Of a stretch of DNA of 64,000 nt, positions 1 to 64,000 are shown one piece after another. The notes under the pieces are model-generated. The model was given only the letters and a program-made list of their open reading frames with translations. It searched no databases and had not been told where the DNA came from. Position 1 is the stretch's first letter, and every line of letters begins with the position of its first letter. Both the position numbers and the translations under genes were made by a program. This stretch comes from a virus: IMG/VR virus record IMGVR_UViG_3300037427_000542, positions 1 to 64,000 of that record. One strand, given 5' to 3'.

Positions 1-1187
1 CAGCTACAACAGCATCCGCCATTCGTGGTAAATCAGTTAACTGGTTGTACATTGATGAGGCAGCAATCATACCTAACAACATAGCAGACGAGTTTTTTAC
101 TTCTGTTTATCCTACAATCTCAGCTGGAGAAACAACAAAGATCCTACTTACATCCACACCACTAGGTTACAATCACTTCTGGAAGTTCTGGAATGAGGCA
201 GAGAAGAAACAAAATGGCTTTGAACACATGTTCATACCTTACTATGAGATACCTGGAAGAGATGAGAAGTGGTTAGAAGAACAAAAAGGACTCTTAGGTG
301 AGGTAAAATTCAATCAAGAGGTAATGTGTGAGTTCTTAGGTTCAACCAATACTTTAATTAATGCTACAACTATAGGTAGATTAAGTAGTAAACCAGTAGA
401 GTTTACCAATAATGGATTAGATATATACGAAAACCCACAAGAAGGACATTACTACGCAATGGCATGTGATACTGCCAGAGGTATTGGTGGAGATTACTCT
501 GCCTTTGTAGTCGTAGATATAACACAAATGCCATATAAGGTTGTGGCAAAATATAGAGATAATCAAATAGCTCCTATGTTGTTTCCAGATGTAATTGGAA
601 AGGTAGGCAGGGACTATAATAATGCTTTTATATTAGTAGAAGTAAACGATATAGGACAACAGGTAGTAGAAATACTACATCAAGAAGTAGAATATGAGAA
701 CATATTAAGCACAGTACAAGAACAGAACAGACAATATGTAAGTCCTGGCTTTGGTAAAGCAACAAAGTTAGGTGTAACTACTTCTAAACAAGTTAAAAGA
801 CAAGGGTGTTTTACATTTAAGTCTTTACTAGAAGAACAAAAATTATTGATATTTGATGAGCATATAATACATGAGATATCAACATTTATTGAAAAAGGAA
901 ACACATATCAAGCAGATGAAGGTTATCACGATGATCTAGTTATGTGTATGGTATTATTTGGGTGGCTGTCTAGTCAAAACTTCTTTAAGGATATGACAGA
1001 TGTTAATGTTAGAGAAGGACTATATGGACAACAGATGGGAGAAATTGAAACGAATCTCACACCTTTCATTAGAATAGATGGACAAGAACCCGAAGTAGAA
1101 GTTATAGGAGATGATGTCTGGTTATTAGAAGATGAGTATAATCCAGGCAACATGCAGAAAAAATTAAGAGATTTAATAAACAGATAA
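1..1187 (+). CDS. 17: Terminase large subunit gp17, 5' truncated
   Basis: C-terminal part of the ATP-driven packaging motor that threads DNA into the prohead and cuts the concatemer. The frame is open from base 3, so the true start and the Walker A motif lie upstream of the window. The visible part begins with the Walker B stretch YIDEAA, followed by the coupling motif LLTSTP. The nuclease half shows an RNase H-like acidic motif (ACDTARGIGGDYSA) and a later acidic pair HDDLVMCM. It is followed by about 120 bases holding a late promoter and then gp18, the normal order in T4-like phages. The product is certain; only the N-terminus is missing. Confidence 0.95.
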   Translation, partial: ATTASAIRGKSVNWLYIDEAAIIPNNIADEFFTSVYPTISAGETTKILLTSTPLGYNHFWKFWNEAEKKQNGFEHMFIPYYEIPGRDEKWLEEQKGLLGEVKFNQEVMCEFLGSTNTLINATTIGRLSSKPVEFTNNGLDIYENPQEGHYYAMACDTARGIGGDYSAFVVVDITQMPYKVVAKYRDNQIAPMLFPDVIGKVGRDYNNAFILVEVNDIGQQVVEILHQEVEYENILSTVQEQNRQYVSPGFGKATKLGVTTSKQVKRQGCFTFKSLLEEQKLLIFDEHIIHEISTFIEKGNTYQADEGYHDDLVMCMVLFGWLSSQNFFKDMTDVNVREGLYGQQMGEIETNLTPFIRIDGQEPEVEVIGDDVWLLEDEYNPGNMQKKLRDLINR

Positions 1188-1243
1188 TGTATTTACAACA
1201 ATATTGTCGTATTTACAAAATTGTAAGTCTAACTTTTGTCATG

Positions 1244-1251
1244 TATAAATA
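1244..1251 (+). promoter_or_regulatory. Late promoter, upstream of gp18
   Basis: Exact match to the T4-type late promoter TATAAATA, 60 bases before the gp18 ATG, in a short non-coding gap. It would be read by host RNA polymerase carrying gp55, which is encoded at 14063. Confidence 0.8.
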
Positions 1252-1311
1252 GTAGGATGATAATAAAAACTTGTGTCATTCATAAGATAATATAAAACCG
1301 AGGAGAAAAAC

Positions 1312-3225
1312 ATGGCATTTCAGCTATCACCAGGTGTTCTTGTTAGAGAAACAGATCTTACTTCTGTTATTCCAGCAGTAGCTACTTCTATAGGAGCTTT
1401 TGTAGGTAATTTCAGATGGGGACCTGCAGGCGAGATCACAACAATTAGTACAGAAAACGAACTTGGTGCCAAGTTCGGACAGCCAAATGACGATACAGCA
1501 GTTGACTTTTTGACAGCAGCGTCATTCTTGGCTTATGGTAATAACCTTCAATTAGTCAGAGCTATTGACGATACCACAGCAACTAATGCTGTAGCATCAG
1601 GCTCAGCGACACTAATTAAAAACGATGAAGATTATGACTTGAACCATTCTACTGGTTCAGGAACTAACGGCATGTGGGCAGCTAAGTATCCAGGCTCTTT
1701 AGGAAACTCTCTTAAAGTAGCTATTGCAGATTCCAGTAATTTTGACACCAACTCTGTTGCGTCAACTACTGTTACAGCAGGTGGATCTAGCTATAGTAGT
1801 GCACCAACTGTTACATTTTCAGCTCCGGCTTCAGGTGTTACCGCTACAGGTACAGCTACCGTGGCGTCAAATGCAGTTACAGCAATTACTATTACTAACC
1901 CAGGTAATGGTTATACCAGCGCACCAACAATTACAATTAGTGGCGGAGGCGGAACTGGAGCAACAGCTACAGCAACACTTGCAACTGATTGGACATATAA
2001 AAATGAATTTGATAGAGCACCACTTACATCTACAAAAGTAGCAATACAAGGCGGTTCAAACGACGAACTTCACATTGTTGTTATTGACGAAGATGGAGCT
2101 TTTTCAGGCGTAATAGGAACAGTCCTAGAACGATTCGCTCATGTCTCTAAAGCATCCGATGCTAGAGGACTAGAAGGCGGTTCATTATTTTATAAAGATG
2201 TAATTAATTCGCAGTCTAAGTATGTTTACTGGACAGACCATCCTGCAGGAGACTCCACATGGGGTAACGCAGCATTAGGTCAAGCATTTACATCAGGATT
2301 TACAACAGCAGAAGCAACAGTAAGCCTTTCAGGCGGTGTTGATGATGCACCTGACTCAGGTGACTTACAAACAGCTTGGAGCTTGTTTGCAGATGCAGAA
2401 CAAACAGATGTAAACCTTCTTATAACTGGAGCAATGGGTACTACAGACCAAAAGTATGTACAAGATAACATTGCTAAAGTAAGAAAAGATTGTGTTTCAT
2501 TCCATTCACCAGTACTAGCTTCCGTTGTTAACAACGCAGGCTCAGAGGTATCAGCCATTACTACAGACAGAGGTAGTTTAGCTGCCACTTCATATAGTTT
2601 TATGGACGGTAACTGGAAATACATGTATGATCGTTATAACGATGTATACAGATGGATTCCATTAAATGGAGACACAGCAGGTTTATGTGCAAACACAGAC
2701 GCAGAAGCAGATCCGTGGTTCTCACCAGCAGGATTTAACAGAGGACAAATTAGAAACGCTGTTAAACTGGCATGGAGCCCTACTAAAACAAACAGAGACG
2801 AACTATATAAAATTGGTGTAAACCCAATTATTAATAACCCAGGAAATGGGATTGTATTGTTTGGAGACAAAACTCTATTAGCAGCACCTAGTGCTTTTGA
2901 TAGAATTAATGTTCGAAGATTGTTTATTGTATTAGAGAAAGCAATTTCTACTTCAGCTAAATTCCAATTATTTGAATTTAACGACGCTTTTACTAGAAAT
3001 CAATTCACATCACTTGTTACACCTTTCTTAAGAAATGTACAAGGCAGACGTGGTATATTTGACTTTAAAGTAGTATGTAACGAAAGTAATAACACAGGCG
3101 AAATAATCGACACCAACCAGTTTGTTGCAGATATTTTCATTAAGCCTGCTCGTTCTATTAACTTTATTACATTAAACTTTATTGCTACTAGAACTGATGT
3201 TAGCTTTGAAGAAATTGGCGGTTAA
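1312..3225 (+). CDS. 18: Tail sheath protein gp18
   Basis: Contractile sheath subunit surrounding the tail tube. The N-terminus MAFQLSPGVLVRETDLT is typical of marine T4-like sheath proteins, and the C-terminal part (FIVLEKAISTS, then FNDAFTRNQF and the final beta-rich stretch) is the conserved interlocking domain. Residues about 145-225 form a low-complexity beta-rich insert with two imperfect copies of a Gly-Tyr-Ser-Ala-Pro-Thr pattern, rich in Ala, Thr and Gly, probably surface exposed. Ribosome binding site GAGGAG lies just upstream of the ATG. It has its own late promoter and is followed by another before gp19. Confidence 0.95.
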   Translation: MAFQLSPGVLVRETDLTSVIPAVATSIGAFVGNFRWGPAGEITTISTENELGAKFGQPNDDTAVDFLTAASFLAYGNNLQLVRAIDDTTATNAVASGSATLIKNDEDYDLNHSTGSGTNGMWAAKYPGSLGNSLKVAIADSSNFDTNSVASTTVTAGGSSYSSAPTVTFSAPASGVTATGTATVASNAVTAITITNPGNGYTSAPTITISGGGGTGATATATLATDWTYKNEFDRAPLTSTKVAIQGGSNDELHIVVIDEDGAFSGVIGTVLERFAHVSKASDARGLEGGSLFYKDVINSQSKYVYWTDHPAGDSTWGNAALGQAFTSGFTTAEATVSLSGGVDDAPDSGDLQTAWSLFADAEQTDVNLLITGAMGTTDQKYVQDNIAKVRKDCVSFHSPVLASVVNNAGSEVSAITTDRGSLAATSYSFMDGNWKYMYDRYNDVYRWIPLNGDTAGLCANTDAEADPWFSPAGFNRGQIRNAVKLAWSPTKTNRDELYKIGVNPIINNPGNGIVLFGDKTLLAAPSAFDRINVRRLFIVLEKAISTSAKFQLFEFNDAFTRNQFTSLVTPFLRNVQGRRGIFDFKVVCNESNNTGEIIDTNQFVADIFIKPARSINFITLNFIATRTDVSFEEIGG

Positions 3226-3228
3226 CTG

Positions 3229-3236
3229 TATAAATA
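3229..3236 (+). promoter_or_regulatory. Late promoter, upstream of gp19
   Basis: Exact TATAAATA three bases after the gp18 stop codon and 25 bases before the gp19 ATG. It gives the tube gene separate late transcription. Confidence 0.75.
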
Positions 3237-3261
3237 ACTATTAAGGACTAAGGAGAAAAAC

Positions 3262-3780
3262 ATGCCTAATATAACACAATTTAAATCAGCATTAGCTGAA
3301 GGCGGTGCAAGGCCTAATCAGTTTCGATTGAGCATTCCATTCCCAAGCGATGTAAAAGACGCAAATCAAACAGACCTGTTATTAGTTAGCGGAGCAGCGT
3401 TACCAGCATCAACTGTCAACCCAGTTATTACACAATACAGAGGTAGGGAAGTTAAATTTGCAGGTGAAAGAATTTTTGATCCGTGGACAATCACAGTAAT
3501 CAATAATAACGACTTCACATTAAGACGAAAGTTTGAAGAATGGATGGACATTATTAATGGTAGAGATGACAACGAAGGTGAAATTGAATGGGATAAATAC
3601 CAGACAGATATTACTGTAGAACATCTAGACAGAAATGATGCACCCTTAACAGGCGGTAAATATGTATTGGTTCAGGCTTTCCCAATTAACATGTCAGAAA
3701 TTGCATTACAATATGCACAGAACGACATTATTGAGGAATTTACTGTAACATTCCAATATCAAACATATACAGCCCAATAA
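3262..3780 (+). CDS. 19: Tail tube protein gp19
   Basis: Subunit of the inner tail tube through which DNA passes. The 172-residue length, the opening MPNITQFKSALAEGGARPNQF and the core KFAGERIFDPWTITVINN with FTLRRKFEEWMD are characteristic of gp19. It lies between sheath and portal genes as in T4. A strong AAGGAG ribosome binding site precedes the ATG. A second, diverged tube-like protein is encoded at 11085. Confidence 0.95.
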   Translation: MPNITQFKSALAEGGARPNQFRLSIPFPSDVKDANQTDLLLVSGAALPASTVNPVITQYRGREVKFAGERIFDPWTITVINNNDFTLRRKFEEWMDIINGRDDNEGEIEWDKYQTDITVEHLDRNDAPLTGGKYVLVQAFPINMSEIALQYAQNDIIEEFTVTFQYQTYTAQ

Positions 3781-3802
3781 TTGGGACTGAGGATATATAA
3801 TT

Positions 3803-5398
3803 ATGGACTTATTTGGATTTGAGATCAAGCGGAAGGATAACGCAGCGAACGAGAAATCGTTTGTTGCTCCTTCACAAGATGATGCTATTGAAAGCATACG
3901 AGCTGGTGGGTATTATGGCACCTACATGGATTTGGAAGGTGTTGCCCACACAGAGTCGGAGCTTATTAAAAGGTATCGAGACATCGCCGGGATGGCAGAT
4001 GTCGATACAGCAGTAGAAGATATTATTAATGAATCAATAGCGCAACTTGAGAATGAATCACCCGTTGAGCTCAACTTAGATGATGTAGATTTATCATCTG
4101 CAGTCAGAAAATCAATCCAAAAAGAATTTGAAGAGATTAAAAATCTCATGGACTTTAAAAATAGAGCCCAAGATTATTATAGACGATGGTATATAGATGG
4201 AAAAATATTTTTTCATAAAGTCATCGATATGGAAAACCCTAAAGAAGGGATCAAAGATATTAGATATATTGATCCAAGAAAAATTAGGAAAGTGCGTGAA
4301 GTTAAGAAGGAAAAAAATCCTTCTGGCGTAATGTTTGTTAAAGCAGTGGAAGAGTTCTTTATCTATAATGATAAAGGAGTTACTTCCAAACCAGGAGCTT
4401 ATGTAGCACCTGAAAATCAGCAAGGGCTGAAGATAACAAAAGACGCCATAGCATACGCACCAAGTGGTTTGGTAGATCACGATAAGAATATTGCATTATC
4501 GTATCTACATAAGGCAATTAGGCCAGCAAACCAACTTCGTATGATGGAGAACGCAGTAGTAATTTATAGAATTACAAGAGCTCCAGAACGAAGAATATTT
4601 TATGTAGATGTTGGTAACTTGCCGAAGATGAAGGCAGAACAATATCTAAAAGACATCATGGATAGATATCGTAACAAATTAGTTTACGATGCTAACACAG
4701 GTGAAATTAGAGATGATAAGAAGTTCATGTCTATGTTGGAAGACTTTTGGTTACCCAGAAGAGAAGGCGGAACAGGTACAAGTATTGATACATTGCCAGC
4801 AGGTCAAAACCTAGGGCAGATAGAAGATGTAGAATACTTTCAAAGGAAGTTATATCAGTCCTTGAATATACCTGTATCGAGATTAGAACAACAGGCTGGA
4901 CTAAATTTTGGTAGAGCAGCTGAGATAAATCGAGACGAGATGAAGTTTACAAAATTCATCATCAAGTTAAGAAGAAAGTTCTCGGTAATGTTAAGCGATC
5001 TTTTAAAGACGCAGCTCTTACTAAAAGGTGTTATGACGGAAGACGATTGGCATAGTATCAAAGACGATATAGAATTTGAGTTTGCCACAGATGCTTATTA
5101 CACAGAGTCTAAGGAACAAGAAATTCTTAGAAGTAGAGTAGAAGTATTAAACGGTCTAGCAGCATACATAGGAACATTTTTTAGTAAGCGTTACATACAA
5201 AAGAATGTATTAATGTTAACGGATGAGGAGATTGATACAATAGAAACAGAGATTATGGCAGAGCCACAATACAGTAGACAGTATCAATGGAGTCCATTAC
5301 AAGCAAGTAACCCGGATCAACCGGAACCTGCAGGTAATATAAGTAATGATGTACCAGGAGAAGGAAACCCTGTTCCTGGACCTGATAATGGAGCATAA
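3803..5398 (+). CDS. 20: Portal vertex protein gp20
   Basis: Forms the dodecameric ring at one capsid vertex, acting in assembly initiation, DNA entry and neck attachment. The 531-residue length fits the family. Recognisable stretches include the FAPSGLVDHD-like region (YAPSGLVDHDKNIALSYLHKA), RAPERRIFYVDVGNLPK and TLPAGQNLGQIEDVEYFQ. The C-terminus is a Pro/Gly/Asp-rich tail typical of marine homologues. The start has a GAGG site upstream. The following small gene begins one base after the stop codon. Confidence 0.95.
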   Translation: MDLFGFEIKRKDNAANEKSFVAPSQDDAIESIRAGGYYGTYMDLEGVAHTESELIKRYRDIAGMADVDTAVEDIINESIAQLENESPVELNLDDVDLSSAVRKSIQKEFEEIKNLMDFKNRAQDYYRRWYIDGKIFFHKVIDMENPKEGIKDIRYIDPRKIRKVREVKKEKNPSGVMFVKAVEEFFIYNDKGVTSKPGAYVAPENQQGLKITKDAIAYAPSGLVDHDKNIALSYLHKAIRPANQLRMMENAVVIYRITRAPERRIFYVDVGNLPKMKAEQYLKDIMDRYRNKLVYDANTGEIRDDKKFMSMLEDFWLPRREGGTGTSIDTLPAGQNLGQIEDVEYFQRKLYQSLNIPVSRLEQQAGLNFGRAAEINRDEMKFTKFIIKLRRKFSVMLSDLLKTQLLLKGVMTEDDWHSIKDDIEFEFATDAYYTESKEQEILRSRVEVLNGLAAYIGTFFSKRYIQKNVLMLTDEEIDTIETEIMAEPQYSRQYQWSPLQASNPDQPEPAGNISNDVPGEGNPVPGPDNGA

Positions 5399-5399
5399 T

Positions 5400-5681
5400 A
5401 TGGCAGAAGATAGAACACAAGAAGTTAAAGATTTGGTAGGCAATATCATAGCTGGTAACAGCGGTGAGGCTCAACAACAATTTAACGATCAGATGGCATC
5501 TCGAGCACAAGAGGCGTTAGACGATCAAAAGGCAGGAGTAGCAGCAGACATATATAATAAACATACTGTTGACCCTGACATGGAACCACAGGGAGTATCA
5601 TTAGATGATGCACTTGTGGATATAGATCAAGATACAGGGCGACCTGTAGAGACAGGAGAAACAAATGGCGAAGACATTTAA
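5400..5681 (+). CDS. Small prohead core protein, gp67-like
   Basis: A 93-residue acidic helical protein in the position of T4 gene 67, directly between portal and prohead protease. The visible pattern, an N-terminal helix AEDRTQEVKDLVGNIIAGNS followed by a Gln/Ala-rich helix with FNDQMASRAQEALDDQK and an acidic tail, is that of short scaffold core proteins. I take the ATG at 5400, which overlaps the end of gp20, rather than an upstream in-frame codon inside gp20. The exact gp67 assignment rests mainly on position and composition. Confidence 0.6.
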   Translation: MAEDRTQEVKDLVGNIIAGNSGEAQQQFNDQMASRAQEALDDQKAGVAADIYNKHTVDPDMEPQGVSLDDALVDIDQDTGRPVETGETNGEDI

Positions 5682-5958
5682 AAATTTTAGAGCAGGAGTT
5701 ATTACCGAAAGTCCTGTTGATGGTGTAGCTAAAGGCTCACTAGACGGAGATAAACATTTATGTGCATCGAAAATTATGCACAAAGAATGGAACGAAGGTA
5801 CACCTATTATAGGTGAACACGCAGAACCAGTAGACGGAACAGTCTCTTGGTATAAAGTAATGTTTGAACACGGTATAGAAACAGTTGAAGTGAATGATCC
5901 TAATGTCGAGATCCTTGAAGAAGGACCTCATATGAACCATAAGAAAAAATCATATTAA
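5665..5958 (+). CDS. Conserved small protein of the head module
   Basis: A 97-residue protein overlapping the end of the preceding core gene by 17 bases, so probably translationally coupled. The core contains a HKEWNEGTPIIGEHAEP stretch and a MFEHGIETVEV beta segment, ending in a basic tail HKKKSY. Comparable short proteins sit beside gp20-gp21 in marine T4-like phages. Its function is not known to me; a structural or assembly role is inferred from location only. Confidence 0.6.
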   Translation: MAKTFKNFRAGVITESPVDGVAKGSLDGDKHLCASKIMHKEWNEGTPIIGEHAEPVDGTVSWYKVMFEHGIETVEVNDPNVEILEEGPHMNHKKKSY

Positions 5959-5978
5959 ACTAATTAAAAGGAAATCAC

Positions 5979-6404
5979 ATGGCAGTCACAGTAAATAACT
6001 TAAAACTCACCCAAGTCCAGGGTGTAGTATCTGTTAGGGGGACTGCAGCAACCGGAACAATTGCTTTAGCAACAACACTAAAGAAATCTACTGAGACGCA
6101 AAGCTCCCCAGCAGTCAATATAAAAGGACTACATTGGACTTTATCTAGCGGAGCTAGCGCTAAGGTTCAACGAAACTCCGTTGTACTATTTGAACTACAA
6201 GAAAGTGGTTCATTAGATATGTACGGGTATGCAGAGAACTCAGAAAACACATCTGATATAGAAGTAGCTATTGCCGGTGGCGATGGCGGTACTGTTATAG
6301 TAGATTGTGCTAAAGTTTCTGGTTACGGTTCACAACAACATCAAGACGCACCACTAGACACTAATGATTCAGGAAGTGTTTATGACGGTGGATCTTTAGG
6401 TTAA
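5979..6404 (+). CDS. Hypothetical beta-rich structural-type protein
   Basis: A 141-residue protein with an AAAGG ribosome binding site and no motif I recognise. It is rich in Ser, Thr, Gly and Val with alternating hydrophobic pattern, suggesting a beta-sandwich, and ends in a flexible Gly/Ser/Asp tail. Its place between the prohead core genes and gp21 suggests a late virion or capsid-decoration product, but this is inference from neighbours and composition. Confidence 0.55.
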   Translation: MAVTVNNLKLTQVQGVVSVRGTAATGTIALATTLKKSTETQSSPAVNIKGLHWTLSSGASAKVQRNSVVLFELQESGSLDMYGYAENSENTSDIEVAIAGGDGGTVIVDCAKVSGYGSQQHQDAPLDTNDSGSVYDGGSLG

Positions 6405-6414
6405 GGAGAAATAA

Positions 6415-7074
6415 ATGAGACTTATTAAAGAATTCAACGAAAGTATTAACTATCTCACAGAAGATAGTAAAGATCCTAAGAAGCCTAATGTATTCATTGA
6501 AGGTGTATTCTTACAATCAGATTTAAAGAACAAAAACGGTCGTGTATATCCTAAAGAGATTATGCAACGAGAAGTTAACAGATATGTTAACGAATCTGTC
6601 AACACTAAAAGAGCTTACGGAGAGTTAGGACACCCAGAAGGACCTACTGTAAACTTGGACAGAGTATCTCATATGATAGTTTCACTAAAGGAAGACGGCA
6701 GCAATTGGATTGGTAAAGCCAAAATTATGGACACACCAATGGGTAAAATTGTAAAAGAACTTATTAGCGAAGGCGCTCAACTTGGAGTAAGCTCCAGAGG
6801 ATTGGGCTCTTTAAAAGAGAGGAATGGCATTAATGAAGTACAAGATGACTTTATGCTTGCCACAGCAGCGGATATTGTTGCAGATCCTAGCGCTCCAGAC
6901 GCTTTTGTATCCGGTATTATGGAAGGAAGGGAATGGGTTTTTGTTAATGGTAAATGGACAGAACAAGACATAGAAGAAAGCAAGGCAATAATTAACAAGG
7001 CTTCTCAGAGAGATTTAGAAGAAGCTAAATTTGCAGTTTTTAGCAATTTTCTAGATAAACTGTCTAAAATATAA
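6415..7074 (+). CDS. 21: Prohead core protease gp21
   Basis: Serine protease that digests the scaffold and trims the capsid protein during head maturation. Family motifs are clear: GRVYPKEIM, then GELGHPEGP with the catalytic His at about residue 73, and GVSSRGLGSL with the catalytic Ser at about 126-127. Length 219 residues matches T4 gp21. Ribosome binding site AAGGAG. Its expected targets, gp22 and gp23, follow immediately. Confidence 0.93.
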   Translation: MRLIKEFNESINYLTEDSKDPKKPNVFIEGVFLQSDLKNKNGRVYPKEIMQREVNRYVNESVNTKRAYGELGHPEGPTVNLDRVSHMIVSLKEDGSNWIGKAKIMDTPMGKIVKELISEGAQLGVSSRGLGSLKERNGINEVQDDFMLATAADIVADPSAPDAFVSGIMEGREWVFVNGKWTEQDIEESKAIINKASQRDLEEAKFAVFSNFLDKLSKI

Positions 7075-7084
7075 TAGAAATCTG

Positions 7085-7098
7085 TATAAATATAAATA
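7085..7098 (+). promoter_or_regulatory. Double late promoter, upstream of gp22
   Basis: Two overlapping TATAAATA octamers (7085-7092 and 7091-7098) in the non-coding gap between gp21 and gp22. Scaffold is needed in large amounts, consistent with a strong or doubled late promoter. Confidence 0.75.
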
Positions 7099-7145
7099 GT
7101 TTATTAGATTATATTAAAATTAAATAATCCTAAGAGGAGAGTAAC

Positions 7146-8420
7146 ATGGGAGTAGAATCCAAAATCAGAGAACTTCTAGAAGGCAAGTTGCAAGACGATG
7201 CTGTAGAAGTACTTGACGAACTAGCGGCAAATCGTCCATTAGATAAGTCAAGCAATGGAGATGCTAAACCACCCCTACAAGGTAACTCTAATCCAAACCC
7301 AGAACAGCAAGACCTTAGTGGTTCAAGCAACCCTGAAGGCGGATTAACAAGCCCAGTAGGAAAGGAAGCGTCAGCTAAGGCTGGCAGTGCCCCTAGACCT
7401 TCAAACTCAGGCGCTGGTAAAGCACCTAACTACAACGATGGAGAGGCAACTCAAAGCGTTGTAGCACAATCTAGCTCTAAAGGTAATGTACATCAAGAAG
7501 AAGTCGAAGAGACTGAAGATGAAGTACTAGAAGAAACACCTGAAGTAGCAGACGAAGAGATTGTTGCAGAGGAAGAAGTAGTCGAAGGCGAAGAAGTAGA
7601 ATATGTTGAAGAAGGCGAAGAAGAAGTTATTGCTGAATCTGAAGAAGACGAAGTAGAAGCATCTGAAGAAGAATCAACAGAGGAAACTTTATTCGAAGAG
7701 GACATTGCTAACTTGTTCGCGGACGAGGAGCATCTTTCAGAAGAATTTAAAACACAAGCAGCTTCATTATTTGAGGCATCGGTTGTGGCCAGAGTCAATC
7801 AACAAATGGAATCCATTGAGGATGAGCTTGTTGAGGAAGCCAATAAGGCTTTTGATGAGGCAAAAGAGAAGCTCGTAGAAAATGTAGACAAATACCTCAG
7901 TTATGTAACTGAGCAATGGCTTAAAGAAAACGAGCTAGCTGTTGAGAACGGCTTACGCAACGAAATTACTGAATCATTCCTTAACGGTATGAGAGAAGTA
8001 TTCAAAGAACATTATATTGATGTTCCTGAAGAAAAATTCGATGTGTTGGCAGAACAACAGTCTGAAATTGATGAGTTAAAATCTAAGTTAAACGAAGAGA
8101 TTAACAAGTCAGTTGCAATCAGCGAAGACAGAGAACAACTACAAAAGGAAAAAGTTTTCCGTTCCGTGGTTGACGATCTAGCTGAAACTGAAGTGGAGAA
8201 ATTCGCAGGTTTAGTCGAAGGAATTAATTTCGACGGCGAAGACAAGTATATTTCAAAACTAAATGTTATCAAGGAAAATTATTTTCCTAAAGCGAAAGCT
8301 GATGATAGTGATAAGCTAGAAGATAGCGTTGATCAGGGAACTTTAACAGACAACACCGTGATGAGTAGATATGTACAAGGTATCTCTCAAGCAGCGAAGT
8401 TTGATAAGGTTAAAAATTAA
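7146..8420 (+). CDS. 22: Prohead core scaffolding protein gp22
   Basis: Major internal scaffold around which gp23 assembles; later degraded by gp21. The 424-residue protein has a Pro/Ser/Asn-rich segment (about residues 30-115), then an extremely acidic Glu/Asp tract (about 118-190), then a long helical, probably coiled-coil C-terminal half. The position between gp21 and gp23 and a GAGGAG site before the ATG support the call. The acidic tract is longer than in T4 gp22 and explains the greater length. Confidence 0.88.
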   Translation: MGVESKIRELLEGKLQDDAVEVLDELAANRPLDKSSNGDAKPPLQGNSNPNPEQQDLSGSSNPEGGLTSPVGKEASAKAGSAPRPSNSGAGKAPNYNDGEATQSVVAQSSSKGNVHQEEVEETEDEVLEETPEVADEEIVAEEEVVEGEEVEYVEEGEEEVIAESEEDEVEASEEESTEETLFEEDIANLFADEEHLSEEFKTQAASLFEASVVARVNQQMESIEDELVEEANKAFDEAKEKLVENVDKYLSYVTEQWLKENELAVENGLRNEITESFLNGMREVFKEHYIDVPEEKFDVLAEQQSEIDELKSKLNEEINKSVAISEDREQLQKEKVFRSVVDDLAETEVEKFAGLVEGINFDGEDKYISKLNVIKENYFPKAKADDSDKLEDSVDQGTLTDNTVMSRYVQGISQAAKFDKVKN

Positions 8421-8426
8421 CATTTT

Positions 8427-8434
8427 TATAAATA
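8427..8434 (+). promoter_or_regulatory. Late promoter, upstream of gp23
   Basis: Exact TATAAATA just after the gp22 stop codon and about 45 bases before the gp23 ATG, the same arrangement as in T4. Confidence 0.8.
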
Positions 8435-8479
8435 ATTAGGTTATAGAAATAACAAACAAAGTAAAACAAGGAGAAACTG

Positions 8480-9745
8480 ATGTATCTTTCAGAAGAACTA
8501 CAAAATAAGTGGAGCCCAGTTCTTGAACATCCTGAACTCAATGAGATCAAGGACCCGTACAAGAAGGCGGTAACCACAGTAGTACTCGAAAACCAAGAGA
8601 AGGCTCTTCGTGAAGAAAAAGAAGCTCTTTTCGAGGCTACACATGCTAACCAAACAGGTGCAAGCGTTGACAACTACGATCCTATATTGATCTCACTAGT
8701 TAGACGTGCTTTACCTAACCTTATGGCTTACGATGTTTGTGGAGTACAACCAATGTCTGGACCAACTGGTCTAATCTTTGCAATGAAATCTCATTTCACC
8801 AGTCAAACTGGCGCTGAGGCTTTATTCAACGAAGCAGACACTGATTTCTCAGGTGCAGGTACACATGCTGGAGCTAATCCAGTAGACGGTACTTACACTA
8901 CAGGAAACGGGGTATCTACAAGCACTGCAGAAGGTTTTGGAGACTCAACTACACTAAATGAAATGGCTTTCTCAATCGAGAAAACAACTGTTACTGCTAA
9001 GTCCAGAGCGTTAAAAGCTCAGTACACAGTAGAACTAGCACAAGACTTGAAAGCTGTTCATGGTTTAGATGCGGAATCCGAACTTTCCAATATTCTTTCT
9101 CAAGAAATTCTTGCAGAAATTAATCGTGAAGTTATTAGAACTATCTACAAAGTAGCAAAAACTGGTTCTGCCAGCACAGCTACTGCCGGAACATTTGACT
9201 TAGATGTCGACAGTAACGGAAGATGGTCCGTAGAAAGATTTAAAGGTCTTTTATTTAATATCGAGCGTGATGCTAATGTCATCGCACAAGACACAAGGCG
9301 TGGTAAAGGTAACTTCATCATCTGTTCATCAGATGTTGCTAGTGCTCTTTCAATGTCAGGTGTACTTGACTATGCTCCAGCATTATCAACTAATTTAAAT
9401 GTTGATGACACAGGTAATACATTTGCTGGCGTACTTAACGGTCGTTATAAAGTATACATTGACCCATATTCTGCAAATACAGGAGCTGCTAGCCAGTTCT
9501 ATGTATGTGGTTATAAAGGCACAAGCCCTTATGACGCAGGTCTATTCTACTGTCCGTATGTTCCACTACAAATGGTAAGGGCAATTGACCCTGCTACATT
9601 CCAGCCAAAAATTGGTTTCAAAACCAGGTATGGCATGATAGCTAACCCATTCGTAATGCAGTCAGACGGCACTACAGATGGAGACACATTTACAGCAGAC
9701 AGAAACCAATACTACAGAAGTGTAAAAGTTTCTAACTTAATGTAA
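8480..9745 (+). CDS. 23: Major capsid protein gp23
   Basis: Main hexameric subunit of the head shell. Recognisable family features are the N-terminal propeptide, PILISLVRRALPNLMAYDV, the GVQPMSGPTGLIFAM stretch and the C-terminal MIANPFVMQ region. The gp21 consensus (hydrophobic-X-Glu) predicts cleavage after Glu52 in EALFE/ATHANQ, removing about 5 kDa. Strong AAGGAG site upstream. A factor-independent terminator follows 26 bases after the stop codon. Confidence 0.96.
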   Translation: MYLSEELQNKWSPVLEHPELNEIKDPYKKAVTTVVLENQEKALREEKEALFEATHANQTGASVDNYDPILISLVRRALPNLMAYDVCGVQPMSGPTGLIFAMKSHFTSQTGAEALFNEADTDFSGAGTHAGANPVDGTYTTGNGVSTSTAEGFGDSTTLNEMAFSIEKTTVTAKSRALKAQYTVELAQDLKAVHGLDAESELSNILSQEILAEINREVIRTIYKVAKTGSASTATAGTFDLDVDSNGRWSVERFKGLLFNIERDANVIAQDTRRGKGNFIICSSDVASALSMSGVLDYAPALSTNLNVDDTGNTFAGVLNGRYKVYIDPYSANTGAASQFYVCGYKGTSPYDAGLFYCPYVPLQMVRAIDPATFQPKIGFKTRYGMIANPFVMQSDGTTDGDTFTADRNQYYRSVKVSNLM

Positions 9746-9771
9746 TTAGGTCTTTTCGGAAACGAATTAAA

Positions 9772-9798
9772 ACGGGCTACTTAGTAGCCCGTTTTTTT
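9772..9798 (+). terminator. Intrinsic terminator after gp23
   Basis: A perfect 9-bp GC-rich stem (ACGGGCTAC with GTAGCCCGT, three-base loop) followed by seven T residues. It ends the capsid transcript. Four A residues on the left side also allow it to stop the convergent minus-strand gene, so it is probably bidirectional. Confidence 0.9.
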
Positions 9799-9807
9799 GA
9801 CTTGAAT

Positions 9808-10038
9808 TTATTTTTGATTTACAAATTCGTTGAGTTTAACAGCTACTGCTATAACATCTTCAGCCGTCATTGGTTTTAGTATAGGAAACTCAGGATAAGG
9901 AATATCCTTTGCATCTTGTGCTCTACAAACATCTTGATGATATTTGTCTACAGCCATATTACGGTTTTGTTCTACTATACATTGTGCTTGACTAAGCAAT
10001 TCGGCTCGTATTTCAAAGCCTGATTTATTCTCTGACAT
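9808..10038 (-). CDS. Small conserved phage protein, only minus-strand gene
   Basis: A 76-residue soluble protein and the only credible minus-strand gene here. I choose the ATG at 10038 because an AGGAG ribosome binding site lies seven bases ahead; a longer reading would include repeated-dinucleotide sequence. It is helical, with ELLSQAQCIVEQNRN and a C-terminal PMTAEDVIAVAVKLNEFVN segment. Similar short proteins occur beside gp23 in marine T4-like phages, but I know no function. It converges on the gp23 terminator. Confidence 0.75.
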   Translation of the reverse strand: MSENKSGFEIRAELLSQAQCIVEQNRNMAVDKYHQDVCRAQDAKDIPYPEFPILKPMTAEDVIAVAVKLNEFVNQK

Positions 10039-10062
10039 AATTTTCTCCTGTGTGTGTGTCAA

Positions 10063-10081
10063 GTCCAAATTTATTTTGGAC
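10063..10081. promoter_or_regulatory. Hairpin in the leader of the minus-strand gene
   Basis: Perfect inverted repeat GTCCAAA / TTTGGAC with a five-base AT loop, 25 bases upstream of the minus-strand ATG and next to a (TG)5 run. It could be an operator or a leader hairpin; no T-run follows in either useful direction, so it is unlikely to be a terminator. Confidence 0.4.
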
Positions 10082-10138
10082 ATACTATATATACAAAAGG
10101 TATTAGTCCTTCTTTACTTATGGTTAGACATAAAGTAT

Positions 10139-10146
10139 TATAAATA
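10139..10146 (+). promoter_or_regulatory. Late promoter, upstream of iscU
   Basis: Exact TATAAATA 22 bases before the iscU ATG. If used, the Fe-S assembly genes are expressed late, together with virion genes, rather than as early takeover genes. Confidence 0.7.
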
Positions 10147-10168
10147 CTAATAAGACAAGGTAACTAAT

Positions 10169-10597
10169 ATGGCATATTCAAAAAAGGTAGTAGATAGATT
10201 TAATGATGTTTTAAATAACCCAAAATCACATGGAGTTGGCAGGTTCGATCCTAAAGACCCAAATGTTGCTACAGGCATGACGGGAGCACCGGCATGTGGA
10301 GATGTTATGAAGTTAGATTTAAAAGTAAATCCAGATACTGATGTTATTGAAGATGTAAAGTTCAAAACATACGGTTGTGGAAGTGCTATTGCTAGTTCTA
10401 CAATGTTTGTGGAAATGTTAAAGGGTATTACAATGACTCAGGCTTTAGAAATTAAAGATAAAGACATTGCAGAAGCTTTAGAATTACCACCTATTAAATT
10501 ACATTGTTCTGTATTAGCAGAAGATAGTATTAAAAGAGCCCTACAAGATTGGGACGAAAAAAAGAAACATAGAAATCATAATAGGGGGCCTGAATGA
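10169..10597 (+). CDS. iscU: IscU-type Fe-S cluster scaffold protein
   Basis: Scaffold on which [2Fe-2S] clusters are built before delivery to apo-proteins. All ligand residues known for IscU are visible: Cys43 and Asp45 in ACGD, Cys70 in YGCGSA, and His112-Cys113 in LHCSVLAE. The LPPIK motif (106-110), which in bacteria recruits the HscA chaperone, precedes the last ligand. Length 142 is slightly above the usual 125-130 because of a charged His/Lys tail. It overlaps the start of iscA by four bases, so the two are coupled. Confidence 0.93.
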   Translation: MAYSKKVVDRFNDVLNNPKSHGVGRFDPKDPNVATGMTGAPACGDVMKLDLKVNPDTDVIEDVKFKTYGCGSAIASSTMFVEMLKGITMTQALEIKDKDIAEALELPPIKLHCSVLAEDSIKRALQDWDEKKKHRNHNRGPE

Positions 10598-10914
10598 TAG
10601 AATGGACCGATGAAGCAATGGAACAAGTGATTGAAAGATTAGAAAAGAAAAAATCACCTGGTATTAGATTAGCATTGTTAGGCGGTGGTTGTGCAGGCTT
10701 TAAATATGATTTTAATTATGCTGATGGACCTAATAACGATCAGGATGAGGAACTAGACTTTGGAAAATTCAAAATGTGGATATGTCCTATGTCGGCAGGT
10801 TACTTAGCTGGTACAGTTATTGGATGGCGAGTAGAAGGATTGGTAGAAGAATTTACATTTTGGAATCCAGCAGAATCTAGCGCTTGTGGTTGTGGAGAAA
10901 GCGTAGGATTTTAA
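10594..10914 (+). CDS. iscA: A-type Fe-S carrier protein (IscA/HesB family)
   Basis: Accepts or carries Fe-S clusters between scaffold and target. The three cysteines of the family are present: Cys33 in GGGCAGF and the C-terminal CGC pair (about 98 and 100). Length 106 is typical. It starts inside the iscU stop region. No desulfurase or chaperone gene is seen nearby, so sulfur supply would have to come from the host. Confidence 0.92.
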   Translation: MIEWTDEAMEQVIERLEKKKSPGIRLALLGGGCAGFKYDFNYADGPNNDQDEELDFGKFKMWICPMSAGYLAGTVIGWRVEGLVEEFTFWNPAESSACGCGESVGF

Positions 10915-10929
10915 TGATGGAGATAAAAA

Positions 10930-11088
10930 ATGGCAAAAACATGGAGTGGAAAACTCACACATAGTGGTGTAAAGAAAGCAACATCACAGGGCGTCGGAGG
11001 AAGAGGTAGAAAAGTTAAACTTGCTACTTCCACGATGAATAAAAACAGAAAAAGAAGTTATAAAAAGTACAGAGGACAAGGTAGATGA
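10930..11088 (+). CDS. Small basic conserved phage protein
   Basis: A 52-residue, strongly basic protein (MAKTWSGKLTHSGVKKATS start; RKRSYKKYRGQGR end) resembling short basic proteins common in marine T4-like phages. The start codon follows a GGAG site, and the stop overlaps the next ATG. The charge suggests nucleic-acid binding, but function is unknown. Confidence 0.6.
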   Translation: MAKTWSGKLTHSGVKKATSQGVGGRGRKVKLATSTMNKNRKRSYKKYRGQGR

Positions 11089-11669
11089 CAACAACCAATA
11101 TTACGAATGTTTCAGAAGCATCGTGGAGTAATGCTAACCCAAATGAGTTAGACTATTTGCGTCCTAACGCATTTAAATTTCAGATACATAACATTCCTAA
11201 TACAAGTTACTTCTGTAACGCTGCTAACATACCAGAAATGAATTTGCCACCTGCAATTCAACCCAATCCTTTAGTAGATATAGGACACCCAGGCGATAAA
11301 ATAGAATTTGGTACTTTAATGATACGATTCCTCATACAAGAGGACATGAAAAATTATAAAGAACTATATGATTGGATGGTAGGCCTAGGTTTCCCTAAAG
11401 ACAGCAAGCAATTTGCAGAATATACAAAAACACAAAACTATAGGTTCCCAGATATATCACCTGAGAGCTCACAAGGGTTAGGACAGTATAGTGATGCTAC
11501 ACTTACCCTATTAGATTCAAACAACAACGCAAAAGTGGTAATTAGTTTCGTCGATGCTTTCCCTACAAGTTTACAGGGTTTGGATTTTGAGATAGTAACA
11601 GGCAGTACAGATTATATGATGGGTGTTGCTATGTTTAAGTACTCATTATTTGAAATCGAAGTCTTATAA
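11085..11669 (+). CDS. Tail tube-like virion protein
   Basis: A 194-residue protein with features of the tube/tube-initiator family of marine myoviruses: FKFQIHNIPNTSYF, NPLVDIGHPGDKIEFG, and DMKNYKELYDWMVGLGFP, which parallels the FTLRRKFEEWMD region of gp19. It starts four bases before the end of the small basic gene. It may be a baseplate-proximal tube protein comparable in role to T4 gp48 or gp54, but that is inference. Confidence 0.65.
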   Translation: MTTTNITNVSEASWSNANPNELDYLRPNAFKFQIHNIPNTSYFCNAANIPEMNLPPAIQPNPLVDIGHPGDKIEFGTLMIRFLIQEDMKNYKELYDWMVGLGFPKDSKQFAEYTKTQNYRFPDISPESSQGLGQYSDATLTLLDSNNNAKVVISFVDAFPTSLQGLDFEIVTGSTDYMMGVAMFKYSLFEIEVL

Positions 11670-11691
11670 TACCAAAAGGTACAATAACTAG

Positions 11692-11720
11692 TTGACTCTT
11701 ACATAGCAAGAGTCTATAAT
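11692..11720 (+). promoter_or_regulatory. Sigma-70 promoter with internal palindrome, for uvsY
   Basis: TTGACT (11692-11697), 17-bp spacer, TATAAT (11715-11720). The spacer region carries ACTCTT-N7-AAGAGT, shared with several other promoters here. The uvsY ATG begins only nine bases after the -10 box, so the transcript would have almost no leader. Confidence 0.88.
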
Positions 11721-11729
11721 GTATATATT

Positions 11730-12173
11730 ATGATAACTCTAAAAGAACTACAAGACATGTGGCAAGAAGACTGTAAGGTTGATGAACTTAACCTTGGACA
11801 GGAGTCTACACGCATACCAGAACTACATTCTAAGTATCTTAACCATTTATCTACACTAAGACTACAATGTCGCAGATCCCAAAGTGAATTATTTAAAATG
11901 AGAAGGCTGAAGTGGAAGTATTATCGAGGTGAGTTAGATCAAAAGGAATTGAATGAAAGAGGCTGGGATCAGTACTTAGGTAACGCTCCTCTTAATAATC
12001 AGATGAATGAGTTCTTAGACACAGACGAAGATGTTATTAAATTAACCGATAAATTGGAGTATTTAAACACTTGTTTGACCCTGTGTGAGAGTGTTATGAA
12101 GTCGATTTCTAGTCGTTCTTTTGATATTAAAAACGCAATTGAATGGACTAAGTTTACAAACGGGTCTTACTAG
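11730..12173 (+). CDS. uvsY: Recombination mediator UvsY
   Basis: Loads UvsX recombinase onto gp32-coated single-stranded DNA. The 147-residue length, the opening LKELQDMWQEDCKVDELNL, the basic middle (RRLKWKYYRGELD) and the C-terminal SISSRSFDIKNAIEW, equivalent to the T4 segment ending in SRGFAIKHI, identify it. No normal ribosome binding site fits within the predicted three-base leader, so initiation may be leaderless. Confidence 0.9.
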   Translation: MITLKELQDMWQEDCKVDELNLGQESTRIPELHSKYLNHLSTLRLQCRRSQSELFKMRRLKWKYYRGELDQKELNERGWDQYLGNAPLNNQMNEFLDTDEDVIKLTDKLEYLNTCLTLCESVMKSISSRSFDIKNAIEWTKFTNGSY

Positions 12174-12184
12174 TGAAAAATATT

Positions 12185-12212
12185 TGGCCGGTATCTAGGA
12201 GCAAAAAAAGTT
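12185..12212 (+). promoter_or_regulatory. Repeated 28-base element, copy A (uvsW)
   Basis: TGGCC, eight variable bases, then GGAGCAAAAAAAGTT. The same five- and fifteen-base blocks at the same spacing occur at 38796-38823 before gp44. In this copy the GGAG part serves as ribosome binding site and the final bases run into the UvsW TTG start codon, which suggests control of translation initiation. Confidence 0.6.
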
Positions 12213-13677
12213 GATCAAGGTTTCTAAAAAAGACGAAGTACATATTAGTGTAGATACAGATCCAAGTACTGCACAAGAGATATGTGACTTCTTTACTTTT
12301 GAAATACCTGGTGCCAAGTTTATGCCTCTATACAAGAAGAAAGTATGGGACGGCAAAGCAAGATTGTTTAATATATACAACCGAGAATTATACATAGGTC
12401 TTTTGCCTTACTTGAAAGAGTTTGCAGAAACCTTAGAGTATAATATAGAAGTAAACATGCCTGACATAGGCGAAACCATAGACATAGATAGATTTACTAA
12501 TGAATTGAGGTTACAATCCAATGGAAAACAAATCGAAATTAGAGATTATCAGAAAGAAGCGGTTACAAAGGCAATTAATGTTGGGAGAACTCTCCTCTTA
12601 TCTCCAACTGCTTCTGGGAAGTCTCTTATTATTTATAGCCTTATCCGTTATCACCAACTGAAAGGTAGAAAGCAACTAGTAATTGTGCCTACTACATCTT
12701 TGGTAGAACAAATGTATGGAGACTTTCAGGACTATGCTACGGCAGACACTTGGCAAGTAACAGAAAATTGTCATAGGATATATGGTGGTAAAGAAAAAAC
12801 AAATGAATATCCTATAACAATAAGTACATGGCAATCTATATACAAGTATCCTAAAAAATGGTTTGAACAATTTGAAGTAGTATATGGAGATGAGGCACAC
12901 TTGTTTAAAGCAAAATCATTAACAACATTAATGAACAAGCTTACAAACACACCTTTTAGAATAGGAACAACAGGTACATTAGATGGAACTAAGACACATA
13001 GGCTTGTACTAGAAGGTGTGTTTGGACAAGTACACAAGGTTACAACTACTAAAAAATTAATGGACGATAAGCAACTAGCCACATTAAAAATTTTATGTTG
13101 TATGATTAACTGGAAGGACGCACATAGAAAAGAAGTAAAGGGTATGACTTACCAAGAAGAAATAGATTGGATAGTAACACACCCAGATCGTAATGAAATT
13201 ATAAGAAAATTAACTGTTGCACAAGACGGTAACACACTTGTTCTATTTCAATTTGTAGAAAAGCATGGTACAGTATTACATGAAATGATAAGCAAAACAG
13301 TTAAAGAAAACAGAAAAGTATTCTTTGTATATGGTGGCACAGATACAGAGGTAAGAGAAGAAATAAGAGCTATTACAGAAACACAAAACGATGCTATCAT
13401 CATTGCCTCATACGGCACATTTTCAACGGGTATAAATATAAGGAACCTTCATAATATTGTGTTTGCCTCGCCTAGTAAGAGTAGAATAAGAAACTTACAG
13501 AGTATAGGACGAGGACTTCGTAAAGGAGAGAACAAAGTATCATGTAATCTTTTTGATATTGGTGATGATTTAGCGTGGAAGTCTAAAAAGAATTACACAC
13601 TTAACCACTTAATAGAGAGGATCAAGATTTATAACGAAGAAGGTTTCGATTATAAACTTGTTAAATTAGATGTCTGA
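12211..13677 (+). CDS. uvsW: UvsW-type recombination helicase
   Basis: SF2 ATP-dependent helicase that branch-migrates recombination intermediates and unwinds R-loops. Motifs in order: Q-region REYQKEAV-like (RDYQKEAV), Walker A SPTASGKSL, motif II GDEAH, motif III TGT, motif VI QSIGRGLRKG. The start is TTG at 12211 with AGGAG nine bases ahead; the resulting N-terminus IKVSKKDEVHISVD aligns with T4 UvsW, and no earlier ATG is in frame. Length 488 matches T4 (about 500). It overlaps the next gene by eight bases. Confidence 0.93.
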   Translation: MIKVSKKDEVHISVDTDPSTAQEICDFFTFEIPGAKFMPLYKKKVWDGKARLFNIYNRELYIGLLPYLKEFAETLEYNIEVNMPDIGETIDIDRFTNELRLQSNGKQIEIRDYQKEAVTKAINVGRTLLLSPTASGKSLIIYSLIRYHQLKGRKQLVIVPTTSLVEQMYGDFQDYATADTWQVTENCHRIYGGKEKTNEYPITISTWQSIYKYPKKWFEQFEVVYGDEAHLFKAKSLTTLMNKLTNTPFRIGTTGTLDGTKTHRLVLEGVFGQVHKVTTTKKLMDDKQLATLKILCCMINWKDAHRKEVKGMTYQEEIDWIVTHPDRNEIIRKLTVAQDGNTLVLFQFVEKHGTVLHEMISKTVKENRKVFFVYGGTDTEVREEIRAITETQNDAIIIASYGTFSTGINIRNLHNIVFASPSKSRIRNLQSIGRGLRKGENKVSCNLFDIGDDLAWKSKKNYTLNHLIERIKIYNEEGFDYKLVKLDV

Positions 13678-14053
13678 TATAAGCATATTAAAATTAATGG
13701 ACGGCACTACAATCGTAGGCAGACTAACACAAGACGGAGATCTTGTAGAAATAGAACATCCAATAGAATTGGTGTCTAATATAACACCTGTTGGAAATAT
13801 ATTAGGTGAGCAAGTAAGTTTAAGACCTTATGTTGCTATAGCACAAGAACATATTTTTACTATAGAAAGATATAATGTTATTAATATATCTACTCTACAG
13901 GAAAATTTTGTTGACGGCTATGAAAGAATGGTAGAAAATATTTATTTCAGAGAACAACAATGGGACGGTGACTTAATGTCAGAGGAACCAGACTTAGATA
14001 TAGATACAATGACAGAACTTGCAGATGCAATTATAAAGAAACAAATACATTAG
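13670..14053 (+). CDS. Sm/LSM-like small protein, copy 1
   Basis: A 127-residue protein beginning ISILKLMDGTTIVGRLTQDGD, followed by short beta strands and a PIELV segment, a pattern like the Sm1 half of LSM folds. A second protein with the same opening plan is at 43439. Hfq-like RNA binding is possible but unproven; the fold call is inference from the pattern. It lies between uvsW and gp55 and has an acidic C-terminal tail. Confidence 0.5.
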   Translation: MSDISILKLMDGTTIVGRLTQDGDLVEIEHPIELVSNITPVGNILGEQVSLRPYVAIAQEHIFTIERYNVINISTLQENFVDGYERMVENIYFREQQWDGDLMSEEPDLDIDTMTELADAIIKKQIH

Positions 14054-14062
14054 GAGTATATT

Positions 14063-14668
14063 ATGGCAAAAAGACGTGACCCTAACTCGGCACACTATAT
14101 AGACAACAAGGAGTTCCTTGTAAAGATTAGTGCTTACCGAGAGGAAAGAATTGAAGCAGAAGAGAGTGGAGATGAAAGACCACAAGTAACAAATTATATA
14201 GGCGAGTGCTTTGTTAAAATAGCAAATCATTTAGCATATAAATCTAACTTTGTAAACTATACATTTAGAGATGAAATGATTTTAGATGGTATTGAAAACT
14301 GTCTTACATATATGGATAACTTTGATCCAGCAAAATCTAAAAATCCTTTTGCATACTTTACACAAATCACATACTACGCTTTCATTAGGCGTATCCAAAA
14401 AGAAAAAAGACAAATGGAAACTAAGTTCAAATATATTAAGAGCTTAGATATAGATCAAATCTTAGAACAAAGCGCAGACGGAAGTGAACACTCTAATGAT
14501 TACCTAAGTTATATGAGAGGCATGATTGAGCAAGCAGAGGCAGATAATGCTAAAGCTGACGCAGCTAACGCAGGTAAAAAGATGCCTAAGCGTAGACCTA
14601 AATACTTAGATGAAAAAATTAAGGCAGAGGAAGCAGCAGCTAAGGCAGAGGAAGATGCGAAAAGCTAG
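14063..14668 (+). CDS. 55: Late-transcription sigma factor gp55
   Basis: Binds host RNA polymerase and recognises the TATAAATA late promoters seen throughout this window. The conserved core is present: YIGECFVKIANHLAYKSNF, FRDEMILDGIENCL and NPFAYFTQITYYAFIRRIQKEKRQ, corresponding to sigma region 2. Length 201 is slightly above T4's 185 because of an Ala/Lys/Glu-rich C-terminal tail. AGGAG site upstream. Confidence 0.94.
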   Translation: MAKRRDPNSAHYIDNKEFLVKISAYREERIEAEESGDERPQVTNYIGECFVKIANHLAYKSNFVNYTFRDEMILDGIENCLTYMDNFDPAKSKNPFAYFTQITYYAFIRRIQKEKRQMETKFKYIKSLDIDQILEQSADGSEHSNDYLSYMRGMIEQAEADNAKADAANAGKKMPKRRPKYLDEKIKAEEAAAKAEEDAKS

Positions 14669-15224
14669 TAAAGATATAAAAGGATTTTATGAGTGGGACT
14701 TTACAGACATTGTTGCTGAACTTCCTGACAAAGGTAAACTTATAGAAATAGGTTCTTATGTAGGCAAGTCTGCGGTATCTTGGGCTGAAGCATTTGAAAA
14801 GGCAGGTAAGGATTATACTATACATTGTGTTGAAGTATTTGTAGGTATAGGTAATACAGGTAGAGCTTCAGTAATGAATGAAGAATTAAAAACATTTCTG
14901 GATAGTTTAATGTGTACTGCTGAAGAACAAGAACAACAGTTTATAGAGAATACAAAGGGCTGGAATATAACATACGAAAAGAAACACTTTACAGAAGATT
15001 TTGAATTGGCAGAGGAGTATACAGTACTATGGTATGATGCTAATCATTCAGAACAATCTGTAACAACAGCAATTAATTATTGGCAGGACAAAGTACAAAC
15101 AATGGTTATTGATTGTTATGATACGGTTCATCCAGAGACTATGACAGCAATAGATACATCTGGTTTAAACTTTAAACTATTTGAATTTAACAAGGGAACA
15201 AAGGGGATAGCATTATTTGGTTGA
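14655..15224 (+). CDS. Class I SAM-dependent methyltransferase-like protein
   Basis: A 189-residue protein with the glycine-poor SAM motif KLIEIGSYVGKSAVSWAEAF, an acidic end of strand 2 (IHCVEVF) and a WYDANHSEQSV stretch resembling Methyltransf_24-type O-methyltransferases. I choose ATG 14655, preceded by GAGG, over a longer frame buried in gp55. It overlaps gp55 by 14 bases. Substrate unknown. A second protein of this type is at 24443. Confidence 0.6.
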   Translation: MRKASKDIKGFYEWDFTDIVAELPDKGKLIEIGSYVGKSAVSWAEAFEKAGKDYTIHCVEVFVGIGNTGRASVMNEELKTFLDSLMCTAEEQEQQFIENTKGWNITYEKKHFTEDFELAEEYTVLWYDANHSEQSVTTAINYWQDKVQTMVIDCYDTVHPETMTAIDTSGLNFKLFEFNKGTKGIALFG

Positions 15225-15253
15225 AAAGGTCAACCAAAAGCGCTAAGAGTAGG

Positions 15254-15282
15254 TTGATTCTTACTTCACCCTTATATATAAT
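15254..15282 (+). promoter_or_regulatory. Sigma-70-type promoter for the deazaguanine cassette
   Basis: TTGATT (15254-15259), 17-bp spacer, TATAAT (15277-15282). Unlike the other early promoters it lacks ACTCTT-N7-AAGAGT within the spacer. TCAACC-N16-GGTTGA forms a separate inverted repeat that reaches the -35 box. The queE ATG is only eight bases after the -10 box. Confidence 0.75.
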
Positions 15283-15290
15283 ATCATATT

Positions 15291-16169
15291 ATGAAACTGA
15301 GATACAGCGAAGCATTTTATAGCATACAAGGCGAAGGTAGATTTGTAGGAGTACCTAGTGTATTCTTAAGAGTCTTTGGCTGTAACTTTGAATGCGCTGG
15401 TTTCGGACAAGAGCGTGGCAAGTATATTGCTACAGACCAAATGCCTTATATGACAGATCCTAAAGGCGATAAAAATCACCCAGAAGCTTATAAAGATATT
15501 TCAGAACTGCCTGTCACGCCTGTAGGTTGTGATAGTTCTGCTTCTTGGGCTATGAAATATAAACATTTACAAATGACTAAGACTGTTGATGAGGTATATG
15601 AACACATTATAAGTCTTTTACCTAATGGAAGATTTGATGAGAAGAATGATATACATTTGGTTATTACAGGTGGAGAACCTTTACTCGGTTGGCAAAGAGT
15701 ATGGCCTGAATTAATTAAAATGTGTATGGAAGTAGGTTTGACTAATGTAACATTTGAAACTAATGGAACACAATTAATTAAACCTGAACTAGCAAACTTC
15801 TTTAATGAAAATTATAAGGGTATACATGTAACTTGGAGTACATCTCCTAAGTTAAGTCTTAGTGGTGAGAAGAATGAAGATGCTTTAATACCTGACGCAC
15901 TTGTTACAATGAACCAGGTTGTTAATTCTCACTTGTATAATAAATTTGTCGTTAGAGACATAACAGACTTCGAAGAAGTTGATAAGTTTTATCTAACTTA
16001 TCAGAAAAGTGGCGTACAAATAGATGCTGTTTACTGTATGCCAGAAGGCGCTACACTAGAACAACAAACACTAACTGCTAAAGGCGTAGCAGAGGCTTGT
16101 ATGAAAACAGGATACAAGTTTAGCCCTCGATTACATATCGATTTATTTGGCAACGCTTGGGGTACATGA
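15291..16169 (+). CDS. queE: 7-carboxy-7-deazaguanine synthase QueE
   Basis: Radical SAM enzyme converting 6-carboxytetrahydropterin to 7-carboxy-7-deazaguanine (CDG). The N-terminal YSEAFYSIQGEGRFVGVPSVF is the QueE signature. The cluster cysteines are Cys31 and Cys35 in GCNFEC, with the third, Cys80 (VGCDSSASW), displaced by a roughly 44-residue insertion, as known for some QueE groups. ITGGEPLLGW is the SAM-binding motif. First gene of a cassette with folE, a DpdA-like gene and queD. Confidence 0.93.
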   Translation: MKLRYSEAFYSIQGEGRFVGVPSVFLRVFGCNFECAGFGQERGKYIATDQMPYMTDPKGDKNHPEAYKDISELPVTPVGCDSSASWAMKYKHLQMTKTVDEVYEHIISLLPNGRFDEKNDIHLVITGGEPLLGWQRVWPELIKMCMEVGLTNVTFETNGTQLIKPELANFFNENYKGIHVTWSTSPKLSLSGEKNEDALIPDALVTMNQVVNSHLYNKFVVRDITDFEEVDKFYLTYQKSGVQIDAVYCMPEGATLEQQTLTAKGVAEACMKTGYKFSPRLHIDLFGNAWGT

Positions 16170-16378
16170 TGAAATGGAAACAAATTAAAGAAACATTATG
16201 GGGACAAAATCCTCAGCAAGAAATTGATACTTGGAAAGATCCAGATCCAGATGATGTAACAATAGATAATGCTTACAAAACAAGATGGATTTGGTACCAT
16301 ACAATCCTAGCAGTAGAATTATTTCTAGTAGTTATTATTCAACTGTTAATACTATTTTTATTGGCGGTAAAACTATGA
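16166..16378 (+). CDS. Small single-pass membrane protein
   Basis: A 70-residue protein starting four bases before the queE stop. The hydrophilic N-terminal half (NPQQEIDTWKDPDPDD) is followed by TRWIWYH and one long hydrophobic segment (about residues 46-69), predicting a C-terminal membrane anchor. Similar short proteins occur in marine T4-like phages. No function is known to me. Confidence 0.6.
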   Translation: MMKWKQIKETLWGQNPQQEIDTWKDPDPDDVTIDNAYKTRWIWYHTILAVELFLVVIIQLLILFLLAVKL

Positions 16379-16800
16379 CAGGTGACGCAACAAAACTTTA
16401 TATATCGTGGGAAGATGTTAATGAATTAGTCTTTAAATTATTTAAAGAGTTAGGAAAACAAGATATAGACAAAGTGGTAGGCATATCAAGAGGTGGATTA
16501 ATACCTGGTGTTATGCTTTCACATTGGCTAGGCGCTGGCTTTGAACCACTTGAATGGCAAACTAGAGATGGTGAGTTTCAAGATAAGATTAAAGCTAACG
16601 GATTCAACAAAAATTTAAAGGGCACTATTTTTGTTGATGATATATGTGATAGTGCCTTAACAATAAAACAGATCAAGGAAATTATTCCAAACAGCAGGTG
16701 GGCTGTATTACACCAAAAAGCAGACATAGAGCTTGACTTTGTAGGCGAAAGACTGCATAATAACGACAAAAGATGGATAGTTTACCCTTGGGAAACATAA
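16375..16800 (+). CDS. Phosphoribosyltransferase-domain protein
   Basis: A 141-residue type I phosphoribosyltransferase fold. The PRPP-binding motif appears as TIFVDDICDSALTI, and VVGISRGGLIPGVML is the typical N-terminal strand-loop. I choose ATG 16375, which overlaps the previous stop region. Resembles xanthine/hypoxanthine phosphoribosyltransferases. In this cassette it may supply or salvage purine nucleotides, for example GTP for FolE; the substrate cannot be read from sequence. Confidence 0.75.
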   Translation: MTGDATKLYISWEDVNELVFKLFKELGKQDIDKVVGISRGGLIPGVMLSHWLGAGFEPLEWQTRDGEFQDKIKANGFNKNLKGTIFVDDICDSALTIKQIKEIIPNSRWAVLHQKADIELDFVGERLHNNDKRWIVYPWET

Positions 16801-16818
16801 TCTCATACAGGAGACAAA

Positions 16819-17499
16819 ATGATTAGTGAAGAGATAAAAGCTAGGTTACTAGAAACAGGACAAAGATTCCATGCGTCTGATAATATATCAGATGTTCTAG
16901 AGCCAGGCGATAAAGATAAATTGATTGATGAATTGGCTGGCAAGTTCCATGATGTTCTAAAGTCATTAGTAATAGATGTAGAAGGCGACCCTAACAGTAT
17001 AGACACTGGTAGGCGTATGGCAAAAATGTATATAAACGAAATTATGTCAGGTAGATATAATAAAATGCCAGACCCTAACAGTTTTCCTAACTATGTAGAA
17101 GATGGTTATGAAGGTATGTTGGTTGTGAGAAGTGAATTGAAAAGTGTATGTTCTCATCATCACCAAGCAGTTCGAGGCACAGCATACATAGGACTTATTG
17201 CAGGAGATAAACTATTAGGTCTAAGTAAGTACACAAGGATTGCACAATGGTGTGCTATGCGTGGTACATTACAAGAAGAACTTAATGTTATGATCGCTAA
17301 TAAGATACAAGAACATACAGGCGCTGAACATGTAGGTGTTTATGTACAAGCAACGCATGGTTGTTGTGAGAACAGAGGCATTAAGGCACATAGTTCCTTA
17401 ACACAGACAACTGTATTAAGAGGCGGATTTAAAAATTCAGACTTGAAGAAAGAATTTTTCGATAACATTAAATTACAACAAGAGTTTGCACCAAGATAA
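16819..17499 (+). CDS. folE: GTP cyclohydrolase I (FolE)
   Basis: Converts GTP to dihydroneopterin triphosphate, the first step to 7-deazaguanines and folate. The zinc ligands are visible: Cys111 and His114 in VCSHHHQ, and Cys182 in THGCCENRG. RRMAKMYINE and GLSKYTRIAQW are further family motifs. Length 226 is typical. Ribosome binding site GGAG upstream. Next to queE and upstream of queD, so most likely dedicated to the deazaguanine pathway. Confidence 0.95.
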   Translation: MISEEIKARLLETGQRFHASDNISDVLEPGDKDKLIDELAGKFHDVLKSLVIDVEGDPNSIDTGRRMAKMYINEIMSGRYNKMPDPNSFPNYVEDGYEGMLVVRSELKSVCSHHHQAVRGTAYIGLIAGDKLLGLSKYTRIAQWCAMRGTLQEELNVMIANKIQEHTGAEHVGVYVQATHGCCENRGIKAHSSLTQTTVLRGGFKNSDLKKEFFDNIKLQQEFAPR

Positions 17500-18008
17500 T
17501 GAATATTAATGGTAAACATGTAGTCGTTGATTTAGAAACACTTAGTACACATGCAGATGCATGTATTGTTTCTATTGGTGCAGTGCTTATTGACAACTTA
17601 GAAATCTCAGATACATTTTATATTAATGTTGATGGTAGAACTTGTAAAGAAGCAGGACTACATATAGAACCTGATACAATAAAATGGTGGGGCGAACAAA
17701 GTAAAGAGGCACAAGAAGCTTGGCAAAAGAATCCTGTTCCATTACAAGAAGCAATTGATAAATTTACATTATGGTATGGCAAAGAGTCTATTCCTATTTG
17801 GGGGTACGGTGCTAACTTTGATGTAGTAATATTAGAGAGTGCTTATAGAGCCTTGAACATGCCTTTCCCTTGGAAGTTCTGGGACATCTCTTGTTTAAGA
17901 ACAATAATGAATGTCTTAGATAAAAGATTACCTAAGGCAAACAATCACAATGCGTTAGATGATGCTACGGCAGAGGCGAAAGTATTAATTGAGATATTAA
18001 AATCATGA
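17499..18008 (+). CDS. DnaQ-fold 3'-5' exonuclease
   Basis: A 169-residue DEDDh nuclease. Motif I is VVDLETLST (catalytic Asp/Glu), motif II lies in WGYGANFDVVILE, and motif III is HNALDDATAEA. The DLETLST form is shared with RNase AS and phage DexA-like enzymes, so the substrate may be RNA or single-stranded DNA. The start overlaps the folE stop by one base, and its end overlaps the next gene. Confidence 0.85.
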   Translation: MNINGKHVVVDLETLSTHADACIVSIGAVLIDNLEISDTFYINVDGRTCKEAGLHIEPDTIKWWGEQSKEAQEAWQKNPVPLQEAIDKFTLWYGKESIPIWGYGANFDVVILESAYRALNMPFPWKFWDISCLRTIMNVLDKRLPKANNHNALDDATAEAKVLIEILKS

Positions 18009-19273
18009 GTAGAAAATTAGATTATGTAGTTTCAGGCACAAGTTATATGAGGTTTAGTAACCCAGGTATAGCTAAAGACGAAACGAATTCAAGCATTATT
18101 AATGTGCTTATAGACAAGCTGGTAACAGATGTTCACAGTCATAAATTTAGTATGTTATATAACGGACATACAGAGTCCAGCTTTGGAGATAGATTTACAG
18201 CATATAAGGATCATGTACATGAGATACATGCAGACTCAGGTGGACTACAAATTGTTACTCAAGGTATGACTATTACAGATGAATTAAAAGATAAAGTATA
18301 TGAGAACCAGGCAAAGTGGGCTGATGTAGGTATGTGCTTTGATGAGATACCTGTAGTCCTTACAGGAGATAGATCAGATAGAAACGATACAAAAGCTAGG
18401 TTCTTTGACTTTGAAAATTATGAAGAACTAGCTCGTAAGACAGGTAGAAATGTTAAACGACAATTAGAAATATTTGAAAAGAATGATAGTAAGTGTAAAC
18501 CTTATATTATCCTACAAGGTAATTGTGTTGATACATATCTTAGATGGTATGAACTTCTAATGGAGGAAGTACCTGCAGAATGGCATGATAGAATTGGTGG
18601 TGTAGCAATGGGAGCAGCAGCTCTAGGCACAGGTCCACTTGAAGATGTTAAACGAGCCTTTATTGCTAGTGAGATTGCTAAGGTATGGCCACAAGAAACT
18701 ATGCACCTACATGTATTAGGAGTAGGTAGTATTAGGCGTATGATTCCTTATCTAGTCTTTTGTCAGAACGGTTTGTATGACAATGTAGAAATATCTTATG
18801 ACTCTACTACACATAGCAGGGCGGTTGAGACAGGTTTATACTACATGGGACAAGGCACAACTAAGTTCAGTAGAAAAATGTCTAATTTGTATCGAGAAAT
18901 GTACGATAATGTGCAGGAAACGATCCAATTAGGCGTAGAATTAGACGAATTTCACACCATTATGAACACACCTAGCATGAAGGCAAAAGAGAAATATGGC
19001 AATTTAAACAAATGGATCTATGTTAGAACAGCATTTATCCTTATGTCCATTAGAAACTTTATGGGGCATCTAGAACAGATGATGAATGACAAAGAAACCT
19101 TATTGAAGTTTACGGGTAAGATGAAACTTGACGGACAGTTCAGGAACCTCTATAATGTAACTAATCGTGAGCAGTTTGATGCTTGGGAAAATAACCAGTA
19201 CTTAGGTGGTAGTATGAAATCAATGGCAGTAGGCACAGAAGCACCTAGTAGTTTAGAGGACTTATTTGAATGA
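18005..19273 (+). CDS. dpdA: DpdA-like DNA guanine transglycosylase
   Basis: Member of the tRNA-guanine transglycosylase superfamily; the phage DpdA branch swaps guanine in DNA for a 7-deazaguanine. Visible active-site features: HADSGGLQI with Asp77 (the TGT substrate-binding Asp), VAMGAAALG, HVLGVGSIRRM, and YDSTTHSR with Asp266 at the nucleophile position. The C-terminal Cys-x-Cys zinc site of tRNA-TGT is not apparent, favouring DpdA over TGT. Length 422. Companions queE, folE and queD are in the same run. Family call firm; DNA as substrate is inferred. Confidence 0.85.
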   Translation: MSRKLDYVVSGTSYMRFSNPGIAKDETNSSIINVLIDKLVTDVHSHKFSMLYNGHTESSFGDRFTAYKDHVHEIHADSGGLQIVTQGMTITDELKDKVYENQAKWADVGMCFDEIPVVLTGDRSDRNDTKARFFDFENYEELARKTGRNVKRQLEIFEKNDSKCKPYIILQGNCVDTYLRWYELLMEEVPAEWHDRIGGVAMGAAALGTGPLEDVKRAFIASEIAKVWPQETMHLHVLGVGSIRRMIPYLVFCQNGLYDNVEISYDSTTHSRAVETGLYYMGQGTTKFSRKMSNLYREMYDNVQETIQLGVELDEFHTIMNTPSMKAKEKYGNLNKWIYVRTAFILMSIRNFMGHLEQMMNDKETLLKFTGKMKLDGQFRNLYNVTNREQFDAWENNQYLGGSMKSMAVGTEAPSSLEDLFE

Positions 19274-19836
19274 ATATATTTTTACTTAATGAAAATCCAT
19301 TGTTGTGTGCAGAACAACATTGTGATAAACATGTTGTTAAAATGGTAATTGAATATGCACAGCTTATGTCTACAGCACATAGGTACTTAGACGGAGAATT
19401 ATATGGAGAGCTTACAGACAAAGGTAGAAAAATTAAAAGGTGGCGACATCCAAACTCTAACATGGAGTCTACTTTATACAAGGCCAGTCATGTCAACCAT
19501 CCAGATGGTTTGTGGGTTAGAAATAGTAATGCCAATTACGATTATCTATATGATCTATGGTTTAAATTATGTAAAGAATATACTCACAGGTATGGTAGGT
19601 TACACTTAACACAAGAAAAATTAGAACACTTACTTAGGTATGCACCTAAGAATATTCCACATGCTGATACAGCAGATGTAAAAGGCTTGCCACTAGCAAT
19701 GCCTGATGATGTAAAAGGTGAGAGTGTAGTCAACTCTTATCGTAGGTATTACAACAAATATAAAATTGACTTTGCTAAATATACAAACAGAGAGGAACCA
19801 ACATGGCTAACAAGGCATACCGTAAACGCTATATAA
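19270..19836 (+). CDS. Conserved phage protein of the deazaguanine region
   Basis: A 188-residue protein starting four bases before the dpdA stop. The conserved features are NIFLLNENPLLCAEQHCDKH, VVKMVIEYAQLMSTAHRYL, a SHVNHPDGLWVRNS stretch and CKEYTHRYGRLH. Proteins of this type occur in many phages and are sometimes labelled pyrimidine-dimer glycosylase-like; I cannot confirm that from the sequence. The conserved His and Cys suggest an enzyme. Tight coupling to dpdA makes a DNA-modification role plausible. Confidence 0.55.
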   Translation: MNIFLLNENPLLCAEQHCDKHVVKMVIEYAQLMSTAHRYLDGELYGELTDKGRKIKRWRHPNSNMESTLYKASHVNHPDGLWVRNSNANYDYLYDLWFKLCKEYTHRYGRLHLTQEKLEHLLRYAPKNIPHADTADVKGLPLAMPDDVKGESVVNSYRRYYNKYKIDFAKYTNREEPTWLTRHTVNAI

Positions 19837-20198
19837 AAGTAAGCTTTCAGAAAGAAGGAGTACACTTCTTCCCTGGAGCAGATACAAATCCTAAATATGC
19901 TACAGGCGATTGGGATGATGTTAGCTTCTTAGGATATCCTCATAGGCACATGTTCCATTTCTATATTACATTAGGAGTTACACATAACGATCGTGATGTA
20001 GAGTTCATACAATTTAAGCGTGAACTAGAAAGAACTTTTGATCAAGGTGTAATTAAACTAGACCACCAATCATGTGAAATGATTGGCGAATCACTTATAA
20101 ATTATATAGAAGAGAAGTATCCTAACAGAGCTGTTAGAGTTGAAGTATTTGAGGATAATGAAAACGGAGGCATCATAGAAAATGATTTATTTAGTTGA
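19803..20198 (+). CDS. Conserved protein with His-x-His motif, possibly T-fold
   Basis: A 131-residue protein overlapping the preceding gene by 34 bases. The pattern VHFFPGA, then YPHRHMFHFYITLGV, NDRDVEFIQFKREL and DHQSCE, then a final VEVFEDNENGG strand recalls the layout of 6-pyruvoyltetrahydropterin/QueD T-fold proteins. True QueD is encoded separately at 21242, so this is not a simple duplicate. Function unknown; the fold suggestion is inference. Confidence 0.45.
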   Translation: MANKAYRKRYIKVSFQKEGVHFFPGADTNPKYATGDWDDVSFLGYPHRHMFHFYITLGVTHNDRDVEFIQFKRELERTFDQGVIKLDHQSCEMIGESLINYIEEKYPNRAVRVEVFEDNENGGIIENDLFS

Positions 20199-21255
20199 TT
20201 TAGAATATGTAGAAACTAGATATACTGCCCAATGGAAAACAGAATTCCCTCAGCAAATAGCAGATGAGACTGGACAAGACATTACAGTTATTGAAGGTCC
20301 AGAAGAAATAGCAGCATGCACAACACCAGGTGCTTTTTTAAACTTTGCAGGCACAAACATTTATAAAGCAGAACAAGTAAAATTGTTAGCAGAGTACTTT
20401 AATAATAATCAGATTAAGAATGGAGATCACTTTGTTTTTGCAGACGCTTGGCATCCAGGTATAATTAATCTTAAATATATGTTAGATCTATTTCAGATAG
20501 ATGCAACAATACATGCACTATGGCATGCAGGCAGTTATGATCCACAAGATTTTTTAGGTAGAAAGATAGGCAATAAACCTTGGGTTAGACATACAGAATT
20601 AGCTTTCTTCGATGCTATAGATAAAAATTATTTTGCTAGTAATTTTCATATAGAAATGTTTGCTAGTACATTCTTTAATCCTTCAGACGAAGAATATATT
20701 AATAGTAAAATTGTTAGAACAGGCTGGCCTATGGAGTACTTAGGTAACTACATACAAGCAGGTAGAATAGAAAAAGACAATATTATTTTATTCCCTCACA
20801 GAGATGCACCTGAGAAACAACTAAGTATATTTAAAGATTTAGAAAAAGAATTACCACAATATAAATGGATTAATTGTAACGAATATAATTTAACTAAGGT
20901 TGAATATAATCAGTTACTTGAACAATCCAAGATGGTATTCTCAGCAAACTTACAAGAAACATTAGGCATTAGCTGTTATGAAATACTAATGGCAGGAGGT
21001 ATGCCTCTTGTTCCTAATAGACTATCTTATGTAGAAATGTATGAGGATATATTTAAGTACCCTACGCAATTTACAAAAGACTGGAAAGGATATCAAGACA
21101 ATAAAAGTATTCTATTAGGCAAGATAGAAACAATGATGGAAAATTTTAATTCACCTGAAATACAAGGTGCAATTAAGAGTAATAGAGACACGCTGAAGAC
21201 ACAATACTTCTCGGCAACAAACATATATCAGGAGTTAATGAATGAGAAAATTTAA
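20182..21255 (+). CDS. GT-B-type glycosyltransferase
   Basis: A 357-residue protein with the C-terminal hallmark of GT4-like retaining enzymes: ANLQETLGISCYEILMAGGMPLVPNRLSYVEMY, with the sugar-nucleotide-binding Glu residues, and the ILFPHRDAPEKQ strand. It overlaps neighbours on both sides (17 bases before, 14 bases into queD), placing it inside the deazaguanine cassette. It could glycosylate DNA or another target; no sequence feature decides this. Confidence 0.65.
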   Translation: MIYLVDLEYVETRYTAQWKTEFPQQIADETGQDITVIEGPEEIAACTTPGAFLNFAGTNIYKAEQVKLLAEYFNNNQIKNGDHFVFADAWHPGIINLKYMLDLFQIDATIHALWHAGSYDPQDFLGRKIGNKPWVRHTELAFFDAIDKNYFASNFHIEMFASTFFNPSDEEYINSKIVRTGWPMEYLGNYIQAGRIEKDNIILFPHRDAPEKQLSIFKDLEKELPQYKWINCNEYNLTKVEYNQLLEQSKMVFSANLQETLGISCYEILMAGGMPLVPNRLSYVEMYEDIFKYPTQFTKDWKGYQDNKSILLGKIETMMENFNSPEIQGAIKSNRDTLKTQYFSATNIYQELMNEKI

Positions 21256-21697
21256 ATATTTATCTACAAAAACATATGGACATGAGGAAGGCTTATCATG
21301 TGTATTTAGACAACCCTTGGCCTTACATAGTCATTGCAGTTTATTACATGGATATGCTTTATCTTTTAGTTTTAAGTTTGGTTGTGAGAAATTAGACGAC
21401 AAGAATTGGGTAGTAGATTTTGGCAACTTAAAGGAATTAAAAAAGTGGTTGAAAGATTCTTTTGATCACAAACATGCAGTAGCAAAAGACGATCCTGAGA
21501 TGGGAACATTTCTTAAACTAGAAGAACAAGGATTGTCAGAAGTAGTAGTAATGAATGGTGTTGGTTGTGAGAAATTTGCAGAACAAGCATTTCATTATGC
21601 AGATGAATTAGTAAGTAACTTGACAGACGGCAGATGTTATGCTGTCTCATGTGAAGTTAGGGAACACGGGGCTAACAGCGCTATATACGAGGGCTAA
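21242..21697 (+). CDS. queD: 6-carboxytetrahydropterin synthase QueD
   Basis: Makes 6-carboxytetrahydropterin from dihydroneopterin triphosphate, supplying QueE. Motifs: CSLLHGY with the candidate catalytic Cys32, VVDFGNLKELKKWL, FDHKHAV and a C-terminal REHGANSAIYEG. The usual HGH zinc motif reads HGY, so one ligand may be replaced, possibly by His29 or His31. Length 151. The gene is coupled to the glycosyltransferase and followed after three bases by gp47. Confidence 0.85.
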   Translation: MRKFKYLSTKTYGHEEGLSCVFRQPLALHSHCSLLHGYALSFSFKFGCEKLDDKNWVVDFGNLKELKKWLKDSFDHKHAVAKDDPEMGTFLKLEEQGLSEVVVMNGVGCEKFAEQAFHYADELVSNLTDGRCYAVSCEVREHGANSAIYEG

Positions 21698-21700
21698 CTT

Positions 21701-22762
21701 ATGAAAGTAGCTCTAGTTACAGACACCCATTTTGGTGCCAGAAGTGATAGTCTAGCTTTCGATGCTTACTTTGCTAAGTTTTATGACGAAACATTCTTTC
21801 CTTATTTAAAAGAACATGATATTAAAACTGTATGCCACTTGGGTGACATATTTGATAGACGAAAGTATATAAATTTTAATACATTGAAGTCCTGTAAAAG
21901 ATACTTCTTTAAACAGGCAGAGGATTTAGGTATAGACATACACATGATTCCAGGTAATCATGATACCTATTTTAAAAATACAAATGATGTAAACAGCCCT
22001 GACTTATTGTTAGGAGAATATAACAACATAACATTATATCAGGAACCAACAGAAATAATGTTAGATAGAGAGAAGGTACTTTACCTTCCATGGATATGTG
22101 GTGAGAATTATGACAGGACTATGGCCAAAATTAAAGAATCTGACGCAAAGACTTGCTTCGGACATTTCGAGTTCGCAGGTTACTTCCTTCTTCCTGGAAT
22201 GCCTAATCTCCATGGCATGGATACTGACGCTTTTGTTGACTTTGATCTTGTGGTCAGTGGCCATTTCCATCATCGCCATAGCAGAGGGAATATTACATAT
22301 ATGGGCAACCCTTATGAAATCACTTGGTCTGACTATAAAGACCCTAGAGGTTTCGCCATATATGACACGGTTAAAAGAGATTTGGAGTACATCAACAACC
22401 CGTTTAGAATCTTCCACAAGATTTATTACGACGATTCAGATTTCGAGGGGAGCAATGCCATTAGCAATTTTGATTTTACTAGTGTCGTTGGTTCTAATGT
22501 TAAACTAATTGTAAATAAAAAGACAGACTATAAAAAGTTTGATGTCTTTGTAGACAAATTATACACATGCAATCTAATTGATCTAAAAATTATTGAAGAC
22601 TTCTCAGAGTTTGAGGATGAGGCATTGGGTGAGGAAATAGATCTAGAAGATACAATGACATTGCTAAAAGAATATGTTGATGTTGTTGAAACAGATTTAG
22701 ACAAACAACGAATTAAAAATTTACTACAGAGCCTATACATCGAGGCACAAGATACAGTATGA
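21701..22762 (+). CDS. 47: Recombination nuclease subunit gp47
   Basis: Mre11-type phosphoesterase that works with gp46 to resect DNA ends and start recombination-dependent replication. Motifs in order: Asp8 and His10 in VTDTHFG, HLGDIFDRR, IPGNHDTYF, and VSGHFHHRH. Length 353 matches T4 gp47 (339). It overlaps gp46 by four bases as expected for a complex made in fixed proportion. Confidence 0.95.
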   Translation: MKVALVTDTHFGARSDSLAFDAYFAKFYDETFFPYLKEHDIKTVCHLGDIFDRRKYINFNTLKSCKRYFFKQAEDLGIDIHMIPGNHDTYFKNTNDVNSPDLLLGEYNNITLYQEPTEIMLDREKVLYLPWICGENYDRTMAKIKESDAKTCFGHFEFAGYFLLPGMPNLHGMDTDAFVDFDLVVSGHFHHRHSRGNITYMGNPYEITWSDYKDPRGFAIYDTVKRDLEYINNPFRIFHKIYYDDSDFEGSNAISNFDFTSVVGSNVKLIVNKKTDYKKFDVFVDKLYTCNLIDLKIIEDFSEFEDEALGEEIDLEDTMTLLKEYVDVVETDLDKQRIKNLLQSLYIEAQDTV

Positions 22763-24456
22763 TACAATTTAAAAATATTAAATGGAAAAATTTCCTGTCG
22801 ACTGGTAATGCTTATACAGAGATTGATTTTACAAAGTCTCCTAGTACATTAATTATAGGTGAGAACGGTTCAGGTAAATCTACATTATTAGATGCTTTGA
22901 CATTTGCATTATTTAATAAACCTTTTAGGAATGTATCTAAGCCCCAACTTATTAATACTATTAATGGCAAGAATTGTTTAGTAGAAATAGCATTTAGTAT
23001 AGGCACAAAGAACTATACTATTAAGAGAGGACTACAACCTAGAGTATTTGATATTACAATTAATGGAGACTTGTTAGATAAGAATGCTAACATAAGAGAC
23101 TTCCAAAAATATCTAGAAGAGAATATTCTAAAACTTAATTACAAGTCTTTTACACAAATTGTTATGTTAGGTAGTGCCTCATTTACACCTTTCATGCAGT
23201 TACACTTGGGTGCTAGGCGAGAGATTATTGAGGATATATTAGACATCAGTATCTTTACAAGCATGAATGCTGTACTTAAAGGCAAGCTTACACAATTAGA
23301 AAACGATAAAAGAATTATAGAAGGTGAGATAGATGTTGCAAAACAAAAGTGTAATCTTCAAGAAACATATATAAAAACATTGGAGGATGATAAATCATCT
23401 AAAGTCACACAGATCTTAAAAGACATTAAGGAGACTGATAATGCGATCGAGACGGCTACTGAAGAAGCTCAGCGATTCGGGAAGGAGAAGCAGGAGGTTG
23501 GTCCTGTTAGCGAAAAGAAAAGAAAACTTGAAGAATTTAGAAGCAAGTTCGAAAGTCAAATTGCCAACCACAGAAAAGAACTAGAGTTCTTCCACAACAA
23601 TGAAGAGTGTCCTACTTGCCAGCAAGGCATAGAACACGATCACAAAGATTTAATGACACAAAGAGATGAACAAAAAATCTCTGAACTTGAAACAGCTCTA
23701 GAAGAACTGAATACGAAGTATAGCGAGGTAGAAGTATTAGTACAAAAGGTTCAAGAGTTAGATGAAAAGATAATAGAAACAAACAATGAAGTCATTACAC
23801 AACAAAGAATACAACAGCGCCTACAGTTAGAACTTAGTGATACAGAACACAAGACAGGCAACATTAAAGATGAGAAAACAAAACTTAAAACTCTAGCAAA
23901 GAGTACACTTAAAAAGGTTGAAAGTAGAAGTGAACTAAGCAACAACGAACATTATTTTAATGTTGCTAAGTCTATGTTACAGGATACCGGAATCAAGACA
24001 AAGATTATAAAAGCATATCTACCTATAATAAATAAATTAGTTAACAAATATTTAGCAGCAATGGATTTCTTTGTTCAGTTTGATTTAGACGAAACATTTA
24101 AAGAAACTATTAAGAGTAGAGGCAGAGATAAATTTAGTTACGCATCTTTTAGTGAAGGTGAAAAACAAAGAATAGATTTAGCATTAGTTTTTACATGGAG
24201 AACTATTGCTAAGATGAAGAACAGCGCTAGTACAAATATTTTATTATTAGATGAAGTGTTTGATAGTAGTTTAGATGTTAATGGTACAGACTATGTTATG
24301 GAATTGTTGAACACAATAGGCGAAGATACAAATGTCTTTGTAATCTCGCACAAGGGTGATCAACTATTTGACAAGTTTAGATCTGTAGTTAGATTTGAAA
24401 AAAGACAAAACTATTCTGTATTAGAGAATAGGAAAAAAGAAAATGAAATACACTGA
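22759..24456 (+). CDS. 46: Recombination nuclease subunit gp46 (Rad50-like)
   Basis: SMC-type ATPase partner of gp47. The N-terminal Walker A is GENGSGKST; long coiled-coil arms surround a zinc hook (CPTCQQG); the C-terminal half carries the signature SFSEGEKQRIDLAL and Walker B ILLLDEVFD. Length 565, like T4 (560). It overlaps the next gene by 14 bases. Confidence 0.95.
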   Translation: MIQFKNIKWKNFLSTGNAYTEIDFTKSPSTLIIGENGSGKSTLLDALTFALFNKPFRNVSKPQLINTINGKNCLVEIAFSIGTKNYTIKRGLQPRVFDITINGDLLDKNANIRDFQKYLEENILKLNYKSFTQIVMLGSASFTPFMQLHLGARREIIEDILDISIFTSMNAVLKGKLTQLENDKRIIEGEIDVAKQKCNLQETYIKTLEDDKSSKVTQILKDIKETDNAIETATEEAQRFGKEKQEVGPVSEKKRKLEEFRSKFESQIANHRKELEFFHNNEECPTCQQGIEHDHKDLMTQRDEQKISELETALEELNTKYSEVEVLVQKVQELDEKIIETNNEVITQQRIQQRLQLELSDTEHKTGNIKDEKTKLKTLAKSTLKKVESRSELSNNEHYFNVAKSMLQDTGIKTKIIKAYLPIINKLVNKYLAAMDFFVQFDLDETFKETIKSRGRDKFSYASFSEGEKQRIDLALVFTWRTIAKMKNSASTNILLLDEVFDSSLDVNGTDYVMELLNTIGEDTNVFVISHKGDQLFDKFRSVVRFEKRQNYSVLENRKKENEIH

Positions 24457-25096
24457 ACAATTTGCCAAACACGAATACTTAACAGACAAATGCTGGCCAC
24501 ATACATATGGTCCTAAGATTTATGATGACTTGTTTGAACCTATACAACATACAGTTAGAAATTATTTAGAGTTAGGCTCTGCTTATGGTGGGTCTGCTTT
24601 ATTAGCTAGAGATTATTTTACTAGGGCTACAGTATGGACAGTAGATATTGTTAGTCCTAATAGAAGAATACAATCCTCAGATAGAATTATTACATTACAA
24701 GCAGACGCATATCAAAAACGAATAGCTGATATGTTTCCACCTGACATGGATATTATTATTGATGATGCCTCACATAATATAGAGCATCAACAAAAAGCAA
24801 TTGAATTATATCTTTCTAAACTAACAGTAGGTGGACATTTTATTATAGAAGATGTAGAGTCTCCAACAAACTCTTTTAAATTGTTTGATAAAAAAGTAGA
24901 CGAGGTTTATAACAAATTAAAGACTCGAGGTAATATGTATCTTGACTATGAAGTATCTACATACGAAGGCCCAGAGTACTATGCTAATGTAAAACCTGGA
25001 AGAGAAGAACAAGCAGAAGAAGAAATGAAAGAGTATGGTGAGTTAAGACTAAAAGCAAAGAATGATAACTTATACATTGTAAAGAGAAAAGTATGA
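24443..25096 (+). CDS. Class I SAM methyltransferase-like protein
   Basis: A 217-residue protein with NYLELGSAYGGSALLARDYF (SAM-binding loop), VWTVDIVSP (acidic end of strand 2) and a DMDIIIDDASHNIEHQQ motif with GGHFIIEDVE, typical of macrocin/CmcI-like O-methyltransferases. It is translationally linked to gp46 and to the next gene. Substrate unknown; a sugar or small-molecule target is a guess by family. Confidence 0.65.
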   Translation: MKYTEQFAKHEYLTDKCWPHTYGPKIYDDLFEPIQHTVRNYLELGSAYGGSALLARDYFTRATVWTVDIVSPNRRIQSSDRIITLQADAYQKRIADMFPPDMDIIIDDASHNIEHQQKAIELYLSKLTVGGHFIIEDVESPTNSFKLFDKKVDEVYNKLKTRGNMYLDYEVSTYEGPEYYANVKPGREEQAEEEMKEYGELRLKAKNDNLYIVKRKV

Positions 25097-26181
25097 ATAA
25101 TGAAAATATCAAAGTTATATTAAGAAATCCATTACAAGTAAAAGTCCAAGAAGGTTATAGTGACTTTTTAGAATACACTATTCATCCTTTAGATACACCT
25201 ATTAAAGAAGCTTGGTTAGAAAAACTTAGAGATATACTTAGACAAAATTTACCTATTGACAATGACTTTTGCCACTTAGGTTTCCCACAGACACATAGGG
25301 ACTTACCTTTTCTATGTAATAGACTCAACGATTGTAAAAGAATAATAAATGAATTTCCCTGGGAAGACTTTGTACTCAGACCAATAAAAATAACAGAAAC
25401 ATTTACACCTGAATTATGTGTAAGAGAAGAGTCGGTTCATACAGGTATCACAGGAGGCGCAGACGATTGGGTTAATCATGATGTAATGAATACTCTTCAT
25501 AACTATTTTGAGAAAATGAATGGTACAATAGAAAATCCTTCTCCCTATATAGCAGCAGCACAAAAATGGCCAGAGATAATAATTGATGATGTTATACATT
25601 ATCCTAAAAATGTAGATCAAAATACACCATGCGCACAGGCAATAAAAGATCTAAATTTAATATGTCATGAGATGGAATCATTAATTAACGCAATGAAAGC
25701 AGGGCTAGATGCTACATCAACAACTATTGTACAATGGAACAGATCAGATAGATGGCCTTTAGAAGACTATATGAGAGATGGATTCGTACAAAATAGATAC
25801 AAAAGAGTTCCTGGTGGTGTATATTTACATTGGAGTCAAGTAGGTAAAACATTATTAGAAGTATTCAATGATGAAGGTGCTCCTAAGTTAGACAAAACAA
25901 CCTGTGAGGCTATAACACATTTGGATTATTATAGTGCAATGTTTGATATACATTGGGGACCTGATCAAGACTGGGCACCGGATACTTTCTGGCCTTGGTT
26001 AGAAGAGAATGGATTAGATCCTAATGATAAATATCTTTCATTAGGATTCATGCCTATAGGTCAAGTAAACTTAGAACAATCTTTCGGAACGGAAGATCCC
26101 AAGAAAATTTTAGCTATTAAAGGCAGGTATCTACATATACATAGTATAGAGTTCGATGGTATTAAAGCTGTGTATGAGTAA
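25093..26181 (+). CDS. Hypothetical protein, 362 residues
   Basis: A soluble acidic protein with no motif I recognise. It is rich in Trp, His and Pro; notable segments are FPQTHRDLPFLCNRLNDCK, GGVYLHWSQVGKTLLEVF and HLDYYSAMFDIHWG. Its start overlaps the methyltransferase stop by four bases, and its end overlaps the glutaredoxin gene, so it belongs to the same transcription unit. Proteins of similar style occur in marine phages; function unknown. Confidence 0.6.
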   Translation: MNNENIKVILRNPLQVKVQEGYSDFLEYTIHPLDTPIKEAWLEKLRDILRQNLPIDNDFCHLGFPQTHRDLPFLCNRLNDCKRIINEFPWEDFVLRPIKITETFTPELCVREESVHTGITGGADDWVNHDVMNTLHNYFEKMNGTIENPSPYIAAAQKWPEIIIDDVIHYPKNVDQNTPCAQAIKDLNLICHEMESLINAMKAGLDATSTTIVQWNRSDRWPLEDYMRDGFVQNRYKRVPGGVYLHWSQVGKTLLEVFNDEGAPKLDKTTCEAITHLDYYSAMFDIHWGPDQDWAPDTFWPWLEENGLDPNDKYLSLGFMPIGQVNLEQSFGTEDPKKILAIKGRYLHIHSIEFDGIKAVYE

Positions 26182-26488
26182 ATGGCACGGTGGTAAAGGT
26201 AGTAAGCGACGACAAGGTAATGAAGATGCTTATAGAGATAATTGGGATTTAATTTTTAAAAGGAAAAAAATGATAGAGATATATGGAAAACCAAGGTGTC
26301 CTTTTTGTGATAGAGCTAAAGCACTATGCGAACAGAAAGGATTAGATTATACTTATAAAATGTTGGATGCAGACTTTACTGCTGAGGAGATGTTTGAAAG
26401 AGCACCTAACGCTAAAACATTCCCACAAATTTTTATAGACGGTGAAGCTATTGGAGGCTTTACAGAACTGGAGAAACTACATGGCTGA
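26174..26488 (+). CDS. grx: Glutaredoxin fused to a small basic phage domain
   Basis: The frame encodes 104 residues. Residues 1-32 (SKWHGGKGSKRRQGNEDAY start, then NWDLIFKRK) look like a short protein found on its own in related marine phages. Residues 33-104 are a complete glutaredoxin with the CPFC active site (42-45), the TFPQIFIDG cis-Pro loop and a GGFTEL glutathione-binding end. An internal ATG at 26270 has AGGA ahead, so free glutaredoxin could also be made. Likely keeps reductases or Fe-S proteins reduced. Confidence 0.8.
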   Translation: MSKWHGGKGSKRRQGNEDAYRDNWDLIFKRKKMIEIYGKPRCPFCDRAKALCEQKGLDYTYKMLDADFTAEEMFERAPNAKTFPQIFIDGEAIGGFTELEKLHG

Positions 26489-26846
26489 GTTTACTGGCAC
26501 AGGTTATATTGCTTTGCCGCTAACAGTACATATAAAGGACAGTCCTATCCATGGACAAGGTCTTTTTGCTAAGGAAGACATTCCTGTAGACACAGAGCTA
26601 GGAGAGGCACATGCTTTTCTAATGCAGGATTGGGATGGAGAAGGAGAGTGGGGTAGAAAAGAATGGATGAGAACTCCTTTAGGAGCTTTTATTAATCATA
26701 GTAATACACCTAATGCTCTTGTAGAAGTAAGAACTCCTGTAGAGTATCCTAATACCACAACACTAATTACAACCACTAATATTTTAGCTGGCGAAGAAAT
26801 AACAGTATCATATGATGAAGGTACATTTTCATTACTAGGACTATGA
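26481..26846 (+). CDS. SET-domain protein, copy 1
   Basis: A 121-residue minimal SET domain, the fold of protein lysine methyltransferases. Motifs: SPIHGQGLFAKEDI at the N-terminus, TPLGAFINHSNTPNALVE (the NHS pseudoknot motif) and LAGEEITVSYDEG (the catalytic Tyr region). I choose ATG 26481 with GGAG ahead. It overlaps the glutaredoxin end and is followed immediately by a diverged copy. Confidence 0.8.
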   Translation: MAEFTGTGYIALPLTVHIKDSPIHGQGLFAKEDIPVDTELGEAHAFLMQDWDGEGEWGRKEWMRTPLGAFINHSNTPNALVEVRTPVEYPNTTTLITTTNILAGEEITVSYDEGTFSLLGL

Positions 26847-27196
26847 GTTTTAGTAAAGAAACATATCGTCCGTTACCAGAAGGGTTGACAATATCTCAAT
26901 CCAAAATAGATGGACTAGGGCTACACGCCTTAAAAGATTTCGAGGCAGGAGAGAAGTTTGGTGAGACACATGTATTAGTACATAGTAGAGACAGACATGA
27001 ATGGATTAGAACACCTCTTGGTGGATTTATAAATCATAGTGATAATCCTAATTGTTTTATTACTACAGACGCAGGTGATAGAACATTATATGCAACGATG
27101 CCTATTAAAGAAGGCGATGAAATTACAGTCTATTATAGATTCAAAGGTTACGACGGCATTATACATAATGATACAGAACCAGATATAGGATGTTAA
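26843..27196 (+). CDS. SET-domain protein, copy 2
   Basis: A 117-residue SET protein with the same order of motifs as its neighbour: SKIDGLGLHALKDFEAG, RTPLGGFINHSDNPNCFI and KEGDEITVYYRF. The start overlaps the stop of copy 1 by four bases. Tandem duplication followed by divergence is the simplest origin. Substrates, perhaps ribosomal or host proteins, cannot be told from sequence. Confidence 0.78.
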   Translation: MSFSKETYRPLPEGLTISQSKIDGLGLHALKDFEAGEKFGETHVLVHSRDRHEWIRTPLGGFINHSDNPNCFITTDAGDRTLYATMPIKEGDEITVYYRFKGYDGIIHNDTEPDIGC

Positions 27197-27197
27197 A

Positions 27198-27770
27198 ATG
27201 GAAGAAGCAACGATAACAGAAAGTGAAACAACAGTATTGGATAAATTAGAGTTAATACCTTTTAACGATCCTTTATTAAAAAGAAAACCTAAACCTTTTG
27301 ACTTTGATAAAGACAATGCAAAAGAACTTAAACAAAAACTTCTCAAGGCAATGCACGAACTTGGAGGTGTAGGACTATCAGCTAACCAAGTAGGAATAGA
27401 TAAGGCAGTATTTGTTATAGGCGACGGTAAAGAAGAAGGACTACAAAAAGCATTCTTTAATCCTGAGATACTAGGTATAGGAAAAGACATGGAGTCTATG
27501 AAAGAAGGATGTTTATCCTTCCCAGGTTTGTGGCTTATGGTAAGTAGACCTAAACAGGCTATGATAAAATATTGGGACGAAGAAGGTGAAGAACATATGG
27601 AAACTTATGAAGGTGTAACGAGTCGTGTTATACAACATGAGTACGATCACATGTTAGGCCATAATTTTACATACAGAGTGTCTAAAATAAAATTAGATCG
27701 TGCTCTTAAAGCAATAGATAAAAAGATTAAGAAGTACCAAAGACGCCAGGCTCAGGCCAAACAGGCATAA
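27198..27770 (+). CDS. def: Peptide deformylase
   Basis: Metalloenzyme removing the formyl group from new proteins. The three motifs are complete: GGVGLSANQVG (about 56-66), EGCLSFPG with metal ligand Cys105, and QHEYDH with His147, Glu148 and His151. Length 190 includes a longer N-terminal extension and a basic C-terminal tail. Phage deformylases are known in marine myoviruses. It starts one base after the previous stop. Confidence 0.95.
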   Translation: MEEATITESETTVLDKLELIPFNDPLLKRKPKPFDFDKDNAKELKQKLLKAMHELGGVGLSANQVGIDKAVFVIGDGKEEGLQKAFFNPEILGIGKDMESMKEGCLSFPGLWLMVSRPKQAMIKYWDEEGEEHMETYEGVTSRVIQHEYDHMLGHNFTYRVSKIKLDRALKAIDKKIKKYQRRQAQAKQA

Positions 27771-27773
27771 ATA
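27766..27773 (+). promoter_or_regulatory. Near-match late promoter before 27792
   Basis: CATAAATA, one mismatch from the late consensus, overlapping the deformylase stop codon and about 20 bases ahead of the next ATG. Confidence 0.4.
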
Positions 27774-27791
27774 GTATTAAAGGAGAAACAG

Positions 27792-28145
27792 ATGGCAGAT
27801 GACATATTTGACTTTGGTTTTACAGCAGTAGACGAACCTGATACACAGGCTTCTGCTCCTGCGCAACCAACTGTAGACTCAGACGCAATCTTAGATAAAC
27901 TAGCACAACTAGAAGCTAAGGTATTGAACGCAGATAACTCTGGAATGGTTAATGAACACAGGGCATTAATAGAATCAGATGTATCTAGCAAACTTCGTGA
28001 TGTAGAGGATCTTGTCCTCCCTTTACTTTACAATTTGCAAAAAAATCCTGAAAAGGAATATATTCATTGGCCAAATAGAACGGCTATTATTGACAAACAA
28101 ATTGAAAAGATAAAGGCGGTAACAAGATACTATGAGCGAGTCTAA
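27792..28145 (+). CDS. Conserved hypothetical marine phage protein
   Basis: A 117-residue protein: acidic start DDIFDFGFTAVDE, an Ala/Pro/Thr linker, a heptad-like helix ILDKLAQLEAKVL, and a C-terminal PLLYNLQKNPEKEYIHWPNR with IDKQIEKI. The last part is a recurrent motif in T4-like marine phages. The coiled-coil suggests oligomerisation. It overlaps the protease gene by 14 bases. No known function. Confidence 0.65.
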   Translation: MADDIFDFGFTAVDEPDTQASAPAQPTVDSDAILDKLAQLEAKVLNADNSGMVNEHRALIESDVSSKLRDVEDLVLPLLYNLQKNPEKEYIHWPNRTAIIDKQIEKIKAVTRYYERV

Positions 28146-28743
28146 CGGATTAAATAAAAACCAATTACAAAACGCATACCAAAGACCAGTAGCTAACATC
28201 TATGACTTGTACCTTACAGGTGCAATAGGAGATGCCAAAGACTATCAAGATTGGAATCAAATGATGAGATCAGCTACGGAAAATGATGTTGTTTACATAC
28301 ACATTAATTCTAATGGCGGTGAGATATTTACAGCTATACAATTAATGAGAACAATGCAGGAGACACAAGCAACAGTCATAGCTTCTGTGGAAGGTATGTG
28401 CATGTCAGCAGCCACATTACTATTCCTAACAGCAGATGTATGTGAAGTCTCAGAACATAGTCATTTTATGTTCCATACATACAGTTCAGGTAATTGGGGT
28501 AAGGGTAGTGAACAATTAGCCAATGTAATGGCAGATGATAAGTGGGCACGACATTTATTCAATACAGTTTATAAAGGATTTTTAGATCCTAAAGAGATGG
28601 AGTCAATGATTGATGGTAAAGATTTATGGATGAATCCTGCAGAAGTAGGCAAAAGACTAGAAAAAAGAAACAACCTGGCTAAGAAAGCTAGAGGACCAAA
28701 AAAGAAACAAAAAGCTTTACTTTCACCTACAAAGGCTTCATAA
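28132..28743 (+). CDS. ClpP-family serine protease
   Basis: A 203-residue ClpP/crotonase-fold protease. The nucleophile Ser92 lies in GMCMSAATLL, the catalytic His115 in FMFHTYSSG, and an acidic residue is available in IDGKDLWMNPAEVG. INSNGGEIFTAIQLMRTM is the usual N-terminal strand. The basic C-terminal tail (ARGPKKKQK) is phage-specific. Host regulators or phage precursors are possible targets. No Clp ATPase gene is seen in the window. Confidence 0.88.
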   Translation: MSESNGLNKNQLQNAYQRPVANIYDLYLTGAIGDAKDYQDWNQMMRSATENDVVYIHINSNGGEIFTAIQLMRTMQETQATVIASVEGMCMSAATLLFLTADVCEVSEHSHFMFHTYSSGNWGKGSEQLANVMADDKWARHLFNTVYKGFLDPKEMESMIDGKDLWMNPAEVGKRLEKRNNLAKKARGPKKKQKALLSPTKAS

Positions 28744-28766
28744 TAATAAGCGTAATAGGAGAAACT

Positions 28767-29210
28767 ATGATGAGAGAATTAAAAATATTTTTTACGGCAA
28801 TGTTTATATTTGCTTTACTAGCAGCTTGGGCACCAAGAGCTAACGCAGCAGATACATCAGATGTAATTGGAGCACTTTTATTTGGAGGTTGGTTAGGTAG
28901 TGAAATACAAAAAGACAGACGACCTATTGAACCTTATGTAACACATTTTCCTCATGGAACAATCATTGTTCCTGGATTCAAACAAAGAACAAACATGCAA
29001 TGCTTTTTTGAAATAGAAGCAGATGGCATGCCCAAGTATGCTGTACCTAACTGTTCTACTACTGGTAGCAGTTATTATAACAGACACACTAACACAAAAA
29101 TCCTGCAACAGGATATGTATCCTTGTGGTAGTTATTGGGGATATGGTTGTCAGTACTTAGTTCAAAAGCTAAAAGCTGGAACCATTACAGGGGTATTTAA
29201 TTTTAATTAA
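28767..29210 (+). CDS. Exported Cys-containing protein
   Basis: A 147-residue protein with a clear signal peptide: basic start MMRELK, hydrophobic core FFTAMFIFALLAAW, and an Ala-x-Ala cleavage site at RANA/ADTSD. The mature part has Cys residues in NMQCFFE, PNCST, YPCG and YGCQY that may form disulfides in the periplasm, and a VTHFPHGTIIVPG segment. AGGAG site upstream. It lies eight bases before the TonB-receptor gene and is probably expressed with it. Function unknown. Confidence 0.7.
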   Translation: MMRELKIFFTAMFIFALLAAWAPRANAADTSDVIGALLFGGWLGSEIQKDRRPIEPYVTHFPHGTIIVPGFKQRTNMQCFFEIEADGMPKYAVPNCSTTGSSYYNRHTNTKILQQDMYPCGSYWGYGCQYLVQKLKAGTITGVFNFN

Positions 29211-29218
29211 GGAGTAAG

Positions 29219-30766
29219 ATGAAACACTTAAATGTGAAAGCCCTACTATTAGTAGGACTATTTTTCGTTATGACACCAGTAAAGGCGTCAGATGTAGAAG
29301 AAGTGATAGTGATCGGAGCTAATATAGCTCAAGGTTATTCTCAGCCAGAGTATGATGGCTCTGTAATAGAAGCATTAGATCCCACAAGAGTCTTTCAGCC
29401 AGGAGGCGTAGGCGGATTTGTAGGAGCAACAACACATGGAACAGATGTAAAACATACAGCTGTATATAGGAACGGAATTCCTGTTAACGACCCTGGCTCA
29501 GGGTGGTATGACTTTGGAACAGAAGTGCCTACATTCCAAACATTTAAAACAATCTCAGGACCTAATAGTACTTTGTATGGTAGTTCTTCAATGGCAGGAA
29601 CAATACTTATGGAAGATACTTTTGATGGCAATAACTTTTTTACTAAAGGAGGAGACGGATTATTCTTTGTACAAGGTGGAACAGACTGGTTTCACATATC
29701 TAGATACAAAGGTTCCAACGGCTCTGTAAAAACAGATAACAACGAAGAAGATTGGTTTGAGAATGTAACACTTAAAACAAAAACAGAACTTGGTAATTGG
29801 AAAATAATTAATGTCCTACAGGATTACAAATATGATTATGATTCCTGTTACGACAGCAGTTGGTCTAAGATAGATACATGTACACAAGAAGGCACTAAGA
29901 CAGATATTTCAGTAAGAAATGATTGGCTTACTGCTGGTTATAGTATGAATGATGTAACACATAACACAGGCTGGTCTGCTAAAAGTGAACGCTATTTTGT
30001 AGATGCTAATAAAGAAGTATTACCTGGTTTAATTCTAGGAGCACAGAACAATCAAGAAAAATATAATGATAAGTGGGATAATAGAACAGGTGTCTATGCC
30101 AACTACAATTTAAATGAATTTGGTTTTGGATATAGATTTGAGGAAAACGAACACATTTATAGAGTAGGTTATACTACACAAGGATTTAATCTATCCCTGG
30201 CAAATAGTTTTAGAAAGCCAAACTTATATGAAAGATATGGTGACGACTGGACATTTGCTAATCCTAATCTAAAACCTGAGAAAGGAAAAGGTGTTGAAGC
30301 ATCTTATGGAGATGTTACAGCATGGTACTACGAATTTTCTGAAGGTATTGATTATAGTTACATGACATCTAGCTATGTGAATGTTGGTTCATACGATAGC
30401 AAGGGCATTAAATATAGTAATCATATTCTAACAGACAAAGGAGCCTTCCATGTGTTCGTACAATACACAGATTCAGACAGAATTAGAGTACCCAAATATA
30501 AAACAAAACTATCCTGGTATGGTGGTTCTGTATATGGATTTGACTACATGTTATCTTATGTAGGACAATTTGAAAAAGGATTAGAGTTTGATGGCAGACC
30601 TATTGATGATGTGTCTACATTCAACTTTAATATGGGATATTATCTAACACCCAGATACCGCGTAGGACTCCAAATTACTGACATTTTAGACAGAAATTTT
30701 GAGATTTTACCCGATTATTCAGCAGGTGGAAGGACAATTTCCTTGTCCTTAGACCTAAGTCTTTGA
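29219..30766 (+). CDS. TonB-dependent outer-membrane receptor (BtuB-like)
   Basis: A phage-encoded ligand-gated outer-membrane transporter. A signal peptide (about residues 1-23, ending VKA) is followed by a TonB-box-like EEVIVIG. The plug shows GIPVNDPGSGWYD and TISGPNSTLYGSSSMAG. The barrel has alternating aromatic strands and the diagnostic SFRKPNLYERYG, NPNLKPEKGKG. The 515 residues are short compared with about 600 for BtuB, and the last residue is Leu rather than Phe/Trp. Ligand unknown; cobalamin or an iron complex are candidates. Strong RBS AAGGAG. Confidence 0.88.
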   Translation: MKHLNVKALLLVGLFFVMTPVKASDVEEVIVIGANIAQGYSQPEYDGSVIEALDPTRVFQPGGVGGFVGATTHGTDVKHTAVYRNGIPVNDPGSGWYDFGTEVPTFQTFKTISGPNSTLYGSSSMAGTILMEDTFDGNNFFTKGGDGLFFVQGGTDWFHISRYKGSNGSVKTDNNEEDWFENVTLKTKTELGNWKIINVLQDYKYDYDSCYDSSWSKIDTCTQEGTKTDISVRNDWLTAGYSMNDVTHNTGWSAKSERYFVDANKEVLPGLILGAQNNQEKYNDKWDNRTGVYANYNLNEFGFGYRFEENEHIYRVGYTTQGFNLSLANSFRKPNLYERYGDDWTFANPNLKPEKGKGVEASYGDVTAWYYEFSEGIDYSYMTSSYVNVGSYDSKGIKYSNHILTDKGAFHVFVQYTDSDRIRVPKYKTKLSWYGGSVYGFDYMLSYVGQFEKGLEFDGRPIDDVSTFNFNMGYYLTPRYRVGLQITDILDRNFEILPDYSAGGRTISLSLDLSL

Positions 30767-30807
30767 TCTAACAGGAGAAAAGACTTCAAAAGATTAGCAT
30801 AAAGTGC

Positions 30808-30836
30808 TTGACTCTTGGTTCTTAAGAGTGCATAAT
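30808..30836 (+). promoter_or_regulatory. Sigma-70 promoter with palindrome, before the VWA gene
   Basis: TTGACT (30808-30813), 17-bp spacer, CATAAT (30831-30836), carrying a perfect ACTCTT-N7-AAGAGT. An A-rich stretch with TTCAAAAG lies upstream, similar to that before the promoter at 33575. Confidence 0.88.
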
Positions 30837-30876
30837 AGTATACATAATAAAGAAACAAGTAAAAAGTGAGGACTTT

Positions 30877-33429
30877 ATGCCAAATCAAATAGAAGTAAAA
30901 TCAATATTAGCCAAGTTATTAGCTACTGAAGACATCAGTGTTGAGCATGATGCGAAAGCACCAACAGCAGCATTTGATGTTAAAAACAGAAAGCTATATC
31001 TTCCAATGTGGAAGGACATGTCTAATGATATGTACGATCTATTTGTTGGACATGAAGTAGGACATGCACACGAAACTCCAGAAGAAGGATGGCATGATAC
31101 AGTTATTGATAACCCTTCACTTAAAGGCTTTCTTAACATTATAGAAGACGCTAGAATTGAGCGTAAAGTAAAAGAAAGATATCCTGGACTTGTTAAGTCA
31201 TTCCACAAAGGCTACCAAGAATTATTCGACAAAGACTTTTTTGGTGTTAAGGATAGAGACTTAACCAAACTTCCATTTGTAGATAGAGTAAATCTTCATT
31301 TTAAAATTGGACACTTACTTGGTCTTAAATTTACAGAAACAGAACAGAACTTCCTAGACAGAGTTGCAAAGACTGAAACATGGGAAGATGTAGAGTTACT
31401 TGCTAATGAACTAGCAGACATTTCCAAACAAGAAGCTGAGGACAGACAAGACGAACTAGAACCACTTCAACAGATGTTAGATGATTTAATGTCAGAAATG
31501 AATGATGCTCAAGAACAACAACCTTCATGGGACGACTATCAACCAGCTCACCAGAAAGAAGAAGAGTCAGAAGATGGCGAGGGTGAAGGCGAAGGCGAAG
31601 GTGAGGAAGACGATACTAAAGATGAATGGGGTAACCCTAAGCCAGGTACTCCAGGCGGTTCACAAGGCGAAGACGAGACAGAAGAAGAGTACTTAAAAAG
31701 AAACGAGAAAGAATGGGAAGCAGAACAACTAAAACGCCAAGAAGAAAGAGCTCGTAGACAAAAAGAATGGGAAGCAGAACAAAAAGCTGAAGAACTTTTT
31801 GCCAAAGACAAACAAGAAAACAAAAAGAAACAAGAAGAGCTTAAAGAAGCTATTGAAGAAGTTGAAAAGATGCATGGCTTCCTAGACAACGAAGGCCAAA
31901 AATCAATTACAGATGAGGAGTTTAGAAGAAACGAATCAGAACTTGTTGATGTAGACGCTAAACCAATCCAATACATTAGCCCTCAGAAAATGTTCAAGTC
32001 TAAAGACTGGATTGTTTCAATGGACGAACTATATGATTGGGAAAAATCAATTGAATTATCAGAAGTTACAAAGACTAGCGATGAATATTATGGTTATGAC
32101 GATAAAGAAGTTCCTAACTCAGAACTTAAAGGCATAGCTTCTAAGTTATATCAAGAGTTTCTTAAGGACACAGCTCCAGTAATAGCATCCATGGCTCAAC
32201 AGTTTGAACTTAAAAAAGCAGCAGCTGCTAACAAGAAGGCTAGAGAAGCTAAGTCAGGTGATCTTAATGAGGACAAGCTTTGGGCTTACAAATTGACTGA
32301 GGATTTATTCCAAAAGAATATGATTGTTCCTAACGGTAAGAATCATGGTATCATAATGTATGTTGATTTATCAGGTAGCATGCACAGACAAATGGAAGGT
32401 ACTCTAGAACAGATGATGAATATGGCAATGTTCTGCAGAAAAGTTAACATTCCATTTGATGTATATGGTTTCTCAAACAATCGTCCATATGATTATGATA
32501 CTAGAGAGTCTACTAGTCCTTGGAGTGAGAATAGAGACATGAACAAAAAGGCAATGCAGAATGTAGAAGACGGCGAAATCCTAATGACGGATGAGAATTT
32601 TGCACTTGTTCATATGTTAAGCTCAACATGTAAGAAAACAGATTTCATCAACGCAATGTCATACTTATTACTTATGAAAATAGGTTATGGTAGAGGTAGA
32701 TATTACTCAGATGTTTATAATAATGATAACCCTTACCATGGAAATATCAGTAACGAATACTTTAGACTAGGAGGCACACCTCTTAATTCAGCAGTAATAC
32801 TAGCAACTGAAGTGGCTAAGACTTTCCAAAAGAAATACAATGTAGAATTACTTACTACAATATTCTTAACAGACGGTGGTGCTACAGACGGTGTTACATA
32901 CAGAAAAGCAGAAAGAGACTCTGAGGACAGAGTAGGAACTGATAGTGTATACTCAGATCAGATTGCTATTAAAGACGGTCCAATAGTAACTAGACTTCCA
33001 CAGAAAGATGGTTACTCCAGAAGAGATAATGTTACTACACAGACACTCTTAGAACATTACAAAAGAGTTACTGGCTCTACACTAATCAACTTCCACATTG
33101 TTGACGGTAAAAGAGATGCCTTCCACTCAGAACATCAAGCAGATGTTTGGATGGATGAAGGTAAAGAAGCAGATTACTATATGTCCAGCGATTGGATTGA
33201 GAATGTATGGAAAGATGTACTTGCCAAGAAGTTTGCAGTTACTACTCCTAAATTTGGATACGACGCTAGGTTCCTTCTTAAAGGCAGAGATGATCTTAAG
33301 ATTGAGAACAAAGAGTTAACTGTTAAGTCTAATAAGAAAGGAGACTTACTTAGAGGTTTCAGAAACTTCAACAAAGGCAAGAAGACTTCTAGAACATTCC
33401 TTAACCAAATCATCGATATGGTAGCTTAG
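30877..33429 (+). CDS. CobT-like VWA-domain metallopeptidase-type protein
   Basis: An 850-residue protein. A putative zinc-metalloprotease HEVGHAHE motif lies near residue 60, with NIIEDARIERK as a possible third-ligand helix. A long charged coiled-coil and Glu/Gly-rich linker (about 190-330) follows. The C-terminal von Willebrand A domain has the MIDAS start MYVDLSGSM and FLTDGGATDG. This is the architecture of phage CobT-like proteins. Its partner is the AAA+ gene at 33641, as in CobS-CobT or RavA-ViaA pairs. Role in cobalt chelation is not proven. Confidence 0.82.
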   Translation: MPNQIEVKSILAKLLATEDISVEHDAKAPTAAFDVKNRKLYLPMWKDMSNDMYDLFVGHEVGHAHETPEEGWHDTVIDNPSLKGFLNIIEDARIERKVKERYPGLVKSFHKGYQELFDKDFFGVKDRDLTKLPFVDRVNLHFKIGHLLGLKFTETEQNFLDRVAKTETWEDVELLANELADISKQEAEDRQDELEPLQQMLDDLMSEMNDAQEQQPSWDDYQPAHQKEEESEDGEGEGEGEGEEDDTKDEWGNPKPGTPGGSQGEDETEEEYLKRNEKEWEAEQLKRQEERARRQKEWEAEQKAEELFAKDKQENKKKQEELKEAIEEVEKMHGFLDNEGQKSITDEEFRRNESELVDVDAKPIQYISPQKMFKSKDWIVSMDELYDWEKSIELSEVTKTSDEYYGYDDKEVPNSELKGIASKLYQEFLKDTAPVIASMAQQFELKKAAAANKKAREAKSGDLNEDKLWAYKLTEDLFQKNMIVPNGKNHGIIMYVDLSGSMHRQMEGTLEQMMNMAMFCRKVNIPFDVYGFSNNRPYDYDTRESTSPWSENRDMNKKAMQNVEDGEILMTDENFALVHMLSSTCKKTDFINAMSYLLLMKIGYGRGRYYSDVYNNDNPYHGNISNEYFRLGGTPLNSAVILATEVAKTFQKKYNVELLTTIFLTDGGATDGVTYRKAERDSEDRVGTDSVYSDQIAIKDGPIVTRLPQKDGYSRRDNVTTQTLLEHYKRVTGSTLINFHIVDGKRDAFHSEHQADVWMDEGKEADYYMSSDWIENVWKDVLAKKFAVTTPKFGYDARFLLKGRDDLKIENKELTVKSNKKGDLLRGFRNFNKGKKTSRTFLNQIIDMVA

Positions 33430-33462
33430 ATGATAGAACTACTAGAAAACGGCTCTACTAGC

Positions 33463-33541
33463 ACCCCTCTAAGGGGTGGCCTAGTACCAGGTAATACACT
33501 AGGTACCCTGGATTTAGCCCCTGCCATAGCCCCTCTAAGGG
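33463..33541. repeat. Cluster of GC-rich hairpins between CobT- and CobS-like genes
   Basis: CCCCTCTAAGGG is present twice (33464-33475 and 33530-33541). The first copy extends to a 7-bp stem (CACCCCT/AGGGGTG). Between them CCTAGT/ACTAGG forms another stem, with a GGTACC palindrome. No T-run follows, so it is not a plain terminator. It lies just upstream of the promoter at 33575. Confidence 0.65.
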
Positions 33542-33574
33542 AGAAAAAGATTTCAAAAGAATGTAATAAAATGC

Positions 33575-33603
33575 TTGACTCTTGGTTCGCCAGAGTGCAT
33601 AAT
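33575..33603 (+). promoter_or_regulatory. Sigma-70 promoter with palindrome, before cobS-like gene
   Basis: TTGACT (33575-33580), 17-bp spacer, CATAAT (33598-33603). The palindrome is ACTCTT-N7-CAGAGT, one mismatch. The upstream A-rich block with TTTCAAAAGA resembles that of the 30808 promoter. Confidence 0.85.
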
Positions 33604-33640
33604 ACATGTATATTAAATAATAAAAGTGAGGACTTATATA

Positions 33641-34828
33641 ATGAAAGCAATAGATAGAGAAAACTTAATCCAGACCCTACAGTCACAGGACAACGGTACT
33701 GGAGTTTTTACCCGTAAACAAATCATCGAAACAGCTAGCTCAATAGGCTTAGGTTTCCCAGCATGGTTGGTGAACGGCAAGCCAGAAGTCAAAGTTGACA
33801 GAGGCGTTTATAATTTAACCAGTATGTTTGGTGGACAGGTTGCTCAGGCACAGCCCATTGAACAGGCTCAACAAGCACCTTTAGCAGTGGTTGAAACCCA
33901 AGCTCCACAGGTGTTGGTACAAGCTAAATTAGCTGTAGAAGTAGACGATCTTATCCCAGGAAAAGATGCTACTTTTGTACCATTTGGATTTTACAAGGAC
34001 TTGAAAACAGTTCTTAGCACTAGCATGTTCTACCCAATATTCATTTCAGGCTTATCAGGTAATGGTAAGACTACAATGGTTGAACAAGTATGTGCAAACC
34101 TAAAGCGTGAGGCTATTAGAGTAAATATTAGTATTGAAACTGATGAGGATGATTTAATCGGTGGCAATACACTAGTTGACGGTAATGTCGTCTATAGAGA
34201 AGGGCCCGTCCTCACCGCGATGAAGCGGGGCGCTGTTCTCATACTTGATGAAGTGGATAGGGGTTCGAACAAGCTGATGTGCTTACAAGCCATCCTTGAG
34301 GGGAAGCCTTACTTCAACAAGAAGACTGGCGAAACCGTAACTCCTGCTCCTGGATTTAACTTAGTGGCCACGGCCAATACTAAGGGTCGAGGTTCAGATG
34401 ATGGCAAATTTATTTCTGCCAACATACTCGACGAGGCATTCCTTGAAAGGTTTGCAATCACAGTCGAGCAGGAGTACCCTACAATGGCTACCGAGAAGAA
34501 GATTATTGTTAAGAAGATGGAAAAGGTCAACAATGTAGACCAAGACTTCGCGACACACCTTGTTACTTGGAGTGATGTTATTCGTAAAACATATTACGAA
34601 GGTGCCATCGACGAACTTATTTCAACTCGTAGGTTGGAGCACATTGTTAACGCTTTTGCAGTGTTCAAGGACAAGCAAAAGGCTGTTCAACTTTGTGTTA
34701 ATAGGTTCGACGAAGACACAAAAGAGGCATTCATTGATTTGTATGCCAAGGTTGATCCAACTGTTGAATTAGAACAGCAGATGGAAGAAAATGCAGAACA
34801 GGAGATACATGAAGATGGCGAAGAATAA
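33641..34828 (+). CDS. cobS: CobS-like MoxR-type AAA+ ATPase
   Basis: A 395-residue AAA+ ATPase. The N-terminal part (about 1-55) is a small helical domain with KQIIETASSIGLGFPAWL. Then come Walker A GLSGNGKTT, Walker B AVLILDEVDRG and sensor 1 LVATANTKGRG. Phage homologues are commonly named CobS. It is paired with the VWA protein upstream, and the two probably form a MoxR-VWA remodelling machine. The ATG at 33641 has GAGG nine bases ahead. Native cobaltochelatase function is not demonstrated. Confidence 0.9.
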   Translation: MKAIDRENLIQTLQSQDNGTGVFTRKQIIETASSIGLGFPAWLVNGKPEVKVDRGVYNLTSMFGGQVAQAQPIEQAQQAPLAVVETQAPQVLVQAKLAVEVDDLIPGKDATFVPFGFYKDLKTVLSTSMFYPIFISGLSGNGKTTMVEQVCANLKREAIRVNISIETDEDDLIGGNTLVDGNVVYREGPVLTAMKRGAVLILDEVDRGSNKLMCLQAILEGKPYFNKKTGETVTPAPGFNLVATANTKGRGSDDGKFISANILDEAFLERFAITVEQEYPTMATEKKIIVKKMEKVNNVDQDFATHLVTWSDVIRKTYYEGAIDELISTRRLEHIVNAFAVFKDKQKAVQLCVNRFDEDTKEAFIDLYAKVDPTVELEQQMEENAEQEIHEDGEE

Positions 34829-35123
34829 AACGCCAGAGTATAAGTTCAACGAAGGAGCTCTCATTAGGGAGCTCCAATCGTATATCGACAAGACATACTC
34901 TGGACATTACAGCAGAAACAAATTTCAATCCACAGAATTTATTAGTGATTGTGGACATGGAATTGGATTTACAATTGGAAACATTCTGAAATACGCACAA
35001 CGATATGGTAGAAAAGGCACCACAGAGGACCATAGAAAGGATCTTATGAAGGTATTACACTACGGCATTATAGCGCTCTCAGAACACGACAAAAATACCG
35101 TAAAGCATTATTTAGACGATTAA
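34809..35123 (+). CDS. DUF3310-type small protein
   Basis: A 104-residue protein with GIGFTIGNILKYAQRYGRKG and DHRKDLMKVLHYGIIAL, the pattern of the DUF3310 family sometimes called putative nucleotide kinase although it lacks a P-loop. ATG 34809 follows GGAG; a second ATG at 34815 is possible. It overlaps the cobS-like gene by 20 bases. Confidence 0.7.
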   Translation: MKMAKNKTPEYKFNEGALIRELQSYIDKTYSGHYSRNKFQSTEFISDCGHGIGFTIGNILKYAQRYGRKGTTEDHRKDLMKVLHYGIIALSEHDKNTVKHYLDD

Positions 35124-35128
35124 ACTCT

Positions 35129-35136
35129 TATAAATA
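35129..35136 (+). promoter_or_regulatory. Late promoter, upstream of 35171
   Basis: Exact TATAAATA in a 47-base gap, 34 bases before the next ATG. It suggests that the hypothetical, crotonase and SGNH-like genes are transcribed late. Confidence 0.7.
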
Positions 35137-35170
35137 AGATAGTAAGTACAGTTTAACTAAAGGAAAAACA

Positions 35171-35497
35171 ATGGCGTATACAGTAACAATGACATTTACG
35201 AGACCAGATGAGTCAACTGAATTGCCTACTTTACAGGCGATCAATTCATCTCACAAGACATCTGCTGACACAGTAATGTCAGAGAACGGTGTTGCTAAAA
35301 CTTATGATATAGATGGACTAGTAACAAGAGTCATCTATACTGCAGAAGATAAAGCTACATACGATAGTGCTAAGGCACTTGCTGATGATTTATCAGATGA
35401 ATCAACAGTTAGAACAACATATAAATCGCAATGTGAAGCAGCTAATATTACTTGTTCAGTGGTAGATTCAGACGGTACTACAATCACAAGTTTCTAA
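35171..35497 (+). CDS. Hypothetical 108-residue protein
   Basis: A Thr/Ser/Asp/Ala-rich protein beginning AYTVTMTFTRPDESTELP and with a helical TYDSAKALADDLSDE segment. AAAGG site upstream and a late promoter suggest a virion-associated or late product. I recognise no family. Confidence 0.5.
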   Translation: MAYTVTMTFTRPDESTELPTLQAINSSHKTSADTVMSENGVAKTYDIDGLVTRVIYTAEDKATYDSAKALADDLSDESTVRTTYKSQCEAANITCSVVDSDGTTITSF

Positions 35498-35516
35498 AAC
35501 AACAGAGGTTTATATT

Positions 35517-36278
35517 ATGAATTTTGGTGAAAGAATAAATTACGAGCTTGACAATCATGTCGCCGTTTTAACAGTAAACGGAGTAGGTCCTCTCAATATA
35601 ATCGACATACCGTTTTACAACGGATACAACGATGCTCTAGTAGAATTTAGAGAAGATGATTCTAGAGTTTTACTTATCAAGTCAGGCAATCCAGATCACT
35701 TTACAGCAGGTTTTGAAGTAGACACAATCATTGAAGGCATGAAGTCAGGCGCTGCTGGTAATACAATTACAGACAATGATATGGTTACACCTAAACCTAT
35801 TATATCAGCAATCAAAGGTTTTTGTATTGGAGAAGGTGTAGGTTTGATGTTGGCAAGTGATTTTGTATTTGCAGATTCTAATCTAAAAATTGCCTGTCCA
35901 GAAACAAAACTAGGATTTAATGCTGTTACAATGCAGGTTAAATTCACTCAAAGAATTGGACACAATAGAACAATGGAATTTATGATGGGAGACATGCACG
36001 ATGTTCATTGGTTAGATAGAGTAGGATTATGTACAAAGATATGTGATGGAGATGCTGAAGAACAAGCACTAGCATATGCACATAAAATTGCCAATAACAA
36101 TGCACCTATTGCAGTCAGAGGAACAAAAGGTGCCATATGGCATACAGTAAACTCTCATAAGGACGAAGCCATAGACTTTGCTTTGTGGGCTAAGGACATG
36201 ACATTAGACTCTAAAGATATACAAGAAGGTGTGGCAGCTTTCCTAGAAAAAAGAGCACCTGAATTTAAAAATGAATAA
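35517..36278 (+). CDS. Crotonase (enoyl-CoA hydratase/isomerase) family protein
   Basis: A 253-residue crotonase-fold protein. Oxyanion-hole regions are DHFTAGFEVD and IKGFCIGEGVGLMLASDFVFAD, and CPETKLGF corresponds to the second catalytic Glu region (Glu129). The first hydratase Glu is replaced by Gly109, so classical hydration is unlikely; an isomerase, hydrolase or non-catalytic role is more plausible. It is rare cargo for a T4-like phage. It overlaps the next gene by eight bases. Confidence 0.85.
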   Translation: MNFGERINYELDNHVAVLTVNGVGPLNIIDIPFYNGYNDALVEFREDDSRVLLIKSGNPDHFTAGFEVDTIIEGMKSGAAGNTITDNDMVTPKPIISAIKGFCIGEGVGLMLASDFVFADSNLKIACPETKLGFNAVTMQVKFTQRIGHNRTMEFMMGDMHDVHWLDRVGLCTKICDGDAEEQALAYAHKIANNNAPIAVRGTKGAIWHTVNSHKDEAIDFALWAKDMTLDSKDIQEGVAAFLEKRAPEFKNE

Positions 36279-37227
36279 AGAGGATCAACCTTTAAGACAA
36301 ACAAGACTAGGAGAGCATGGTTGTTTATCCTTTGCAGCTAGTCCTGGTTTAAAATATAAATGGTTATTACATGAGTCCCCAAGTTGGTTTGCCAGAGCTA
36401 AGAAAGTTCAAGGACCTGATTGGTATTGGAGTGGAGATGTAGAGCCAGTAGAATATGTATTTGATTCTTTAGGTTTTAGAAACAATAAAACAATACAAGA
36501 AATTAGCAACAATAAAAAATGGTGGTTAGTTGATGGTTCCTGTCTTGGCCTGGCTCCTGGAGTTCATACAAAAGATATGATGTCTAATGCTATAACTGAA
36601 TACACAGACATTCCTACCTATAATATGAGTATATATGGAGGAAGACCTGAGTTTATTGTTAATAATATATTAGAACTGTCTAAAAGATGGCAGAACCCAC
36701 CTAGTAAAATTATATTATACCTGGCAGAAAATCCTACAGGAACATACAAATTAAAAAATTCTAATCAAATTATAAATTTGGATTATGCTGGTTCTATGTT
36801 AAAGGGTGGCAAGGCTTTTGACTTTTTTAAATCCTATGAGGAAGAAAGTATTTCAGTAGGTCAACATAGGTTGGCATATAAAACGATAATAGATTTGTGT
36901 ATGAGTTTAAATATACCTTTAACTTGGCTCTACGCAGGATATGAATCCGATCTATCTATTCCTAATTTTGATATTTTTCAAGATCAGGATATTTTAGAGT
37001 GGTTCGGTTTTGCATCAACAGGATTTTTTGAAAAGGATGATTCTTTTGAAGTGAAACAAAACAAAGTTAAGGATATGATTATAAAACCTTTTATTGAATG
37101 CAAACAACCTTCAGATAAAACATTAGATGAAGTGGGGCGAGACTTATATCACCCTAGTGCAGCACAACAAAGGTTGTGGGCACAGAAAATTACACAACAT
37201 TTTCTGGAAACAAAAAGAAACTTTTAA
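36271..37227 (+). CDS. SGNH-hydrolase-like protein
   Basis: A 318-residue protein. WWLVDGSCLGLAPG resembles the block with the nucleophilic Ser, YNMSIYGGRPEF the Gly block, and GRDLYHPSAAQQRLWA the Asp-x-x-His block of SGNH esterases/lipases. The fold call is from these spaced motifs only. Overlap with the crotonase gene suggests a common pathway, perhaps acyl-group processing. The stop codon lies next to a hairpin and the gp45 promoter. Confidence 0.5.
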   Translation: MNKEDQPLRQTRLGEHGCLSFAASPGLKYKWLLHESPSWFARAKKVQGPDWYWSGDVEPVEYVFDSLGFRNNKTIQEISNNKKWWLVDGSCLGLAPGVHTKDMMSNAITEYTDIPTYNMSIYGGRPEFIVNNILELSKRWQNPPSKIILYLAENPTGTYKLKNSNQIINLDYAGSMLKGGKAFDFFKSYEEESISVGQHRLAYKTIIDLCMSLNIPLTWLYAGYESDLSIPNFDIFQDQDILEWFGFASTGFFEKDDSFEVKQNKVKDMIIKPFIECKQPSDKTLDEVGRDLYHPSAAQQRLWAQKITQHFLETKRNF

Positions 37228-37243
37228 ATGGTCCTATAGACCA

Positions 37244-37272
37244 TTGACTTTTAGTATGTAAGAGCCTATAAT
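37244..37272 (+). promoter_or_regulatory. Sigma-70 promoter, before gp45
   Basis: TTGACT (37244-37249), 17-bp spacer, TATAAT (37267-37272). The palindrome is degenerate here (ACTTTT-N7-AAGAGC). A hairpin ATGGTC-N5-GACCAT (37228-37244) abuts the -35 box and may end the previous transcript or act as an operator. Confidence 0.85.
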
Positions 37273-37303
37273 ACGGTTATAGGTTTAAAAATTGGAGTAT
37301 ATT

Positions 37304-37966
37304 ATGAAACTTAGCAAAGAAACACTTGATGTTCTCAAGAACTTCGCAACTATTAATACGAACATTCTTGTTCGTGAAGGAAATTCGCTCTCGACTATTA
37401 GCACAGGCAAAAACATTTTTGCTAAAGCTGATATTAAAGATCCATTTCCTAAAGAGTTTGCTGTTTATGATTTGAACAGCTTACTTTCCCTACTTACTGT
37501 AATGGAAGATACTGATGTTGGCTTTGGAGACGAAAGTCTTAAAGTTAGCAAAGGCAATTCTGTTTTTGAATATTTTTATGCAGACCCTAACATTATTGTT
37601 AGTGCCCCTGATAAGAATATCGAAGTAGACAACTTCTTCCAGTTCGACTTATCCAAAGATGACATTGACATGATAATGAAGGCAGCAGCTATTACAGCAG
37701 CTCCTATGTTAAGCGTGATAGGAGATGGATCTGAGGTAGTAGTTACAGTAGGAGACCCTGCTACACCTAAGTCTAATTCTTTTAGACAGGTTATAGGACA
37801 AACAGATAAAACATTTGATGCTAGACTAGCTGTTGAAAACTTTAAGGTTGTACCTTCAGGCTATACAGTTATTTTATCTCAGAAGAAATTTATGTTCTTA
37901 GAAAGCAGCAACAATAACTTAAAATATTGGTTGGCGCTTGAGCGTTCATCAGTTATTGGAGAATAA
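37304..37966 (+). CDS. 45: Sliding clamp gp45
   Basis: Trimeric processivity clamp for gp43 and also the activator of late transcription with gp55. The opening KLSKETLDVLKNFATINTNI and FAKADIKDPFPKEFAVYDL identify it. The 220-residue length agrees with T4 (228). ATG 37304 has GGAG seven bases ahead. First gene of the clamp/clamp-loader run. Confidence 0.93.
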   Translation: MKLSKETLDVLKNFATINTNILVREGNSLSTISTGKNIFAKADIKDPFPKEFAVYDLNSLLSLLTVMEDTDVGFGDESLKVSKGNSVFEYFYADPNIIVSAPDKNIEVDNFFQFDLSKDDIDMIMKAAAITAAPMLSVIGDGSEVVVTVGDPATPKSNSFRQVIGQTDKTFDARLAVENFKVVPSGYTVILSQKKFMFLESSNNNLKYWLALERSSVIGE

Positions 37967-37968
37967 AG

Positions 37969-38145
37969 ATGGGAGAAGATCAACTAGAAGTAACTATCCG
38001 TGAAGCACAGAATGGCTGGGTAGTTGAATTAAACCGTGAAGGTGAGACAATGGAGTACATTTTCACAAGACCTAATCCAGCTATCAACTTGGTTAGGAAA
38101 GTAATGAAGGGAGAACTAGACCCTTTTGGAGGAGACGATGAGTAG
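37969..38145 (+). CDS. Small conserved protein between gp45 and gp44
   Basis: A 58-residue protein, too short for most gene callers, starting two bases after gp45. The sequence QLEVTIREAQNGWVVELN plus YIFTRPNPAINLVRKVM is a compact beta-beta-helix pattern. Similar short genes accompany gp45 in marine T4-like phages. It overlaps the peroxiredoxin start by eight bases. Function unknown. Confidence 0.6.
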   Translation: MGEDQLEVTIREAQNGWVVELNREGETMEYIFTRPNPAINLVRKVMKGELDPFGGDDE

Positions 38146-38773
38146 TTTGACACCAGTAGTACCTGATTTCACAGTTAAGAAAACTGTGATGACTACAACA
38201 GGAGAAAGAAAGTGGGTTGAGATGAATAATGCTAATCTTTTCGACGGCAAGCGTGTCGTTGTTTTTGGTTTGCCTGGAGCATTTACACCTACATGTTCAA
38301 GCCAGCAATTGCCTGGTTATGAACAAGCGTATTCTCAATTTAGAGATGCAGGTATTGACGACATTTATTGTGTTACAGTAAATGATTCTTTTATTTGCCG
38401 TGAATGGGAAATAGATCAAAATTTAGTTAATGTAAAAATTATTCCTGATGGTAGCGCAGAGTTTACAGTTAAAATGGGTATGGATGTTCGTAAAGACAAT
38501 CTAGGGTTTGGAATTAGATCTTGGAGATACGCAGCTATTATAGACGATGGACATGTTATTCAAGAATTTGTAGAGCCTGGCTTCGCAGACAATTTTGAAG
38601 GCGACCCATATGATATAAGTGCACCTGACAATGTTTTAGATAATGTTAAGGCCTATGGATGGCCTAGCAAGTATGAACAAGGCGTAGATGCTAACGGTAG
38701 TCCAACTACTGAAGGTAAGCAAATTAATCTAGAGTTCTCAGAAACGACAGATGTTAAGGAGACTTTTTCCTAG
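38138..38773 (+). CDS. Peroxiredoxin (Prx5-like)
   Basis: A 211-residue thiol peroxidase that would reduce peroxides. The peroxidatic Cys is in GLPGAFTPTCSSQQLPGY, with the conserved Pro-x-x-x-Thr-x-x-Cys geometry. DDIYCVTVNDSFICREWE and the Arg in IRSWRYAAI complete the active-site layout. The start is ATG 38138 with GGAGGA ahead. A C-terminal extension of about 30 residues has no clear domain. Glutaredoxin at 26174 is a possible reductant. Confidence 0.9.
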   Translation: MSSLTPVVPDFTVKKTVMTTTGERKWVEMNNANLFDGKRVVVFGLPGAFTPTCSSQQLPGYEQAYSQFRDAGIDDIYCVTVNDSFICREWEIDQNLVNVKIIPDGSAEFTVKMGMDVRKDNLGFGIRSWRYAAIIDDGHVIQEFVEPGFADNFEGDPYDISAPDNVLDNVKAYGWPSKYEQGVDANGSPTTEGKQINLEFSETTDVKETFS

Positions 38774-38796
38774 ACCTTTTTACCCTCGGAAAAAGT
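38762..38796. promoter_or_regulatory. Inverted repeat spanning the peroxiredoxin stop codon
   Basis: ACTTTTTCC (38762-38770) pairs with GGAAAAAGT (38788-38796), a 9-bp stem with a 17-base loop that contains the stop codon. No T-run follows, so it is more likely a leader or processing structure ahead of gp44 than a terminator. Confidence 0.5.
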
Positions 38797-38823
38797 GGCC
38801 AAGATTTTGGAGCAAAAAAAGTT
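38796..38823 (+). promoter_or_regulatory. Repeated 28-base element, copy B (gp44)
   Basis: TGGCC, eight variable bases, GGAGCAAAAAAAGTT; the same spacing and blocks as at 12185-12212. Here it ends 19 bases before the gp44 ATG, which has a separate GGAG site. Confidence 0.6.
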
Positions 38824-38842
38824 CGCCTAATTTGGAGATGAT

Positions 38843-39787
38843 ATGACGACAACACCTGAACAGTTTTTATGGGTAGAGAGATACAGACCCAGGTTAATAC
38901 AAGATTGTGTATTACCCGAAAGTGTCAAGAAACAATTTGCACAGTTTATTAAGAAAGGTGAGATACCTAACCTATTACTGTCAGGTACTGCAGGTACTGG
39001 AAAAACAACTATTGCTCGTGCTTTATGTAATGAGCTAGATTGTGATTATATCATTATTAATGGTAGTGATGAAGGTAGGCAGATTGACACTCTAAGAACT
39101 AAAATTAGGCAGTTTGCCTCAGCTGTCTCATTCGAGGGTAAGACTAAGGTTGTTATTCTTGATGAGGCTGACTATATGAACAGAGATAGTGTACAACCTG
39201 CACTTAGAGGGTTCATAGAAACATTCTCTGAGAACTGTAGGTTTATATTTACATGTAACTATGCTAACAAGCTAATAGAACCCTTACACAGCAGGACTAC
39301 TGTTATAGACTTTAAATTAGCACCCTCAGATCGCCCTGTATTAGCCGCTAAGTTTATGGATAGAATGAAGTATATCCTTAATACAGAAGGCGTGGAGTAC
39401 ACGGAAAAGGTGCTTGCTGAGCTCCTAATGAAGTACTTTCCTGACTATAGAAGGGTGCTAAATGAGCTACAGAGGTACTCAGCAGGGGGTATTATAGATG
39501 AGGGTATACTAAGTAACTTCCAGGAAGTAAATGCTAAGGCGCTTATAGAGAGCCTCAGGGGAAAAGACTGGCGTAAGATGAGACAATGGGTGGCAAACAA
39601 TGTAGACACAGACCCTCAGGCTATATTCCGTCAGATATACGATATACTACTTCCAGAGGTTAAGAGTCCTGCTCGCTTAGTACTAGATATTGCAGATTAT
39701 CAGTATAAGGCAGCTTTTGTAGCAGATCAGGAGATTAATTTAACTGCTTGTCTAACACAGATTATGGTTGATTCGGAATTTAAATAA
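38843..39787 (+). CDS. 44: Clamp loader ATPase gp44
   Basis: AAA+ subunit that with gp62 opens and loads the gp45 clamp. Motifs: WVERYRPRLIQDCVLPE at the N-terminus, Walker A LLSGTAGTGKTTIAR, Walker B VVILDEADYMN, sensor 1 FIFTCNYANKLIEPLHSRT with the Arg finger. Length 314 matches T4 (319). Its stop overlaps the next ATG by one base. Confidence 0.95.
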   Translation: MTTTPEQFLWVERYRPRLIQDCVLPESVKKQFAQFIKKGEIPNLLLSGTAGTGKTTIARALCNELDCDYIIINGSDEGRQIDTLRTKIRQFASAVSFEGKTKVVILDEADYMNRDSVQPALRGFIETFSENCRFIFTCNYANKLIEPLHSRTTVIDFKLAPSDRPVLAAKFMDRMKYILNTEGVEYTEKVLAELLMKYFPDYRRVLNELQRYSAGGIIDEGILSNFQEVNAKALIESLRGKDWRKMRQWVANNVDTDPQAIFRQIYDILLPEVKSPARLVLDIADYQYKAAFVADQEINLTACLTQIMVDSEFK

Positions 39788-39939
39788 TGGCTAAAGACGC
39801 TTGGATTCAAGTTAGAGTAGAAAAGGCTAAAAGAGAAGAAATAAAGAAAGAAGCCGCTAAAAGAAAAATGTCTGTATCTCAATTAATGTTGGAGGGATAC
39901 GAAACATTAAAGGAGGGTAAGTATATTGACTTTAAGTAA
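39787..39939 (+). CDS. Small ribbon-helix-helix-like protein
   Basis: A 50-residue basic protein. AWIQVRVEKAKREEIKKEAA followed by KRKMSVSQLMLEGYETL fits the beta-strand, helix, turn, helix plan of Arc/CopG regulators, with a Ser-Val-Ser-Gln turn before helix 2. Such proteins bind short palindromes as dimers, so it is a candidate regulator of the phage promoters. Assignment is by pattern only. It lies between gp44 and gp62 with overlaps on both sides. Confidence 0.55.
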   Translation: MAKDAWIQVRVEKAKREEIKKEAAKRKMSVSQLMLEGYETLKEGKYIDFK

Positions 39940-40090
39940 ATTGTGGAAATTATGGTGTATGTCGTTAGGCGAGAAAGCTAGCGACGATTCAACAGAAGCA
40001 GATGCAGTAGCAGTTATGAGAACTATCGTTGTTCTTGTTAATTTCTTCACCTGTTTCTTTATTATCTCAGGAGTATTAAGACATTGGTAG
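39926..40090 (+). CDS. Small membrane protein between gp44 and gp62
   Basis: A 54-residue protein starting at TTG with AGGAGG nine bases ahead. N-terminal part TLSKLWKLWCMSLGEKAS, an acidic middle, and a C-terminal hydrophobic helix (RTIVVLVNFFTCFFIISGVL) followed by RHW. A closely similar small protein with this layout is typical at this locus in cyanophages. Function unknown. Confidence 0.65.
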   Translation: MTLSKLWKLWCMSLGEKASDDSTEADAVAVMRTIVVLVNFFTCFFIISGVLRHW

Positions 40091-40542
40091 ACTCAATATT
40101 AGAAGGTTTCGGTGAGCCAGTCGAAGATATAAATGAAGAAGATTTCCAAGAGAAACTTAAAAAGATATCTCCTTTTGATTACGCTAACAGCATTTACACA
40201 AAAGATAACATTATAGTAGATGAAAGGACAGAAAAAGAATACAATCCTTTTATGGTAAATCGTGCAATGGGTATGGGTAAAGATACTTGTATTGCAGCTA
40301 ATGAAATGAATTCGAGACACCACTTAGATAATAAAATGCAGTATGATTTCCTTATGGATGTTGTAAGAGAAGGCAAACGATTTAATAAGTGGCTTAAAAA
40401 TGACGAAGAAAATATAGAGGCAATACAAAAGTTTTTTGGCTATTCTTTAATTAAAGCAAAACAGACCCTTAGTCTGTTAAATGATACACAAATTGATCTC
40501 ATAAAAATACATTTGAAGTCTTCTAAAGGTGGAAAAGTATAA
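40084..40542 (+). CDS. 62: Clamp loader small subunit gp62
   Basis: Non-ATPase partner of gp44. A 152-residue protein with SPFDYANSI, YNPFMVNRAM, a HHLDNKMQYDFLMDVVREGKRF segment and NKWLKND, typical of marine gp62. The start is TTG 40084, overlapping the preceding stop. T4 gp62 is longer (187). The order gp45-gp44-gp62-regA is that of T4. Confidence 0.85.
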   Translation: MVDSILEGFGEPVEDINEEDFQEKLKKISPFDYANSIYTKDNIIVDERTEKEYNPFMVNRAMGMGKDTCIAANEMNSRHHLDNKMQYDFLMDVVREGKRFNKWLKNDEENIEAIQKFFGYSLIKAKQTLSLLNDTQIDLIKIHLKSSKGGKV

Positions 40543-40545
40543 ATA
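40538..40545 (+). promoter_or_regulatory. Late-type promoter before regA
   Basis: Exact TATAAATA overlapping the gp62 stop codon, 46 bases before the regA ATG. The first 15 bases (TATAAATACCTGTAT) are identical to those at 62889. Confidence 0.6.
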
Positions 40546-40591
40546 CCTGTATAACTTAATTATTATTTAAGACATTACAGGCATATTGAGA

Positions 40592-41011
40592 ATGAGTGAT
40601 CAAGAGAATTACTTTAACATAGACTATCCAGGGTATTCACCTTTAGAAGTTACCTTAAACGACCCAGAAGATTTTTTGAAGGTTAGGGAAACATTGTCTC
40701 GAATTGGAGTAGCATCGAAAAAGGACCAAGTCCTTTATCAGTCTTGCCATATATTACACAAGAAAGGTAGATACTTTATAACACACTTTAAAGAACTATT
40801 TGCTCTTGATGGCAAGGAAGCAGACTTCCAGGATAACGATTTACAACGCAGAAATACTATTGCTAAACTTCTCCAAGATTGGGGTTTGGTAAAAATATTA
40901 GGCGAAGTAGAAGATTTAGCTCCATTGAGTCAAATCAAAATTATATCGTTTAAAGAGAAAGGTGAGTGGGAGCTAATCCCCAAATACAATATTGGAAAGA
41001 AAGTTAAATAA
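40592..41011 (+). CDS. regA: Translational repressor RegA
   Basis: RNA-binding protein that shuts down translation of early mRNAs, classically gp44, gp45 and gp62, by covering their start regions. The sequence closely follows T4 RegA: LNDPEDFLKVRETLSRIGVAS, VLYQSCHILHKKGRYFITHFKE, RRNTIAKLLQDWGLVKI and the end WELIPKYNIGKK. ATG 40592 matches the family start; a TTG two codons earlier is less likely. It overlaps the next frame by 20 bases. Confidence 0.95.
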   Translation: MSDQENYFNIDYPGYSPLEVTLNDPEDFLKVRETLSRIGVASKKDQVLYQSCHILHKKGRYFITHFKELFALDGKEADFQDNDLQRRNTIAKLLQDWGLVKILGEVEDLAPLSQIKIISFKEKGEWELIPKYNIGKKVK

Positions 41012-42269
41012 AAACCAGATAGAAGCACTTCAGCTAATAAAGACAGAACAGGATAATGTTGGACCGGGTTTCTGCGTGCTAAAATGGTATCACCAAGAAA
41101 TGCACTTAGGCACTGGTAGAGCACACTCTTGTTATCATTGTCCTACACACCAAATACCCTTAGGTTCAGACTTACATAACACAAATCACAAAGTAGAAAA
41201 GAGAGCAGAGATGTTGCAAGGCAACAGACCTTCAGAGTGCTCTTATTGTTGGGATGTCGAAGATCTTGGATTGATTTCTGATAGACAAACTCTTGCAGTA
41301 CAATTTTTTAAACATAATCGTAATATAGTAGACGAGGCAGTAGATGCTGGAACAGGTTATGTTTATCCTAAGTATCTAGAAATATCGTTTACTAATAAAT
41401 GTCAAATGGCATGTAGTTATTGTGGTCCTGTTTTTAGCACAACATGGGAAAAGGAAATAGAAGAACACGGTCCTTACAAATTATCTAAAGACTATAATTC
41501 AATTCATACTCCTCAAATAGAAAACTCTCCATACATAACCAGGTTTTGGAAATGGTTTCCACAGGCATATGAACACTTATTTGTTCTTAGAGTTACAGGT
41601 GGTGAGCCTTTATTAGATAAGAACACATATAAGTTACTCCAATATGTAAAAGACAACCCAAGAAAAGGATTAACATTCCATTGTAATTCTAATCTTATGG
41701 TTTCAGAAAATAGAGTAAAAAAGTATATAGGTTTGGTTAAGGATATTCCTAATACAAAACTTTATGCTAGCATTGATTCATGGGGTAAACAGGCAGAGTA
41801 CATTAGACATGGATTAGATGTTTCTCACTTTGAACAAAATTTACATAGATTATTGGCTAACGGAATACCAGTAGGAATAATGAATACATATAATTTCTTA
41901 TCTATTCCTAATACCGAAGAGTTCATATTTAAAATGGCAGAACTTAAAAATACTTATGGTGATCTAATTACAATAGACATGCCTTTTATGGTAGAGCCAG
42001 ACCACCTTTCAGCACAAATCTCAGACGACTCTCATATAAGTATAATGGAGAAGGATTTAAAAACTATGGAAAGTTATCCTCAGTTTTCTACAGGCGAGAT
42101 AGAAAAATTTAGAAAAACTGTAGGATGGATAAAGGCAAATAGATTTAAAGATTTAGAACTGCTAAAACATAGAAGAGATTTTTGGCATTTTGTATATGAG
42201 CATGATAAAAGAAGAGGCACAGATTTTAAAGCTGCCTTTCCTAATTTAGGATTTGAAAATGAAACATGA
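40992..42269 (+). CDS. Radical SAM protein with auxiliary Cys motif
   Basis: A 425-residue radical SAM enzyme of the type common in cyanophages. The [4Fe-4S] motif is TNKCQMACSYCGP and the SAM motif VLRVTGGEPLLD. An N-terminal Cys pair in HSCYHC and ECSYCWD suggests extra clusters (twitch/SPASM-like). The only suitable start is TTG 40992, overlapping regA, so the N-terminus is uncertain. Its substrate is unknown. The adjacent prolyl-hydroxylase-like gene hints at peptide modification. Confidence 0.8.
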   Translation: MERKLNKNQIEALQLIKTEQDNVGPGFCVLKWYHQEMHLGTGRAHSCYHCPTHQIPLGSDLHNTNHKVEKRAEMLQGNRPSECSYCWDVEDLGLISDRQTLAVQFFKHNRNIVDEAVDAGTGYVYPKYLEISFTNKCQMACSYCGPVFSTTWEKEIEEHGPYKLSKDYNSIHTPQIENSPYITRFWKWFPQAYEHLFVLRVTGGEPLLDKNTYKLLQYVKDNPRKGLTFHCNSNLMVSENRVKKYIGLVKDIPNTKLYASIDSWGKQAEYIRHGLDVSHFEQNLHRLLANGIPVGIMNTYNFLSIPNTEEFIFKMAELKNTYGDLITIDMPFMVEPDHLSAQISDDSHISIMEKDLKTMESYPQFSTGEIEKFRKTVGWIKANRFKDLELLKHRRDFWHFVYEHDKRRGTDFKAAFPNLGFENET

Positions 42270-42918
42270 GATGGGTGAAAATAAATTATATTCAATTAAT
42301 AATCCGTTATTAATGACAATAGATGATTTCTTACCAGAAGAAGTAGTAGATCTATTATCCTCAGATATTGAGAAACATTGTATATTTAAAGGTGCCCAAG
42401 TATCTACAAATGATGGTACAGGTGAAAAATCTAATTTAAGAACAAATGAAACATCTAGTCTCCATTATCTACAATCCGAAGGAGCTAGAATATTTTTAGA
42501 CGCAGCCTCAGCTTCGTTAAGATTAAATCCAGCTCAAGCAGAACCTATATCAGTTATTAAATATAAAAAGGGTCAACAATTTGAACCTCACATGGATGCT
42601 TTTGGAGATGATAAATTAAATGCTTATTCTCCTCAAGCAGGCAATAGAATAGCAACAGCAATATTATATTTAAATGATGTACAACATGGAGGGGAAACAG
42701 ATTTTCCTAACATGAAAATTACAATACCAGCCAAGAAAGGAAGAGTAGTATTGTTTTCTAATTGCCACATGGGCACAACTCAGCCTCTTGAATTGTCAAT
42801 GCACGCAGGATTGCCAGTTATTCGAGGAGAAAAAACAGCAGTTAACTTGTGGTTTAGATCGGGTGTTTACGATAATAATATGTACCAAAAATGGTTAGAA
42901 CAGCAGCAGAGTGTATAA
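42259..42918 (+). CDS. Prolyl 4-hydroxylase-like 2OG-Fe(II) oxygenase
   Basis: A 219-residue double-stranded beta-helix dioxygenase. Iron ligands are in FEPHMDAF (His-x-Asp) and the distal His in SMHAGLPVIRGEKTAVNLWFR, whose Lys would bind 2-oxoglutarate. ILYLNDVQHGGETDFP is a family hallmark. It starts inside the radical SAM gene end. A different 2OG oxygenase is at 52272. Confidence 0.9.
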   Translation: MKHEMGENKLYSINNPLLMTIDDFLPEEVVDLLSSDIEKHCIFKGAQVSTNDGTGEKSNLRTNETSSLHYLQSEGARIFLDAASASLRLNPAQAEPISVIKYKKGQQFEPHMDAFGDDKLNAYSPQAGNRIATAILYLNDVQHGGETDFPNMKITIPAKKGRVVLFSNCHMGTTQPLELSMHAGLPVIRGEKTAVNLWFRSGVYDNNMYQKWLEQQQSV

Positions 42919-42921
42919 ATA
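42914..42921 (+). promoter_or_regulatory. Late promoter, upstream of hsp20
   Basis: Exact TATAAATA across the preceding stop codon, 58 bases before the Hsp20 ATG, implying late expression of the chaperone. Confidence 0.7.
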
Positions 42922-42979
42922 GTATTGATACGCCGGAAGGGTATCATATTTTAATCTTGCTAAATAATAGGAGAAAACA

Positions 42980-43417
42980 ATGGTAAGCATAAACACGACA
43001 AATTGGAACGATTTCGTTTCAGCATTCCCACAAATAGAAAGTAGACTAATTGGATTTGACAGAGTCTTTGACGCTGTTCAAAGAGTCAATACCACCGAGG
43101 CTAACTTCCCACCTTATAATATTAAAAAAATAGACGATGAGAATTATGAAATTCAAATTGCTCTTGCAGGCTTTTCAAAGTCTGAACTTGATATTACTGT
43201 GGAAGACGGTAATCTAATCGTCAAAGGTGAACAGGCAGAGACTTCTAAAACAGAATATTTGCACAAAGGAATTGCAGAACGCAATTTCACAAGAACATGG
43301 TCTTTAGCAGATACTGTTAAAGTGTCAGGTTCTGAATTGAAGGACGGAGTATTAACAATTAATTTGGTAAACAAAATTCCAGAAGAATTAAAACCTCAGT
43401 CTATTAAAATTAAATAA
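42980..43417 (+). CDS. hsp20: Small heat-shock protein Hsp20
   Basis: A 145-residue alpha-crystallin-domain chaperone. The domain runs from about residue 40: NIKKIDDENYEIQIALAGF, ITVEDGNLIVKGE, NFTRTWSLAD and DGVLTINLVN, ending with an extension that contains I-K-I. Hsp20 is frequent in marine T4-like phages. Ribosome binding site AGGAG. Confidence 0.95.
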   Translation: MVSINTTNWNDFVSAFPQIESRLIGFDRVFDAVQRVNTTEANFPPYNIKKIDDENYEIQIALAGFSKSELDITVEDGNLIVKGEQAETSKTEYLHKGIAERNFTRTWSLADTVKVSGSELKDGVLTINLVNKIPEELKPQSIKIK

Positions 43418-43438
43418 TTAAAACAGGAGATAAGGAGT

Positions 43439-43783
43439 ATGGCTACAAACATACAAATCGTTAAACTTACAACAGGTGAAGACTTGATTGGAGACATTAC
43501 AGAAGAGGAAATTGATGGTAGAGGTTTTCTACTTATCAAAAAACCAGCTATTATTATGATTATGCCTAAACCTGGAAGTGAAACTGATTATACTGTAGGG
43601 CTAGCTCCTTACGCTCCATTTGCAAAAGATCACAAAGTACCAATCTTTCCAGCTCATGTTGTTTCAGTCTACGATCCAGGAAAAGAAATGTTAAACACAT
43701 ATAATACAAAATTCGGTTCTGGAATTGTAACACCTGACTTTATAAATAAAAAGGTGTTGAACGAGACAATAAAAGGAAAGTAA
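43439..43783 (+). CDS. Sm/LSM-like small protein, copy 2
   Basis: A 114-residue protein: NIQIVKLTTGEDLIGDITEEE, FLLIKKPAIIMIMPKP, then APYAPFAKDHKVPIFPAHVVSVYD. The first part matches the plan of the protein at 13670 and of the Sm1 motif, and the last strands could form Sm2. AAGGAG site. The next gene begins immediately after the stop. Function unknown; RNA binding is inferred. Confidence 0.5.
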   Translation: MATNIQIVKLTTGEDLIGDITEEEIDGRGFLLIKKPAIIMIMPKPGSETDYTVGLAPYAPFAKDHKVPIFPAHVVSVYDPGKEMLNTYNTKFGSGIVTPDFINKKVLNETIKGK

Positions 43784-44203
43784 ATGTATGAATATAGAGT
43801 TAAGATCGTAAAGGTCGTAGATGGGGACACAGTAGATGTGGATATCGACTTGGGGTTTGGAGTCTGGCTTAAGAAACAAAGGGTCAGGTTATTCGGTATC
43901 GACACACCGGAAAGTAGAACCCGTGACCTCGTTGAAAAAAGATTTGGAAACATGGCGAAAGATTATCTTAAAAGTAGATTATCAAGTGGAGCTATACTCG
44001 GAACAAGGCTTGATAAAAAAGGCAAATTTGGACGGATACTTGGTGAATTTTTTGTGTTAGATAATGAGGGCCATCCTCAATTTGAAGTTAAAGTGAATGT
44101 AAACGAGGAATTGATTGCTAAACATCATGCCGTTGCATACCACGGACAATCTAAAGAAGAAATAAAAGAAGCACATTTGGTTAATAGGACCTTTTTTGAA
44201 TAA
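43784..44203 (+). CDS. Staphylococcal-nuclease-like endonuclease
   Basis: A 139-residue SNase-fold nuclease. Features: KVVDGDTVDVDIDLGFG (Ca-binding Asp residues), VRLFGIDTPESRT (catalytic Arg and Asp) and KFGRILGEFF (second catalytic Arg). No signal peptide is seen, so it would act in the cytoplasm, perhaps degrading host nucleic acid. Its stop is just before the gp43 promoter. Confidence 0.9.
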   Translation: MYEYRVKIVKVVDGDTVDVDIDLGFGVWLKKQRVRLFGIDTPESRTRDLVEKRFGNMAKDYLKSRLSSGAILGTRLDKKGKFGRILGEFFVLDNEGHPQFEVKVNVNEELIAKHHAVAYHGQSKEEIKEAHLVNRTFFE

Positions 44204-44208
44204 AGTCC

Positions 44209-44237
44209 TTGACTCTTAGTCAGTAAGAGTGCATAAT
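44209..44237 (+). promoter_or_regulatory. Sigma-70 promoter with palindrome, before gp43
   Basis: TTGACT (44209-44214), 17-bp spacer, CATAAT (44232-44237), carrying a perfect ACTCTT-N7-AAGAGT. Confidence 0.88.
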
Positions 44238-44263
44238 GTGTATATTATGTTTAAGGTGTTGTT

Positions 44264-46759
44264 ATGAATTTTTATACTTATGCGAGACATTATGGAAATG
44301 ATATACTTTTCCGTGGTGTAAAAAATGGTAAGCGATTTACTGCAAGGCATGAATTTCAGCCTACTCTGTTTGTTAAGAGTAAAGAAAAATCTAAGTACAA
44401 AAGTATCTTTGGTGAGAATGTATCACCTATAAAGTTCCCCACAAATAAGGAGGCAACTGCCTTCTTTGACAGTTACAAAGATGTAGAAAATTTTCCAATA
44501 TTTGGACAAAACTATTACGCATACCAATATATCACCGAGAACTATCCTGGTGAGATACAATGGGATGCTAATGAGATGTTAATCTATTCTATCGATATTG
44601 AAACAACATCGGAAGGTGGATTTCCTAATGTAGACTCCCCTAGTGAGAAAGTTCTAGTTATCACACTTCAAAACAACAACACCAAGAAGATAACAACTTT
44701 TGGCCTGGGGGAGTTTACGCCTACTAAAGAAACAAATCATTTAGATATTGACTATCAAGGTTTTGACACAGAAGAACAACTATTAGATACTTTCCTCACT
44801 TGGTGGCAGGATAATTGTCCTGATATTATTACAGGTTGGAACAGTAATTTATTTGATATGCCTTATCTTATTACAAGAGTTCAACGAGTATTAGGTGAGA
44901 ATGAACATAAAAGATTCTCTCCTTTTAAATTAATTAACAAGCGTCCTATTAGATTTGCTAATCGTGAGATGACAGCATTCGAGATTACAGGTGTTGCACA
45001 ATTAGACTATTTGGACTTATATAAGAAGTTTACTTATGTGACTCGAGAGTCTTACAAACTAGACTTTATTGCAGAAACAGAACTAGGTAAGAATAAACTA
45101 GAGTCTGGCTTTGACACATTTAAAGAGTTTTATGATGGAGATTGGAATAGGTTTGTAGAATATAATATTATTGATACAGTTATTGTCGACGAACTAGAAG
45201 ACAAGATGAAACTTATTGAACTTGCTATTACAATGGCCTATGACGCTAAGTGTAATTATAATGATGTATTCTCAGCTGTTAGAACCTGGGATAGTTTATT
45301 ATATAATCATCTATGGGAAAAGGACATTGTTATTCACCAAGGTGGTGGTAGAAAGGATAGACAAATTGAAGGTGCGTTTGTACAGGAACCTAAACCTGGC
45401 AGTTATGAATGGGTGGCTAGTTTCGATGCTACAAGTCTATATCCTAGTATTCTAATGCAACACAATATGAGTCCTGAGACTATTGTTCCTGGGTTTAAAT
45501 ATAATGTTAGCGTTGACGATCAACTGGACAGATATCAGTTAGACAAGTTAAAAGAAAAGAACTATACTATGGCAGGCAATGGCTCTTGTTATACAAGAGA
45601 AAAGAAAGGTCTGTTTCCTGAGATTGTACAAAAGTTTTTTAATGATAGATTAAAATATAAGAAGTTGATGCAGAAGGCACAGAAAGATTTCCAAGAAACA
45701 GGTGCCCTACATCACAAGAACGAGATAAGTAAATATAACAACTTTCAGATGGCTCGTAAGATTCAATTAAACAGTTTATATGGTGCCCTAGCTAATCAGT
45801 ATTTTAGATTCTATGATGATAGAATTGCAGAAGGTATTACAATGTCGGGACAATTAGTTATCCGAGATACAGCTAAGGCTTTGGACAAGTATATGAACAA
45901 AGTATGTGGCACAGAAGATGAGATGTATTCTTTTTATAGTGATACAGATTCTTGTTATGTTACATGTAAAAAGATGGTAGATAATTTCTTCCCTGATAAA
46001 GACACAGATAAGGTTGTAGAACTTCTTGATAAGATAGGTACAGATAAAATAGAACCTGCTATTGCACAGGCAATGACAAAGTTAGGTAATTATACTAATG
46101 CCTTTGAACATAAGATAGACTTTAAGCGTGAGGTTATCGCAGATAAAGGTGTGTTTGTGGCTAAGAAAAGATATGCCTTAAATGTACTAGATGATGAAGG
46201 ACTAAGACTTAAAGAACCTAAGTTAAAAGTTATGGGTTTAGAAATTGTAAGGTCCTCGACTCCTGCTCCTATCCGAGATAGTTTGAAGGAGGCAGTCCGT
46301 CTTATTCTTACTAGTGATGAAGACAAGTTACAAACATATATTGCTGAGGCACAAAAACAATTTAATACATTATCTGCAGAAGAGATTGCCTTTCCTCGAG
46401 GTTGTAATAATCTTAAGAAATACTCATCTACAGCAGACATATATCAGAAAGGCACACCCATACATGTTCGAGGTTCCTTACTGTATAATAAGCTCTTAAA
46501 AGATAAGAGTTTGAACCTTAAGTATGAGAAAATACAAGAAGGTGATAAGATTAAGTTCCTTTATTTAAAAGAACCTAACAGTTTACATGAGAACACTATT
46601 GCCTTTGTAACTAAACTTCCTAAAGAGTTTGAGATTACAAAGTATGTAGATTATGATTTAATATTTCAGAAAGCATTTATTGATCCTTTAGAAAATATAT
46701 TGAAACCTTTAGGATGGAATACAGAACCTCAGGCTACACTCGAGGATTTATTTGCATAA
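44264..46759 (+). CDS. 43: DNA polymerase gp43
   Basis: Family B replicative polymerase with proofreading. Exonuclease motifs: YSIDIETTSEGG (Exo I), ITGWNSNLFDMPYL (Exo II) and FVEYNIIDTVIVDEL (Exo III). Polymerase motifs: FDATSLYPSILMQHNMSPET (motif A), KIQLNSLYGALANQYFRFYD (motif B) and FYSDTDSCYVTC (motif C). The C-terminal PQATLEDLF is a clamp-binding peptide like that of T4 gp43. Length 831, slightly under T4's 898. Confidence 0.97.
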   Translation: MNFYTYARHYGNDILFRGVKNGKRFTARHEFQPTLFVKSKEKSKYKSIFGENVSPIKFPTNKEATAFFDSYKDVENFPIFGQNYYAYQYITENYPGEIQWDANEMLIYSIDIETTSEGGFPNVDSPSEKVLVITLQNNNTKKITTFGLGEFTPTKETNHLDIDYQGFDTEEQLLDTFLTWWQDNCPDIITGWNSNLFDMPYLITRVQRVLGENEHKRFSPFKLINKRPIRFANREMTAFEITGVAQLDYLDLYKKFTYVTRESYKLDFIAETELGKNKLESGFDTFKEFYDGDWNRFVEYNIIDTVIVDELEDKMKLIELAITMAYDAKCNYNDVFSAVRTWDSLLYNHLWEKDIVIHQGGGRKDRQIEGAFVQEPKPGSYEWVASFDATSLYPSILMQHNMSPETIVPGFKYNVSVDDQLDRYQLDKLKEKNYTMAGNGSCYTREKKGLFPEIVQKFFNDRLKYKKLMQKAQKDFQETGALHHKNEISKYNNFQMARKIQLNSLYGALANQYFRFYDDRIAEGITMSGQLVIRDTAKALDKYMNKVCGTEDEMYSFYSDTDSCYVTCKKMVDNFFPDKDTDKVVELLDKIGTDKIEPAIAQAMTKLGNYTNAFEHKIDFKREVIADKGVFVAKKRYALNVLDDEGLRLKEPKLKVMGLEIVRSSTPAPIRDSLKEAVRLILTSDEDKLQTYIAEAQKQFNTLSAEEIAFPRGCNNLKKYSSTADIYQKGTPIHVRGSLLYNKLLKDKSLNLKYEKIQEGDKIKFLYLKEPNSLHENTIAFVTKLPKEFEITKYVDYDLIFQKAFIDPLENILKPLGWNTEPQATLEDLFA

Positions 46760-46884
46760 TGGAATTGCAATCGTTAGCAGGCTGGGGTTTATTTGTATGT
46801 ATGATAGTTTCCAATTGGGTAATGTTTATTCTTATAGATGGATTTTTTGAAGGGGATATAGAAGGAGTTAAATATGAAAAATAA
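46759..46884 (+). CDS. Tiny membrane protein after gp43
   Basis: A 41-residue frame whose ATG overlaps the gp43 stop by one base. The hydrophobic stretch GWGLFVCMIVSNWVMFILI predicts one membrane helix with an acidic C-terminus. It overlaps the next small gene. Supported by tight packing only. Confidence 0.45.
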   Translation: MELQSLAGWGLFVCMIVSNWVMFILIDGFFEGDIEGVKYEK

Positions 46885-47044
46885 AGATGAAAGAAATACA
46901 CATTTCATATACAGTATATTGAAAAGTGGTTTTAGATGTGGAGGTTGTGTTATACCTTTTGTTATTAATGAGCCGTGGGCTTGGCAAGTATTTTTAGGAG
47001 CATTCTTTGTTGCTGAGATACTAGGAATTATGGAGGAGTTATAA
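46874..47044 (+). CDS. Small membrane protein
   Basis: A 56-residue protein with AGGAG eight bases ahead of its ATG. FIYSILKSGFRCGGCVIPFV and WQVFLGAFFVAEILGIMEEL suggest two short membrane helices. This C-terminal pattern recurs in marine phage small proteins. Function unknown. Confidence 0.5.
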   Translation: MKNKDERNTHFIYSILKSGFRCGGCVIPFVINEPWAWQVFLGAFFVAEILGIMEEL

Positions 47045-47232
47045 TGGGAACACACGCATGGAAAAAGAAAAGCGTAAGAGCTAGAAGGGAAGGTGCTTTA
47101 GAAAGACTTAAAGCATCTAAATTTACACCAAAAATTGTGCAAGGAAAAGAACGCAATGAAGAGAACTGGACAAAGAAGAAAGAGAAACAAATTGAAACTC
47201 TTGAATCCAGAATTAGAGGGACACAAGGTTAA
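47044..47232 (+). CDS. Small highly basic protein
   Basis: A 62-residue protein overlapping the previous stop codon. Two thirds of the residues are charged, with WKKKSVRARREGALERLKAS and a helical KKKEKQIETLESRIRG. GGAGGAG lies just ahead of the ATG. Possibly nucleic-acid binding; unknown. Confidence 0.55.
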   Translation: MGTHAWKKKSVRARREGALERLKASKFTPKIVQGKERNEENWTKKKEKQIETLESRIRGTQG

Positions 47233-47280
47233 GTTTCAACATAAGAAACTTTTAGATCAACAAAAAGAGATTGACGAACA

Positions 47281-48045
47281 ATGGGAAAGAATAAAAAAAT
47301 TGCAGTCATTGGATATGGATTTGTAGGCAAAGCCACATATTATTTTTTAACTGAAAAACTATATGGCGAACTTTCAGACGTCTATATTCATGATCCTGAT
47401 TTAGGTTACAACATAGATAATTGGAATGAAATTGATTATGCTTTTATTTGCGTTCCAACTAACCTAAAACAAGGAAAGTTAGACACAAGTATTATAGATA
47501 AGATACTATCAGAACTTTATGTAGGTGTACAACCTGTTATTAGAAGTACAATAGGTCCTGATCAATGTTTGGCTTATGCTAATAGAGGAATAATTATAAT
47601 GCCAGAGTTTTTAAGAGAAAAACATTGGAAGGAAGATATAGACAATCCTAACATTGATATTTTAATTGGTTGTTATAATTGTGATGAATTTGTTGATCTA
47701 ATGTCATGTGGTAATAAATTTGTAAAACAGGTTACACCATGCGAGGCAAGTGCAATAAAAATGTTTAGAAACGCTGCACTGGCTGTTAAAGTAGGTTTAG
47801 CAAATGACTTTAAAAATATATGTGAAGTACAAGATATAGACTATGAAGTCATAAAAGAGTTTCTAGAGAATGATGAGAACTTAGGAGGAACACATTGGGC
47901 TGTTCCAGGCCCAGATGGAGAGTACGGTTTTGGTGGCACTTGTTTACCAAAAGATTTGACACATGCTTCTGAGCTATGCTATAATTCTTTTAATATAATG
48001 AATACAGCCTTAGAGGCTAATAAAGGTAGGAGAAAAGATGGGTAA
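47281..48045 (+). CDS. UDP-glucose/nucleotide-sugar dehydrogenase-like protein
   Basis: A 254-residue Rossmann-fold protein. NAD motif IAVIGYGFVGKATYYFL, acidic strand VYIHDPD, IDYAFICVPTN, and the catalytic Cys in GFGGTCLPKDLTHA. Full-length UDP-glucose dehydrogenases have about 390-450 residues; the C-terminal UDP-binding domain is missing here. It overlaps uvsX by eight bases. Sugar-acid synthesis is possible, but the truncation leaves substrate binding uncertain. Confidence 0.8.
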   Translation: MGKNKKIAVIGYGFVGKATYYFLTEKLYGELSDVYIHDPDLGYNIDNWNEIDYAFICVPTNLKQGKLDTSIIDKILSELYVGVQPVIRSTIGPDQCLAYANRGIIIMPEFLREKHWKEDIDNPNIDILIGCYNCDEFVDLMSCGNKFVKQVTPCEASAIKMFRNAALAVKVGLANDFKNICEVQDIDYEVIKEFLENDENLGGTHWAVPGPDGEYGFGGTCLPKDLTHASELCYNSFNIMNTALEANKGRRKDG

Positions 48046-49108
48046 TCTATTAGATAAATTACAAAAAAATTCCACAATTAGAGAAACAGATATTTTGACT
48101 GACTCTAAGTTTTTTAATGACAAAGACTTGATACAAACATCTGTTCCAGCAGTTAATGTTGCTTTAAGTGGTAAACTAGACGGTGGACTTACACCTGGAC
48201 TTACAGTATTTGCAGGTCCTAGTAAGCATTTTAAAACAGCATTTGCTATGTTATTAATTAAGGCACACCAAGAGAAATATCCTGATGGTGTTGTTTTATT
48301 TTATGATAGTGAGTTTGGTGCACCTAAGTCTTATTTTGAGACTTTTGATATTGATACTAGCAAAGTATTACATACACCTATTGCAGATATTGAACAATTA
48401 AAACATGATGTGATGCAACAGTTGAATGGTGTAGAACGAGGCGATAATATTATGGTTGTTGTTGACTCTGTAGGTAACTTGGCTTCTAAGAAAGAAGTAG
48501 AAGATGCCTTGGAAGGTAAGAGTGTAGCAGACATGACAAGGGCTAAACAAATGAAGTCCTTATTTAGAATGATTACTCCTCATCTAACAATTAAAGATAT
48601 TCCAGCTATTGTAGTTAACCATACATATAAAGAGATAGGATTGTTTCCTAAAGATGTGGTTAGTGGTGGCACAGGTATTTACTATTCTGCAGATAATATT
48701 TTTATTATTGGTAGACGACAACAAAAGACAGGAACAGAAGTTACAGGTTATGAATTTATAATTAATGTTGAAAAGTCTAGATTTGTTAGAGAGAAGTCTA
48801 AAATTCCTGTAGAAGTTACATGGGAGAACGGTATTAGTAAATGGTCTGGGTTACTAGACATGGCGATGGCTTCTGGACATGTAATTAAACCTAGTAATGG
48901 TTGGTATCAGAGAGTTGACATGGACACAGGTGAAGCAGTAGATCCTAAAGTTAGAGCTAAGGATCTAGGTAAAGATTTTTGGTTGCCTGTACTCTCAGAT
49001 AAAAGATTTGGAGACTGGGTTAAAAAGTCATATACTATTGGCTCTGTAGAAATGATGGCAGAGGAAATCAGTGATGAAGATATTCAACAAGAATACGAAA
49101 AAGTGTGA
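48038..49108 (+). CDS. uvsX: RecA-like recombinase UvsX
   Basis: Catalyses strand exchange and drives recombination-dependent replication. T4-style Walker A GPSKHFKTAFAM, Walker B NIMVVVDSVGNL, and an LxxxI-type signature in the PAIVVNHTYKEIG region. The C-terminus is acidic. Length 356 compared with T4's 391. AGGAG site inside the upstream gene. It overlaps the next small gene. Confidence 0.95.
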   Translation: MGNLLDKLQKNSTIRETDILTDSKFFNDKDLIQTSVPAVNVALSGKLDGGLTPGLTVFAGPSKHFKTAFAMLLIKAHQEKYPDGVVLFYDSEFGAPKSYFETFDIDTSKVLHTPIADIEQLKHDVMQQLNGVERGDNIMVVVDSVGNLASKKEVEDALEGKSVADMTRAKQMKSLFRMITPHLTIKDIPAIVVNHTYKEIGLFPKDVVSGGTGIYYSADNIFIIGRRQQKTGTEVTGYEFIINVEKSRFVREKSKIPVEVTWENGISKWSGLLDMAMASGHVIKPSNGWYQRVDMDTGEAVDPKVRAKDLGKDFWLPVLSDKRFGDWVKKSYTIGSVEMMAEEISDEDIQQEYEKV

Positions 49109-49244
49109 TAGGTGTGAAAAACCTATAGACAAAAAAGACAAAGCATATTGTTTTCATAATGGCGATGACGAAGTATATATTTGTGCTCCGTGTGTCATAG
49201 AAGTTTACAATGATTACAAGACAGAGGTAAAAAGAGATGCTTGA
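49074..49244 (+). CDS. Small zinc-ribbon-like protein between uvsX and gp41
   Basis: A 56-residue protein bridging uvsX and gp41 with overlaps on both sides. KKCDRCEKPI and YICAPCVIEVY provide two Cys-x-x-Cys pairs, the layout of a zinc ribbon. Nucleic-acid or protein binding at the fork is possible; function unknown. Confidence 0.6.
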   Translation: MKIFNKNTKKCDRCEKPIDKKDKAYCFHNGDDEVYICAPCVIEVYNDYKTEVKRDA

Positions 49245-50592
49245 TACAATTATTCTAGTTAATTTAGTTAGAAACGAAAAGTATGTTAGAAAAGTTCTAC
49301 CCTTCATTAAAGAAGAGTATTTCTCAGATAACGAACATTCTTATGCGTTTAGACAGATTGCTGAATATATAGAAAAATATAACAACACACCTACACTAGA
49401 GGCAATGTCAGTTGCATTTGATAATGCTAGTGAGGAACAAAGAAGTTTATTAAAAACAGTATTTGAATATGAACAAGAGCCTCAGGAACTACAATGGTTG
49501 GTAGATGAAACAGAAAAGTTCTGTAAAGATAAAGCAGTTTTTAATGCAGTACTAGAAGGTATACAGATTATAGATGGTAAGAAAAAGGATATGACTCCTG
49601 ATGCTTTGCCTGATTTATTAACTGAGGCATTACAAGTAGGCTTTGATACTAATGTAGGACATGACTTTATTGAAGATGCTGATAAACGATTTGATTTTTA
49701 CAATAGAATAGAAAACAAAGTTCCTTTTGATCTGGATATGTTTAATAAAATTACAGATGGAGGACTATCTAACAAGACACTTAATATAGCATTAGCAGGC
49801 ACAGGTGTAGGTAAATCCCTGTTTATGTGTCATATGGCGTCAGCAGCTATTGCTAATGGACAGAATGTACTCTATATTACATTGGAAATGGCAGAAGAAA
49901 GAATTGCAGAAAGAATAGATGCTAACTTAATGAATGTTCCTATAGGAGATTTATCTAACATGTCTAAGCCTATGTTCCAAGATAGAATAGGCACATTAAA
50001 AGAGAAGTATGAAGGTAGATTAATTGTTAAAGAATATCCTACAGCATCTGCACATAGTGGACATTTTAAAGCATTGATTAATGAATTAAAACTAAAAAGA
50101 AACTTTCATCCTGAGATTATTTTTATTGATTATTTAAATATTTGCACAAGTTCTAGGTTTAGGCCTGGCAGTAGTGCTAACTCTTATACAATTATTAAAA
50201 GTATTGCAGAAGAACTTAGAGGTTTGGCAGTAGAACTAGATGTTCCTATTTTTAGTGCTACACAAACAACTAGAGGTGGTTATGGAAATAGTGATGTTGA
50301 CTTAACAGATACCTCAGAAAGTTTTGGTCTTCCAGCTACAGCAGATTTAATGTTTGCAATTATAAGTACTGAGGAGCTAGAACAACTTGGACAGTTTATG
50401 ATTAAACAGTTGAAAAACAGATATGCTGATCCTACAAGAAACAAAAGATTTATGATAGGTGTTGATCGTGCTAAAATGAAATTATTTGATTTGGAAGATT
50501 CAGCACAACAAGCTATAACGGACTCTAATATAGATGTTCCAGTATTTGACAGAGGCAAACAAGGAAGCGATTATGACAACCTTAAATTTTAA
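49237..50592 (+). CDS. 41: Replicative DNA helicase gp41
   Basis: DnaB-type hexameric helicase. Walker A LAGTGVGKSLFMCH, Walker B PEIIFIDYLNIC, and VPIFSATQTTRGGYGNSDVDLTDTSESFG as the H4-like loop. The N-terminal helical domain resembles T4 gp41. Length 451 (T4: 475). It overlaps the upstream zinc-ribbon gene by eight bases. Confidence 0.95.
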   Translation: MLDTIILVNLVRNEKYVRKVLPFIKEEYFSDNEHSYAFRQIAEYIEKYNNTPTLEAMSVAFDNASEEQRSLLKTVFEYEQEPQELQWLVDETEKFCKDKAVFNAVLEGIQIIDGKKKDMTPDALPDLLTEALQVGFDTNVGHDFIEDADKRFDFYNRIENKVPFDLDMFNKITDGGLSNKTLNIALAGTGVGKSLFMCHMASAAIANGQNVLYITLEMAEERIAERIDANLMNVPIGDLSNMSKPMFQDRIGTLKEKYEGRLIVKEYPTASAHSGHFKALINELKLKRNFHPEIIFIDYLNICTSSRFRPGSSANSYTIIKSIAEELRGLAVELDVPIFSATQTTRGGYGNSDVDLTDTSESFGLPATADLMFAIISTEELEQLGQFMIKQLKNRYADPTRNKRFMIGVDRAKMKLFDLEDSAQQAITDSNIDVPVFDRGKQGSDYDNLKF

Positions 50593-51322
50593 TGATATAG
50601 AATTTGATGTAATAGATAATGTCTTGGCAAAAAGATATTCTAAGTTTCTAATGGAAAACATACATCAAAGTAAAGAGTTTTATTTCATGGGAGATAAAAT
50701 AGATGAGATTCTGTCTGAAATAGATAAAATTGTTTATATGTATGGCAAAGAGCCTACAAGAAACATGAATAAATTACATGATTATTTTGCAGACCATGAA
50801 GACGATCCTGAAATGAGTAGGTTGAATAATCTCATTCATTACTATGAATTAAGCTTAAACAACTTTCCACCTCGTTGGGGAATGATGGTAGGTGAGGCGA
50901 CAATGGAATTGTTTCCAGCAGACTATGAATACTTTACATTACTAAGGCAACCAGGTACTCTTTATGTGAATTATCCTCATGTAGGAAAACACTTTGCTGA
51001 GATTGCCTACTCTAGAGATTATGATATTCAAGAACATCAATATGTGCCTCAAGATATATGCAGGCCTAGTTTTCATATATGGTTAGGAGATGAAATAACT
51101 ATTGAAATGTTGAATACCAATGTTAATATATTGATTGATATAGCTCACGGAAAGTTAAAAGATAGGCTAAATTTGCCTAATATTGACGATCCTGCAATGA
51201 GAATAGGGTATATTCCATTTGCCACACTTAAAGATGATATAAATATAAATGAACTTACAAATCATCTTTTGAAGTGTAAGACTAAGAGTAAAAATCAATG
51301 GGAGTTATTTACAAATGGCTGA
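50573..51322 (+). CDS. Hypothetical protein, 249 residues
   Basis: A soluble acidic protein. ATG 50573 (AAGGAAG ahead) overlaps gp41 by 20 bases. Segments such as FPPRWGMMVGEATMELFPADY, TLLRQPGTLYVNYPHVGKHFAEI and PSFHIWLGDE are distinctive but match no family I recognise. Placement after gp41 suggests early/middle expression. Function unknown. Confidence 0.6.
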   Translation: MTTLNFNDIEFDVIDNVLAKRYSKFLMENIHQSKEFYFMGDKIDEILSEIDKIVYMYGKEPTRNMNKLHDYFADHEDDPEMSRLNNLIHYYELSLNNFPPRWGMMVGEATMELFPADYEYFTLLRQPGTLYVNYPHVGKHFAEIAYSRDYDIQEHQYVPQDICRPSFHIWLGDEITIEMLNTNVNILIDIAHGKLKDRLNLPNIDDPAMRIGYIPFATLKDDININELTNHLLKCKTKSKNQWELFTNG

Positions 51323-51662
51323 ATCAGAAGTAAATATTAGTTTAGAAGAATATGAGGCATTAAAGGCAGCAGCAGCGCCAGCCGAAGAAGAGGCAGCGCC
51401 ACCTGGCAAACCTTGGTGGAGTGCACCTGACGATAGAGGTTGGATTTGGATTGCACCAGAGTATTTTAGTAGATGGAGATTATTTCCTCGTGCATTTATT
51501 AGCATGTATATCTACTTATTGTATCAGGTGACAAACTGGTTTATGGATTTACCTTCACCAGGACCTGAACAAGCAGGTCTTGTTAGTGTTGTCGTAGGAG
51601 CTGGAGCAGCCTGGTTTGGACTATATGTTAATAGTACAAGCACAGGACAGGATAAGAAGTAA
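51315..51662 (+). CDS. Membrane protein, holin-like
   Basis: A 115-residue protein. A Glu/Ala-rich cytoplasmic start is followed by WIAPEYFSRWRLFPRAFISMYIYLLYQV and, after LPSPGPEQAGLVS, a second membrane helix with AWFGLYVNSTS. The Pro-x-x-Glu-Gln-Ala turn before a Gly/Ala-rich helix is seen in several phage holin-like proteins. It overlaps its neighbours on both sides. The holin role is inferred. Confidence 0.45.
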   Translation: MAESEVNISLEEYEALKAAAAPAEEEAAPPGKPWWSAPDDRGWIWIAPEYFSRWRLFPRAFISMYIYLLYQVTNWFMDLPSPGPEQAGLVSVVVGAGAAWFGLYVNSTSTGQDKK

Positions 51663-52075
51663 TGCCTGAGGTTGTTTTATCAGATTTCTATATTGAGTTT
51701 ATAGGGTTTTTGCTCACCCTAATAATCGGGCTCTCTATTAGAGATTATGCTGGCTCTTTTGTTAAAGGCGCTAAGTTTAGATTTAACCCCGCCTTCCAAG
51801 AAGGCGATAAGGTGCTACTTGATGGTAGCCCAGCACTCATAGTTAAAATAGGATTGAGTGAAACAGTTTTTGGAATCTACGGAGAAGATGGATATACATG
51901 GAGGTATGTTCCAAATACTAGAATAGAATTCTTGAAGTTAGAGAAGATAGTGGACCCCGATTTACATCGGGATACTGCACAAGAGAAGGCACAAAAGATG
52001 GTAGATGCTTTCCAAGATGCTAACATACAAAAGAATGGAGAAGAGATTAATAAATTAAAAAATGGAGAAAAGTGA
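51662..52075 (+). CDS. Membrane-anchored protein with MscS-like beta domain
   Basis: A 137-residue protein: one N-terminal membrane helix (FYIEFIGFLLTLIIGLSI), then FNPAFQEGDKVLLDGSPALIVKIGLSETVFGIY and WRYVPNTRIEF, which follow the beta-domain pattern of MscS channels (Gly-Asp, hydrophobic strand, Pro-Asn-Thr), and a charged C-terminal helix. Only one of the usual three membrane helices is present. Function unknown. Confidence 0.45.
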   Translation: MPEVVLSDFYIEFIGFLLTLIIGLSIRDYAGSFVKGAKFRFNPAFQEGDKVLLDGSPALIVKIGLSETVFGIYGEDGYTWRYVPNTRIEFLKLEKIVDPDLHRDTAQEKAQKMVDAFQDANIQKNGEEINKLKNGEK

Positions 52076-52308
52076 TGCCACCTAAATTTAAACCGAGTCA
52101 TAAAGAATATGTTAAAGGTCCAGACGGTAGACCAACAAAAAGAACAAGAATGAAACATTATTACCTAGCACAAACATCTACACAAGAGATTATTGACGGT
52201 ATAAATAAAGGTAAAAGAAAACATCGTAATAAATTTATTAATGAATTAACTAGGCGTGGAGTGAAATTAGTATGGAAGACGGAAGACGAGATAGCAACGG
52301 AACAGTAG
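52075..52308 (+). CDS. Small basic conserved phage protein
   Basis: A 77-residue protein starting at ATG 52075 inside the previous stop. PPKFKPSHKEYVKGPDGR, TKRTRMKHYYLAQTSTQEI and KGKRKHRNKFINELTRRGVK make it strongly basic. Similar proteins occur in marine T4-like phages. It overlaps the following oxygenase gene by 37 bases. Function unknown. Confidence 0.6.
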   Translation: MPPKFKPSHKEYVKGPDGRPTKRTRMKHYYLAQTSTQEIIDGINKGKRKHRNKFINELTRRGVKLVWKTEDEIATEQ

Positions 52309-52850
52309 GTGAAGGCCAAAAGCCTGGAGCTTTAAAAATATATGATGGAGCCTTAAGTGAAGGCTTTGCTGATGATCTAATTGAAATATTCAATGCTAAC
52401 AAAGAAGCACACATAGAAAATAAACACGAAACTCTCAATTTCGTAGAGTACAACTACACCCTGAATCACAAAGAAGAAGATGTGCATAAGAGGCTCATGG
52501 AACATACAGGGCAACTCTATAAACATTACCTCGGGGATTTAGGCACAACCAATATGATTCAAGTATCTGGTTTCGAGGAAATCAAAATATACAAATATGA
52601 AAAAGGAACAGGGTTTCACGATTTACATATAGATGCTGTAGATCATGAAAGTTCTATTCGAGCAGTAGCCTTTACCTGGTTTCTCAATGAAACTGATGGC
52701 AATGTGGATTACCCATTACAAAGAATCGGTGTCCAGGCTCGCAAAGGCAGGGTAATTATAACGCCTGTATCGTGGGAATACCCTTCAAATAACCACATTT
52801 CTCAAGAATCTGACAAATATATGTTACAAACTTTTCTACATTTAGCCTAA
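52272..52850 (+). CDS. 2OG-Fe(II) oxygenase
   Basis: A 192-residue oxygenase fold. The iron motif lies in GTGFHDLHIDAVDHE (His-x-Asp), followed by AFTWFLNETDGNVDYP, KGRVIITPVSWEYPSNNHIS, where the distal His is in NNH. Sequence differs from the P4H-like enzyme at 42259. The start is inside the upstream gene. Substrate unknown. Confidence 0.75.
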   Translation: MEDGRRDSNGTVGEGQKPGALKIYDGALSEGFADDLIEIFNANKEAHIENKHETLNFVEYNYTLNHKEEDVHKRLMEHTGQLYKHYLGDLGTTNMIQVSGFEEIKIYKYEKGTGFHDLHIDAVDHESSIRAVAFTWFLNETDGNVDYPLQRIGVQARKGRVIITPVSWEYPSNNHISQESDKYMLQTFLHLA

Positions 52851-52888
52851 GTTACTGATATTACACCAAAAAAGATTTGAAAAAATGC

Positions 52889-52917
52889 TTGACTTATGGT
52901 CCTGTAGAGTGCATAAT
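52889..52917 (+). promoter_or_regulatory. Sigma-70 promoter, before 52950
   Basis: TTGACT (52889-52894), 17-bp spacer, CATAAT (52912-52917). The palindrome is weak (ACTTAT-N7-TAGAGT). An A-rich block with AAAAGATTTGAAAA lies just upstream. Confidence 0.82.
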
Positions 52918-52949
52918 AACGGTATATTAAATAAAAAGGTATAAAGATT

Positions 52950-53327
52950 ATGACAAATTGGGAAGACTTATCAGAAAGAGATCAACTTTTAACTTATATT
53001 AGTGATACTCACAAAGATGCTTACGGGTTTAGACCTAGAGGCCTCTACAATGATATGTCTGTCCAAGAGCTTAAGGTTGAGCTTGATAGACTCTATGAGG
53101 CAGCTTCTGAGGAAGCAGATCGCATACATAATATCGAGACTCGAGCTTGGAAGGCTTTGAAAAGTCATTATGCCGATTTAGTTAATATGGGAGCAAAAGA
53201 CTTTAGGCAAGCTCTTGCTTGGGATATGGAAGCTGAAGATTGTGAATCATGGGACTTTGGGTTCTACTGTTACCACAAAAACCTTTCTTATTCTAAGGAA
53301 AGAGTGCTAGAAAGATTAGCAGCTTAA
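52950..53327 (+). CDS. Conserved hypothetical protein, early
   Basis: A 125-residue protein with DTHKDAYGFRPRGLYNDMSV near the start, a motif seen in many phage and proteobacterial proteins of unknown role, then a helical VQELKVELDRLYEAA and an aromatic end ESWDFGFYCYHKNLSYS. It has its own sigma-70 promoter, so it is likely early. Function unknown. Confidence 0.65.
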   Translation: MTNWEDLSERDQLLTYISDTHKDAYGFRPRGLYNDMSVQELKVELDRLYEAASEEADRIHNIETRAWKALKSHYADLVNMGAKDFRQALAWDMEAEDCESWDFGFYCYHKNLSYSKERVLERLAA

Positions 53328-53351
53328 TAGCTCTTTTGGTCCACAAAGTGG

Positions 53352-53380
53352 TTGACTCTTGGTTGGCAAGAGTCTATAAT
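53352..53380 (+). promoter_or_regulatory. Sigma-70 promoter with palindrome, before 53418
   Basis: TTGACT (53352-53357), 17-bp spacer, TATAAT (53375-53380), with a perfect ACTCTT-N7-AAGAGT. A small hairpin CCAC-AAA-GTGG abuts the -35 box. Confidence 0.88.
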
Positions 53381-53417
53381 GTAACTTGTAAATTAGAAAA
53401 TATGGAGAAACGCTGTT

Positions 53418-53744
53418 ATGACAGATCAACTATTTAAATATGCAGGATATTCAGTTACGGAAGCAGGCCAAACTAAGGCTAGGTTCGGTAATGATATGGT
53501 ATCACGCATAAAGAAACTTACGGCTAAGGGTAACCAAGATACTTGGTTCGCTGAATTGCCGCAAGCCATGACCAAGAAGGAAGCATCAAACTTCTTACTT
53601 GAAAAGGAGGAGATTAAATCCAACTTTGATGTAAGAGATGCTTTACAAAAGGTCGTGTATCGTAATGTGCCTAAGGGAACGACTCGTGTCGTGAACGAGG
53701 GTGCTGTTTCAACCGGCAATGATGCCAACAATATGGAGAGCTAA
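53418..53744 (+). CDS. Hypothetical protein, early
   Basis: A 108-residue basic protein: FKYAGYSVTEAGQTKARFGND, MVSRIKKLTAKGNQDTWF, PQAMTKKEASNFLL, and a flexible Asn-rich tail. It has its own promoter and precedes a winged-helix-like gene. No family recognised. Confidence 0.55.
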   Translation: MTDQLFKYAGYSVTEAGQTKARFGNDMVSRIKKLTAKGNQDTWFAELPQAMTKKEASNFLLEKEEIKSNFDVRDALQKVVYRNVPKGTTRVVNEGAVSTGNDANNMES

Positions 53745-53745
53745 T

Positions 53746-53997
53746 ATGGCTAATCGTAAAGTGACCCAAACTCAAAAGGTTCTAAACTTTTTGAACAAAG
53801 GGAATAGTTTGAGCAATGCAGTAGCAACGCACAAACTTAAAGTAAACAGACTACCTGCTAAGATTCATGTTCTTAGACAACAAGGGTATCCTATTTACAC
53901 AAATTCCAATGCAGTAGGTAATCCTACTTACCGTCTTGGTACACCTAGTAGAGCAATGGTAGCAGCAGCTTTTAAAGCTGGCGTATCATTTAGCTAA
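53746..53997 (+). CDS. Winged-helix-like small protein
   Basis: An 83-residue basic protein. TQTQKVLNFLNKGNSLSNAVATHKLKV, then LPAKIHVLRQQGYPIYTNSN and a short beta hairpin (PTYRLG) form the helix-turn-helix plus wing arrangement. It starts one base after the upstream stop. Possible transcription regulator of the phage; DNA binding is inferred. Confidence 0.55.
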   Translation: MANRKVTQTQKVLNFLNKGNSLSNAVATHKLKVNRLPAKIHVLRQQGYPIYTNSNAVGNPTYRLGTPSRAMVAAAFKAGVSFS

Positions 53998-54007
53998 GCT
54001 AACTAAA

Positions 54008-54056
54008 TGGAGCCCTATATGAAACATAAGAACCCTGGGGCTCCATTACATTTTTT
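54008..54056 (+). terminator. Terminator-like hairpin after the small early genes
   Basis: TGGAGCCC (54008-54015) pairs with GGGCTCCA (54038-54045); a six-base T-run occurs at 54051-54056. The 22-base loop and five-base gap before the T-run make it an imperfect terminator. Confidence 0.4.
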
Positions 54057-54098
54057 GAGGTTTGGTACACCGAGGTCGTCAGAGATCAAAAGACCAAC

Positions 54099-54106
54099 TA
54101 TAAATA
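54099..54106 (+). promoter_or_regulatory. Late-promoter-like octamer upstream of the tRNA
   Basis: Exact TATAAATA in the non-coding stretch 53998-54195, 90 bases before tRNA-Thr. The rest of the stretch holds the hairpin above and no convincing gene. TATAAATA also occurs by chance in coding sequence here, so use is uncertain. Confidence 0.35.
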
Positions 54107-54195
54107 TAGGAGAAGAGCTAGGCAGACTCGAAAAAAAGGCCGTAACAAAAACATATATCCTGGATAATGATATAAAACTTATCCACCGAATTTTT

Positions 54196-54271
54196 GCTCG
54201 GATAGCTCAGTTGGTAGAGCAGATGATTTGTAATCATCAGGTCGTAGGTTCAAATCCTATTCCGAGCTCCA
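54196..54271 (+). tRNA. tRNA-Thr (anticodon TGT)
   Basis: Complete cloverleaf: acceptor GCTCGGA/TCCGAGC, D arm GCTC-AGTTGGTA-GAGC, anticodon stem GATGA/TCATC with loop TTTGTAA (anticodon TGT, reads ACA), and T arm GTAGG-TTCAAAT-CCTAT. The discriminator T is followed by an encoded CCA. ACA is a common Thr codon in these AT-rich genes, so the tRNA may support late translation. Confidence 0.96.
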
Positions 54272-54292
54272 GACAAACATAAAGGATAGGAA

Positions 54293-54538
54293 ATGGAAAA
54301 AATAGATTTAGCAAAAGAATTAATTGAAGCATTAAGCAATCAATATCGTGGCAATATACAAGCTGCAAGAGCTAATGTGAGAGTGTACCTAGAAAATCCA
54401 GCAGGGATTGGTGAGCACCCAGATATTATTCAATCTATTGACAGCCAGATCCAAATTATAGCAGACAACCAAGAGAAATTAGATATTCTCAATAGCCGTA
54501 GATTCAACTTTTCAGGGAGTAATTTTCCCGTTGAATAA
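54293..54538 (+). CDS. Hypothetical helical protein
   Basis: An 81-residue helical protein starting 21 bases after the tRNA with AGGA ahead. DLAKELIEALSNQYRGNIQA and IDSQIQIIADNQEKLDILNS suggest a two-helix or coiled-coil structure. Overlaps the next frame by eight bases. Function unknown. Confidence 0.55.
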   Translation: MEKIDLAKELIEALSNQYRGNIQAARANVRVYLENPAGIGEHPDIIQSIDSQIQIIADNQEKLDILNSRRFNFSGSNFPVE

Positions 54539-54728
54539 TTTACAAGCTACCTTTGGTAACGAATTTTTCCGTGCAGAAGTGAGACCTTTTAAGGACACAG
54601 ATCTGTACAAAGTAGAGTTTTTTAGTAAGGACGATTTGGTCTTTACAGAATATGTGGCTGACATAGCCACCGCTGAGGATACAGCAAAAACATTCGTTAG
54701 ACAAAGGGAGCGACTACATGGCAAATAA
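54531..54728 (+). CDS. Hypothetical small protein
   Basis: A 65-residue protein starting at TTG 54531 within the previous gene. Pattern of two beta strands (FFRAEVRPF, YKVEFFSKDDLVF) and a C-terminal helix (ATAEDTAKTFVRQRERL). Overlaps the next gene by 11 bases. Unknown. Confidence 0.5.
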   Translation: MNNLQATFGNEFFRAEVRPFKDTDLYKVEFFSKDDLVFTEYVADIATAEDTAKTFVRQRERLHGK

Positions 54729-55203
54729 TGTATATTCTACTATTCAATTTCAAGAAGGCGACAATGAGGCAGAAAGAGAGTTCATAAGAATTTTTGAATT
54801 CATACAAACCTTCGATGAAAAAGGATTAGAGTTTGCAGACTTTTATCTCACCAATCAAGAAATTGTAGATGATGAGTTTATGGAAGATTGGGTAGGTCCT
54901 AGAAAAGCAGTCGTTACAAATTTTATGGGTACAGAAGTAGAGATAAAATCCTCTTGGATATCTCCTCGTGTATTTTTCGAAGGTTTATTAGAACATTTAA
55001 GAAACACAGATCCTGATGTTAAATTAAGTATGCAATATGAGGATGAATTTCTAATGTTCTGTGGTGTGTATGTTAACGACAAGAATATTGAAGAGTCAGG
55101 TGGTTGGTTCAAGGCACAATTCGATAAACTAGAAGATGACGAATTAGACTTCTTAGAGTTTGTAGAGGATATACAGATAGAATGGTTAGATGAATTGTGT
55201 TAA
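54718..55203 (+). CDS. Hypothetical acidic protein
   Basis: A 161-residue very acidic protein (many Glu/Asp, ending ELDFLEFVEDIQIEWLDE). ANNVYSTIQFQEGDNEAE at the start resembles the beginning of phage proteins of the Api92 type, and the GGWFKAQFDKLED segment lies near the end. GGGAG site upstream. Its charge suggests DNA mimicry as one option, but there is no direct evidence. Confidence 0.55.
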   Translation: MANNVYSTIQFQEGDNEAEREFIRIFEFIQTFDEKGLEFADFYLTNQEIVDDEFMEDWVGPRKAVVTNFMGTEVEIKSSWISPRVFFEGLLEHLRNTDPDVKLSMQYEDEFLMFCGVYVNDKNIEESGGWFKAQFDKLEDDELDFLEFVEDIQIEWLDELC

Positions 55204-55236
55204 TTTTGTGTTGATAGTATGTTAGGAGGATATATA

Positions 55237-55329
55237 ATGCGGTTTGTGGAAAAAATGGAGACATACGATTCACAATCTCCTACTTCTAACATTTTTATAT
55301 TTAATGGAGGAAGACTTGAGACTTGTTAA
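55237..55329 (+). CDS. Possible 30-residue peptide
   Basis: A short frame with a very strong AGGAGG site eight bases before ATG, in the otherwise empty 55204-55377 gap. It ends with a Cys. A second short frame (55304-55381) overlaps it and runs into the next start. Both are unproven; they may serve as leader peptides coupling ribosomes to the nucleotidyltransferase gene. Confidence 0.3.
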   Translation: MRFVEKMETYDSQSPTSNIFIFNGGRLETC

Positions 55330-55377
55330 GACGACTTCAACCAAAGGTCAACAAGACGTCAAGATGGAGATGGAGAT

Positions 55378-55890
55378 ATGAGGTTAGATTACAAAGACTG
55401 TGGCAAAATTGGCATTACATGTAGCACATTTGATTTGCTACATGCTGGACATGTCGTTATGTTAGAGGAGGCCAAAAGGCATTGTGATTACCTAATAGCA
55501 GCGCTGCAAGTCGATCCTACTCAAGACAGACAAACAAAGAACAAACCTATTCAAAGTATAGTAGAAAGACAAATACAGTTAGCTGCTGTGAAGTATGTTG
55601 ATGAGATAGTTATGTACTCTACAGAATCAGAATTAGAAGATTTATTCCTTACACTACCTTTAAATGTTAGAATACTAGGTACTGAATATAGGGACAAAGA
55701 GTTTACAGCTAAGCAGATATGTTTAGATCGTAATATAGAATTGTTTTATAATGTAAGAGATCATTCTTTCAGTAGTACATCTCTTAGAAACAGAATACAA
55801 AACAATGAAATACAAAAAATAACTGGTTATGCAGATGCAGTGATGCCTGAAGTGATAGCCGCTAACAAAAAGAGGAAAGATGATGAGTGA
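55378..55890 (+). CDS. Cytidylyltransferase-like nucleotidyltransferase
   Basis: A 170-residue protein of the glycerol-3-phosphate cytidylyltransferase/HIGH superfamily. TCSTFDLLHAGHVVMLEEAK is the nucleotide-binding motif (His-x-Gly-His as HAGH), QTKNKPIQSIVERQIQL the central motif, and FSSTSLRNRI the C-terminal Ser/Thr-Ser-x-Leu-Arg motif. It probably makes an activated precursor for the glycosyltransferase downstream; the substrate is unknown. Confidence 0.85.
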   Translation: MRLDYKDCGKIGITCSTFDLLHAGHVVMLEEAKRHCDYLIAALQVDPTQDRQTKNKPIQSIVERQIQLAAVKYVDEIVMYSTESELEDLFLTLPLNVRILGTEYRDKEFTAKQICLDRNIELFYNVRDHSFSSTSLRNRIQNNEIQKITGYADAVMPEVIAANKKRKDDE

Positions 55891-56101
55891 TGATAATAAA
55901 TATTTAGGTAAAAACACACCTGCCATTCGCAGAGTAGTTAATTGTTTAAATGCTGAGAAAAGAGCCTTACATGGTGAATTCAAGCACTATTGGAAGAACA
56001 CTGCTCAGAAAATAGCTAAATCAAATGATATAGATATAGAGCGTGTAAAAAATAATTTGGAGTTATACAATGCAGAACCTAAAAGTAGTAGCATCCACTA
56101 G
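55883..56101 (+). CDS. Hypothetical small basic protein
   Basis: A 72-residue protein with ATG 55883 after AGAGGAAAG, overlapping the previous gene. TPAIRRVVNCLNAEKRALHG and a KNTAQKIAKSNDIDIERVKN helix pair give a helix-turn-helix-like impression. Overlaps the next gene by 32 bases. Unknown. Confidence 0.5.
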   Translation: MSDDNKYLGKNTPAIRRVVNCLNAEKRALHGEFKHYWKNTAQKIAKSNDIDIERVKNNLELYNAEPKSSSIH

Positions 56102-56414
56102 AATTTGGGAAGCTAAAAATCCTAATCAACCTGACTTTCCTATGTGGCACCCTGTTGGAGGGAGTGAATATATTATAGGTTATATGGATCTACCTGACGG
56201 CGAAGCACCACAACTGGCTCATATAGCAGAACATGTTACTAAATTTATCCATGTATTAGAGGGTAAGATTACTCCTAATGTGGTAGAGGTATTTGCAGGC
56301 TATGAAATTTACTATAAAGATGCTTTAACACATAACGAAGCATTTCAACTACAACAAGGTGATTCTATTGACTTCCCAGCTGAAGATGTTACAAAAATCG
56401 AAGGCGAATCATAG
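56070..56414 (+). CDS. Hypothetical 114-residue protein
   Basis: MQNLKVVASTRIWEAKNPNQ start, then PMWHPVGGSEYIIGYMDLPDGE and a long beta-rich section ending EDVTKIEGES. The run of short strands with VLEGKITPNVVEVFAGYEI suggests a cupin-like sandwich, but iron ligands are not evident. Overlaps the glycosyltransferase start. Unknown. Confidence 0.5.
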   Translation: MQNLKVVASTRIWEAKNPNQPDFPMWHPVGGSEYIIGYMDLPDGEAPQLAHIAEHVTKFIHVLEGKITPNVVEVFAGYEIYYKDALTHNEAFQLQQGDSIDFPAEDVTKIEGES

Positions 56415-57132
56415 GTGGACATTTGGGTTTACATACTTTAATGAACCACATAAGCTAGAGATACAAATGGACACCTGGTCCAAATGGCCAGGCAATGTAG
56501 ATATCTTTATCGTTGACGATGGTTCAGATCTATATCCTGCCAAGCCATTACTAGAAAATTTTCATTTAGAAGATTGGCAACCTACTCTACAACTTTGGAG
56601 AGTCACAAGAAATATAGGCTTCAACTCTCATGGCTGTAGAAATCTTATAGCCAAATATGCAGACACAGATTGCATACAATTCTTAGATATAGATCATGTG
56701 ATGTATGCTCCCGATGTTGCTAAACTTAAACAAATGAAAGTAGGAAGTAAGGATATTATTCATCATAAAAACTATAATGAATATCAACAAACAGTAAAAG
56801 ATCATCCAGGCCATATGAATTGTTTTGGTATACACAAAGATTTATTTTGGGAAGCTGGAGGTTATGATGAATCTTTTACCGGCCATCATTATGGAGATAG
56901 AGAATTTTTAGATAGAGTATTTGAATTAGAACACAGGAAGATAAAATCTACTTGTATTACTTCAATGAACCGTGAAGGTAGACATGGAAGAGTAAATCCT
57001 AATAAGTCTATAACTGAATACGATCCAACCGATGATAAGTTTTTCTGGGTACCGTTGGCAGTAGATGAAGTTAAAAAACTTAGAGGAACAAAAACACAAA
57101 GATTAGATTTTCCGTTTATTAAAATATTATAA
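56386..57132 (+). CDS. GT-A (family 2-like) glycosyltransferase
   Basis: A 248-residue inverting-type glycosyltransferase. VDIFIVDDGSD is the nucleotide-sugar strand, WRVTRNIGFNSHGCRNLIA the second motif, CIQFLDIDHVM the metal-binding Asp-x-Asp, and GGYDESFTGHHYGDREF the acceptor-side motif. The start is ATG 56386 inside the previous gene. With the nucleotidyltransferase at 55378 it may modify virion proteins or host surface glycans. Confidence 0.8.
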   Translation: MLQKSKANHRWTFGFTYFNEPHKLEIQMDTWSKWPGNVDIFIVDDGSDLYPAKPLLENFHLEDWQPTLQLWRVTRNIGFNSHGCRNLIAKYADTDCIQFLDIDHVMYAPDVAKLKQMKVGSKDIIHHKNYNEYQQTVKDHPGHMNCFGIHKDLFWEAGGYDESFTGHHYGDREFLDRVFELEHRKIKSTCITSMNREGRHGRVNPNKSITEYDPTDDKFFWVPLAVDEVKKLRGTKTQRLDFPFIKIL

Positions 57133-57135
57133 ATA
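57128..57135 (+). promoter_or_regulatory. Late promoter five bases before an ATG
   Basis: Exact TATAAATA overlapping the glycosyltransferase stop, with CTGTT between it and the ATG at 57141. With the T4 geometry (octamer at -13 to -6) transcription starts on the A of the ATG. Confidence 0.75.
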
Positions 57136-57140
57136 CTGTT

Positions 57141-58316
57141 ATGCGCTTTACTGAATTTTTAAAAGAAGATAAAGAAGAAGATAAACTTAAACATCTAGAG
57201 CATGTTGAGGATCATGTAATCCATGCTGGACATGAAGGCTTTGGACATGCGTTCCATACAATTAATGATGTTCATAATGATTTACAAGGTAAAGGCAAAT
57301 CTCAGACACAAACAACTATTAAATATGATGGCAGTCCTGCCGTTGTATTTGGGAAACATCCTGAGAACGGAAAGTTCTTTGTAGCATCTAAATCAGCATT
57401 CAATAAAACACCAAAGATTAATCACACCCATGAAGATATAGATAAGAACCACGGGCACGCACCAGGTCTTGTATCTAAACTTAAAGCAGCTTTAGATCAT
57501 GCACACAAAATAGAGCCTAATGGAGTCTATCAAGCAGACATTATGCACGCTGGAGATGTTAAACACGATAAGAAAAATAATAGAGTAGACTTTACACCAC
57601 AGTTAATTACATATCATGCACCAGCAGATTCAGATCACGGTAAGGCAGCTCAGAAAGCTAAGCTAGGGTTAGCAATACATACGGAGTATGAGGGTAAGAC
57701 AATAGCCGATATGAAAGCCAAACACGGCGCTATTGACTCTAATACCTTCAAAAAGCACAAGGATGTGCACCTTATGAGTGCTAATCACGATCTTAGTACA
57801 CATAGGTATAGTTTAGAAGATCGTAAGCAAGTAGACCATCATTTAGAACAAGCTGTAGCACACTTTAAAAATACACCCAGAGAACACCACGATACAGTTC
57901 AAAAACATGCTACAGCCTTAAAGACTTATGTAAACCATACAGTACGAACAGGCGAACAACATTCACATGAGGGGTTCGTAGCACATCACAGTAAGAGTCA
58001 TCAGAAGAAGGTAGATGGTGTTAAGACAGATGTTGCTAAAGCAAGACATCAAACTACTATGGATAACACCTTAGGACATATAAATAAGAATAAGGAACAC
58101 TTCGAAGGTCCAATGAATATGCACAAACATCTTCAAGCGGCTAAGAATATTTTAACAACTACCATGTCTCAAAAGTCAGAATTTGGACATGAAGTAGACG
58201 GACAGAAAGTTAAACCAGAAGGTTTTGTTGCCATACGAAATGGCAGACCTTCTAAATTTGTAGACAGGAAGGAGTTTAGTGCGCTAAACTTTAACAAGAA
58301 TGACAACAGAAAATAA
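57141..58316 (+). CDS. Ligase/nucleotidyltransferase-like late protein
   Basis: A 391-residue His/Lys-rich protein of a type common in cyanophages. TTIKYDGSPAVVFGKHPENG (Lys61-x-Asp-Gly) resembles motif I of covalent nucleotidyltransferases such as DNA/RNA ligases. GVYQADIMHAGD and VKPEGFVAIRNG could be later motifs. The N-terminus MRFTEFLKED looks like a T4 capsid-targeting peptide with a possible gp21 site (Leu-Lys-Glu). No ribosome binding site fits; the mRNA is predicted to be leaderless. Confidence 0.75.
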   Translation: MRFTEFLKEDKEEDKLKHLEHVEDHVIHAGHEGFGHAFHTINDVHNDLQGKGKSQTQTTIKYDGSPAVVFGKHPENGKFFVASKSAFNKTPKINHTHEDIDKNHGHAPGLVSKLKAALDHAHKIEPNGVYQADIMHAGDVKHDKKNNRVDFTPQLITYHAPADSDHGKAAQKAKLGLAIHTEYEGKTIADMKAKHGAIDSNTFKKHKDVHLMSANHDLSTHRYSLEDRKQVDHHLEQAVAHFKNTPREHHDTVQKHATALKTYVNHTVRTGEQHSHEGFVAHHSKSHQKKVDGVKTDVAKARHQTTMDNTLGHINKNKEHFEGPMNMHKHLQAAKNILTTTMSQKSEFGHEVDGQKVKPEGFVAIRNGRPSKFVDRKEFSALNFNKNDNRK

Positions 58317-59166
58317 AGATAAACATATAGTATTTTCATATGGTAGGATGAATCCACCAACTGCTGGACATTCTAAGGTAGTGGACAAAGTTAAGTCTCA
58401 CGCAGATGCTATTGGCGCTAATCACGCAGTTATAGTTAGTCATTCTCAAAATCAAAAAGACAATCCATTACATCACGAACACAAAAAAGAATTTCTAAAA
58501 CATGTACACCCTGATGTAAACTTTGAACATTCTACAAAAGAACACCCACACTTCTTGGCACAGCTTAAAAAGTTTCATCAAGAAGGACATACACACGCAA
58601 CAATGGTTGTTGGTAGTGATAGAGTAAAACAATTTAAAGCGTTGGCACATAAGTACAACGGCAAAGAATACGATTATAAAAAGATACATATCTTATCTGC
58701 AGGACAGAGAGACCCTGATGCAGAAGGAGTCACTGGTATAAGTGGAACAAAGATGAGAAATCATGCTAGCAATAATGATTACAAATCTTTTAAGGCAGGA
58801 TTACATGCCAATCATAATGATGAACAAGCTAAGAAACTCTTTAAGGCAACGCGCCAAGGTATGAACTTACAAAAAGAGGAGAGAGGCATGAAGGATTTTG
58901 CTACATTTTTAACAGAAGACATGGAAGGCATGTCTCAAAAGTCTGGAGATAAAAGAAGTACAGAGAGTGGTGCAGGCATGACAGCCAAAGGTGTCGCTAA
59001 ATACAACAGACGAACAGGTGGTAATCTAAAAACAGCAGTAACTACACCACCAAGCAAACTTAAAAAAGGCAGTAAAGCAGCAGGAAGGCGTAAGTCTTTT
59101 TGTGCCAGGTCCAAAGGTTGGACAGGCGAGAGAGGCAAAGCTGCTAGAAGGAGATGGAATTGCTAA
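58300..59166 (+). CDS. Nucleotidyltransferase fused to a basic phage domain
   Basis: A 288-residue two-part protein. Residues 1-180 are a HIGH-type nucleotidyltransferase: FSYGRMNPPTAGHSKVVDKV, TMVVGSDRVKQF and GISGTKMRNHA. Residues 197-288 are a basic domain: KDFATFLTEDMEG, GMTAKGVAKYNRRTGGNLK and a Cys/Arg-rich end, known as a separate domain (DUF6321-like) in related phages. An internal ATG at 58888 with GAGGAGAGAGG ahead could express the second part alone. Confidence 0.8.
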   Translation: MTTENKDKHIVFSYGRMNPPTAGHSKVVDKVKSHADAIGANHAVIVSHSQNQKDNPLHHEHKKEFLKHVHPDVNFEHSTKEHPHFLAQLKKFHQEGHTHATMVVGSDRVKQFKALAHKYNGKEYDYKKIHILSAGQRDPDAEGVTGISGTKMRNHASNNDYKSFKAGLHANHNDEQAKKLFKATRQGMNLQKEERGMKDFATFLTEDMEGMSQKSGDKRSTESGAGMTAKGVAKYNRRTGGNLKTAVTTPPSKLKKGSKAAGRRKSFCARSKGWTGERGKAARRRWNC

Positions 59167-59468
59167 TACTTACTAGACTAGCTATAGCATGTGTAACAGC
59201 AGTATTTGGAAACGCTTTTAGTAAATGGTTTCTTAATACAAAAGTAGGCGCATGGTTTCAACTTAAAATAAACAAACTAATGTCATTCTTAGCAGATAGA
59301 TATAACATAGAGGTTGCTAAGAAAGAAGCTAAATGGAGATCAGATTATCCTATGTTAGCTGAAAGAATAGATTTATTAGAAGATAAGGCACATTACAAAT
59401 GTGGACTTTCAGACTTTGACGGCTTTGAACAGATCGATGAAAGAATTAGGAAGTTAGAGAAGAAATGA
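59154..59468 (+). CDS. Hypothetical protein with N-terminal hydrophobic helix
   Basis: A 104-residue protein: hydrophobic MELLILTRLAIACVTAVFG, then a basic amphipathic segment and a charged C-terminal helix (ERIDLLEDKAHYK, IDERIRKLEKK). AGAAGGAG site ahead; overlaps both neighbours. Position directly before the spanins suggests a lysis or membrane role, unproven. Confidence 0.5.
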   Translation: MELLILTRLAIACVTAVFGNAFSKWFLNTKVGAWFQLKINKLMSFLADRYNIEVAKKEAKWRSDYPMLAERIDLLEDKAHYKCGLSDFDGFEQIDERIRKLEKK

Positions 59469-59833
59469 GTAAGATATTAATAGGAATTATTGTAGCCATG
59501 TGCTTAGGCTTTGGTGGCTACTACTGGATGACAGAAAAGCGTCTTACAGTTCTAACTGAGAACAACGCTAAACTATCAATAGCAAATCAAACAAATCAAC
59601 AAACAATAGACAAACTTTCACAGGATTATGAGGAACAACAAGTACTTAATAAAGAGTTAGGTATAAAGTTAAAAGCCTCAGAAGCTTATGGAGATAACTT
59701 AGCTAAAAAACTAAGGGAACATGATTTAACAATGCTAACCCTAAAGAAACCAGGGTTAATTGAACGGAGGGTGAATAGTGCCACAGATAAGATTCTTAAA
59801 GATCTCGAGTCTAGTACTGCTACTGTTAATTAG
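59465..59833 (+). CDS. Inner-membrane spanin (Rz-like)
   Basis: A 122-residue protein with one N-terminal membrane helix (ILIGIIVAMCLGFGGYYWM) and a long periplasmic coiled coil (NNAKLSIANQTNQQTIDKL and onward), the layout of i-spanins that fuse inner and outer membranes in the final lysis step. Its 3' end overlaps the lipoprotein gene by 56 bases in another frame, the classic Rz/Rz1 arrangement. Confidence 0.75.
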   Translation: MSKILIGIIVAMCLGFGGYYWMTEKRLTVLTENNAKLSIANQTNQQTIDKLSQDYEEQQVLNKELGIKLKASEAYGDNLAKKLREHDLTMLTLKKPGLIERRVNSATDKILKDLESSTATVN

Positions 59834-60176
59834 TAGTGGTTGTAGTCTTATACCTGCACAGGTAGAAGTACAAACTAAATTCGTAGAGAAACAAATACCA
59901 ATACAAGGACATCCTAAGGGTGTAACTATGTATCCTATGCAGTTTTATGCTGTAACAAGCGAGAACTACGAGGAGTTCAAAGAGAAATTTGAGAAAGAAA
60001 ATGCAGATTTAGTATATTTTGCATTGAGTGTTCCGGATTATGAGAACTTATCTTTAAATATAGGTGAACTAAAACGCTACATAGAACAACAAAAGACAAT
60101 CATTATATATTACGAACAATCCATAACAGGAATTAAGGCAGAAATAGTTTTGGAAGACGACAAAGCCAAAGACTAA
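59778..60176 (+). CDS. Outer-membrane spanin-like lipoprotein (Rz1-like)
   Basis: A 132-residue lipoprotein starting at GTG with GGAGGGTG ahead. The signal SSLVLLLLISSGC contains a lipobox with acylated Cys at about residue 22. The mature part has VEKQIPIQGHPKGVTMYP and a helical C-terminus. It overlaps the Rz-like gene in a different frame. It is longer than many Rz1 proteins. Confidence 0.75.
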   Translation: MPQIRFLKISSLVLLLLISSGCSLIPAQVEVQTKFVEKQIPIQGHPKGVTMYPMQFYAVTSENYEEFKEKFEKENADLVYFALSVPDYENLSLNIGELKRYIEQQKTIIIYYEQSITGIKAEIVLEDDKAKD

Positions 60177-60181
60177 TCTTG

Positions 60182-60189
60182 TATAAATA
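60182..60189 (+). promoter_or_regulatory. Late promoter five bases before an ATG
   Basis: Exact TATAAATA, then AGAGT, then the ATG at 60195. Same geometry as at 57128 and 62889, predicting a leaderless late mRNA. Confidence 0.75.
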
Positions 60190-60194
60190 AGAGT

Positions 60195-61577
60195 ATGAAG
60201 ACTTTTACAACATTCATGGAAGACTTAGCTTCAGGTAGACCAATGAAGAAACCTGTATCTAGTAATTTGTTACAACAAAGAGCTAAAGAAAATACTAAAG
60301 CTCTAAAGTCAGGTTTTATGAAGTTAACAAAACAAGAAAGAGATAAAGAAGCTCGAAGAATGTCAGAAGAGAAAAAGAATTGTGGGTGTGGCCAAGATCC
60401 TTGTATCACATATGGCAAAAAACAAATGAAAGAAGAAGACGGTTCGTATTATGGTAAACCATCACCAAGACTTAAAAAGAAAGTAAAAGGTGCCAAAGAA
60501 GTCGTTAATAATCCTTATTCTAAAGACGATGGTAAAACTGTTGTTGCAAAGCAGAAAAAATATCAGCCACAGCTGTCAAAAAGCAAACAAGGTATAAATA
60601 ATGTACTGAAGTTTTTAAAGAAAAATCCGGATTATAAGATTGGAGCCCATAGCCTAAAGAAAAAATCTAAAAGACTAGGTGAAGCTACAGCATCAGAAGT
60701 ATTAAAGAAAAGATATGCTTCCGATCATCCAGATGATAATCCACATAATCAGAAAAGAATTAAAGATCACCTTCCTGGTATGAAAACTTATAAATTGCAC
60801 CCAGGTGCTAAAGCAACTGATGGTGGTGAATGGTCTAAGAAAGGCAAAATGAAAGCTTTAAAGAAACAAATTAAAAGACGCCCTGAACAATATGGAGTAA
60901 CAGAATCAGCCAGAGATAATTACGATCCTGTAATTTCAGATAAAAGAACAAAAGAAAAACTTAAGAAGGCAGGGTTACCACCGGAGTCTCCTAAAGTAAT
61001 GGAAGCTAAGAAACCTGTAGTACACAGCACAAAGCCAGACAGTCTTAAAACAATTAAGATTAAATATAACAAACCTATTAGAACTAAAGTAACAGACATT
61101 GGAGCTGGCGGAAAAGAGTATGTCAGAAAAGATTGGTCTGAAGAAACATTTAAACCTCATGATATGTGGAGTCCTAAAGGCGAGAAGAAATTTGCTAAAA
61201 CAGAAAAAGAACATTTAGCATTAAAAGACAAAGGCTGGGGACATAATAATCCTAACAAATCAGAAGAAAAGAAAAAAGGATTAGACGGCAAAGCATGTTG
61301 GGACGGTTATAAGCAAATGGGCACCAAGAAAAAAGGTGGCAAAACTGTAGATAATTGTGTTAAGATGAAAGAAGAACAAATTCAAATAGTAACTAACTTA
61401 GATTTTAATGAAAGTATTGGTAACTTGGTAAGACGTGGGTTAGGTAAAGTTAGATCAGCTATTAAAGATTCAGAAAAGAGAACAGGCTTATCCGTAGACG
61501 CAAGTAAAAACAATACAAACAATCCAGTATCTGGCAAGAACATTGCTAAAAGACTGGCATCGCAAAAAAAAAGGTAG
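60195..61577 (+). CDS. Basic late protein, probable internal head protein
   Basis: A 460-residue Lys-rich protein. The N-terminus MKTFTTFMED resembles the capsid-targeting peptide of T4 internal proteins (MKTYQEFIAE). Several short modules follow, including EKKNCGCGQDPC, EVLKKRYASDHP and KGLDGKACWDGYKQMGTKKKGG...VDNC. The frame stops just after an A9 run at 61564-61572, while the -1 frame continues without a stop into the 61661 gene, so this may be the first half of one longer protein. Function unknown. Confidence 0.65.
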   Translation: MKTFTTFMEDLASGRPMKKPVSSNLLQQRAKENTKALKSGFMKLTKQERDKEARRMSEEKKNCGCGQDPCITYGKKQMKEEDGSYYGKPSPRLKKKVKGAKEVVNNPYSKDDGKTVVAKQKKYQPQLSKSKQGINNVLKFLKKNPDYKIGAHSLKKKSKRLGEATASEVLKKRYASDHPDDNPHNQKRIKDHLPGMKTYKLHPGAKATDGGEWSKKGKMKALKKQIKRRPEQYGVTESARDNYDPVISDKRTKEKLKKAGLPPESPKVMEAKKPVVHSTKPDSLKTIKIKYNKPIRTKVTDIGAGGKEYVRKDWSEETFKPHDMWSPKGEKKFAKTEKEHLALKDKGWGHNNPNKSEEKKKGLDGKACWDGYKQMGTKKKGGKTVDNCVKMKEEQIQIVTNLDFNESIGNLVRRGLGKVRSAIKDSEKRTGLSVDASKNNTNNPVSGKNIAKRLASQKKR

Positions 61578-62881
61578 CAATACCTAACTCCGCTAAGAAA
61601 GACTTAGACAAACAATCCAAATCCAGAGATAAAAATTGGTGGAAACACCAAGACAAATCTATGTCTGAGGCAAGCACAAACAAATTTAGTCTAAAGGGAA
61701 CAGAGGACGGGCCTTTAAGTTCTATGCCAAAAGGTACTAAGCCTATAGGAAGTCGAACTAAAAAGAACAAAGTATATGAAGATGCTCGATATGATCCTAC
61801 ACCAGGTGGTATGGAATGGGGCACACCTCAAGGCACAGATTATTTTAAATCCTTAACACCAGGCGAAGGTAAGGAAAGAGAAAAACCTTTAAAGCCTTTA
61901 AACATTAAAGCAAGAAAACCTGAAGACGAGAAGGGTGTTAAAGTTACAGAAGGCTATTGGCAAGATAGAAATGCCAAACAAAAAGAAACATTAGCTAAAC
62001 ATGATAAAGCAATGATAGACTCAGCAAAGAAGTCTATTAAGAAGTATGATGTTGCTAAAAAGATAAAAGAAAATTTAGATCTATCTCATATAGAAGATAA
62101 ACAGGCAGACCATAGTAAACATCAATACCCTATTAACAATGAAGTAGAGACACACGACACAGGTGATAAGGGACATTGGCTAACAGGTAAAGATGGTGAT
62201 TGGTATATAGAACAAGATGATATTACAGAGTTAGATAAAGAGGCAGAAAACTTTTCATTTAAGGATGCTGTAGATCTAGGACTATATGACGATGATGAAC
62301 TAACTTATGATGACTACGATAATACACCAGGTTTTGATAATGAGACAGAAATTACTGAGGCACTATCAGTACAGGGTCGTTTAAAAAGACGATTTAATGC
62401 ACGAAGAAACAAACAAAAATTAAAAGTAGCTAGGCGTATAGCATTACGAAGAGGATCTACTCCAGACAGACTTAAGAAGAGAGCAACCAGGGGTGCAAGG
62501 CTCATGGTTTACAAACGACTTCTCAGGGGTAGAGATAGAGCAGGATTACCACCAGCAGAGAAGGCTCGTTTAGAGAGAATGATTACTAGATTCCAACCAC
62601 TAGTAAGTCGTATATCTGTTAAACTATTACCTCAGATGAGACAGAATGAAATTAAAAGACTTACATCAAGAGGTAAGTTAAAAGCCAAAACTAGTAAGAA
62701 ATTTAAAGCAGCTAAACCAGTGAAGAGCGCTTCACAGAAAAGAGCTAAGAAGTTTAAAATAAAGGTTAACAAATATAAAGCACCTAAGAAGAAAGCAGTT
62801 AAAGCTAAATATGCTTCAGGTGGACCTACACTTAAGAAAGCAAGTAAAGCCTATAAAGCCTTTTCATATTCCATAGGTTAA
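61550..62881 (+). CDS. Basic late protein, possibly continuation of 60195 by frameshift
   Basis: The frame is open from 61550; the first ATG is 61661 (406 residues), but upstream codons already read as the same Lys-rich protein type (VAIPNSAKKDLDKQSKS). A shift of -1 on the A9 run would join it to the 60195 frame. The middle contains SHIEDKQADHSKHQYPINNE and an acidic part; the C-terminal 160 residues are extremely Arg/Lys-rich (RRFNARRNKQKLKVARRIAL). No good ribosome binding site precedes ATG 61661. A DNA-binding virion role is inferred. Confidence 0.6.
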   Translation, partial: KTGIAKKKVAIPNSAKKDLDKQSKSRDKNWWKHQDKSMSEASTNKFSLKGTEDGPLSSMPKGTKPIGSRTKKNKVYEDARYDPTPGGMEWGTPQGTDYFKSLTPGEGKEREKPLKPLNIKARKPEDEKGVKVTEGYWQDRNAKQKETLAKHDKAMIDSAKKSIKKYDVAKKIKENLDLSHIEDKQADHSKHQYPINNEVETHDTGDKGHWLTGKDGDWYIEQDDITELDKEAENFSFKDAVDLGLYDDDELTYDDYDNTPGFDNETEITEALSVQGRLKRRFNARRNKQKLKVARRIALRRGSTPDRLKKRATRGARLMVYKRLLRGRDRAGLPPAEKARLERMITRFQPLVSRISVKLLPQMRQNEIKRLTSRGKLKAKTSKKFKAAKPVKSASQKRAKKFKIKVNKYKAPKKKAVKAKYASGGPTLKKASKAYKAFSYSIG

Positions 62882-62888
62882 TCCAACA

Positions 62889-62896
62889 TATAAATA
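62889..62896 (+). promoter_or_regulatory. Late promoter five bases before an ATG
   Basis: Exact TATAAATA, then CCTGT, then the ATG at 62902. Third case of the same geometry. Confidence 0.75.
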
Positions 62897-62901
62897 CCTG
62901 T

Positions 62902-64000
62902 ATGAACCACGGTATTATAATGGGTGGTGTGGTTGACTATTATTATGATTCAATCAAACGAGCACCCGGCGCACATAAAATTGCTACACATCTTAGACGA
63001 GAAGGATGGGACGTCGAGGTATTAGATTTTGTTCAATCATGGACATTAGAAGAACTGCAAGAGTTCACAAGACAAAGAGTACATTCAGGTACAAAGTTCC
63101 TCGGCCTTAGTGCTACATTTTCCATTAGATTTAAAATACTATTTGAATTCGCCAGATGGTTTAAGAAAGAATATCCAGACATTCTAATCATAGGAGGCTC
63201 GCAGGCATTCCATAATTGTGAGGGACTGCCTTTAGATTATATGGTACATGGCTACGGAGAACTGGCTATGAGTGCTATTCTTAGAGGAGATGTTAAGTAT
63301 CAGACACATAAATGGCTTAATGGACACAAATTTAGGCGCGTAGACGCTACACATGACTATATGGCAGCGCGTATGAAAGACCTAAGTACATATTACGAGG
63401 AAAGGGACTATATAGAGCCACAGGAGGTCCTTACAGTAGAGTTTGGTCGTGGGTGTATATTTAATTGCCACTTTTGTACCCTCACTTACAGGAACATTAA
63501 GGACGATCACAGCAGGGCTGAGGACAACTTATATAAGGAAATGTTGGAGAACTATAATAAATGGGGCACAACAAACTATTCTATATCAGACGAGACAGTA
63601 AATGATTATACAGAAAAGATAGAAAGATTTGCTGGTGCTATTAGAAAGTTACCTTTCAAACCTAATATGGCAGGTTATATTCGTGGAGACTTATTAGTAC
63701 ATAAACAAAAAGACTGGCAAGCAATCGAGGATATAGGACTCAATACACAATTCTATGGTATAGAATCTTTTCATACACCTTCAGCAAAGTCTGTAGGTAA
63801 AGGTATGCAGTCAGGTAAACTACAAGATGGTTTACTAGAATATAAAGATCACATGAGAAGTAAAGGACACTTTCAGGCACATTTAAGTTTAATAGCAGGC
63901 CTCCCACATGAAACATTAGATACATTAAGAACTACAAAGAAATGGATAGTAGAAAATTGGGTGGGACAATCATCACAAATAATGCCTTTATGGATTCCAG
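62902..64000 (+). CDS. Radical SAM protein with B12-binding-like domain, 3' truncated
   Basis: Open frame from ATG 62902 to the window end (366 codons seen). The N-terminal 140 residues follow the cobalamin-binding Rossmann pattern (FLGLSATFSIRFKILFEFA, ILIIGGSQAFHN, YMVHGYGELAM). The radical SAM motif is FGRGCIFNCHFCTLTY. A YGIESFHTPSAKSVGKGM stretch is typical of the B12-dependent subgroup. The canonical Asp-x-His-x-x-Gly base-off motif is not seen. Predicted leaderless late mRNA. Substrate unknown. Confidence 0.8.
   Translation, partial: MNHGIIMGGVVDYYYDSIKRAPGAHKIATHLRREGWDVEVLDFVQSWTLEELQEFTRQRVHSGTKFLGLSATFSIRFKILFEFARWFKKEYPDILIIGGSQAFHNCEGLPLDYMVHGYGELAMSAILRGDVKYQTHKWLNGHKFRRVDATHDYMAARMKDLSTYYEERDYIEPQEVLTVEFGRGCIFNCHFCTLTYRNIKDDHSRAEDNLYKEMLENYNKWGTTNYSISDETVNDYTEKIERFAGAIRKLPFKPNMAGYIRGDLLVHKQKDWQAIEDIGLNTQFYGIESFHTPSAKSVGKGMQSGKLQDGLLEYKDHMRSKGHFQAHLSLIAGLPHETLDTLRTTKKWIVENWVGQSSQIMPLWIP

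Follow-up and report, generated by a model that had tools for sequence, protein, structure and literature searches.

The window analyzed here comprises bases 1 to 64,000 of an 83.6-kb virus record (the remaining 19.6 kb is designated L086) and has a G+C content of 36%. It contains 20 copies of the octamer TATAAATA, compared with 9.45 +/- 3.2 in shuffled sequences, so that the motif is enriched. The octamer matches the T4-type late promoter, with a variable T at -13, and copies of this type stand upstream of the tail sheath, portal region, scaffold and major head genes. In the whole record, the octamer followed by exactly five bases (N5) and then ATG is found five times on the forward strand (57128, 60182, 62889, 1244 and 73986) and never on the reverse strand, and the reversed control pattern is absent. 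Three of these sites, at 57128-57135, 60182-60189 and 62889-62896, had been named in the original prediction, and all three were verified. The sites, together with two contrasting late promoters, are as follows.

57128..57135, + strand: late-promoter octamer TATAAATA of predicted leaderless gene 1, intact in 40 of 40 close orthologous contigs
57136..57143, + strand: N5 spacer CTGTT and ATG; predicted +1 at A57141, in line with the purine signature at octamer+6 of leadered promoters
57141..58316, + strand: predicted leaderless gene 1, DUF6267 protein of 391 aa (Pfam PF19782, E=8.5e-97)
60182..60189, + strand: late-promoter octamer of predicted leaderless gene 2, followed by spacer AGAGT and ATG
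60195..61577, + strand: predicted leaderless gene 2, 460 aa, N-terminus MKTFTTFMED; predicted +1 at A60195; conserved, apparently slippery A9 run at its end
62889..62896, + strand: late-promoter octamer of predicted leaderless gene 3, followed by spacer CCTGT and ATG
62902..64000 and running beyond the window, + strand: predicted leaderless gene 3, B12-binding radical SAM protein (Pfam PF04055, E=7.8e-9); predicted +1 at A62902
1244..1295, + strand: fourth N5 site in the window; octamer 1244-1251, spacer GTAGG, ATG at 1257, 12-codon ORF
73986, + strand, in the rest of the record outside the window: N5 octamer of a small homing-endonuclease-like gene starting at 73999 (L086:9999-10331)
8427..8434, + strand: contrasting leadered late promoter of gp23 (assigned by PHROG 138), with N45 to the ATG at 8480 and the Shine-Dalgarno (SD) motif AAGGAG
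10139..10146, + strand: contrasting leadered late promoter of a NifU/IscU-like gene, with N22 to the ATG at 10169

The ATGs at 57141, 60195 and 62902 open ORFs of 391, 460 and more than 366 codons, respectively. At the first of them, the stop codon of an upstream glycosyltransferase-like ORF (57130-57132) falls within the octamer, and the N-terminus MRFTEFLKED is conserved from ATG 57141 in close orthologs. This N-terminus and that of the 60195 gene may resemble the peptide by which internal head proteins of T4 are targeted to the capsid. Between the two genes, at 59465-60176, two overlapping ORFs match the Rz-like spanin families phrog_739 and phrog_812. The 12-codon ORF at 1257-1295 (MIIKTCVIHKII) lies within the leader of gp18, the tail-sheath gene, which starts at 1312 behind its own SD motif, AGGAG. 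It may represent a leaderless upstream ORF or be due to chance; G001 and L161 carry a near-identical 1244-1295 region, too alike for selection to be judged.

The 60195 gene ends with CAA AAA AAA AGG TAG, containing an A9 run (61564-61577). A run of A9 or A10 is present at or near the same place in the window and in all six homologs compared (L009, L010, L014, L018, L020 and L021), and in all seven sequences the -1 frame stays open for 176-499 codons past it (435 in the window, through the ORF at 61661-62881). This conserved run looks like a programmed -1 frameshift site or a (transcriptional) slippage site, which would yield a long fusion protein.

Spacing between octamer and start codon

Spacing was surveyed in two panels. 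Panel A consists of this genome, its close relatives and the isolates HTVC008M, Mosig and Melnitz; panel B comprises 80 gp20 contigs. In panel A, with G001 regions added for this count, ATGs that open an ORF stand at N5 from 66 distinct octamers, compared with an average of 1.2 for each of the other spacings from 0 to 14; in panel B, the corresponding values are 28 and 0.8. Pooled distinct (N)ATAAATA sites, counted before the addition of G001, number 1 at N4, 61 at N5, 3 at N6 and 9 in total at N7-N14, with a broad spread from N15 onward. Some of the close contigs are related and duplicates were removed only by 30-base context, so Poisson p-values overstate their independence, but the spike does not depend on these values because N5 is also found at unrelated genes of separately isolated phages. 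Among 387 sites, the triplet at offset 5 is ATG in 67, GTG in 8 and TTG in 3 (GTG and TTG counted without filtering for real ORFs), and ATG counts at other offsets range from 2 to 18. The start codon of the N5 class is AUG rather than GUG or UUG, as is expected of leaderless mRNAs.

The distance is also conserved at individual genes. A close ortholog of the 57141 gene (74-94% identity) is present in 40 contigs; the octamer is found in all of them and the N5 spacing in all but three, which have N6, while the upstream flank and the spacer sequence vary. For the 60195 gene, the AGAGT-ATG spacing is retained in L009, L010, L011, L014, L018, L020 and others. Six orthologs of the 62902 gene retain ATAAATA-N5-ATG, the first base of the octamer being T in three, C in one and A in two, and most contigs retain the arrangement at the 73999 gene. 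The fixed distance claimed from the three window sites is therefore borne out by the survey of the genome and its relatives; free variation among related genomes was looked for and not encountered. In many contigs, small endonuclease-like genes of the homing endonuclease and HNH families repeatedly come with an N5 late promoter of their own, an example being Melnitz 120742-121041 on the reverse strand.

Predicted position of the transcription start

In T4, the late octamer has been mapped to -13 to -6 of the transcription start (PMC1524935), and the same geometry would therefore place +1 on the A of the N5 ATG. Late promoters with an SD-containing leader point to the same position. A purine stands at octamer+6 in 84 of 96 such promoters in panel A (88%) and in 101 of 130 in panel B (78%), while the purine share at octamer+5 is low (49% and 43%, respectively). 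This pyrimidine-to-purine step is the usual transcription-start step and supports +1 on the A of the ATG, although the purine signature is statistical and offset +11 is as purine-rich as +6 in panel B. SD motifs are scarce in the N5 class: they precede 2 of 66 N5 genes versus 57 of 95 leadered genes (N14-40) in panel A (p=3e-15), and 3 of 28 versus 80 of 103 in panel B. The near absence of sites at N7-N14 can be explained by a start at +6, which would leave leaders too short for an SD motif. Reduced structure at the 5' end was considered as a general mark of N5 genes and dropped, as predicted structure is low in panel B (p=5e-8) and not in panel A (p=0.11).

Several N5 octamers are preceded by sequences that leave no room for another leader. 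A hairpin and T-run end a few bases before the octamer in HTVC008M (6280 and 75559), at the gp2 and gp3-like genes of Mosig, and at 32927 in G001. Nine panel-B contigs likewise have a terminator hairpin and T-run directly upstream of an N5 octamer; among the automatic terminator calls in panel A, two or three (L038, L108 and perhaps the Mosig FA-desaturase) look like chance. In HTVC008M, gp2 and gp4 are divergent, with 26 bp between their start codons.

The N5 genes thus very probably have gp55-type late promoters with a predicted transcription start at the A of the initiating ATG. The leaderless reading first proposed for the three window genes gains support from the N5 spike, the scarcity of SD motifs and the purine peak at octamer+6; from this promoter geometry, we infer both the 5' ends of the mRNAs and their ribosomal route. 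The phage late sigma factor gp55 would bring the polymerase of the host to (T)ATAAATA, and transcription would begin at the sixth base past the octamer. For N5 genes, this base is the first of the ATG, which would give a leaderless mRNA translated by recognition of its 5'-terminal AUG, without SD pairing. The clade would then use two designs with almost nothing between them: a leadered one (octamer, about 14 or more bases, usually an SD motif, start codon) and a leaderless one (octamer, N5, ATG). Late sigma factor, late-transcription coactivator and sliding clamp (gp55, gp33 and gp45) are annotated in HTVC008M, Mosig and Melnitz. Phage bS21 was considered as an enabling factor and rejected: it occurs in these three isolates, but a search of G001 and of this partial record did not reveal it, so as far as seen it is not required for the N5 class.

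N5 genes might instead be translated from read-through polycistronic mRNA by termination-reinitiation, with the octamer serving as a minor internal promoter. Several N5 genes have a same-strand ORF that ends 8-20 bp ahead of them, and read-through mRNAs may also carry such genes. All three in the window are of this kind, the upstream stop being 8, 18 and 20 bases from the respective ATG. As the full explanation, however, reinitiation is improbable: the spacing is fixed to the octamer and not to the upstream stop, and where an N5 gene follows a terminator or a divergent gene no translated ORF precedes it on the transcript. It is slightly less probable still that the promoter works with RNA starting elsewhere, either farther upstream or, on behalf of a gene lying downstream, within the coding sequence, which would give a short leader or no start codon. 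RNA polymerase can vary by 1-2 bases on either side of +1, and the start position here is read from sequence, but the purine initiator signature at octamer+6, the mapped position of the T4 octamer (PMC1524935) and the nearly empty N7-14 interval, corresponding to leaders of 2-9 nt, all speak against a displaced start. Chance or a start-calling artefact in AT-rich DNA, where TATAAATA and ATG are both common at 36% G+C, is refuted by the five forward matches against no control match in the record, by permuted octamers of equal composition that give no N5 spike, and by a spike that appears in two panels and is missing from T4, KVP40 and cyanophages.

Distribution among T4-like phages and meaning of the N5 class

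Judged by the major capsid protein, the virus is closest among cultured phages to Methylophilales phage Melnitz and to Pelagibacter phage HTVC008M, at about 69-70% each, followed by Pelagibacter phage Mosig (66%). The N5 ATG is the annotated start at 9 of 9 sites in HTVC008M (6280, 7562, 19456, 31132, 49760, 75559 and 142360, and 16007 and 18916 on the reverse strand), 7 of 8 in Mosig and 3 of 4 in Melnitz. The N5 genes include true late virion genes, namely gp2, gp25, gp48, the tape-measure gene and members of the tail tube family, and a gp3-like gene is also headed by an N5 site in the isolates; those of HTVC008M include gp2, gp25, gp48, the tape-measure protein and CsgF. The class had been thought limited to the 57-63 kb block, which proved wrong: N5 sites also lie at 1244 and 73986, and those opening ORFs in G001 (170 kb) span 24 to 156 kb. 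All but one of the 11 N5 sites in G001 open an ORF, among them the 12-codon ORF ahead of gp18.

Outside this group, N5 sites in T4, RB49, Syn9, S-PM2 and S-SKS1 occur only in tiny ORFs or inside longer open frames, with no credible start among them, and there are no such sites in KVP40 or DLP6. A single candidate at most, of 76 codons, is present in P-SSM2, the single-cell virus AG-345-F15 has one of about 75 codons, and more distant DUF6267 contigs lack N5 sites. A T4-wide feature was therefore rejected, as T4, RB49, KVP40 and the cyanophages tested are essentially without it. The N5 class is a feature of one large clade of marine T4-like phages, in which it is widespread and which includes known viruses of SAR11 and OM43.

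The late promoters of T4, which depend on gp55, gp33 and gp45, have the same octamer, the same inferred distance to +1 and the same association with late virion genes. T4 late genes use leaders with SD motifs, and T4 differs in that its two ATAAATA-N5-ATG sites, one inside uvsW and one intergenic with a 6-codon ORF, are attributable to chance. Cyanophages share the late motif, reported as NATAAATA in S-PM2 and Syn9 (PMC2984593), and Syn9, S-PM2 and P-SSM2 belong to the Kyanoviridae, the same family as HTVC008M, but they differ in lacking the N5 class, apart from the single P-SSM2 candidate. Leaderless translation has been described for the lytic Thermus phage phiYS40, which is reported to have mRNAs translated without a leader while host IF2 goes up and IF3 goes down (PMC3594737, a review). 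That phage belongs to another phage group and has another host; here a T4-type late promoter would set the start, and a leadered class coexists. In one survey, middle and late promoters of pelagimyophages were not satisfactorily predictable (PMC7029224). T4-type late promoters and leaderless phage mRNAs are each known, and the precise joining of the two, as a class of genes in marine T4-like phages, is apparently unreported; no report linking TATAAATA with leaderless late phage promoters was found in the open-access literature, which is weak evidence of novelty.

It may be speculated, with considerable doubt, that the leaderless class is a regulated regime, in which the phages or the state of the host shift late initiation toward recognition of a 5'-terminal AUG. 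If so, the position of the promoter would determine when chosen late genes are translated and also by which mode. The cultured relatives infect the ocean bacteria SAR11 and OM43, and the pattern predicts the 5' ends of their late mRNAs to the base. It also aids the calling of start codons, as N5 genes are without the SD signal that gene finders use. The pattern points to a T4-like clade in which the transcription start would be the first base of translation for many late genes, and it might provide a natural system for studying high-output translation of leaderless mRNA in bacteria.
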